From Chitinophagales bacterium (lineage in GTDB: Bacteria > Bacteroidota > Bacteroidia > Chitinophagales > S012-47): a stretch of 32,624 nucleotides of DNA. Of the stretch, positions 1 to 32,624 are shown piece after piece (within the stretch, counting starts at the first letter, position 1; each line of letters opens with the position of its first letter). The notes under the pieces were generated by a model. It had not been told where the DNA came from and did not search any database. It saw nothing but the letters and a program-made list of their open reading frames with translations. The stretch lies in contig WFPF01000080.1 of the NCBI GenBank assembly GCA_015487695.1, forward strand, positions 1-32,624. The letters are read 5' to 3'. The position numbers and the translations under genes were made by a program.

Positions 1-2
1 CA

Positions 3-20
3 CATTCAATTCATTGAATG
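3..20. repeat. Perfect inverted repeat before the lipoprotein gene
   Basis: CATTCAAT and ATTGAATG face each other across a two-base spacer, ending 31 bases before the lipoprotein start codon. A possible -7-like element (TACATTTT, 23-30) follows directly. The arrangement would suit an operator, but the sequence is AT-rich and the upstream DNA is cut off by the window edge, so function is unproven. Confidence 0.4.
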
Positions 21-51
21 ACTACATTTTAATTTTAAAAAACGCATCACC

Positions 52-1071
52 ATGAAAAATGCAACCCTAACCGTTATTCTTACATCTTTTCTTTTTACCT
101 TCATCCTTATCTCATGCAATAAAAACAATTTAAAAGAATTGGAAAATAAAAGCACACCCGCTCCCTCCTATAAAACCTTCAGCTATGCCGATGCTCCGCT
201 GGATACGGCCATGGTTTTTATCGAAGAGGTGGTCAATCACGATGAGGGCAATGCATCACATGTATATACGGATATGATAATTGACAGTGTAGCATATAGC
301 TTTAGCGTAACTCCGATAACGGTAAACGGAGTATCCGGCCTTTCGGCTGCTGAACAGCAGCGCATCAAAGACAGTGTACTCGTACGCACACGAAATTATC
401 CTTCGCGTGTGGATACCACGCTGCTCAACGACCCCGATCTCGTCTTTGTTGACATCAGCGGATGGGAACTCAACGGCAATACCCTGAGTTTTTGGGGGAA
501 TTCAGGAATTGGTGATTTGGATCCGAATTACCTCGGTGCCGATTGCCAGGCACCTAAGCCCTATACCTCAAATGATTATTGGAATTTTGATCTTTATGGA
601 AACGGAGGCGGTTGTAAAACAAACCCGGCCACTACATCAAGTGCTTCGCTAGAAATGGAAAAACGATTGAACTATATGAAATCGGCACAATGCAATATCA
701 CACCCTGTATAAACAGTATCGCGTATTATTCTAACATTGAGGTTATCCCCGATCTATACCCTTATGGATTTCCATCCAGCCCTGATCCCACCGGAGCCTT
801 TGACGGCTATATGGATCATTTGCTTTTTGCTACCAGAGATTACTTACGCGGTTGTGCCACAAGCAATCCGGCAGATTGCATATGCCTCTCTCCCGTGGAA
901 ATGGAATATCATACAAATGGAGCCATTCATATCTCCTATATGTCATCCATCAGACCAAATACGAGTTTAGTACCCTTTTATTATGATTTAAAACCTCGAT
1001 TATTACGTGGAGAACTTTTCCCGAAGATCCATACCTTATCAATAACTTATGGAAAAATCAAATGCCAATAA
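52..1071 (+). CDS. Hypothetical lipoprotein
   Basis: I do not recognise the family. The first 22 residues form a lipoprotein signal: Met-Lys-Asn, a hydrophobic stretch, then lipobox Leu-Ile-Ser-Cys with the lipidated Cys at residue 22, so the 339-residue product should be anchored in the periplasmic or outer membrane leaflet. The mature part is rich in Asn, Ser, Tyr and Pro, holds about eight further cysteines (several in the second half, which could form disulfides), and shows no catalytic motif I know. Its stop overlaps the start of the next gene by one base (TAATG), so the two are probably translationally coupled and may act together at the cell surface. Base composition is clearly AT-richer (about 35-38% GC in two 60-base samples) than the genes beyond 2.3 kb, a hint of acquired DNA. 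Confidence 0.8.
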   Translation: MKNATLTVILTSFLFTFILISCNKNNLKELENKSTPAPSYKTFSYADAPLDTAMVFIEEVVNHDEGNASHVYTDMIIDSVAYSFSVTPITVNGVSGLSAAEQQRIKDSVLVRTRNYPSRVDTTLLNDPDLVFVDISGWELNGNTLSFWGNSGIGDLDPNYLGADCQAPKPYTSNDYWNFDLYGNGGGCKTNPATTSSASLEMEKRLNYMKSAQCNITPCINSIAYYSNIEVIPDLYPYGFPSSPDPTGAFDGYMDHLLFATRDYLRGCATSNPADCICLSPVEMEYHTNGAIHISYMSSIRPNTSLVPFYYDLKPRLLRGELFPKIHTLSITYGKIKCQ

Positions 1072-2537
1072 TGAGATACATTTTAATCCTTCTATCCCTT
1101 TCCTTCGTCTTAAGTTTAACGGCTCAGGATTCCATTTCCTCTTTAATATACGGAAGCAATCTGGATGATGATATTGCAGATGCAGAACTATTGTCAAACG
1201 GTGAAGTGCTTGTTATCGGAACAAGTGATTCAAGCAATCAACTTGCTTACCCCTTATTATTCACTGTGGATAGTAACTTAAATATCAAGGATTTTTCCTT
1301 TCTTTATTCCAAATTGGATGCCAAACTCCGCTTAATTATTAAATTTGAGAATCAGCTCTACATTCTGGCATCCGCAGACAATCCTTCATCAACTACTCAT
1401 TTCCTCTTATTAGAGATCCACGGTGATTTTTCATACACACTGGTTGATTCTATAAACACTTCGATGTTCTATCCATCGATTAGGGGTTATAAAGTACATA
1501 ATGATCATGCCTATATTGTAGGAGACGGGGCCCCACAGAAGAACCCGGCAGATAATAATGCTTTTATTCTTTCGATTAATTCAAGAAACAATCAATTATC
1601 TTTTTCTGAAATTGCCCTCAAGGGTTACAATTTTGCTTTCGATATTTATTGCAAAGAAGACTCTTCCTTTGTAATGACACTTGTGGAGATTACAACCGAA
1701 GATCCCGCATCACGTGTTAAAGTCTGTACTCTTTCCAAAGACTTAATCATTGAAAACTGCAATTACACACCCCTTTCAATACAGTTTAATACAAAGATTC
1801 TTTCTGTAAGTGATACAAATATTATCTTATCCGGAAGATCATCTCAATATTACCCCAATCCAATTGACGATCAATTATTAGTCGCTTCCTTCAATCAAAA
1901 CTCCGATACTTTAAAATTCATAGATTCTCTTCAATTTGGAAAGTATTACAAGGATGAGGTTCCGGCATTTAGAGCAGTGACCGGCAGCCATGATAATTAT
2001 TACATTGGCGGCACCAGCGGATTTGACGCTTTCAGTTATCCTTTTACATATTTTGAGAACCATTATATTGTAGCATCTTTTGACAAACAATTCAATAAAA
2101 GATTTACCAGATATATTGGCCTTAAAAACAACTATATCGTTCTTACCAAGACAATTCCCCTGAACAATGAAAACTCTATTCTTCTCGTAGGGACGTCTTT
2201 TAATTTTAGAAAGCAGACTCAACTTAGGCAACGGGATATCTACATTGTCAGACTGGACAGCCTTGGAAACATTGCCACCGGCCTCCCCCCGGAAATGCTA
2301 GCGGAGAATGATTTTCTTCTCTATCCCAATCCCGGCTCGGATTATCTGCAGGTCTCGCTGCCCAATGCGTCCTCCGGCCGCTTTGCCCTGTACGACATGC
2401 AGGGGCGCCTCATCGAATGGCAGCTCTTCCGGCAGCATCTGCAGATCAATACGGCCGGGTTGCCTGCCGGCATCTACATCTATCGCATCAGCGATGAGAA
2501 AGAAAGGCAGCACTTCGGAAAGTGGATAAAACAGTAA
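1071..2537 (+). CDS. Exported T9SS cargo protein with type A sorting domain
   Basis: The protein has a Sec signal peptide (hydrophobic run ending Leu-Thr-Ala-Gln) and a C-terminal domain of about 75 residues typical of type A T9SS sorting signals: LLYPNPGSDYLQV, then ALYDMQGRLI and GLPAGIYIYRI. Such proteins cross the outer membrane by type IX secretion and are released or anchored after removal of this domain. The body (residues about 20-405) is beta-rich and looks like a repeat or propeller fold, but I cannot assign an activity. I take the ATG at 1071, which overlaps the previous stop codon, rather than the ATG at 1062, because it leaves a standard signal peptide. Composition changes sharply near 2270-2300: the body is about 32% GC and the sorting domain about 62% in sampled 60-base blocks. 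Confidence 0.85.
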   Translation: MRYILILLSLSFVLSLTAQDSISSLIYGSNLDDDIADAELLSNGEVLVIGTSDSSNQLAYPLLFTVDSNLNIKDFSFLYSKLDAKLRLIIKFENQLYILASADNPSSTTHFLLLEIHGDFSYTLVDSINTSMFYPSIRGYKVHNDHAYIVGDGAPQKNPADNNAFILSINSRNNQLSFSEIALKGYNFAFDIYCKEDSSFVMTLVEITTEDPASRVKVCTLSKDLIIENCNYTPLSIQFNTKILSVSDTNIILSGRSSQYYPNPIDDQLLVASFNQNSDTLKFIDSLQFGKYYKDEVPAFRAVTGSHDNYYIGGTSGFDAFSYPFTYFENHYIVASFDKQFNKRFTRYIGLKNNYIVLTKTIPLNNENSILLVGTSFNFRKQTQLRQRDIYIVRLDSLGNIATGLPPEMLAENDFLLYPNPGSDYLQVSLPNASSGRFALYDMQGRLIEWQLFRQHLQINTAGLPAGIYIYRISDEKERQHFGKWIKQ

Positions 2538-2546
2538 TACACTAGC

Positions 2547-4523
2547 TCAGTCTTTTCCCGCTCCGGTTTCCAATATGCGCACTTCTACCCGCTGGTTGCG
2601 TTTTCTTCCTGCTTCCGTCTCGTTGCTGTCGATGGGCTGTTCCTTGCCATAGCCGCGATGCTGCAATTGAGCAGGCGCCACACCCCGCGATATCAGGTAT
2701 TGCACCACGGCATGGGCCCGTTCCTCGGACAATTTCAGGCAATAACTGCTTGAGCATCGGTTGTTGGTGTGGCCGGCAATTTCTACCACGAGTCCTTCGT
2801 GCTTCAGGAGAAAAGTCGCCAGCTCATCAAGTGCCGGGAAAGAGGTTTCTTTCAATATGGAGCTGTTGGCTTCGAAGAAAATATGCTCAATCGGCACGAC
2901 AACCCCCTTGCGAAGAGGATAGAGTGCCAGCGTAATGTCATTTCCCATCTCTTCGCTCCAGAAAGTGTTGGCCGTAAAATATCCCTCAGCCGAAGCCTGT
3001 ATTCTAAGGGGTATTTCCAACTCTGACAGTTTCATATAAAGAGCAAAGGTGTTGCCAATGGTGCCTACTGTTGTTCCATTTACATATACCACTATCATGG
3101 CTTCCAGCGGCCGGCCGCTTTCCCCTTCAACAATCCGTATACGGAGATTTGCTCCGCCCGTATCGCTTTCCGCTGCCGGAGAAGTAATTTCAAATATCTC
3201 ACTTTCGAAGCCTTTCACATATCGAACGAAGTAGGCCGTTTTCCCGTCATCGCTCAGGCTGAAATAGGTCTCCCAGGCGGCCGAATTGATTTCAGGGCCG
3301 AGGTTGACCGGCTCCGACCAGCGAAGCCAGCTATCATCGAGGCGCTTGCTGCGATAGAGGTCGAAATCGCCATATCCGCTGTGTCCTCGTGATGCAAAGT
3401 AGAGGTATTCGCCCTTCGAATCGATGAAAGGCGTAACCTCATCGGCTACGGTATTGACGGGAGAAGAAATATTTTCAGGTTCCGACCAGACACCGTCCGG
3501 GCCGGCAAAGGAGACATAAAGGTCTTTGCTCTTGCGGCTGTCCTTTCGCTCCAGGGAGAGGATCATGGTCTTCTCGTCAGCCGAAACATGGAAGGATGTG
3601 TTGGGGGATACATTGTAGAAATTTCGCAGCCTGACCACCCCGGGCAGTGAAAATCCGTTGCCAAGCCACGTGAGTGTATAGAGTTGGTCGCTCCCGCTGC
3701 TGCCGTTCATGTTGCCCGCACACCAGGCCCTTTGGCTTTTTGCCGAAAAGGCATTGAGGTGGTTGTATCCCGGAGAGTTGGCCGGAGCCCCGGCATTGAC
3801 AGCCGCCTGCCATTCCCCGTTCCTTTTGCGGCTGATCCAGATGTCGTCCAGATTTGCCTTTCCATAATTATCCGGGTGTTTTTTTCTGGTAAAGAACAGC
3901 AGGCTGTCGCCCGGTCCGGGCAGGGGGTGCACTTCGCTGTATTTTGAATTTACAGCCGGGCCCAGGCGTCTGATTTCTTTTCCTTCCGCCCAACTGCCTT
4001 CCCTCAGTTCCGGATAGACATCTTCCCCGCGCTCCGAAAGTCCCAGAGCATCAATGTGGTTGTAACCCTGCACCTTCGAGGTATTGAGATAGACGCGAAG
4101 TTTGCCCGCTTTAAATGCCGGAGCAACCCGCAGGCGAAGCAGCGGAGCCTTCGGATCGCTCATACGATGCATTTCATCATTGGCGATCAATAGTGTATTT
4201 CCCGCTTCGTCTTCCAGGCGAACCGCCTCCACCGCACCGGGATGGAAACTTTGAACTATAAGTATCTGCGCTGCCATGATCTCTCTGCCGAAGCTCACCT
4301 CAATATACTCCCCGCCTTTGTCGGGCCATCGGGGCGACCATGCCACCGGACTCGATTCCACAGCGGGCCAGACATCCGGAGCCCCGAGCACCTGCGAGGC
4401 GCTGTACTGAAGCTTGCCGTATTCGGATGAGAAGGATTCGACACCTTTGGCCCAGTTTATGTACTGTGCAGGCAGTGCAAGTGCCGAGAGCAAAAAGAAA
4501 GTACTTAGAAAAAAGAGCTGCAT
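2547..4523 (-). CDS. PorE-like OmpA-family protein
   Basis: This 658-residue exported protein (signal peptide ending Ala-Leu-Pro-Ala-Gln) has four visible parts. Residues about 20-165 look like a galactose-binding or discoidin-type beta domain. Residues about 190-440 hold PD40/WD40-like propeller blades (for example FSLSDDGKTAYFV). Residues about 450-535 resemble a carboxypeptidase-regulatory-like domain. Residues 541-658 are an OmpA C-terminal peptidoglycan-binding domain. Propeller, regulatory domain and OmpA in this order match PorE, the T9SS component that ties the machine to peptidoglycan, but PorE starts with TPR repeats and this protein does not. In the OmpA domain the peptidoglycan-binding Asp is Asn (HTNN, residue 587), while Arg602 is kept; Cys590 and Cys595 flank the loop, a variant I associate with other Bacteroidota. 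It converges with the T9SS cargo gene, nine bases between stops. A direct T9SS role is inference. Confidence 0.85.
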   Translation of the reverse strand: MQLFFLSTFFLLSALALPAQYINWAKGVESFSSEYGKLQYSASQVLGAPDVWPAVESSPVAWSPRWPDKGGEYIEVSFGREIMAAQILIVQSFHPGAVEAVRLEDEAGNTLLIANDEMHRMSDPKAPLLRLRVAPAFKAGKLRVYLNTSKVQGYNHIDALGLSERGEDVYPELREGSWAEGKEIRRLGPAVNSKYSEVHPLPGPGDSLLFFTRKKHPDNYGKANLDDIWISRKRNGEWQAAVNAGAPANSPGYNHLNAFSAKSQRAWCAGNMNGSSGSDQLYTLTWLGNGFSLPGVVRLRNFYNVSPNTSFHVSADEKTMILSLERKDSRKSKDLYVSFAGPDGVWSEPENISSPVNTVADEVTPFIDSKGEYLYFASRGHSGYGDFDLYRSKRLDDSWLRWSEPVNLGPEINSAAWETYFSLSDDGKTAYFVRYVKGFESEIFEITSPAAESDTGGANLRIRIVEGESGRPLEAMIVVYVNGTTVGTIGNTFALYMKLSELEIPLRIQASAEGYFTANTFWSEEMGNDITLALYPLRKGVVVPIEHIFFEANSSILKETSFPALDELATFLLKHEGLVVEIAGHTNNRCSSSYCLKLSEERAHAVVQYLISRGVAPAQLQHRGYGKEQPIDSNETEAGRKRNQRVEVRILETGAGKD

Positions 4524-4614
4524 CGGCTAAAGTGAAAAAAGGTTAATGGAATAAACGTTTGGCATATTGTAATATCAAAGCACTCGAATTTACTGACATA
4601 AAAAAAGAAAAACT

Positions 4615-5064
4615 ATGAAAAATTTAATGTTTCTTGCCGCCCTCCTGCTTCTCTCCACTACCATGTTTGCACAGAAACCGGGTCTAAGTCCCGAAGAGAA
4701 AGCCCTGCTGATCACCAATAAGATGAAAGAAGATCAACTGATCAGCGAAGAACAATTTGACCGGATCTACGAAATCAATCTGAAAACAGCCGAAGAAAAG
4801 AAAGCCAAAACAGAAGCCTTCAAAGCCCAAAGGGACGCTTTCCGAAATGAACTAAAGAGCGCAGAAGAAAAAAGATGGAAGGCCTATGAGGATGTTTTGA
4901 CACCGGAGCAAATGCGCGAAGTGAAAATTGCCCGTGCCAAGCGCAAAGTAGCCATGGCCAGGAAGAGAAAACTGATGGCCCGGAGGAAAGCGAAGTTCGA
5001 TCAGATGAATAAGGCAAATTTTCCGCCTCAGCATCCCACTCAGGCAGCACCTCCGGCCAAATAA
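4615..5064 (+). CDS. Small basic helical exported protein
   Basis: The 149-residue product begins with a clear signal peptide (cut after Met-Phe-Ala-Gln) and continues as an almost purely helical, Lys/Arg/Glu/Ala-rich chain with a Pro-rich tail. The pattern, including a TPEQ motif (residues 97-100), resembles periplasmic Spy/CpxP-like or DUF4890-type proteins, which act as small chaperones or stress proteins; I infer this from composition and layout, not from a diagnostic motif. It is divergent from the OmpA-family gene (91 bases apart) and monocistronic, closed by a strong terminator at 5090-5131. Confidence 0.75.
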   Translation: MKNLMFLAALLLLSTTMFAQKPGLSPEEKALLITNKMKEDQLISEEQFDRIYEINLKTAEEKKAKTEAFKAQRDAFRNELKSAEEKRWKAYEDVLTPEQMREVKIARAKRKVAMARKRKLMARRKAKFDQMNKANFPPQHPTQAAPPAK

Positions 5065-5089
5065 ATAAGCAGTCCCCTCACCGCAGATG

Positions 5090-5131
5090 AAGAGGTCGCT
5101 CCGCTAATCCGGAGCGGCCTCTTTTCTTTTT
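5090..5131 (+). terminator. Rho-independent terminator
   Basis: A 14-base-pair stem (AAGAGGTCGCTCCG with CGGAGCGGCCTCTT, one G-U pair), a six-base loop and a T-rich tail follow the small exported-protein gene and separate it from the mnmA promoter. Confidence 0.9.
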
Positions 5132-5157
5132 AGTGAACCTTCCGCAGGCGGAATTTG

Positions 5158-5165
5158 TACTTTTG
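5158..5165 (+). promoter_or_regulatory. -7 promoter element of mnmA
   Basis: TACTTTTG is a perfect match to the Bacteroidota housekeeping element TAnnTTTG, 20 bases before the ATG at 5186. I see no clear -33 TTTG. Its position argues against the in-frame GTG at 5165 being the start codon, because that GTG would lie within or before the transcription start. Confidence 0.7.
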
Positions 5166-5185
5166 TGAAAATTGGCCACAAAAAG

Positions 5186-6289
5186 ATGAGCAAGCACGGA
5201 AAAGTACTCGTAGCCATGAGCGGGGGAATCGACAGCACGGTGACCGCCCGGCTGCTGCACGATGAAGGATATGAGGTGATCGGCATCACGATGAAGACCT
5301 GGGACTATGCAAGTTCAGGGGGTTCGAAAAAGGAAACCGGATGCTGCAGCCTGGACTCCATCAACGATGCCCGCCAGGTGGCGGTAGATGCCGGATTCGC
5401 CCACTACATCGTAGACATCAGGGATGAGTTTGGTGACTATGTCATTGACAACTTCGTAGATGAATACCTGGCCGGCCGGACACCCAACCCCTGTATCCTC
5501 TGCAATACACATATCAAGTGGGAATCCCTGCTGAAAAGAGCCGATGCCATGGATTGCGAGTTCATTGCAACGGGACACTACGCCAAACTGCAGCATAAAA
5601 ACGGAAGATACTATGTATCCAAAGCCAAGGACGAAAACAAAGACCAGTCCTATGTACTCTGGGGCCTGAGTCAGGAATGCCTCGCCCGCACCCGTTTTCC
5701 GCTGGGCGATATGCGCAAGCCCGAAGTGCGTCAACTTGCCATGGACTGGGGCTATACCGACCTTGCAAAAAAGGGCGAAAGCTATGAAATCTGCTTTATC
5801 CCCGACAACGACTACCATGCTTTCCTGAAAAGGCGGGTAGACGGCCTGGAAGAGAAACTCCGCGATGGTGTTTTTGTCAATGAAAAGGGAGAAGTCATCG
5901 GCCGGCATGAAGGATATCCTTTCTTCACCATCGGACAAAGAAGAGGACTGGGCGATGCTTTCGGCAAACCCATGTATGTCACCGAAATACATCCCGAGCG
6001 CAATACGGTGGTACTGGGAGAGCTTGAAGACCTCAACCGAAACGGCCTGCGGGCCGGAAAGCTCAATATGATGAAATATGAAAGAATAGAAGACGGTCTG
6101 GAGGCCGTCACCAAGATTCGCTACAACAACCCAGGTACCCTGAGCAAGCTCTTTATGGAAAATGACGACATGATGCGTGTCGAGTTTGATGCCTATGTCA
6201 AGGCCATCGCGCCCGGCCAGTCAGCCGTATTCTACGAAGGCGATGACGTGATCGGTGGCGGAACCATTTATGAGAGTTTCAATCTCTGA
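5186..6289 (+). CDS. mnmA: tRNA 2-thiouridylase MnmA
   Basis: MnmA uses ATP and a relayed persulfide sulfur to thiolate U34 of tRNA for Lys, Glu and Gln in the cytoplasm. The protein (367 residues) shows the PP-loop SGGIDS at residues 12-17, the first catalytic cysteine in NPCILC (Cys103, with Cys106 close by), the ATGHYA motif, and the second catalytic cysteine in YEICFIP (Cys203); length is normal for the family. The start is set at ATG 5186 because the promoter element ends at 5165. The gene stands alone between a terminator and a convergent membrane-protein gene. Confidence 0.96.
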   Translation: MSKHGKVLVAMSGGIDSTVTARLLHDEGYEVIGITMKTWDYASSGGSKKETGCCSLDSINDARQVAVDAGFAHYIVDIRDEFGDYVIDNFVDEYLAGRTPNPCILCNTHIKWESLLKRADAMDCEFIATGHYAKLQHKNGRYYVSKAKDENKDQSYVLWGLSQECLARTRFPLGDMRKPEVRQLAMDWGYTDLAKKGESYEICFIPDNDYHAFLKRRVDGLEEKLRDGVFVNEKGEVIGRHEGYPFFTIGQRRGLGDAFGKPMYVTEIHPERNTVVLGELEDLNRNGLRAGKLNMMKYERIEDGLEAVTKIRYNNPGTLSKLFMENDDMMRVEFDAYVKAIAPGQSAVFYEGDDVIGGGTIYESFNL

Positions 6290-6366
6290 TCTATCGGGCA
6301 GGTCCTTGCTGCTGATCAAATTGCTTTCCTTACGGACTAAAGAATCCGGATCTCTACAATGTATTG

Positions 6367-6948
6367 TTATGCGGCTTCGCGAAGTCTCGGGAATGAGCGG
6401 CTGACCCACTCAAAAGATCCGAAGAGCACAGCCGAGAAGAAGAGATTGCCGGCCAGGGTATTGAGCAAGGGGCTGCCAATGGCATTGCCCTGAAAAAATG
6501 CCAGTCCGGCTGCGTAAGCAGCCATCAGGCCCGAGAAATCCTGCGGATAATAGGGACTGCCCAGCCATGCCCCGAAATTGGTAATTAAAAAGAAAAGAAC
6601 GGACGAAGACAAAGCGGCAAGTGCCAGCGATTTTACACCAAGCGAATGGCGCAGTTTCAGCCCGATGGCCCAAATGAGCACAAAGCTTCCGTACACGAAA
6701 TACATTCCGCTGTAAAAGCCATAGCCGGTCATCAGCTCCAAAAGGAAATCGGTAAGAAGAAGTGCGGCAAGGGGAATGAGAAGCCCGAGCCACTGCCGCC
6801 TGAAATAGGCGGCACCGAAGAGGGCCATGGCCCCTATCGGAGCAAAATTGGGGATAGGGATCATCAGGAGGCGGGTCAAAGCCACGGCAAGGATCATGCT
6901 GCTGAGCACGGCAATGCGTTGAAAGGTCGGGTTTTTAATCGTCTTCAT
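6367..6948 (-). CDS. DUF6580-family integral membrane protein
   Basis: A 193-residue, very hydrophobic protein with about five membrane segments. The conserved features I remember for DUF6580 (a putative transport family of Bacteroidota) are present: PNFAPIGAMALFGAAYF near the N-terminus, LLLTDFLLE in the middle, LITNFGAWL and a closing AVLFGSFEW. The substrate is unknown. The start is placed at 6948 (Met-Lys-Thr-Ile-Lys); a longer reading to 7188 would run across the divergent promoter and start of the next gene. It converges with mnmA, with 77 bases between that show no clear terminator. Confidence 0.8.
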   Translation of the reverse strand: MKTIKNPTFQRIAVLSSMILAVALTRLLMIPIPNFAPIGAMALFGAAYFRRQWLGLLIPLAALLLTDFLLELMTGYGFYSGMYFVYGSFVLIWAIGLKLRHSLGVKSLALAALSSSVLFFLITNFGAWLGSPYYPQDFSGLMAAYAAGLAFFQGNAIGSPLLNTLAGNLFFSAVLFGSFEWVSRSFPRLREAA

Positions 6949-7090
6949 AGTTTTTGCTGCTTTCTGCAAAATTAAAAAAATCCAGCTCCCGAAATGATCC
7001 CATTTTACGACAAGCTTCTTTTTCAGAATAAAAGAAGACGCTGCGTGGAAAGATTTTCCGGAATTTATCAGCTGAAAAATATGTGCGTTG

Positions 7091-7098
7091 TACTTTTG
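7091..7098 (+). promoter_or_regulatory. -7 promoter element
   Basis: TACTTTTG matches TAnnTTTG exactly and lies 20 bases before the ATG at 7119, the same spacing as for mnmA. It sets the start of the small downstream gene and rules out the upstream in-frame ATG at 7083. Confidence 0.65.
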
Positions 7099-7118
7099 TC
7101 GAAAATAAGAGGTATAAA

Positions 7119-7445
7119 ATGGTAGAAAGCAAAGTAATAAAGAGAATTGAGAAATTACGGAAAAGTATTGCCCGCGATGGTGTTTCACCGGAAGCGCTGG
7201 CTACCGAGCTGAAAGAGATACGGGAAGAGGTCAAAGCGCTTGACAAGTACCCCCTCGTGGTCAGGGCGCTCCGTCTGGTATATGAATACATAGAGCAGGC
7301 GGGTACCTTCGATATTCAGTTTCTCGAAGACAGTGCCGATCCGGTAGAAAACCTGGACTACTACCTCCAACTGCTGGAGCACCCCGAGAACCAATACAAT
7401 CAGGAAGAACTACTGGAACTCACCGAAGCGCTGAAGCAACTCTGA
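7119..7445 (+). CDS. Small helical protein, unknown function
   Basis: I do not recognise this 108-residue cytoplasmic protein. It has no signal or membrane segment. It is predicted almost all helical: a basic N-terminal helix (VIKRIEKLRK), an acidic-basic middle, and a very acidic C-terminal half rich in Glu, Leu and Gln. There are no cysteines and no known motif. It has its own promoter (7091-7098) and an AGAGG ribosome site, so it is probably a genuine single gene. It converges on ftsE, with nine bases between the two stop codons. Confidence 0.7.
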   Translation: MVESKVIKRIEKLRKSIARDGVSPEALATELKEIREEVKALDKYPLVVRALRLVYEYIEQAGTFDIQFLEDSADPVENLDYYLQLLEHPENQYNQEELLELTEALKQL

Positions 7446-7454
7446 CGGAGTCGC

Positions 7455-8147
7455 TCAGATGGAAATGCTCTGATTCTCGATGATCTTTCCGTTCTGGCAA
7501 TTGATAATCCGGGCAGGAAATTTTTCCAAGGTGTAATAATCATGCGTGGCCATGAGTACCGTTGTGCCGGTTTCCTCATTGATTTTCCGCATGAGGCGGA
7601 TAATGTCGTCTGATGTTTCGGGGTCGAGGTTGCCGGTCGGTTCATCCGCGAGGATGAGTTCGGGCTCGTTGAGCAGGGCTCTGGCTATGATAATTCGCTG
7701 CTGCTCGCCCCCCGAGAGCTCGTAAGGCCGCTTGAAGCCCTTTGTTTTCAGTCCAACCATATCGAGGGTATAGTCGATGCGTACCTGCATGGCACCCTTG
7801 TCTTTCCATCCCGTGGCCCGTAATACGAAAAGAAGATTATCATGCACTGTGCGGTCAGTCAGCAGGTTGAAATCCTGAAAAACGATCCCCAGTTTTCTGC
7901 GCAGGGCAGGGATTTTCTTCCAGGTCATCTTTGAAAGGTCAAACCCGGCTACACGGCCCGTGCCACTTCTCAGGGGAAGGTCTCCGTAAAGGGTTTTCAG
8001 CAATGAGCTCTTGCCGCTGCCCGTTTTCCCGATCAGGTAAGCAAACGCTCCCTTTCCCAGGCGAAGATTGACATCGGTGAGAATCAGACTTTGATCCTGG
8101 TAGATATTGACATTTTCCAGTTCGATAACAGCCGTCTTGGGATCCAT
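7455..8147 (-). CDS. ftsE: FtsE-like ABC transporter ATPase
   Basis: FtsE pairs with the membrane protein FtsX and drives peptidoglycan hydrolases at the septum. The 230 residues carry Walker A (GKTGSGKSS, 40-48), Q-loop (VFQDFNLL), signature LSGGEQQR (144-151), Walker B LILADEP (164-170) and the switch His202. The sequence is of the FtsE/LolD class; FtsE fits best because of the overall pattern and the lack of a linked LolC/E permease. No ftsX is visible nearby, which in my recollection is common in this phylum. Its ATG overlaps the stop of the short upstream gene by one base (TGATG), so translation is likely coupled. Confidence 0.85.
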   Translation of the reverse strand: MDPKTAVIELENVNIYQDQSLILTDVNLRLGKGAFAYLIGKTGSGKSSLLKTLYGDLPLRSGTGRVAGFDLSKMTWKKIPALRRKLGIVFQDFNLLTDRTVHDNLLFVLRATGWKDKGAMQVRIDYTLDMVGLKTKGFKRPYELSGGEQQRIIIARALLNEPELILADEPTGNLDPETSDDIIRLMRKINEETGTTVLMATHDYYTLEKFPARIINCQNGKIIENQSISI

Positions 8148-8350
8148 CAGAGTTTCAACTTTTTGATTTGTCCATAGGGCAATTCCTCTATGACTTTACG
8201 GATTTCCTCTTCTTTATCAGCGAGGCCGCATTTGGCCAGCGCCCGTTCGGGGCGGTCGGAGCGGAAGTAAGCCAGTAATGTAAAATTGTCATCCCGAATC
8301 TGAACATAATCCGGAATTTTCACCTTGCCTTTGATTTTAAAAATATACAT
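8147..8350 (-). CDS. Short conserved protein upstream of ftsE
   Basis: A 67-residue cytoplasmic protein with a beta-like N-terminal half (YIFKIKGKVKIPDYVQIRD) and a charged helical C-terminal half. From memory it resembles a small family found beside ftsE in flavobacteria (sometimes called Fjo21); I cannot confirm this. The start is taken at ATG 8350 (Met-Tyr-Ile-Phe) rather than the longer reading to 8389, because the extra residues look unrelated. It is translationally coupled to ftsE. Confidence 0.7.
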   Translation of the reverse strand: MYIFKIKGKVKIPDYVQIRDDNFTLLAYFRSDRPERALAKCGLADKEEEIRKVIEELPYGQIKKLKL

Positions 8351-8454
8351 GGTGCAGAAAATGGGAGTTTTAATAATCACGCATGTCAAAAGTAAGAGGG
8401 ATAACGAACTATACCGAGTAAATTATACGATGCCCTGTCCGAATGTGCAATAAT

Positions 8455-9102
8455 TTAGACGACTTCGGCAATGATGCCCCAGGCACTCAGAACTCCGCCA
8501 ACACCTGTAATGACATACTGAATACCTATGCACATGACCAAAAAGCCAATTATCCGTGAGATGGAATTGAGACCTGCCACCCCGATCAATTTGAAAAGAC
8601 GGGGAGAAACCACCAGAATAAAGAAAGTGACAAGGCCCAGCAGCACAATGGTCGAAGGAATGATGATAAACTGATACACCTCATTGGCAGCGTAATACAA
8701 TCCTATGAGCAGCGAGATGGACCCCGGGCCTGCCAGAAGGGGTATGGCCAACGGAGTCAAAGAGATATCTTCCTTCTCGCGGGCTTCCTGCCTTACCTTT
8801 TTATCAATGGTCCGGCTTTTTGCAAACTCACCCCTCAAAAGCGAATATCCCGAGATAAAGATGATAATTCCGCCTGCAATGCGCATGGAATCAATGGAGA
8901 TATGGAAGAATCCCAGTATATAAGTCCCCGTAAAGAAGAAGATCAGCAGTATGATAACGAAATACAGGGATGTTCTGAATGCAATATTGATAATCTCCTT
9001 CCGCTCATAGCCCTGGGTGAGCGAAAGAAACACCGGCATGGCACCGAGCGGATCCACCACGGAAAAGAGCGATGCAAATACGGATAGGAAATAAGCCATC
9101 AT
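8455..9102 (-). CDS. MarC-family integral membrane protein
   Basis: A 215-residue protein with six hydrophobic segments. Family features of MarC/UPF0056 proteins are clear: FSVVDPLGAMPVFLSLT near the N-terminus, the MRIAGG motif, PLAIPLLAGPGSI in the loop before segment four, and ISRIIGFLVMCIGIQ near the end. The function of the family is unsettled; some archaeal members are reported to transport neutral amino acids, and the multiple-antibiotic-resistance link of E. coli MarC was not upheld. Start codons at 9102 and 9099 are both possible. A -7 element lies only seven bases upstream of the first. Confidence 0.88.
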   Translation of the reverse strand: MMAYFLSVFASLFSVVDPLGAMPVFLSLTQGYERKEIINIAFRTSLYFVIILLIFFFTGTYILGFFHISIDSMRIAGGIIIFISGYSLLRGEFAKSRTIDKKVRQEAREKEDISLTPLAIPLLAGPGSISLLIGLYYAANEVYQFIIIPSTIVLLGLVTFFILVVSPRLFKLIGVAGLNSISRIIGFLVMCIGIQYVITGVGGVLSAWGIIAEVV

Positions 9103-9109
9103 GACCCGG

Positions 9110-9117
9110 CAAAAATA
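9110..9117 (-). promoter_or_regulatory. -7 promoter element of the MarC-family gene
   Basis: Read on the minus strand, TATTTTTG matches TAnnTTTG, followed by C as often seen. Only seven bases separate it from the first ATG, so a transcript from it would have almost no leader. No -33 TTTG is seen, so the match could be chance. Confidence 0.45.
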
Positions 9118-9124
9118 GAAATTT

Positions 9125-9182
9125 TAAGATTAGCACCCGGAGGATATTACGAGCTGTCTCATCCTGTCCTCCCCTAATCTTA
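9125..9182. repeat. Long imperfect inverted repeat between divergent genes
   Basis: TAAGATTAG (9125-9133) is perfectly complementary to CTAATCTTA (9174-9182), and inside them GGAGGA (9139-9144) pairs with TCCTCC (9167-9172), leaving a 22-base loop. It lies upstream of both the marC and the sigma-factor promoter elements, so it should not be in either transcript. It could be a DNA-level operator or belong to an unannotated small RNA. Confidence 0.6.
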
Positions 9183-9231
9183 GGTCTAAAGCAATTAACT
9201 TTAAGGAAATTGATTTTTTAGGCGGCTTCCT

Positions 9232-9257
9232 GTAACAAAGAAGGAAGGCCCAACGTC
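9232..9257 (+). promoter_or_regulatory. Candidate ECF-type promoter of the sigma operon
   Basis: GTAAC (9232-9236), a 17-base spacer, then CGTC (9254-9257, continuing TTA) has the layout of promoters used by ECF sigma factors (AAC-type -35, CGTC-type -10). It ends 22 bases before the sigma gene's ATG, and no TAnnTTTG element is evident there. This suggests the sigma factor drives its own operon. Confidence 0.6.
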
Positions 9258-9279
9258 TTACCCGCGAACAATCGGAAAT

Positions 9280-9765
9280 ATGACCAGGGAGGAGTACAAC
9301 AGATGTGTGCGTCAATATGCTGATAATGTGTACCGCTTCGTACTGAAAAACATACGTCATGAGGCCGATGCAGAAGACATTGTTCAGAACAGTTTTGAAA
9401 TCCTTTGGAAGAAACACGAGGAAGTAAATTTTGAAAAAGCAAAGTCCTACTTGTTTATGGTTGCCCGCAATAACATGATCGATCAAATAAGAAAAAGAAA
9501 ACGAGCCGGCATTACGGATGATGAGAGCAAGGCCGATCGCATGGTGAAGAACGAATACACCGGAGCCGGTGAAGCATTGGATTATGCACTGAAGCAACTC
9601 CCCGAAAAACAGCGGGAAGCCATCCTCCTCCGAGATTATGAGGGATACTCTTATCAGGAGATCGGTGAAATAACCGGGCTGAGTGAATCACAGGTGAAAG
9701 TCTACATCTTCAGGGCACGCAGGGCCCTGCAAAAAATATTGGTAAATCCGGAGAATGTGTTATGA
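9280..9765 (+). CDS. ECF-type RNA polymerase sigma factor
   Basis: The 161-residue protein has only the two ECF domains. Sigma region 2 (about 8-75) includes ADAEDIVQNSFEILW and YLFMVARNNMIDQIRKRKR, binding core polymerase and the -10 element. Sigma region 4 (about 98-155) has LPEKQREAILLRDYEGYSYQEI and the helix-turn-helix SESQVKVYIFRARRAL. Its last four bases overlap the start of the anti-sigma-like gene (ATGA), a coupling typical of sigma/anti-sigma pairs. A candidate self-recognised promoter lies just upstream. Confidence 0.95.
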   Translation: MTREEYNRCVRQYADNVYRFVLKNIRHEADAEDIVQNSFEILWKKHEEVNFEKAKSYLFMVARNNMIDQIRKRKRAGITDDESKADRMVKNEYTGAGEALDYALKQLPEKQREAILLRDYEGYSYQEIGEITGLSESQVKVYIFRARRALQKILVNPENVL

Positions 9766-10610
9766 ATAGAATCAATAAAAATAACATCGAAGCCTGGCTG
9801 CTCGACTACAGTGAAGGGCAGCTCAATGAACAGGAACTCGCGCTTCTGGAAGCCTTTCTGGAAGAAAATCCGGAATACCGCGAGCTATTGAGCGATTTTG
9901 AGCCGGTCTATCTGCCGGTCGATGAGGACATCGTTTTCTCGAAAAAAGAAGCCCTGCTCAAACCATCTGCCGGTGGCCGTATTCTCCATTTTTCATTCGT
10001 ATTTCCCCGCCTGATGGCAGCCGCTGCCGTCCTGGCTGCCATCGTATTGCTCTGGCCCCAATTCAGGAACAATAAAGAAAGCGTAGAAATCCGTGCTTCC
10101 CTCACTTCACCTGAAATCCATCTCCCGAACACTCCGCACGTTGCAAATGAACAAGGCATAAAGCGCAAAGAAGGAAAGAATAAGAAAAAGGAAAACACAG
10201 TGACTCGCGAGACCGAACGCCTGGCAAGCCGGGAGCAAGTTCAGGAAACGAAAGAAAGTAAAAAAGAAAAGGAACGCGAAGCACCGTTCACGGCAGAGCG
10301 CCTGCAAAAGGATATGAGCGCAAGCATTGCACAAAACCCCGGATACTATCATTACAGCGATATCCCCGGCTGGTACGGCTCAAAGCCCGTGGCCATGAAA
10401 GATGTGCTGCCCGTGCAAAACAGGGAAACAAGCTCGCCCAATTTAATGCAGTCGCTGCTTCGCTCGGAGATGGCACGGGCATTTATACCTGAATCGCTGG
10501 AAGAAAACCTTCCCCAGGCCGAAATACAAAACAAGGAAAGCGGCCCGGTGATTTACCTCAAGGTGCCACCGGCCGGCAAAAAGATCATTGATAAATTCTT
10601 AAACAGATAA
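9762..10610 (+). CDS. Anti-sigma-like single-pass membrane protein
   Basis: The 282-residue product has a cytoplasmic N-terminal part (about 1-82) with the pattern I know from Bacteroidota anti-sigma-like proteins: WLLDYSEGQL, LEAFLEENPEYRELL, and then LPVDEDIVFSKKEALLK. A single membrane helix follows at about 84-100 (MAAAAVLAAIVLLWP). The rest should be periplasmic: first a highly charged Lys/Glu/Arg stretch (about 130-175), then a poorly conserved region ending YLKVPPAGKKIIDKFLNR. No zinc-binding HxxxCxxC motif is present, so it is not a ZAS-type anti-sigma factor. The four-base overlap with the sigma gene supports the role; actual sequestration of the sigma factor is inference. Confidence 0.75.
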   Translation: MNRINKNNIEAWLLDYSEGQLNEQELALLEAFLEENPEYRELLSDFEPVYLPVDEDIVFSKKEALLKPSAGGRILHFSFVFPRLMAAAAVLAAIVLLWPQFRNNKESVEIRASLTSPEIHLPNTPHVANEQGIKRKEGKNKKKENTVTRETERLASREQVQETKESKKEKEREAPFTAERLQKDMSASIAQNPGYYHYSDIPGWYGSKPVAMKDVLPVQNRETSSPNLMQSLLRSEMARAFIPESLEENLPQAEIQNKESGPVIYLKVPPAGKKIIDKFLNR

Positions 10611-10621
10611 ACGCGAGAAAA

Positions 10622-11590
10622 ATGAAAACATATGCTATTACACTCCTGATGCTCATCGGAACAAGCCTGGGAATCAAAGCCCAGACACCGGCAGACAGCA
10701 GCACCAGTGCATCGGACAACAAGACAAATTTCATACAAGAAGAAAATGAAGACAGCACAGTCATACATATAGGTGACATGAAAGTCGTAGTGATTGAAGA
10801 TGACAGCGGGAAAGTAAAAGTGAGTATTAACAGCAATTCCGTTGTTTATGAAATTCTTACGGATAAAGACAATGTGCGCATCGGGGAAAACGGAGAAATT
10901 GAGATTGAAAAGGAGCAAGAGGAAAAAGCCTACAAAGATGAGGACGATGAAGAATGCAGCAGCATGGATAATGTGAAGACACGCTATATGATGCTTGACA
11001 TGGGCATCAATGGCTACCTGAATGAAAACGGGCTCATCGCCCCGTCTACGGCACTGGGAGACCTGGAGCTGGATTACGGAAAATCAATCAACGTGCAATT
11101 GCACCTCTTCAGACAGCGTCTGAATCTGATTCGCCATCATCTCAACCTGATGTACGGACTGACATTGGATTTCAACAATTACCGTTTTTCAAGAGACATC
11201 ACACTGACCCCCAACGCGGGATATGTAACTCCGGTACCCACGGAAGATCCGGCCAAAAAGAGCAAACTGTCCGACACATACCTGAAATTGCCCGTATTGC
11301 TCAACTTTGAAAGCAATCCCCAAAAACTGAAGCGCTCTTTCCACCTCAGTGCCGGAGCCTATGGCGGAGTGCTTATCGCCTCGCATACGAAGGTCAAAAC
11401 CGACACGGAGAAGAAGATCAAAGCCAAAGACGACTTCAACCTCTCCAAGATTCGCTACGGAGTGAGCGGACAGATCGGATACGGATGGTTCAATATCTAC
11501 GCCAATTATGCGTTAAATGGCATGTTTACGGATGGCGAAGGTCCGGCACTCACCCCATTCAGCGTGGGAATCTCCATCATCGGCTTCTAA
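10622..11590 (+). CDS. Outer-membrane beta-barrel protein with acidic N-terminal region
   Basis: A 322-residue protein with a signal peptide (cut after IKAQ). Residues about 40-115 form a beta-rich, very acidic segment (IHIGDMKVVVIEDDSGKV, then a Glu/Asp cluster EKEQEEKAYKDEDDEE). From about 120 a series of amphipathic strands runs to a terminal Phe, as expected for a barrel of the OMP_b-brl_2 type inserted by BAM. It follows the anti-sigma-like gene by 11 bases. Family members often sit behind an ECF/anti-sigma pair in this phylum, as I recall. A sensor or regulated-target role is inference. Confidence 0.8.
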   Translation: MKTYAITLLMLIGTSLGIKAQTPADSSTSASDNKTNFIQEENEDSTVIHIGDMKVVVIEDDSGKVKVSINSNSVVYEILTDKDNVRIGENGEIEIEKEQEEKAYKDEDDEECSSMDNVKTRYMMLDMGINGYLNENGLIAPSTALGDLELDYGKSINVQLHLFRQRLNLIRHHLNLMYGLTLDFNNYRFSRDITLTPNAGYVTPVPTEDPAKKSKLSDTYLKLPVLLNFESNPQKLKRSFHLSAGAYGGVLIASHTKVKTDTEKKIKAKDDFNLSKIRYGVSGQIGYGWFNIYANYALNGMFTDGEGPALTPFSVGISIIGF

Positions 11591-11600
11591 TTAATTGATT

Positions 11601-12212
11601 ATGAAAGGGCATCACAGGAATAAATTTATTTTGACGGCACTGGCAGCAGTGGCCGGGCTGGTCCTGGCCTGTAATCAAGGGGAAAGTCCGGCAATTTCAA
11701 ATACGAAAGCTGTGAAAACCCATCAGCAACCCGAATGCCGGCAAAGGTGTGAGGGACCCGATTATCTGCTTCCGCCATTGCCTCCGGTCATCAAGGAGCC
11801 GGTTTCGGAAGAGCTCTCCTATATCTTCTTTACCGATCACCTCGACCGCCTCTCCGGAGCTTTTCTGCGCGATACCTCGAGAGACGAGCTGCGTCTGGAA
11901 AGGGTGCGAAAGCTCTATGAAGATGGAGCAATTGAAAACTGGGAAGACAAATACAAGGCCGCCTTCATTTTTATTCATGCCGGAGGTCCCTTTGCCCGCA
12001 TTGATACACGAAATTTCTTTATTGCCAGCAGGCTCTTTCACGAAGTAAGTCATGAGAGCAGTGATCCCCTGGTGGCAGCCGAGTCGGCCGAAATGGCCGA
12101 GCGGGCACTCAACAAATATGTGAATGCATCCATCCTTCTCCACCGTCAGGAAGAAGAATTTGCCGAAGATCCCTACCTGCCGCTCGTCCGGATCGAACTC
12201 AACAACAGCTAA
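11601..12212 (+). CDS. Hypothetical lipoprotein of the ECF operon
   Basis: A 203-residue protein with a lipobox Val-Leu-Ala-Cys near residue 24. The first part of the mature chain is Pro-rich; from about 75 it is helical and contains the segment RLERVRKLYEDGAI, then DKYKAAFIFIHAGGP, a pattern reminiscent of DUF6624-like proteins (a loose resemblance, not an assignment). I prefer the ATG at 11601 to the TTG at 11595. It starts 10 bases after the barrel gene, so it is the fourth gene of the operon. No enzyme motif is seen. Confidence 0.75.
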   Translation: MKGHHRNKFILTALAAVAGLVLACNQGESPAISNTKAVKTHQQPECRQRCEGPDYLLPPLPPVIKEPVSEELSYIFFTDHLDRLSGAFLRDTSRDELRLERVRKLYEDGAIENWEDKYKAAFIFIHAGGPFARIDTRNFFIASRLFHEVSHESSDPLVAAESAEMAERALNKYVNASILLHRQEEEFAEDPYLPLVRIELNNS

Positions 12213-12230
12213 GACGTATATTTCGGGTTA

Positions 12231-12259
12231 TTGCATTCCCCCGCTTTGCCTTAATTTCG
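12231..12259 (+). promoter_or_regulatory. Candidate galE promoter
   Basis: TTG (12231-12233), 18 bases, then TAATTTCG (12252-12259) is a -33/-7 pair with one mismatch to TAnnTTTG, 18 bases before the galE start codon. The same TAATTTCGA variant precedes lpdA. Confidence 0.5.
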
Positions 12260-12277
12260 AATGCTAAAATATCCCGG

Positions 12278-13303
12278 ATGAGAATTGCAGTAACAGGAGG
12301 TGCCGGCTTTATCGGTTCGCATACCGTGGTAGCACTGGCAAATGCCGGTCATCACCCCATCATAATAGACGATTTCCGAAACTCGAAGCCCTTTATCGTA
12401 GGGCGTCTTGAAAGCCTTTGCAAAGGGAAACCAAGCTTCCACGAAGCCGATTGCAATGACCGGGACAAAATGGCCGGAATCTTTGAGAAAGAGCAACCCG
12501 AAGGCATCATTCATTTTGCGGCTTACAAGGCTGTGGGCGAGTCGGTCAGGGAACCATTAAAGTATTATCGCAACAATGTGGGCAGCCTTTTGAACGTGCT
12601 TGAGCTGCAAAGGCAATTCGGCATACCCTACTTCGTTTTCTCCTCCTCCTGCACGGTTTACGGAGTGCCCGATGAACTGCCCGTCACCGAGACAAGTCCC
12701 GTAAAAAAAGCCCAGTCGCCCTACGGCTTCACCAAGCAGGTCGGTGAGCAGATATTGTTTGATCTGCAAAAGGCTGCTTCGGAATCTGCAAAAAGTGTAA
12801 TCCTTCGATACTTCAACCCGATCGGTGCCCACCCAAGCGGATTAATCGGAGAGCTGCCGCTTGGCGAACCCGAGAACCTCGTACCCTACATCACACAAAC
12901 GGCTGCGGGCATCCGTGAACAACTGACTATTTTCGGAAAGGATTATGAAACTCCGGATGGAACGGCCATTCGCGATTATATCCACGTCATGGATCTGGCC
13001 GAAGCTCACGTACGGGCCATCGACTGGCTGGCCGAAAAGCGTTCGGAGGCAGGCACCGAGGTATTTAATCTGGGAGCAGGGAGCGGAAGCAGTGTGAAAG
13101 AAGTGGTAGAAACCTTTGAAGATGTCAGCGGGTTGAAACTGAACTACCGCTATGGCCCCCGAAGGCCGGGAGATGTCCCTGCCATATATGCCAATGCCGA
13201 CAAGGCCCTGAAAATACTTGGCTGGGCGGTGCAGCGAAAATTAAGCGATGCATTGAGAGACGCATGGAACTGGCAGCAACAATTGCAAAAACTCCCCGTA
13301 TAA
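12278..13303 (+). CDS. galE: UDP-glucose 4-epimerase
   Basis: GalE interconverts UDP-glucose and UDP-galactose with bound NAD, feeding galactose metabolism and surface polysaccharides. The 341-residue protein has the Rossmann motif TGGAGFIG (6-13), the active-site serines in FSSSCTVYG (121-129), and the catalytic Tyr149/Lys153 pair (SPYGFTK). The loop RYFNPIGAHPSG and the segment GTAIRDYIHVMDLAEAH are typical of true GalE. It sits alone with its own promoter; no other sugar-nucleotide gene is beside it. Confidence 0.95.
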   Translation: MRIAVTGGAGFIGSHTVVALANAGHHPIIIDDFRNSKPFIVGRLESLCKGKPSFHEADCNDRDKMAGIFEKEQPEGIIHFAAYKAVGESVREPLKYYRNNVGSLLNVLELQRQFGIPYFVFSSSCTVYGVPDELPVTETSPVKKAQSPYGFTKQVGEQILFDLQKAASESAKSVILRYFNPIGAHPSGLIGELPLGEPENLVPYITQTAAGIREQLTIFGKDYETPDGTAIRDYIHVMDLAEAHVRAIDWLAEKRSEAGTEVFNLGAGSGSSVKEVVETFEDVSGLKLNYRYGPRRPGDVPAIYANADKALKILGWAVQRKLSDALRDAWNWQQQLQKLPV

Positions 13304-13380
13304 GAATAAGGCACCTTTCTTATATTAAGTTTAATTATTATCAATAATCTGATGCAGTTTGGCTAATTTCAAGACTGACA

Positions 13381-13397
13381 TTCTTTATGATAAAGAA
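13381..13397. repeat. Perfect palindrome before the hybrid kinase gene
   Basis: TTCTTTAT and ATAAAGAA flank a single central G. It lies 29 bases before the kinase ATG and just after a possible -7 element (TAATTTCA, 13364-13371), a position typical for a repressor operator. AT-rich content lowers its significance. Confidence 0.45.
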
Positions 13398-13426
13398 AGA
13401 ACTCCGGCCATATTTGCCCCATAATA

Positions 13427-16400
13427 ATGAAAAGAAGAATTAACCTGATTCGTATCCTGAAAATGTCCCTGCGCTTTTTGATGGGCGGAGCAATAATCTA
13501 TGCCCTGGCATTTTACGGGATGGGTATGCCCTGGGCAGCAGCCACAGCCCTGGCATACAGTGCGGTAATCGGGCTTGCTCTCATTTTTACCAACAAATGG
13601 GACGGAGTGCCCTCATTGATTGCCACACTCATAATTTCCGGCATCTTCAGCACGGTACAGTCCTTCCTGACGGGCCGCGAAGTCATGTGGCCCATCATGT
13701 ATTTTGCCATCTTCTTTGTCATTCTTTTTTTCACTCCCCGCGAGCGAAAGAAGCTGATTGTCCTTGAGTCGGCACTTATGATACCGCTGGCCCTACTTGC
13801 GGTTTATTTTACGCTCTTCCGCGAGCCCTTTTATCATGTCCCTTTTCCCGAGGCAGATTATCTGCTTGTACTCAACGCAGCCTTAACTTTTACCATTATT
13901 GCCAGCGGTGTAATTCTTGGGAAAAAGGCCATGGCCCGCAGTTCACAGAAACTGGATGAGCACAAACGGCTGCTGAAAGCCATTTTTGAGAGCAGCAACG
14001 AACCCAATATCATGATCAGTACAGAGCTGAAGCTAATCAGCTACAACCGGGCAGCATCCGAATTTATCAAAGAGACCTATCACACCGAGCTAAAAAAAGG
14101 CATGTCGCTGTCGGACGTACTGAATGAAGAAGATCAAAAGGGACTGCTTGAAGAAATTGAGGAGTGCAAGGAAGGGAAAGAGGTGCACTTCGAGGTGGCC
14201 ATCGGTGATGCGCCCGCCTCGAAATGGTTTGAAGTGAAACTCCTGCAGGTGCACGACAAGCAGGGCAAACTCTGGGGCATCAACATCCATCTGGTGGACA
14301 TTACAGAGCGAAAGAACTTTCGTGACGAGCTCAGCAATCTTGCGCTGGTGGCAAGTGAAATCAATACAGCCGTTATCATATCGAACAATAAGAACGAGAT
14401 TGAATGGGTCAACAATTACTTTACCAGGCTTTCGGGATACACAGGCGAAGAAGTAATCGGCAAAGACCCTACAATACTTCACGGCCCGGATACTTCAAAA
14501 GAAGAAGTCCAACGTATCAACAAGCTCTTGAAACAAGGAAAACCGCTCCGCTCTGAAATTATCAACTATCGCAAAGACGGACACAGATACTGGATCGACC
14601 TCATTGTGAAACCCATCCTGGATGAGAACGGCAGAGTCATCAAGTTTTTCTCTATTCACAACGATATCACAAAAATAAAAGAGCGTGAATTTGCACTGGA
14701 GCGAAGCGAGCGTCTGCTCAACCGCATGGAAGAGGCAGCCCACCTCGGGGCCTGGGAGCACAACCTCGAAACGGGCGACTTTTTTACGACCAAAGAAATC
14801 AACCGCATCCTGCAATATTCCACGGAGAAAGATCTGACGCTAAATGAAATCCTCAACCGGATTGATACCCGTTCGGATGTGCATGCCCGGGAGCTGATTA
14901 CCCAACTGATGAAAAGCGGTGAATCATTTGACGAAATCGTAGCCATGAACACGGCTTCGATGGACTTGAAGCAAATACGCATCATCGGAAAGGCCAGCAA
15001 GGAAAAAAGCAAAGTCTACGGGGTCTTTCAGGATGTAACGACAAGCATCCGCAGTGAGAACAAACTGCGTGAAAGCAAAGCCCTCATTGAGGCGATCAAT
15101 AAAAACATACAGGATGGTATCTACAGGAGTACCGTCAACAAAGGACTAATTTATGCCAACGAAGCCTTTGCCAAGATCTTTGCCTACGACAGTGTGGAAG
15201 AAGTCGTAAAAGCCGATATCGTTCGCTTTTATCACAATGATGCCGACCGGTCCAAGTTTCTTGCCATGATGGAAAAAGAGGGCGTGGTAAAGAACTTCGA
15301 AGTGCGCCTGAAAAGAAAGAACGGGGAGCTCTTCTGGGGTGAAATCAGTGCGACCATCAGCAAAGACAGCCGGGGTGAAATCTGTATTGACGGTTCGGTT
15401 CGCGACATTACGGCCCTGAAGGAAACCCAACTTGCACTTCTCAAAGCCAAAGAAAAGGCAGAAAAAGCATCGATGGCCAAAGCCGAATTCCTCTCGGTTA
15501 TGTCGCACGAAATTCGCACACCGATGAATGCCGTGATCGGCATGACCGAACTTCTGCTGATGGAGAAGCCACGGGAGGATCAGCTGGATTACCTACAAAC
15601 CCTAAAATTCTCTGCCGGCAATCTTCTTAATATCATCAACGACATTCTGGATTACAGCAAAATCGATGCGGGAAAAGTAGAGTTTGAGGAATTGGAATTC
15701 AGAACTTCGACCTTGTTGAACAGCCTCATACAAAGTATCCGGCCGCGCCTTGCAGGCAAAGACGTGGATCTGAAAATGGAGCTGGACAGCCGGATTCCGG
15801 AAATAATTATTGGTGATCCCACACGTCTGAGCCAGGTCCTGACCAATTTGCTCAGCAATGCGGCCAAGTTTACCGAGAAAGGTCAAATTACCCTCAAGGC
15901 CACACTTGAGAACAAGAAAGATAAAGAAGTTGAGATCCGCTTCAGCGTGCTCGACACAGGTATCGGTATCCCCAAAGCCAAGCAATCTGAAATTTTCAAG
16001 AGTTTTGCCCAGGCCGATGCTTCCATCACGCGCAAATACGGTGGTACGGGACTGGGGCTGGCCATTACCAAGCGCCTGCTCGAACTCCAGGGTTCACAGA
16101 TCCACCTGAAAAGTACACCCCGCAAGGGCTCAGAGTTTTACTTCGTTTTAAAACTCCGTTACAATCCTCTCCAGAACTCCGGTGCCAAAGCGGTTAATGG
16201 AACTAAGGTAGAAATAGAAGCGCAAGATCTGAGCGGCATGCACGTGCTGATTGTGGAAGACAACATCATCAACCTGAAACTGACGGAGCGATTTCTTCAG
16301 AAATGGAATGCCCGCACGGACAGTGCCAAAAACGGACTCGAAGGATTTGAAAAAATCAAAAGAAATCCGGACGCCTACGATGCCGTCCTGATGGACCTTC

Positions 16401-16600
16401 AAATGCCCGTCATGGATGGCTATACGGCCACCGCCCGAATCCGGGAAATCAACACCCGGATTCCCATCCTGGCTCTGACGGCTTCGGCCATGCTCGAAAT
16501 ACAGGAAAGGGTTTATGCCTCGGGCATGAACGACTACATCACCAAGCCCATCAACCCGCAGGAGCTCAACGTGAAGCTTTCGAAATACAGGAAAGGCTAA
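13427..16600 (+). CDS. Membrane hybrid histidine kinase with four PAS domains
   Basis: A 1057-residue two-component sensor. The N-terminal 175 residues contain about six membrane helices. Four PAS-like domains follow (about 180-290, 300-415, 425-545, 550-665), then HisKA with phosphoacceptor His694 (SHEIRTPMN), an HATPase domain (N-box NLLSNAAKF, DTGIGIP, GGTGLGLAI), and a C-terminal receiver domain with phosphoacceptor Asp990 (VLMDLQMPVMDG) and the conserved TxxxK-type end (YITKP). The second PAS resembles LOV domains but has GKDPTIL where LOV has GRNCRFL, so the flavin-binding Cys is Pro348. No DNA-binding output domain is present and no separate response regulator is nearby, so signal output must go through a phosphotransfer partner elsewhere. 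Its stop codon overlaps that of the convergent gene. Confidence 0.93.
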   Translation: MKRRINLIRILKMSLRFLMGGAIIYALAFYGMGMPWAAATALAYSAVIGLALIFTNKWDGVPSLIATLIISGIFSTVQSFLTGREVMWPIMYFAIFFVILFFTPRERKKLIVLESALMIPLALLAVYFTLFREPFYHVPFPEADYLLVLNAALTFTIIASGVILGKKAMARSSQKLDEHKRLLKAIFESSNEPNIMISTELKLISYNRAASEFIKETYHTELKKGMSLSDVLNEEDQKGLLEEIEECKEGKEVHFEVAIGDAPASKWFEVKLLQVHDKQGKLWGINIHLVDITERKNFRDELSNLALVASEINTAVIISNNKNEIEWVNNYFTRLSGYTGEEVIGKDPTILHGPDTSKEEVQRINKLLKQGKPLRSEIINYRKDGHRYWIDLIVKPILDENGRVIKFFSIHNDITKIKEREFALERSERLLNRMEEAAHLGAWEHNLETGDFFTTKEINRILQYSTEKDLTLNEILNRIDTRSDVHARELITQLMKSGESFDEIVAMNTASMDLKQIRIIGKASKEKSKVYGVFQDVTTSIRSENKLRESKALIEAINKNIQDGIYRSTVNKGLIYANEAFAKIFAYDSVEEVVKADIVRFYHNDADRSKFLAMMEKEGVVKNFEVRLKRKNGELFWGEISATISKDSRGEICIDGSVRDITALKETQLALLKAKEKAEKASMAKAEFLSVMSHEIRTPMNAVIGMTELLLMEKPREDQLDYLQTLKFSAGNLLNIINDILDYSKIDAGKVEFEELEFRTSTLLNSLIQSIRPRLAGKDVDLKMELDSRIPEIIIGDPTRLSQVLTNLLSNAAKFTEKGQITLKATLENKKDKEVEIRFSVLDTGIGIPKAKQSEIFKSFAQADASITRKYGGTGLGLAITKRLLELQGSQIHLKSTPRKGSEFYFVLKLRYNPLQNSGAKAVNGTKVEIEAQDLSGMHVLIVEDNIINLKLTERFLQKWNARTDSAKNGLEGFEKIKRNPDAYDAVLMDLQMPVMDGYTATARIREINTRIPILALTASAMLEIQERVYASGMNDYITKPINPQELNVKLSKYRKG

Positions 16601-17796
16601 ATTTCTTCGTCTGCTTTATCGGGAATCGATTTGTGTGTACCTCCGAAAAAGAGGAGAAAACGGAGCATTGCCCGGAAAATCACAAAAGCCGACCACTCCT
16701 TGAATTGCTTGAGCAACGAGTGGTTTTTACTGTAATTCTCCGCCTTTATTTTTTCACTTTCCCCGTCCATGATGCGGTCGATCATTTTTCTCAGATCACT
16801 GGCTATTTCTTCGTCCCAAAAGATATAATTGAGCTCCACACTTTCGAGAGCCGAGAGATAATTGAGATTGTAGGAACCCACCGTTGCCCATTTTTTGTCG
16901 ACAACGGCCACCTTCCCGTGTACAATGCTGCTGTACCACTCATAAATTTCGACTCCGCAGCGAAATAGCCAGCTATAGAGATATTGTGTGGCATGATTGG
17001 CCAGAGGCACATCCGAGTAGCGGGAGAAGAGCAATCGTACCCGTGCGCCCCGCATGGCAGCCTGCTGCAAAGCCAGGCGCATTCTGCGGCCGGGCAGGAA
17101 ATAGGCCGCTACGGCCGTGATATGGTTTTCGGCCCGCTCAAAAGCATCCAGATAGCTGTTGTACATTTCATAAATACCCCTAAAGAAATCGTTGCGTGCA
17201 ATTTTTACCGGCACATTCCCGAGGGGCGACAATTCGAGCCATTCGGGAAAGACCGGTATCTGAAATCGTTGTGCCCGGGGCCAGAAAAGCAGAGCAATCC
17301 TCCGCAGGTGCATGGCTACGGGTCCGTCCACAAACGCGGCAAAATCGAGCCAGGCATCGCGGCCGGGCATGTCGTTGTAGCGGTCGGCAATGTTGCGACC
17401 GGTCACAATGGTCCTGCGCCCGTCCACAATCACAAACTTATGGTGCAGTCTGCGCCCTACATTCACCTTTTTGCCGGTCAGCGGTTCTCCGAAAAATCGA
17501 AAACGAATACCGGCATCGTGCCAGGCCTTGCACCATTCCTTGTCTTTCCGAACCCTTGCCGACCCGAAAGCATCCAGGACGAGATAAACTTTTACACCCC
17601 TGGCGGCAGCCTCAACGAGCAAGCTGCTGATCTCTCTTCCCGTTTCATCGGGTTCCCAGATATATATTTGAATATGAATCTCATAGCGGGCACTGCGGAT
17701 AATGTGGCGCAAATGTTCAAAAAATTCTCCTCCGCTGCGACTGATGCGTACAGTATTCCCCGGCACAAAGTCTGTCTTTCTGAAGGCCCGCTTCAT
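16597..17796 (-). CDS. Phospholipase D-family protein, cardiolipin synthase-like
   Basis: The 399-residue protein has the two HKD motifs of the PLD superfamily: His118-x-Lys120-x4-Asp125 (HHKFVIVDG, followed by the TGRNIAD loop) and His293-x-Lys295-x4-Asp300 (VHGKVAVVD, followed by GSYNLNYLSALESVELN). This arrangement is that of ClsB-type cardiolipin synthases, which join two phospholipid head groups. The usual N-terminal membrane helices of ClsA are absent; one hydrophobic C-terminal segment (about 366-381) may bind the membrane. Start ATG 17796 is the first reasonable one. Substrate assignment is inference. Confidence 0.88.
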   Translation of the reverse strand: MKRAFRKTDFVPGNTVRISRSGGEFFEHLRHIIRSARYEIHIQIYIWEPDETGREISSLLVEAAARGVKVYLVLDAFGSARVRKDKEWCKAWHDAGIRFRFFGEPLTGKKVNVGRRLHHKFVIVDGRRTIVTGRNIADRYNDMPGRDAWLDFAAFVDGPVAMHLRRIALLFWPRAQRFQIPVFPEWLELSPLGNVPVKIARNDFFRGIYEMYNSYLDAFERAENHITAVAAYFLPGRRMRLALQQAAMRGARVRLLFSRYSDVPLANHATQYLYSWLFRCGVEIYEWYSSIVHGKVAVVDKKWATVGSYNLNYLSALESVELNYIFWDEEIASDLRKMIDRIMDGESEKIKAENYSKNHSLLKQFKEWSAFVIFRAMLRFLLFFGGTHKSIPDKADEEI

Positions 17797-17818
17797 AGCT
17801 GCATGAGTTTAGCTGCAT
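17796..17818. repeat. Direct repeat in the leader of the PLD-family gene
   Basis: TAGCTGCAT occurs at 17796-17804 and again at 17810-17818, a 14-base period, overlapping and just upstream of the start codon on the minus strand. A possible -7 element (TATCTTTA on the minus strand, 17818-17825) adjoins it. Two near-helical-period copies could bind a regulator, or be chance. Confidence 0.4.
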
Positions 17819-17914
17819 AAAGATACGGGATGGCTCCCTGTCGGTGGATGAACTATGAAAAGAAGATGCCGAAGCCGGTGCTTCAAAGTGTCCATACCTA
17901 ATCGGGAGGCATAA

Positions 17915-17947
17915 AAAAAGCATCTGTGGTTTTTACAGATGCTTTTT
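17915..17947 (-). terminator. Rho-independent terminator after tRNA-Ala
   Basis: AAAAAGCATCTGT and ACAGATGCTTTTT form a 13-base-pair stem around a seven-base loop, with T-tracts on both strands. It directly follows the tRNA gene on the minus strand and separates it from the PLD-family gene. Confidence 0.88.
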
Positions 17948-17949
17948 AG

Positions 17950-18023
17950 TGGAGCTACGGGGACTCGAACCCCGGGCCTTCTGGCTGCCAGCCAGACGCT
18001 CTAGCCAACTGAGCTATAGCCCC
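17950..18023 (-). tRNA. tRNA-Ala (anticodon GGC)
   Basis: On the minus strand a 74-base cloverleaf folds fully: acceptor stem GGGGCTA with TAGCTCC (one G-U pair), D arm GCTC/GAGC, anticodon stem TCTGG/CCAGA around loop CTGGCAG with anticodon GGC, and T arm CGGGG-TTCGAGT-CCCCG. The discriminator is A and the CCA end is not encoded. It lies downstream of lpxB but has its own promoter. Confidence 0.96.
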
Positions 18024-18048
18024 TCTTTGCTGCCCCTCAGGGCGAATG

Positions 18049-18081
18049 CAAAATTAGTGATTCGTCTGTCATTTTTTCAAA
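18049..18081 (-). promoter_or_regulatory. tRNA-Ala promoter
   Basis: On the minus strand TTTG (18078-18081), 21 bases, and TAATTTTG (18049-18056, then C) is a complete Bacteroidota -33/-7 promoter, the best full match in the window. It begins inside the last codons of lpxB and ends 25 bases before the mature tRNA. Confidence 0.8.
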
Positions 18082-19178
18082 TTTTCTTCGCGGAGATACG
18101 CAATCATTTTTTCCGCGGTTCTTTGCGCCACTCCGGCCTCTCCCAGTTGCATTATCAGTTCATCGTAGGCATTCATTACTTTTCCGCGGTACTCCGGCTC
18201 AAAAAGTCTCATCAGTTCTTCCTCCAGGCGATCTGCCGTCAGTTCATTTTGAATGAGCTCACAGACAGCCTCCCGCTCCAGGATGAGGTTAACCAGGGAA
18301 ATGTATTTCACATTCACGACCCGCTTTCCGATCCAGTAATTAATCAATCCGCCCTTATAAACCACCACCTGCGGCACCCTGTGAAGGGCCGTTTCAAGCG
18401 TGGCCGTGCCGGATGTAACCAGGGCTGCATCCGCATCATCGAGCAGTGCATGCATTTCGTCCCAGACCAGCTCCACATTCGGAAGACCCCGGGCCTCGCG
18501 GTAGAGCGACTTCCTGTTGCCAATGCCCGCAATCTTAAAATCCATCTCCGGATGCCGGGCTGCCAGTTCAAGCATGACAGGCAATATTTTTTGGATCTCC
18601 TGGGCCCTGCTTCCGGGCAAGAGGGCAATGCGCTTCTTCGCTTCTAAGCGCTGCGAACCTGCGAGGTCCCTGTTCCGGTTGAGGATATCGAGGAGCGGAT
18701 GTCCCACAAAGTCGGCATGAAGGCCATATTTGGCATAGAAATCCTGTTCAAACGGCAGGATGCTAAAGAGGCGGTCGACCACCCGGGCAATATTCTTTAC
18801 TCTCGAACTGTGCCAGGCCCAGAGTTGCGGCAAAATGTAATAATATACCGGAATGCCCCGCTCATGAGCAAAAGCCGCCATGCGCATATTAAATCCGGGA
18901 TAGTCGATCAATATCAGCACATCGGGTTTCCACTCATCGATATCTTTTTTACACTCCCGTATATGTCTGAAAATGGCGGGCAGTTTCTTAAAAACTTCTA
19001 CAAAGCCCATCACTTCCATTTCCCGGTAATGACGAAAAAGACTCGCACCGGCCTCTTCCATCCGCTCGCCACCCCAGGCTCTGAAACGGGCTTCTTCGTC
19101 CCGGCTCTTCAGGGCACGAATGAGCCCCGAAGCGTGCAGGTCGCCCGAGTTTTCACCGGCTATGAGGTAGTATTTCAT
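18069..19178 (-). CDS. lpxB: Lipid-A-disaccharide synthase
   Basis: LpxB condenses UDP-diacylglucosamine and lipid X to the lipid A disaccharide on the inner membrane. The 369-residue protein has the family marks GENSGDLHAS at the N-terminus, EVMGFVEV, ILIDYPGFNMR, PQLWAW, ILPFEQDFY, VGHPLLD and LLPGSR. Length and start are normal. Its ATG follows the stop of a small membrane-protein gene by five bases, forming a surE-x-lpxB operon. A -7-like TATTTTTG (minus, 19189-19196) inside the upstream gene might give extra transcription. Confidence 0.96.
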   Translation of the reverse strand: MKYYLIAGENSGDLHASGLIRALKSRDEEARFRAWGGERMEEAGASLFRHYREMEVMGFVEVFKKLPAIFRHIRECKKDIDEWKPDVLILIDYPGFNMRMAAFAHERGIPVYYYILPQLWAWHSSRVKNIARVVDRLFSILPFEQDFYAKYGLHADFVGHPLLDILNRNRDLAGSQRLEAKKRIALLPGSRAQEIQKILPVMLELAARHPEMDFKIAGIGNRKSLYREARGLPNVELVWDEMHALLDDADAALVTSGTATLETALHRVPQVVVYKGGLINYWIGKRVVNVKYISLVNLILEREAVCELIQNELTADRLEEELMRLFEPEYRGKVMNAYDELIMQLGEAGVAQRTAEKMIAYLREENLKK

Positions 19179-19183
19179 AGAGA

Positions 19184-19471
19184 TCAGGCAAAAATATAAA
19201 TGACCACGGCCGTTCCTTCGAGCAGGGTGATCAGTGCCGTGCCCCGCATGGCATTGCTGCGTCCGGTGCGGGAATAATAGTTAAAAGGAATCAGATTGCT
19301 GATCACAGCCAGGATGATGAGAAACTGCTGACGCACTCCGAAGTAGTTGCGATGGCCGATCATCGTACCCCTAAGGCTTTCGTCCACCCATTCCAGCGCG
19401 AAATAAGCCAGGCTTGAAATAAGTATGGCTGCAATCATTCCCGTATAAAATTTGTCCTGCTTAAGCATCAT
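19184..19471 (-). CDS. Small integral membrane protein between surE and lpxB
   Basis: I do not recognise this 95-residue protein. It has three likely membrane helices (about 12-28, 49-63 and 78-94) joined by a short loop with GHRNYFGVRQQ and a basic loop SRTGRSNAMRGT. Start codons at 19471 and 19468 are both possible; both overlap the end of surE (stop 19461-19463), so the gene is translationally coupled to it. Its place between surE and lpxB hints at envelope work, but nothing in the sequence proves it. Confidence 0.75.
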   Translation of the reverse strand: MMLKQDKFYTGMIAAILISSLAYFALEWVDESLRGTMIGHRNYFGVRQQFLIILAVISNLIPFNYYSRTGRSNAMRGTALITLLEGTAVVIYIFA

Positions 19472-20246
19472 TCCCGGCCTCCTTCCATTGTTTGTTGATT
19501 GAATCCATGGCTCCGTACGCTGTCAGGTCAAACTGCACGGGCACCACCGATACATAGCCGTTGTTAAGTGCCCATTCGTCCGTATCGCTGCTCCGGTCCA
19601 GATTTACAAATTTACCCGTCAACCAGAAATATTTGCGCCCACGCGGGTCAATCCTTTCGGCAAATTCTTCCTGCCATTTGGCTCTTGCCTGGCGGGCGAT
19701 TTTCACTCCCTTGATGGCATCGAGAGGCAACTTCGGAACGTTGACATTCAGCAGCACCCCTTCGGGGAGCCCGTGCCTTAGTATAAGTTCGGCCACTTTG
19801 CGGGCATAATGTGCCGCAGCCGTAAAGTCGGCATGAAAATTATAATCGAGCAGGGAGAATCCTGCGGCCGGCACGCCTTCAATGGCAGCCTCCATGGCAG
19901 CCGACATGGTGCCCGAGTAGATCACATTTACCGAAGAATTGGAGCCGTGGTTAATGCCCGAGAGGCAGAGGTCGGGTTTGCGATGCAAGACCTTGTCCAC
20001 GGCCAGTTTTACACAGTCAACGGGTGTCCCCGAACACTGGTAGGCTTCCACTCCCTCAAAAACGGATACGGACTCAAGGCGCAAGGGATCTTCAATGGTG
20101 ATGGCATGACCCATCCCCGACTGCGGGCTGTCAGGTGCCACTACCACCACTTCGCCCAATGGCTTTACCGCATCCACAAGAGCCAAAATACCCGGGGCCG
20201 TGATGCCATCGTCATTGGTAATAAGAATAACCGGTCTGTTTTGCAT
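19461..20246 (-). CDS. surE: 5'/3'-nucleotidase SurE
   Basis: SurE is a metal-dependent phosphatase that removes phosphate from nucleoside monophosphates, linked to survival in stationary phase. The 261-residue protein shows the metal site NDDG (residues 11-14), SGMGHAIT, CSGTPVDCVKLA, and SGINHGSN followed by YSGTMSAAMEA. The start at 20246 (Met-Gln-Asn-Arg-Pro) puts ITNDDG at the usual distance from the N-terminus; a longer reading to 20291 would run through the promoter element. It leads the operon surE, small membrane protein, lpxB. Confidence 0.95.
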   Translation of the reverse strand: MQNRPVILITNDDGITAPGILALVDAVKPLGEVVVVAPDSPQSGMGHAITIEDPLRLESVSVFEGVEAYQCSGTPVDCVKLAVDKVLHRKPDLCLSGINHGSNSSVNVIYSGTMSAAMEAAIEGVPAAGFSLLDYNFHADFTAAAHYARKVAELILRHGLPEGVLLNVNVPKLPLDAIKGVKIARQARAKWQEEFAERIDPRGRKYFWLTGKFVNLDRSSDTDEWALNNGYVSVVPVQFDLTAYGAMDSINKQWKEAGNDA

Positions 20247-20251
20247 GGGCA

Positions 20252-20259
20252 CAAAATTA
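20252..20259 (-). promoter_or_regulatory. -7 promoter element of surE
   Basis: On the minus strand TAATTTTG is an exact TAnnTTTG match only five bases before the surE ATG. Transcripts from here would begin at or next to the start codon. No -33 TTTG is evident. Confidence 0.5.
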
Positions 20260-20302
20260 AAGCTAATAACGATGAGCCCCGCGGATTCCATATGAATTCC
20301 AA

Positions 20303-20342
20303 TAAAAAAAGCGGCCCCGCCTCACCGGACACGACCGCTTCT
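20303..20342 (-). terminator. Rho-independent terminator of pruA
   Basis: On the minus strand AAGCGGTC pairs with GGCCGCTT (one G-U pair) around a 16-base loop, followed by seven T residues. It starts 23 bases after the pruA stop codon. Confidence 0.75.
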
Positions 20343-20364
20343 TTTCAGAAATTACAGCTCTTCC

Positions 20365-21993
20365 CTACTCCTCTTCCATGAATGGATAGCGGAAGTCTTT
20401 GGGCGGATCGAATGTTTCTTTCATCGAGCGCGGAGACACCCAGCGGATGAGGTTCCACATCGAACCGGCTTTGTCGTTCGTGCCGGATTTTCTTGCACCG
20501 CCAAAGGGCTGCTGATTGACAACGGCCCCCGTGGGTTTGTCGTTGATATAAAAGTTTCCGGCAGCCTGGTAAAGATATTCCTTGGCTTCTATGATGGCGT
20601 CTCTGCTTTGGGCAAAGACAGCACCCGTCAGTCCGTAAGGCGAGGTTTCGTCCACCAGCTTCAAAGTCTCTTTCCACTCCGCATCCGGATACACATACAC
20701 ACTCAGCACGGGCCCGAATATTTCTTCCTCCATGGTCACATACTTCGGATCGTTCACCACCACAACGGTCGGATCGATAAAATAGCCCTTCGAAGAGTCG
20801 TAGTGCCCTCCAAAGAGGATTTCCTGACCATCCGATTTTGCACGGTCAATGTAAGAAGTGATGTTTTTAAACGCATGTTCGTCAATCACCGCATTCATGA
20901 AATTGGAGAAATCTTCCACCGGTCCGACTTTAATCTCTTTCAGGTCGCGAATCAGGAGCTCTTTGACAGCCGGCCAGAGGCTTTGCGGGATGTAGGCCCT
21001 GCTGGCGGCTGAGCATTTCTGTCCCTGATATTCAAAAGCGCCCCGAACCATGGCCGTGGCCACCGCTTCCACATCCGCACTGGGATGTACGAGTATGAAA
21101 TCTTTTCCGCCCGTTTCGCCCACAATGCGCGGGAAAACCTTATATCTGTCAAGATTGGCACCTATCTTTTTCCAGAGGTAGGCGAAGGTTCCATAAGAAC
21201 CGGTAAAGTGCAGTCCGGCAAAGTCGGGATGCTCCAGACAAGTGTTACCTGTCACGGCCCCCTCGGTAAATACCATGTTGATCACTCCATCCGGAAGACC
21301 GGCTTCGAGCAGTATTTCCATGAACACATGGGCCGAATAAATCTGGGTATGGGCCGGTTTCCAGACCACGGTGTTGCCCAGCATGGCCGGAGCGGTCGGC
21401 AGGTTGCCGCCAATGGAAGTAAAGTTGAAAGGTGACACGGCCAGGATAAATCCTTCGAGCGGACGGTAGTCCATGCGGTTCCACAGACCATCCACCGACT
21501 CGGGCTGGAGTTCGTAGATTTCCTGCATGTAGTAGACATTGAAGCGCAGAAAGTCGACCAGCTCACACACCGCATCAATTTCACTCTGAAAGGGATTCTT
21601 GCTTTGTCCGAGCATGGTGGCGGCATTCATCTTCTGACGGTAGGGGCCTGCCAGCAAGTCGGCCGCTTTCAGGAAAATAGATGCCCGCTGTTCCCAGCTC
21701 ATGGCCTGCCAGGCATGCCGGGCATCCAGTGCGGCAGCTATGGCATCTTCCACCACTTCTTTACCGCCTTTGAAATAATAGCCGAGCGTATGCTCCAGAT
21801 CATGGGGAGGATGTATGGCAATCTTTTTATCCGTCAATACCGGTTTTCCGTTGATAATCATCGGAATTTCGATTTGCCTTGAACGGGCTTCGTCCAATGC
21901 CCTTTTCAGTTCGGCACGCTCCGGAGATCCCGGTGCATAGCTGTAAATAGGTTCATTTTGCGGTATCGGGATTTGAAATACTCCGTTTGGCAT
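20365..21993 (-). CDS. pruA: L-glutamate gamma-semialdehyde dehydrogenase
   Basis: PruA oxidises glutamate semialdehyde (from pyrroline-5-carboxylate) to glutamate with NAD, the second step of proline breakdown. The 542 residues carry the aldehyde dehydrogenase motifs: SPFNFTSIGGNLPTAPA (187-203), FTGS (263-266), general base Glu293 (GETGGKD), nucleophile Cys327 (GQKCSAASR), and EEEIFGPVLSVYVY near the C-terminus. It is the stand-alone form, not fused to a proline dehydrogenase as in PutA, and no proline dehydrogenase gene is adjacent. It has its own promoter and terminator. Confidence 0.95.
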   Translation of the reverse strand: MPNGVFQIPIPQNEPIYSYAPGSPERAELKRALDEARSRQIEIPMIINGKPVLTDKKIAIHPPHDLEHTLGYYFKGGKEVVEDAIAAALDARHAWQAMSWEQRASIFLKAADLLAGPYRQKMNAATMLGQSKNPFQSEIDAVCELVDFLRFNVYYMQEIYELQPESVDGLWNRMDYRPLEGFILAVSPFNFTSIGGNLPTAPAMLGNTVVWKPAHTQIYSAHVFMEILLEAGLPDGVINMVFTEGAVTGNTCLEHPDFAGLHFTGSYGTFAYLWKKIGANLDRYKVFPRIVGETGGKDFILVHPSADVEAVATAMVRGAFEYQGQKCSAASRAYIPQSLWPAVKELLIRDLKEIKVGPVEDFSNFMNAVIDEHAFKNITSYIDRAKSDGQEILFGGHYDSSKGYFIDPTVVVVNDPKYVTMEEEIFGPVLSVYVYPDAEWKETLKLVDETSPYGLTGAVFAQSRDAIIEAKEYLYQAAGNFYINDKPTGAVVNQQPFGGARKSGTNDKAGSMWNLIRWVSPRSMKETFDPPKDFRYPFMEEE

Positions 21994-22027
21994 AATTGAT
22001 CTTTTTTTAGGTGAGTTAATTTTTTTG

Positions 22028-22035
22028 CAAAAGTA
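22028..22035 (-). promoter_or_regulatory. -7 promoter element of pruA
   Basis: TACTTTTG (minus strand, then C) matches TAnnTTTG exactly and lies 34 bases before the pruA start codon. Confidence 0.65.
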
Positions 22036-22198
22036 ATGGATGTGGGAAAGAAATTGGCTGATTTAAGACATCCGCATCACTTCATTTTCAGAGGCCCGGG
22101 TACAGCTGCCGCGGGAAGTAAGGGGCGACTTGTTTTCTAAACTGTACACTCCGGAGGCATTCTCAAAAAAGACAGGCTGCTCCTTAGAGCCCTCTTTG

Positions 22199-22206
22199 TA
22201 ACTTTG
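22199..22206 (+). promoter_or_regulatory. -7 promoter element of ftsK
   Basis: TAACTTTG matches TAnnTTTG exactly, 22 bases before the ftsK start codon. The rest of the pruA-ftsK gap (about 22036-22198) shows no gene or repeat I can support. Confidence 0.6.
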
Positions 22207-22228
22207 TTCATTCACCTCAAGAGAAAAA

Positions 22229-24658
22229 ATGGCATCAAAAAAGCCCGCAAATAAGAAAGGAAGTGCAAAGAAGCCCAAAAAGCGCGGTTCGTCAGCAAAG
22301 AAGATCTGGCGGAGCGAGCGCCTGCCCCTCATCAGCGGTCTTTCGCTCATCGCCATTTCCCTCTTTCTGCTCATCGCCTTTATTTCCCATCTCTTCACCT
22401 GGACGGCAGATCAGAGCACATTCGGAAGCCTCAGCAGGCCCTGGTCGCATCTTTTCGACCGAAGTGTAGAAAGCGCCAATCATCTCGGAAGACTCGGAGC
22501 CATCATCAGCCATCAGTTTTTTTACCGCTGGTTTGGGCTTTCCTCCTTTTTTATCCTCCTCTTTTCCTTTGCAGCCGGGTTTAACCTGATTTTCAGGAAA
22601 CATCTTTTTCAGCTGGGGAAAATATTCCGGCACCTGCTTTTTTTCCTCATCTGGACTCCGGTCGCCCTCGATTTTGTTTTTCACCGGGCAGCCTTCCCCT
22701 TTGGAGGAGGTTATGGCCGGGCAGTGAATGCCTGGCTGAACGACTTTCTCGGTGCGGCCGGCACAGGCATCCTTCTTTTCTTTGTTTTCTTCGCCTACCT
22801 CGTCATCACTTTCAATCTCGATCTGGCCAAATGGGGAAATGCCTTCGTAAAAAAGAGCAAAACGAAAAAAGCGGGGAAGGCGGGCGAAACAAGCCCTGAA
22901 AAAAAGCTGCCCAAAGATATCCGCAAGCGGGAAGAGATGGAATACGGCAAAGAGGAAGCCATTCGTGTCGAAATACCCGAAAGCGAAGAGGTACAGCAAG
23001 CACCGGCTGAGGAGCTTGAAATTACGGGAATAGAAATGGAAACGGAAAAGGCAGGCCCGGACAAGGAAAGCAAGGAGGGCCGGCCGGAAGAAGAGATAGA
23101 ACTTGACATATCGGAGCGGGAGGAAGAGAAAGTGATGAGCGGAAAAAAACTGACTGCCGAAAACTATGATCCGACCCTCGACCTGCCCCGCTACAAGTAC
23201 CCGATCCTCGACCTGCTGGAAGATTACGGAGACAATAAATTGAGCATCGACAAACAGGAACTCGAGCGCAACAAAGACCAGATCATTTCCACGCTGAGCA
23301 ATTACAATATTTCCATCTCCAGAATCAAAGCCACGGTGGGGCCCACCGTCACGCTTTACGAAATTGTACCTGCTCCCGGAGTGCGCATCTCCAAGATTAA
23401 AAACCTGGAAGACGACATTGCACTGAGTCTGGCTGCCCTGGGCATCCGAATCATTGCACCCATCCCGGGCAAAGGCACCATCGGCATAGAAGTACCCAAC
23501 CGCAAGAAAGAAATCGTTTCGATGCGCTCCATGCTGGCATCCGAAAAATTTATCAAATCAAAGTATGAACTGCCCATAGCGCTGGGAAAGACCATTGCCA
23601 ACGAGCACTTCATAGCCGACCTGGCCAAGATGCCGCACCTGCTGATGGCAGGGGCCACCGGACAGGGGAAATCCGTAGGGCTCAATGCCATATTGGTTTC
23701 GCTGCTCTACAAAAAGCACCCCTCGCAGATCAAATTTGTACTTATTGACCCAAAGAAAGTAGAGCTCTCTTTATTTAAGCGCATTGAGAACCACTTTCTG
23801 GCCACGCTGCCCGACAATGAAGAAACGATCATCACGGATACTTCAAAGGTCATTGCCACACTCAATTCACTGACGAAAGAGATGGACATGCGCTATGATC
23901 TTCTCAAAGAGGGGCACGTGCGCAACATTAAGGAATACAATGAAAAGTTCGTGGCGCGCAGGCTCAACCCCGAGAAAGGCCATCGATTTATGCCGTATAT
24001 CATCCTTATCATTGACGAATTTGCCGACCTGATGATGACGGCAGGCAAAGAAGTTGAGCAACCCATTGCGCGCCTGGCCCAATTGGCCCGGGCAGTCGGC
24101 ATTCACCTGATCGTAGCCACTCAGCGGCCTTCGGTCAACATTATTACGGGTGTGATCAAAGCGAACTTCCCGGCCAGGGTGGCCTTTAAAGTGACCAGTA
24201 AAGTGGATTCGCGCACCATCCTCGATTCCAGCGGTGCCGACCAACTCATCGGCCGGGGCGACATGCTGCTCTCAGTCGGGGGCAACCTCGTGCGCCTGCA
24301 ATGTGCATTTATCGATACGCATGAAGTGGAACAGGTCACCGACTTTATCGGTGAACAAAAAGGCTATTCTGACCCCTACTATTTGCCCGAAGCCGATGAT
24401 GAAAGTACTAACTTTGGGGGCTTCGATGCATCGGACCGCGATGAAATGTTTGAAGAGGCTGCCCGCCTGGTGGTAAGCACCCAGCAGGGCTCTACTTCCA
24501 TGATTCAGCGTAAAATGCGCCTGGGCTACAATCGCGCGGGACGCATTATGGACCAACTAGAAGCTGCCGGGATTGTGGGTCCGAGTGAAGGAAGCAAAGC
24601 CCGGGAGGTACTTATTCATACCGAGTATGAATTGGAACAGTTTTTGAAAAACCTATGA
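22229..24658 (+). CDS. ftsK: DNA translocase FtsK
   Basis: FtsK pumps chromosome ends through the closing septum and helps dimer resolution. The 809-residue protein has a Lys-rich N-terminal tail, four membrane helices (about 30-205), a short charged Glu/Lys linker (about 205-310), and the RecA-like motor: Walker A GATGQGKS (about 474-481), Walker B IILIIDEFADLMM (about 591-603), and ATQRPSVNIITGVIKAN. The last 65 residues form the winged-helix gamma domain that reads KOPS-type sites (STSMIQRKMRLGYNRAGRIMDQLE). The linker is much shorter than in E. coli, as usual outside the Gammaproteobacteria. It is followed 13 bases later by the LolA-like gene. Confidence 0.96.
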   Translation: MASKKPANKKGSAKKPKKRGSSAKKIWRSERLPLISGLSLIAISLFLLIAFISHLFTWTADQSTFGSLSRPWSHLFDRSVESANHLGRLGAIISHQFFYRWFGLSSFFILLFSFAAGFNLIFRKHLFQLGKIFRHLLFFLIWTPVALDFVFHRAAFPFGGGYGRAVNAWLNDFLGAAGTGILLFFVFFAYLVITFNLDLAKWGNAFVKKSKTKKAGKAGETSPEKKLPKDIRKREEMEYGKEEAIRVEIPESEEVQQAPAEELEITGIEMETEKAGPDKESKEGRPEEEIELDISEREEEKVMSGKKLTAENYDPTLDLPRYKYPILDLLEDYGDNKLSIDKQELERNKDQIISTLSNYNISISRIKATVGPTVTLYEIVPAPGVRISKIKNLEDDIALSLAALGIRIIAPIPGKGTIGIEVPNRKKEIVSMRSMLASEKFIKSKYELPIALGKTIANEHFIADLAKMPHLLMAGATGQGKSVGLNAILVSLLYKKHPSQIKFVLIDPKKVELSLFKRIENHFLATLPDNEETIITDTSKVIATLNSLTKEMDMRYDLLKEGHVRNIKEYNEKFVARRLNPEKGHRFMPYIILIIDEFADLMMTAGKEVEQPIARLAQLARAVGIHLIVATQRPSVNIITGVIKANFPARVAFKVTSKVDSRTILDSSGADQLIGRGDMLLSVGGNLVRLQCAFIDTHEVEQVTDFIGEQKGYSDPYYLPEADDESTNFGGFDASDRDEMFEEAARLVVSTQQGSTSMIQRKMRLGYNRAGRIMDQLEAAGIVGPSEGSKAREVLIHTEYELEQFLKNL

Positions 24659-24671
24659 GAAATAGCAAACC

Positions 24672-25316
24672 ATGATATCAAAATTCATCATTGCCCTTCT
24701 TCTTAGCATCCCGGCCGGCCATGCCCGGCAAGACAGCAAAGCCACCGATATACTTAAAAAGGTAGAAGCCAAATACGAAAACTACAAAACCATGAAAGTG
24801 GTTTTTGAGCAAAGAATCGAAAACCCCGAAAGCGATCTCGACCAGGAAAGTGAGGGAGTCCTCTATCTGGCAGGCAATAAGTATAAGCTGATCACCGAAG
24901 GGCAGGAAGTGATTTCGGATACTAAAAAAATGTACCTCTATTTCACGGAAGAAAACGAGCTGATCATCGAATCCGTGGACCCCGATGAGAATGCCTTTAC
25001 CCCCTCCGACCTCTTCTCTCTTTACAAGAAAGACTTTAAATATGCCTATGCCGGAAGTCCGGTAATCAAGGGAAAAAAGATGCATGTGATCCTCTTCTCA
25101 CCCAAGGATCCCGACCAGTACGATTTTCACAGCATCAAGCTCTATATCAATGCCGACAATTATTCGATCGAAGAGGCCGAACTGAGCGACAACATGGCCA
25201 ACAAAGTCACCTACATTATTAAAAAGGTAGAGCCCAATGTAAAGCTCAGCAACGATTTTTTCAGTTTCGATCCATCGAAACACAAAGACATCATCATTAC
25301 GGACAATACGGAATAA
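24672..25316 (+). CDS. LolA-like outer-membrane lipoprotein carrier
   Basis: A 214-residue exported protein (signal cut about residue 19, Gly-His-Ala-Arg-Gln) with the LolA/LolB beta fold: LKKVEAKYENYKTMKVVFEQRIE, then EGVLYLAGNKYKLITEG, and FSFDPSKHKDI at the end. LolA carries lipoproteins across the periplasm to the outer membrane. The ftsK-lolA order occurs in many bacteria, which supports the call. It probably shares the ftsK promoter and ends at a terminator. Confidence 0.85.
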   Translation: MISKFIIALLLSIPAGHARQDSKATDILKKVEAKYENYKTMKVVFEQRIENPESDLDQESEGVLYLAGNKYKLITEGQEVISDTKKMYLYFTEENELIIESVDPDENAFTPSDLFSLYKKDFKYAYAGSPVIKGKKMHVILFSPKDPDQYDFHSIKLYINADNYSIEEAELSDNMANKVTYIIKKVEPNVKLSNDFFSFDPSKHKDIIITDNTE

Positions 25317-25337
25317 GAAGAATAAGGAACAGAGAGA

Positions 25338-25367
25338 AAGCCATCCGTCCTGCGGGTGGCTTTTTTA
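25338..25367 (+). terminator. Rho-independent terminator of the ftsK operon
   Basis: AAGCCATCCG pairs with CGGGTGGCTT (one G-U pair) around a five-base loop and is followed by six T residues, 21 bases after the lolA-like stop codon. Confidence 0.88.
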
Positions 25368-25391
25368 TCTTCAAAGCCCTCCAAAGCAGCC

Positions 25392-25419
25392 TTGCTTTCC
25401 TCAATTCTCTTTAATTTCG
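25392..25419 (+). promoter_or_regulatory. Candidate lpdA promoter
   Basis: TTG (25392-25394), 17 bases, and TAATTTCG (25412-25419) form a -33/-7 pair with one mismatch in the -7 element, 30 bases before the lpdA ATG and just after a terminator. The same variant appears before galE. Confidence 0.5.
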
Positions 25420-25449
25420 AGGCCGAAAACATCACTAAAAACTTATATC

Positions 25450-26847
25450 ATGGCTCAATCATATGATCTAATTGTAATAGGAAGCGGTCCGGGGGGATAC
25501 GTAGCGGCCATCAGGGCCTCACAACTGGGAATGAAAGTAGCGGTAGTGGAAAGGGAAAGCCTCGGAGGCATCTGTCTGAACTGGGGCTGTATCCCAACGA
25601 AGGCATTGCTCAAAAGTGCCCAGGTCTTTCAGTATTTCAAGCATGCCGAAGCCTATGGCATTGCAGCCGGAGATTTCAATCCGCAGTTTGACAAGATCAT
25701 CAGCAGAAGCCGGGCCACAGCCGATAAAATGAGCAAAGGCATCAGTTTCCTCTTTAAAAAGAACAAAATAGATACCCTGCAGGGCAGCGGCAGGCTGACA
25801 GCAGGCAAAAAGGTGCTGGTCACGGGCGCTGACGGAAAAAGCAGCGAATACAGTGCTCCGAATATTATCATTGCCACGGGAGCGCGCTCAAGACAACTGC
25901 CCAACCTCCCCCAGGACGGCAAGCGGATCATCGGTTATCGTGAAGCCATGGTTTTGCCAAAACAGCCCGAAAGCATGATCGTGGTGGGAGCCGGAGCCAT
26001 AGGCTGCGAGTTTGCTTATTTCTACAACTCCATCGGCACCAAAGTGACCCTTGTGGAGTATATGGACCGCCTCGTGCCGGTAGAAGACGAAGAGGTCTCG
26101 AAAGACCTGGCCCGTCAGTTTAAAAAACAAGGCATTGGCGTCAAAACAAGTACTTCGGTTGAAGAAGCCAAAGTGACGGACAAAGGGGTGAATGTCAGAA
26201 TCAAAGGGAAAAAAGGTGAAGAGACCCTCGAAAGCGAGATCGTACTGTCGGCTGTGGGTATTACGCCAAACCTTGAAAATATCGGCCTCGAAGAGCTGGG
26301 CATCAAAAAAGACAAGCAGGGCCGCATAGAAGTGGACGACTACTACCGCACTAATGTGCAGGGCATCTATGCCATAGGTGACATTGTGCACGGACCGGCT
26401 CTGGCGCATGTGGCATCGGCCGAAGGCATCACCTGTGTGGAATCCATTGCCGGCCTCAAACCCGAACCCATTGACTACGGCAACCTGCCGGGATGTACTT
26501 ACTGCCAACCGGAAATTGCCTCTGTCGGGATGACCGAAAAGCAGGCTATCGAGGCGGGCTATGAAGTCAAGGTGGGTAAATTTCCATTCACGGCCTCGGG
26601 CAAAGCCACGGCTGCCGGTGCCACCGAAGGATTCGTCAAAGTGGTGTTCGATGCCAAATATGGGGAGTGGCTCGGTGCCCACATGATCGGAGCCAATGTG
26701 ACGGAAATGATTGCCGAAGTGGTGGTGGCGCGCAAACTCGAAACCACCGGACACGAGATCATCAAAAGTGTGCACCCGCACCCGACCATGAGCGAAGCCA
26801 TCATGGAAGCAACGGCTGCCGCCTATGGCGAAGTGATTCACCTCTGA
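25450..26847 (+). CDS. lpdA: Dihydrolipoyl dehydrogenase
   Basis: The E3 flavoprotein of pyruvate, 2-oxoglutarate and branched-chain 2-oxoacid dehydrogenase complexes; it reoxidises dihydrolipoamide and passes electrons to NAD. The 465 residues show FAD motif GSGPGGYVA (11-19), redox disulfide Cys42/Cys47 (GGICLNWGCIPTK), NAD motif VGAGAIGCEF, the ATG-type and GDI motifs (YAIGDIV), and the catalytic His444/Glu449 (HPHPTMSE). No E1 or E2 gene is adjacent, so this copy may serve several complexes. Confidence 0.96.
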   Translation: MAQSYDLIVIGSGPGGYVAAIRASQLGMKVAVVERESLGGICLNWGCIPTKALLKSAQVFQYFKHAEAYGIAAGDFNPQFDKIISRSRATADKMSKGISFLFKKNKIDTLQGSGRLTAGKKVLVTGADGKSSEYSAPNIIIATGARSRQLPNLPQDGKRIIGYREAMVLPKQPESMIVVGAGAIGCEFAYFYNSIGTKVTLVEYMDRLVPVEDEEVSKDLARQFKKQGIGVKTSTSVEEAKVTDKGVNVRIKGKKGEETLESEIVLSAVGITPNLENIGLEELGIKKDKQGRIEVDDYYRTNVQGIYAIGDIVHGPALAHVASAEGITCVESIAGLKPEPIDYGNLPGCTYCQPEIASVGMTEKQAIEAGYEVKVGKFPFTASGKATAAGATEGFVKVVFDAKYGEWLGAHMIGANVTEMIAEVVVARKLETTGHEIIKSVHPHPTMSEAIMEATAAAYGEVIHL

Positions 26848-26893
26848 CGGATTCGGGCAGCTAATGAAATCACGGACTTCCGGAGTCTTCGGA

Positions 26894-26924
26894 GCATCGT
26901 TTTTTACGAATGCATCGTTTTTCG
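26894..26924. repeat. Short tandem repeat after lpdA
   Basis: GCATCGTTTTT appears at 26894 and again at 26912, an 18-base period. A weak five-pair hairpin (TTCCG with CGGAG) sits just before the first copy, so the first T-run could serve as a poor terminator for lpdA. Confidence 0.35.
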
Positions 26925-26957
26925 GGGAATTGCTAACTATAAGATTCAGAACAGAAG

Positions 26958-27497
26958 ATGTGGCCGGGAGATCAACTTACAGCATTTGAACTCAAAAACT
27001 GCGAGGGAGAAAATCATCGGGTGGAGCTTCGCCCTTTTCAGAAAGGTCTGCTGATTTTCTTCATTTGCAATCATTGCCCCTATGTGCATCATTATGCCTC
27101 ACGAATCAGGGAAATCGCATCTCTCTGCCGGAAAGAAGGCATAAAGGTCTATGGCATCAACTCCAACGATGCCTCACGCTATCCCGAAGATGCGCTGGAG
27201 CACATGCCTGCCATGGCTGAAAAGCTGGGCCTCAAGGGGGTTTATCTTCACGATGCCGATCAAAGGATCGCCCGGCAGTTTAAAGCGGAGAGAACGCCCG
27301 AGGCCTTTCTTTTCAACAGTCTCGGGCGGTTGGTTTACCGCGGAGCCATTGACGACCAGGCCAAAGACCCTCAATTGGTGAAATCGCATTATCTTGAGGA
27401 AGCCCTGAAGGCCGTTCTTAACAACGATTTGATTCAAAGCGAATATGAGGCCCCGGTGGGCTGCTCCATCAAATGGAAAATCAGAAATGAAAGATAA
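26958..27497 (+). CDS. Thioredoxin-like (AhpC/TSA-type) protein
   Basis: A 179-residue cytoplasmic protein (no signal peptide) with the thioredoxin fold of the AhpC/TSA kind: LLIFFICNHCPYV holds the redox pair Cys37/Cys40 (CNHC), followed by INSNDASRYPEDA and the cis-Pro region ERTPEAFLF. The late GCSIKW motif (Cys169) is typical of this Bacteroidota subgroup as I recall. Its exact substrate is unknown. Its last 11 bases overlap the SDR gene, so the two are translationally coupled and lead a packed run of genes to about 32.3 kb. Confidence 0.85.
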   Translation: MWPGDQLTAFELKNCEGENHRVELRPFQKGLLIFFICNHCPYVHHYASRIREIASLCRKEGIKVYGINSNDASRYPEDALEHMPAMAEKLGLKGVYLHDADQRIARQFKAERTPEAFLFNSLGRLVYRGAIDDQAKDPQLVKSHYLEEALKAVLNNDLIQSEYEAPVGCSIKWKIRNER

Positions 27498-28284
27498 AGT
27501 CGTCATCGTCACCGGTGCCTCTTCCGGCATCGGAAAAGCACTGGCCGAAGTTTTTTCGCAGGCCGGTGCTCGTGTTGTATTGGCCGCGCGAAGCAAAGAA
27601 AAGCTGGACGCCATCGCTGCCGGGCTGCCGAATGAAAGCCTGACCGTGCGTTGCGATGTGCAAAAAGAAGAAGATTGCAAGCGCCTGATCGAAGAAAGCA
27701 TTGCGCGATTCGGGCAAATTGACATTCTGATCAACAATGCCGGAATCAGTATGCGGGCTCTTTTCATCGACCTTGATCTCGAAGTGATGAAGCGCGTGAT
27801 GGATATCAACTTTTGGGGAAGCGTTTACTGCAGCAAATACGCCCTCCCTCATCTTCTGAAACAGCGCGGCAGCCTGATAGGCATTTCTTCCATTGCCGGT
27901 TATCGGGGCTTGCCCGGTCGCAGCGGATACAGCGCTTCCAAATTTGCCATGCAGGGCTTTATCGAAACCGTTCGAACCGAGCATCTTAAAGACGGCTTGC
28001 ATGCCATGATCGTCTGCCCCGGATTTACGGCCAGCAATATTCGCAATACGGCCCTGACCCGTGACGGCAGCATGCAGGGCGAAACTCCGCTGAATGAAGA
28101 AAAACTCATGTCGGCCGAAGAGGTGGCAACACATGTGCTCCGCGCCACACGGAAAAGAAAACGCACCCTTATCCTGACGCTTCAGGGAAAACTGACGGTT
28201 TTCCTCAACAAATGGTTTCCCGGATGGATGGACAAGCAGGTGTATAAACATTTTAAGAAAGAAGCCGATTCTCCACTTAAATAA
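27487..28284 (+). CDS. Short-chain dehydrogenase/reductase
   Basis: A 265-residue classical SDR: cofactor motif TGASSGIG (9-16), NNAG (83-86), and catalytic Ser135, Tyr148 and Lys152 (YSASK). Arg36 after the second strand (LAARSKEK) suggests NADP preference. The C-terminal end is basic and aromatic (LNKWFPGWMDKQVYKHFKK), as in SDR forms that touch membranes. The substrate cannot be told. I use ATG 27487, since the longer in-frame reading from 27445 lies in the thioredoxin-like gene and adds no family sequence. Confidence 0.9.
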   Translation: MKDKVVIVTGASSGIGKALAEVFSQAGARVVLAARSKEKLDAIAAGLPNESLTVRCDVQKEEDCKRLIEESIARFGQIDILINNAGISMRALFIDLDLEVMKRVMDINFWGSVYCSKYALPHLLKQRGSLIGISSIAGYRGLPGRSGYSASKFAMQGFIETVRTEHLKDGLHAMIVCPGFTASNIRNTALTRDGSMQGETPLNEEKLMSAEEVATHVLRATRKRKRTLILTLQGKLTVFLNKWFPGWMDKQVYKHFKKEADSPLK

Positions 28285-28289
28285 AGGGA

Positions 28290-29105
28290 ATGAACGATCT
28301 GAAAGAAATCATTGAGAATGCCTGGCATCAGCGCGAACTGCTGAAAGAGAAAAGCACGAGAGATGCCATTGAACTGGTTGTCAAAGAGCTGGACAAAGGG
28401 CGCCTGCGAACAGCCGAACCCTCGGAACAGGGCTGGGTTGTGAATGAATGGATCAAAAAAGCCGTCATACTCTATTTCCCCATCCGCGAGATGGAAGTCA
28501 TGGAACTGAGTCCTTTCGAATATTACGATAAAATCCCTTTGAAAAAAGGATACAAAAAGCTGGGTGTCAGAGTGGTACCTCCGGCCACAGCACGGCATGG
28601 AGCCTACCTTGCACCGGGCGTCATTTTAATGCCTTCTTATGTGAATATAGGTGCCTACGTGGGCAGCGGCACACTCGTAGATACCTGGGCCACCGTAGGA
28701 TCTTGTGCACAGATTGGTGAAAATGTTCACTTAAGTGGAGGCGTAGGCATTGGTGGCGTACTGGAACCCGTGCAGGCCAGTCCGGTCATTATTGAAGACC
28801 ATGCCTTCATCGGCTCGCGCTGCATTGTGGTGGAAGGCGTTCGGGTGGAACGCGAAGCTGTATTGGGCGCCAATGTGGTGCTCACCCAGTCGACACGCAT
28901 CATCGATGTAAGCGGAAATGAGCCCGTGGAATACCGCGGATATATTCCGGCAAGATCGGTTGTCATCCCCGGCACTTTCCCGAAAAAATTCAATGCCGGT
29001 ACCTATGAAGTAAGCTGTGCGCTGATCATCGGCAAGCGCAAAGAATCCACAGATAAGAAGACTTCACTCAACGAAGCACTCAGAGGATTTAATGTAAGTG
29101 CTTAA
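28290..29105 (+). CDS. dapD: Tetrahydrodipicolinate N-succinyltransferase
   Basis: DapD moves a succinyl group from succinyl-CoA to tetrahydrodipicolinate in the lysine and diaminopimelate pathway, so it feeds peptidoglycan. The 271-residue protein has an N-terminal helical domain and a left-handed beta-helix of hexapeptide repeats (for example NIGAYVGSGTLVDTWATVG, then VHLSGGVGIGGVLEP). The RGYIPARSVVIPGT segment and length fit the family. It starts five bases after the SDR gene. No other dap gene is close. Confidence 0.95.
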   Translation: MNDLKEIIENAWHQRELLKEKSTRDAIELVVKELDKGRLRTAEPSEQGWVVNEWIKKAVILYFPIREMEVMELSPFEYYDKIPLKKGYKKLGVRVVPPATARHGAYLAPGVILMPSYVNIGAYVGSGTLVDTWATVGSCAQIGENVHLSGGVGIGGVLEPVQASPVIIEDHAFIGSRCIVVEGVRVEREAVLGANVVLTQSTRIIDVSGNEPVEYRGYIPARSVVIPGTFPKKFNAGTYEVSCALIIGKRKESTDKKTSLNEALRGFNVSA

Positions 29106-29133
29106 CTTTAAGAGGTATCAGACCTTTTAATAT

Positions 29134-30417
29134 ATGAATAAATCATTATTTGTGGCTTTATTTCTGAGCTGCCTTCAGGTCACGGCTCAGGACCTATACA
29201 TTCAGTGCGGAAGACTCATTGACGGCAAATCCGACAAAGTCCGTGAAAAGATGACCCTTATCGTTGCGGAGGGCAGGATTGAACGTGTGGCAGAAGGATT
29301 TCTCACACCGGAAAATGAAGGAGACCGGCTCATCGATTGCCGGAATCTGACGGTCATGCCTGGATTGATGGACATGCATGTGCATATTGAAGGGGAAACC
29401 GCTCCCGATCATTATTTGAAAAGATTTACACAGAACCGCGAGGTCACAGCATTTGAAAGCCTTCAATACGCAGAAAGAACACTGATGGCCGGCTTTACAA
29501 CGGTTCGTGACCTGGGAGGCAGCGGGGTAAACATCGCCCTGCGCGATGCCATCAACGAGGGCCTCGTCACAGGTCCCCGCATATTCACTTCCGGAAAATC
29601 CATTGCCAGCACCGGAGGCCATGCCGACCCGACAAGCGGCTTTCGCAGAAGCCTCGAGGGCGATGCCGGCCCGCGAGAAGGCGTGGCAGATGGTGTCGAT
29701 CAATGCATTGAAGCAGTCAGGTGGCGCTATAAAAACGGTGCCGATCTGATCAAAATAACGGGAACGGGAGGCGTGCTTTCCATGGCAAAAAACGGACAGA
29801 ACCCCCAGTTCAGCCAGGAAGAGATGAATGCCATTGTGCAGACGGCCAGCGATTACGGCTTTCATGTGGCCGTACATGCCCACGGTGCCGAAGGCATGAA
29901 AAGGGCCGTACTGGCCGGTGTACACTCTATCGAGCACGGCACACTGATGACTCCGGAAATCATGGACCTGATGATTGAAAAAGGCACCTGGTATGTCCCC
30001 ACAATTACGGCCGGGAAATTTGTAGCCGAAAAAGCGGCTCTGCCGGGCTATTATCCGGAAGTGATCCGGCCGAAGGCTCTGGCCATCGGTCCAAAAATAC
30101 AATCCACATTTGCGAGTGCATACAAACGCGGTGTCAGGATAGCATTCGGTACCGATGCCGGTGTTTTTCCTCATGGCGATAACTGGAAAGAGTTTGTGTA
30201 CATGACCGAGGCCGGTATGCCCGCCATGGAAGCCATTCAATCGGCTACGATGGGTGGGGCCATGCTCCTCGGACTGGAAGACGAACTGGGATCGATAGAG
30301 CCCGGCAAGCGGGCCGATATCATAGCCGTGGACGGCAATCCCATTGAAGATATCACCCAAATGAAGAACGTACGCTTTGTGATGAAAGACGGTGTGATCT
30401 ATAAATCTGAACTCTAA
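29134..30417 (+). CDS. Exported amidohydrolase-family enzyme
   Basis: A 427-residue protein with a signal peptide (cut after VTAQ), so a periplasmic metal-dependent hydrolase. The binuclear site is complete: His82-x-His84 (MDMHVH), a likely carbamylated Lys207 (LIKITGTGG), His248/His250 (VHAHG), His268 (IEHGT) and Asp341 (GTDAG). The profile resembles imidazolonepropionase- or Xaa-Pro dipeptidase-like amidohydrolases; a peptide or cyclic amide substrate is likely but not proven. It follows dapD by 28 bases and precedes the kinase gene by 11. Confidence 0.9.
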   Translation: MNKSLFVALFLSCLQVTAQDLYIQCGRLIDGKSDKVREKMTLIVAEGRIERVAEGFLTPENEGDRLIDCRNLTVMPGLMDMHVHIEGETAPDHYLKRFTQNREVTAFESLQYAERTLMAGFTTVRDLGGSGVNIALRDAINEGLVTGPRIFTSGKSIASTGGHADPTSGFRRSLEGDAGPREGVADGVDQCIEAVRWRYKNGADLIKITGTGGVLSMAKNGQNPQFSQEEMNAIVQTASDYGFHVAVHAHGAEGMKRAVLAGVHSIEHGTLMTPEIMDLMIEKGTWYVPTITAGKFVAEKAALPGYYPEVIRPKALAIGPKIQSTFASAYKRGVRIAFGTDAGVFPHGDNWKEFVYMTEAGMPAMEAIQSATMGGAMLLGLEDELGSIEPGKRADIIAVDGNPIEDITQMKNVRFVMKDGVIYKSEL

Positions 30418-30428
30418 ATCCTGGGACT

Positions 30429-32270
30429 ATGAGCTATAAAGTAAAATTTGCCCTTTGGGGGGCATTGTTCGGTCTTGCATTTCCTGTTTTGGCTGTATTT
30501 ATTCAATTACTAACATATGATCTGGACATCAACCTTGCCAATATTGCCTTGCTGCACAGAGAAATACCCCTTTTGTGGATCATCGACACCGCCCCGCTCT
30601 TCCTGGGCCTCTTCGCCTCTTTTGCCGGCCGCAAACAGGACAAACTCATACAGATCAACCGGGAACTTGAGAAACGGGTTGAAGAGCGCACGCGGGACCT
30701 GAAAAAAGCCATGGAAGAAGCCGAAAAGGCCGCCATGGCAAAAACCCAGTTCCTCTCAACCATGAGCCATGAAATCCGCACTCCCCTGAATGCCGTCATC
30801 GGGATGAGTGAACTGCTGGCCGGCACGGAGTTGAGTGAGGAGCAATATGAACTGGCCCATACCATCAATATGAGTGGAAGTACCCTGCTTAGCATCATCA
30901 ACAACATCCTCGATTTTACAAAAATTGAATCAGGCGGGGTTGAACTCGAATCGATCGAATGCAGCCTCTATGAGCTGATTGAAGATGTGCTCGATCTGCT
31001 CAGCGGGAAGGCCTACGAAAAAGGCCTTGAGCTGGCCTACGATATTGATAGCAGTGTGCCGGATTTCATTTATACCGACCCCACACGATTGCAGCAGGTG
31101 CTTGTTAACCTCGTGAACAATGCCATCAAATTCACAGAAAAAGGGGAAGTGGTCATTCGAATACGATGCCTTGGGTCGAAGAACACGGAGTGTAATCTCG
31201 AAATCAATGTAACCGATACGGGTATAGGCATTCCCAAAGAAAAGATCGGCAAATTGTTTAGCTCATTTACCCAGGTCGATGCCAGCACCACGCGCAAGTA
31301 TGGCGGGACAGGCCTCGGGCTTGCCATCAGCAAAAAGATTGTAGAACTCTTCGGAGGAAAGGTTGAAGTCATCAGCGAAGTCGGGAAAGGAAGTACATTT
31401 CGCATTCTCTTGCCCGCCCGGCCCGGCAAACGAAAACTGGAATTGTATCGCCCCGGCCTTCTGAAAGGGATGAAGGCTTTCGTGGTTGACGACAACCAGA
31501 CAAATCGTAAGATCTTCGAAAAGCAGCTCAGCAAGGCTGGCGTTAGGGTAGATCTTTATGAAAACCCTACCGAAGTGCTGACGAAGATCAAGGATCTGAG
31601 TCAGTATCAGTTCGGTATTTTGGATATGGATATGCCCCAGCTCAACGGCATGGAACTGGCTGCGCTCATTCGCGATCGCTTTTCAAAAGAAGAACTGCCC
31701 CTGGCACTGTTGACATCGGTTTCGGAAGTCAAGGCTTCGGATGCAAGAAAAAATTTCAACTTCTTTCTCTCCAAGCCGGTCCGGCAGACCACGCTCCTGC
31801 GAAAGCTTGAAGAAATGCTCAACAGCAGCAGCGATCAGGACCGCAACAAAAGCCGCAAAGCTCAGACACTTGAGCACAATGCCATCCGTGAGATCCGCAT
31901 TCTTGTGGCCGAAGACAACCCCGTCAATCAAAGGGTAGCCCAGAAGATGCTCGAAAAGCTGGGATACGAACACGAACTGGTCGAAAACGGCCGGGAAGCC
32001 GTGGAAGCCGTGAAAAAGGGCGGCTATGATGTAGTTCTCATGGACATGGAGATGCCGGTAATGGATGGCCTCGAGGCAAGCAGGAAAATAAGGGAGCTGG
32101 ATGGGGCTGCATCCGGAATTAAAATCTTTGCGATGACAGCCAATGCCATGGAAGAAGACCGCGAGCGATGCCTGAAAGCTGGAATGGATGATTTTATTTC
32201 TAAACCGGTTACACTCAACGGGCTGAACAATATTCTCTATAAATGGTTTGTAGCAGAGGAAGAGAAATAA
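30429..32270 (+). CDS. Membrane hybrid histidine kinase with two receiver domains
   Basis: The 613-residue protein has two N-terminal membrane helices (about 8-29 and 45-65) around a short periplasmic loop, a coiled-coil (about 72-103), HisKA with His114 (SHEIRTPLN), an HATPase domain (NLVNNAIKF, DTGIGIP, GGTGLGLAI), and two receivers: REC1 with Asp399 (ILDMDMPQLNG) and REC2 with Asp539 (VLMDMEMPVMDG). There is no PAS or other clear sensor domain, so the input is probably the small periplasmic loop or membrane state. No output domain is present. It is the last gene of the packed run and precedes the sigma gene by 54 bases. Confidence 0.93.
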   Translation: MSYKVKFALWGALFGLAFPVLAVFIQLLTYDLDINLANIALLHREIPLLWIIDTAPLFLGLFASFAGRKQDKLIQINRELEKRVEERTRDLKKAMEEAEKAAMAKTQFLSTMSHEIRTPLNAVIGMSELLAGTELSEEQYELAHTINMSGSTLLSIINNILDFTKIESGGVELESIECSLYELIEDVLDLLSGKAYEKGLELAYDIDSSVPDFIYTDPTRLQQVLVNLVNNAIKFTEKGEVVIRIRCLGSKNTECNLEINVTDTGIGIPKEKIGKLFSSFTQVDASTTRKYGGTGLGLAISKKIVELFGGKVEVISEVGKGSTFRILLPARPGKRKLELYRPGLLKGMKAFVVDDNQTNRKIFEKQLSKAGVRVDLYENPTEVLTKIKDLSQYQFGILDMDMPQLNGMELAALIRDRFSKEELPLALLTSVSEVKASDARKNFNFFLSKPVRQTTLLRKLEEMLNSSSDQDRNKSRKAQTLEHNAIREIRILVAEDNPVNQRVAQKMLEKLGYEHELVENGREAVEAVKKGGYDVVLMDMEMPVMDGLEASRKIRELDGAASGIKIFAMTANAMEEDRERCLKAGMDDFISKPVTLNGLNNILYKWFVAEEEK

Positions 32271-32324
32271 CTGCAAAGCAGCGCCATTTAAAATATTCCC
32301 CCACGCTCATTCGTCTGAGCTGAT

Positions 32325-32624
32325 ATGACACAGGGTACATTGGTACTTGAACAACGCAGAAATACCTTGCAACGAGAAAAAGATATTGCAGATACGGCAA
32401 ATAAATACCGGAAGCGACTGCTCGGATTTGTCAAAAACCGGGTCAGTAACCTGGACGATGCGGAAGACCTGGTTCAGGATGTTCTGCTTCAGTTTATCAA
32501 CAGCTACGACCTGGTAGACCCTATCCGCAATGCAGGTTCATGGCTCTTCACTGTGGCACGCAATAAGATCGTGGATTTTTACAGGAAGAAACGCCCTGCA
32601 GCTTTTAGCCACATGGGCGGGGCG
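32325..32624 (+). CDS. ECF sigma factor, cut by window edge
   Basis: From ATG 32325 the frame stays open for 100 codons to the window end. Residues about 28-90 match sigma region 2: KYRKRLLGFVKNRV, then DDAEDLVQDVLLQFI and SWLFTVARNKIVDFYRKKR. Region 4 is not in the window. Upstream, CGTCTGA (32312-32318) resembles an ECF -10 element, but no GTAAC-like -35 sits at the right distance. Confidence 0.88.
   Translation, partial: MTQGTLVLEQRRNTLQREKDIADTANKYRKRLLGFVKNRVSNLDDAEDLVQDVLLQFINSYDLVDPIRNAGSWLFTVARNKIVDFYRKKRPAAFSHMGGA

Follow-up and report, generated by a model that had tools for sequence, protein, structure and literature searches.

The T9SS type A cargo gene at positions 1071–2537 of the window switches base composition just before its C-terminal sorting domain (CTD). 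The switch is real, rare and unique within the sampled genome, and we consider it best explained by a mosaic allele, in which an AT-rich body was brought in by recombination and the native tail was kept; we give this reading a probability of about 45%. The acquisition of new secreted proteins in Bacteroidota is mostly inferred from CTD similarity, and this locus offers a concrete, testable case of an apparently resident sorting domain joined to a body of different composition. The window, a stretch of 32,624 nt, is contig C80 (G000:C80:1-32624) from its first base, with nothing upstream of position 1. Its source is the metagenome assembly G000 (2.77 Mb, 98.7% complete, 137 contigs), of which about 367 kb of sequence provided the genome background figures.

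A T9SS cargo gene coupled to a lipoprotein gene

The features of the locus are listed in Table 1. The cargo ORF spans positions 1062–2537, and the ATG at 1071 overlaps the stop codon of the lipoprotein gene as TAATG; this coupled ATG, rather than position 1062, is likely to be the start. An N-terminal Sec signal peptide beginning at this ATG, MRYILILLSLSFVLSLTAQ, was recognized by inspection. Pfam and NCBIfam searches identified the type A sorting domain (PF18962/TIGR04183), at 52.8 bits against a cut-off of 27 and at 58.1 bits against a cut-off of 23; elsewhere in the protein, they returned weak similarity to SBBP/delta-60 propeller repeats. The gene thus resembles T9SS type A cargo in having a signal peptide, a passenger and a C-terminal domain above the curated cut-off, as well as the typical C-terminal motifs LPAGIYIYRI and GKWIK, but differs in that GC3 changes by 0.4 from passenger to domain, compared with 0.17 at most in the 86 other cargo genes measured. 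It is established that type A CTDs suffice for export of fused proteins (PMC10202324). Given the 88 sorting-domain matches in the genome, the T9SS core (SprA/Sov, PorV and PorU) is very likely encoded there.

Table 1. Features at the cargo locus, in window coordinates
Feature	Position	Strand	Description
Lipoprotein gene, coupled to cargo gene	52..1071	+	339 aa, lipobox LISC; GC 42%, GC3 0.41
Lipoprotein part matched at the corresponding G001 locus	52..354	+	60% aa, 69% nt identity; GC3 0.41 here versus 0.62 in G001
T9SS type A cargo gene	1071..2537	+	488 aa: signal peptide, beta-rich passenger, sorting domain
AT-rich passenger	1071..2247	+	GC 36%, GC3 0.34; orphan but for a single distant relative, which matches the last third
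Composition-switch support interval	2208..2346	+	GC3 change-point test
Type A sorting domain	2319..2537	+	PF18962/TIGR04183; GC 57%, GC3 0.76
Sorting-domain part found at the G001 locus	2451..2537	+	71% aa identity; G001 contig stops there
Convergent OmpA/PD40 gene, locus anchor	2547..4523	-	collinear in G001, 74% aa identity

The lipoprotein gene matched no Pfam, PHROG or PADLOC family. The first-pass annotation, which was made from the sequence before this analysis, had described it as AT-rich; it does lean that way, but only moderately (Table 1). AlphaFold models computed from single sequences were too poor for use (pLDDT 37 for the cargo and 32 for the lipoprotein).

Composition switch at the sorting domain

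Change-point analysis placed the shift in GC content at position 2247 (35.7% before and 55.7% after; LR 38) and the shift in GC3 at about position 2238 (from 0.34 to 0.71–0.72; LR 44–45), with a support interval of 2208–2346 that includes the start of the sorting domain at 2319. The internal switch near the sorting domain that the first-pass annotation had reported is therefore borne out. In 2000 codon shuffles of the cargo gene, the highest LR was 17.5, far below the observed value. The observed LR was also the highest among the 226 ORFs sampled from the genome, the runner-up (31.5) occurring in an ORF of 3050 codons. Likewise, the GC3 step of +0.40 from passenger to sorting domain was the largest among 87 TIGR04183 genes (next largest, +0.17; z 5.5). 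In the other sorting-domain genes, passenger and domain GC3 were correlated (r = 0.61), and the other AT-rich cargo genes carry AT-rich sorting domains. Codon-use log-odds were AT-type up to about position 2118, mixed up to about 2270 and strongly normal-type in the domain. The sorting domain had been put at about 62% GC; it is GC-rich, but its last 216–250 bases have about 56–57%, and only the central 120 reach about 62%. We rejected GC-biased conversion enriching CTDs in GC, since the mean CTD-minus-passenger step was −0.012 and CTDs are on average not richer.

Locus in the sister genome

We compared the locus with that of G001 (JALSIH01), the only congener included. Positions 2461–9517 of the window are collinear with G001 contig C128 at 80% DNA identity, and C128 stops inside the sorting domain. 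At its end, the domain's last 28–29 codons show 71% identity and the same GC3, beside the same OmpA gene. On the other side, G001 contig C40 carries an M20 peptidase gene and the first 101 lipoprotein codons before it ends. The G001 contigs thus break on both sides, and the segment from lipoprotein codon 102 to sorting-domain codon 43 is missing from that assembly, as expected for a strain-variable segment. In G000, contig C57, which bears the M20 gene, stops about 30 bp short of the start of C80. From these four contigs, we conclude that the order M20 peptidase, lipoprotein, cargo and convergent OmpA is genus-wide. Elsewhere in the family, in two further genera, the OmpA gene adjoins a DacB-like gene instead. 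A scan of GTDB contigs with a lipoprotein profile, using two peptide patterns, matched only G001.

Because the last 28–29 codons have an orthologous counterpart at this locus in G001 and have kept their GC3, residence of the 3′ end of the sorting domain is well supported by sequence comparison; vertical inheritance applies to these codons, the first 43 of the domain falling in the G001 gap. The first-pass annotation had proposed a foreign passenger joined to a resident sorting domain. The second half of this proposal holds for the 3′ end of the domain, whereas the first is no more than plausible: the searches yielded no donor, the passenger falls in the G001 gap, and the lipoprotein orthologue is itself AT-shifted in G000.

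An assembly artifact could also place two compositions side by side, if the first 2.2 kb of C80 came from another strain or species and were misjoined within the cargo gene. The anomaly does sit right at the beginning of a contig assembled from metagenome data, and both assemblies of the genus break around this stretch. Such a chimera is nonetheless improbable: the join keeps the reading frame and coincides with the domain boundary, G001 synteny puts the lipoprotein gene next to M20, and C57, with the M20 gene of G000, ends close to the start of C80, so that the AT-rich piece lies where the locus would lead one to expect it.

Sorting domains and passengers in orthologous cargo pairs

The idea that passengers are exchanged through shared sorting-domain DNA was not supported for this gene. 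The sorting domain of the cargo gene has no close DNA match in its own genome, the best being 77 bp at 77% in a passenger-less scar (C23:1473-1549). Moreover, among 60 pairs of orthologous cargo genes from G000 and G001, picked by reciprocal best passenger match, none combined a conserved domain with an unrelated passenger; all had kept their passenger. Mean identity was 72% for sorting domains versus 83% for passengers, and in 48 of these pairs the domain was the less conserved part. When the two genomes were listed by best domain match, no well-conserved domain was found on an unrelated passenger. Over the divergence of the two species, this baseline contains no passenger swap and domains that change faster than passengers, which makes it doubtful that sorting domains often mediate exchange.

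The closest published case of passengers joined to a T9SS C-terminal region is that of the KLIKK proteases of Tannerella forsythia, for which fusion of passengers, some of them horizontally acquired, to this region has been proposed (PMC4404884). In that organism, several unrelated passengers carry virtually identical CTDs within one genome, whereas the CTD studied here has no close copy in its genome, and exchange of the KLIKK type through near-identical CTD DNA finds no support here.

The same comparisons bear on the converse event, in which the tail was exchanged rather than the body, so that a native, AT-rich cargo gene acquired a sorting domain rich in GC. Three cargo genes of G000 (C25:5395, C85:1934 and C90:5041) that keep their passenger while the domain is strongly diverged speak for it. 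We regard it as very improbable here, as orthology of the last domain codons in G001 means that any exchange predates the split of the two species, and the domain is without a close DNA relative in the genome.

AT shift in the lipoprotein gene

Over the lipoprotein codons with an orthologue in G001, GC3 differed between G000 and G001 by −0.218, against a background of −0.028 ± 0.068 (325 windows of 101 codons). Third-position changes in this 5′ third of the gene comprised 29 AT-ward and 7 GC-ward changes. Divergence at its fourfold sites was 0.50, compared with 0.52 ± 0.12 in the background, indicating no excess in a test whose power is limited by near-saturation of fourfold divergence. This part of the gene is orthologous and at background divergence, yet AT-shifted, so base composition at the locus can change with no import that would be detected. 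Some of the AT-rich stretch therefore looks either vertically inherited and drifted, or derived from a close relative.

These findings are what would be expected if the lipoprotein and passenger were native and vertically inherited and had drifted to AT in this lineage under relaxed selection, with the domain keeping its composition. Natively AT-rich cargo genes, which occur in both species (C103:90827; GC3 0.29 and 0.36, 95% aa identity), point in the same direction. We nevertheless judge local drift to be rather unlikely. Domains evolve faster than passengers, so drift should hit the domain first; the remaining AT-rich cargo genes have domains that are rich in AT too; and drift does not predict so strong a switch.

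Relatives of the passenger and a possible origin of the AT-rich stretch

No homologue of the passenger was present in G001 or in 60 relatives searched, and none was found in 395 genomes of the phylum; searches of plasmids, phages, PHROGs, PADLOC and PDB gave nothing useful. In 398 genomes of the order, we found one distant relative, with significant alignment over the last third of the passenger only (E 1.5e-11; z 11.6). This relative is a complete cargo protein of 478 aa with its own sorting domain, encoded in an AT-rich Chitinophagales genome, at a locus with 30–34% GC; the gene has a uniform GC3 (0.19 and 0.21). Because the only relative found outside the genome is a full T9SS cargo, the passenger family was, judging from this sequence, probably T9SS cargo before any transfer. 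The earlier suggestion that the mosaic turned an acquired protein into a secreted one is therefore not supported.

If the gene is a mosaic allele, the AT-rich stretch, whose end lies just short of the domain, would represent an allele of different compositional origin. The donor would be a relative richer in AT, in which the passenger already served as T9SS cargo, the stretch would have been imported by recombination, and the resident sorting-domain tail would have been retained at the shared locus. The beta-rich passenger is predicted to be exported by Sec, and its type A domain to be recognized by the T9SS, after which the cargo would be displayed on the surface or released. We infer the import itself, its donor and its left end; foreignness of the passenger is plausible, its basis being compositional. 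Favoring the mosaic are the strength of the switch, the residence of the 3′ end of the domain, the rarity of the passenger, the breaks in the G001 assembly and a CTD on an unrelated passenger elsewhere in G001 (C223, described below). Against it stand the AT-shifted lipoprotein orthologue, the failure to find a donor and the lack of passenger swaps in the 60 pairs.

Possible exchange at the locus and other sorting-domain copies in the genus

A further version of the mosaic would make the locus a site of passenger exchange, at which strains swap the AT-rich lipoprotein/passenger stretch between fixed flanks, namely the start of the lipoprotein gene and the end of the domain. This would explain both the breaks in two independent assemblies and the scar on C23, which belongs to the same CTD subfamily; we consider it unlikely.

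The C23 scar (G000, 1473–1549) consists of about 26 passenger-less codons. At the matching place in G001 (C83, 3375–3515), a longer, intact domain end precedes the same DUF4846-like lipoprotein gene. The C23 site thus represents a lost cargo gene of which the tail survives.

In G001, the cargo gene on C223 has a shared CTD (188 bp, 90% DNA identity) seated on an unrelated propeller passenger. Together with orphan CTD copies on C46, C60 and C86, it resembles the proposed mosaic in placing a CTD on an unrelated passenger within the same genus, but it belongs to another CTD subfamily and has no linkage to the C80 locus. The copies on C46, C60 and C86 are dispersed, passenger-less cargo 3′ ends with CTDs, 90–96% identical in DNA, with short tandem repeats upstream. 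Contigs C67 and C91 of G000 end in this repeat. Minisatellite MITEs of P. gingivalis likewise adjoin CTD genes (PMC4596501).

Adjacent AT-rich gene pairs on C61 and C95 were considered and set aside, as they belong to a different cargo family. In the three genes with conserved passengers and diverged domains, passenger and domain identities were 87% and 33% for C25:5395 (G001 partner C116:3123), 74% and 27% for C85:1934 (C28:898), and 77% and 38% for C90:5041 (C8:4616). These cases may reflect replacement of the tail or its very rapid evolution. In C90:5041, GC3 falls at the domain, from 0.46 to 0.26.
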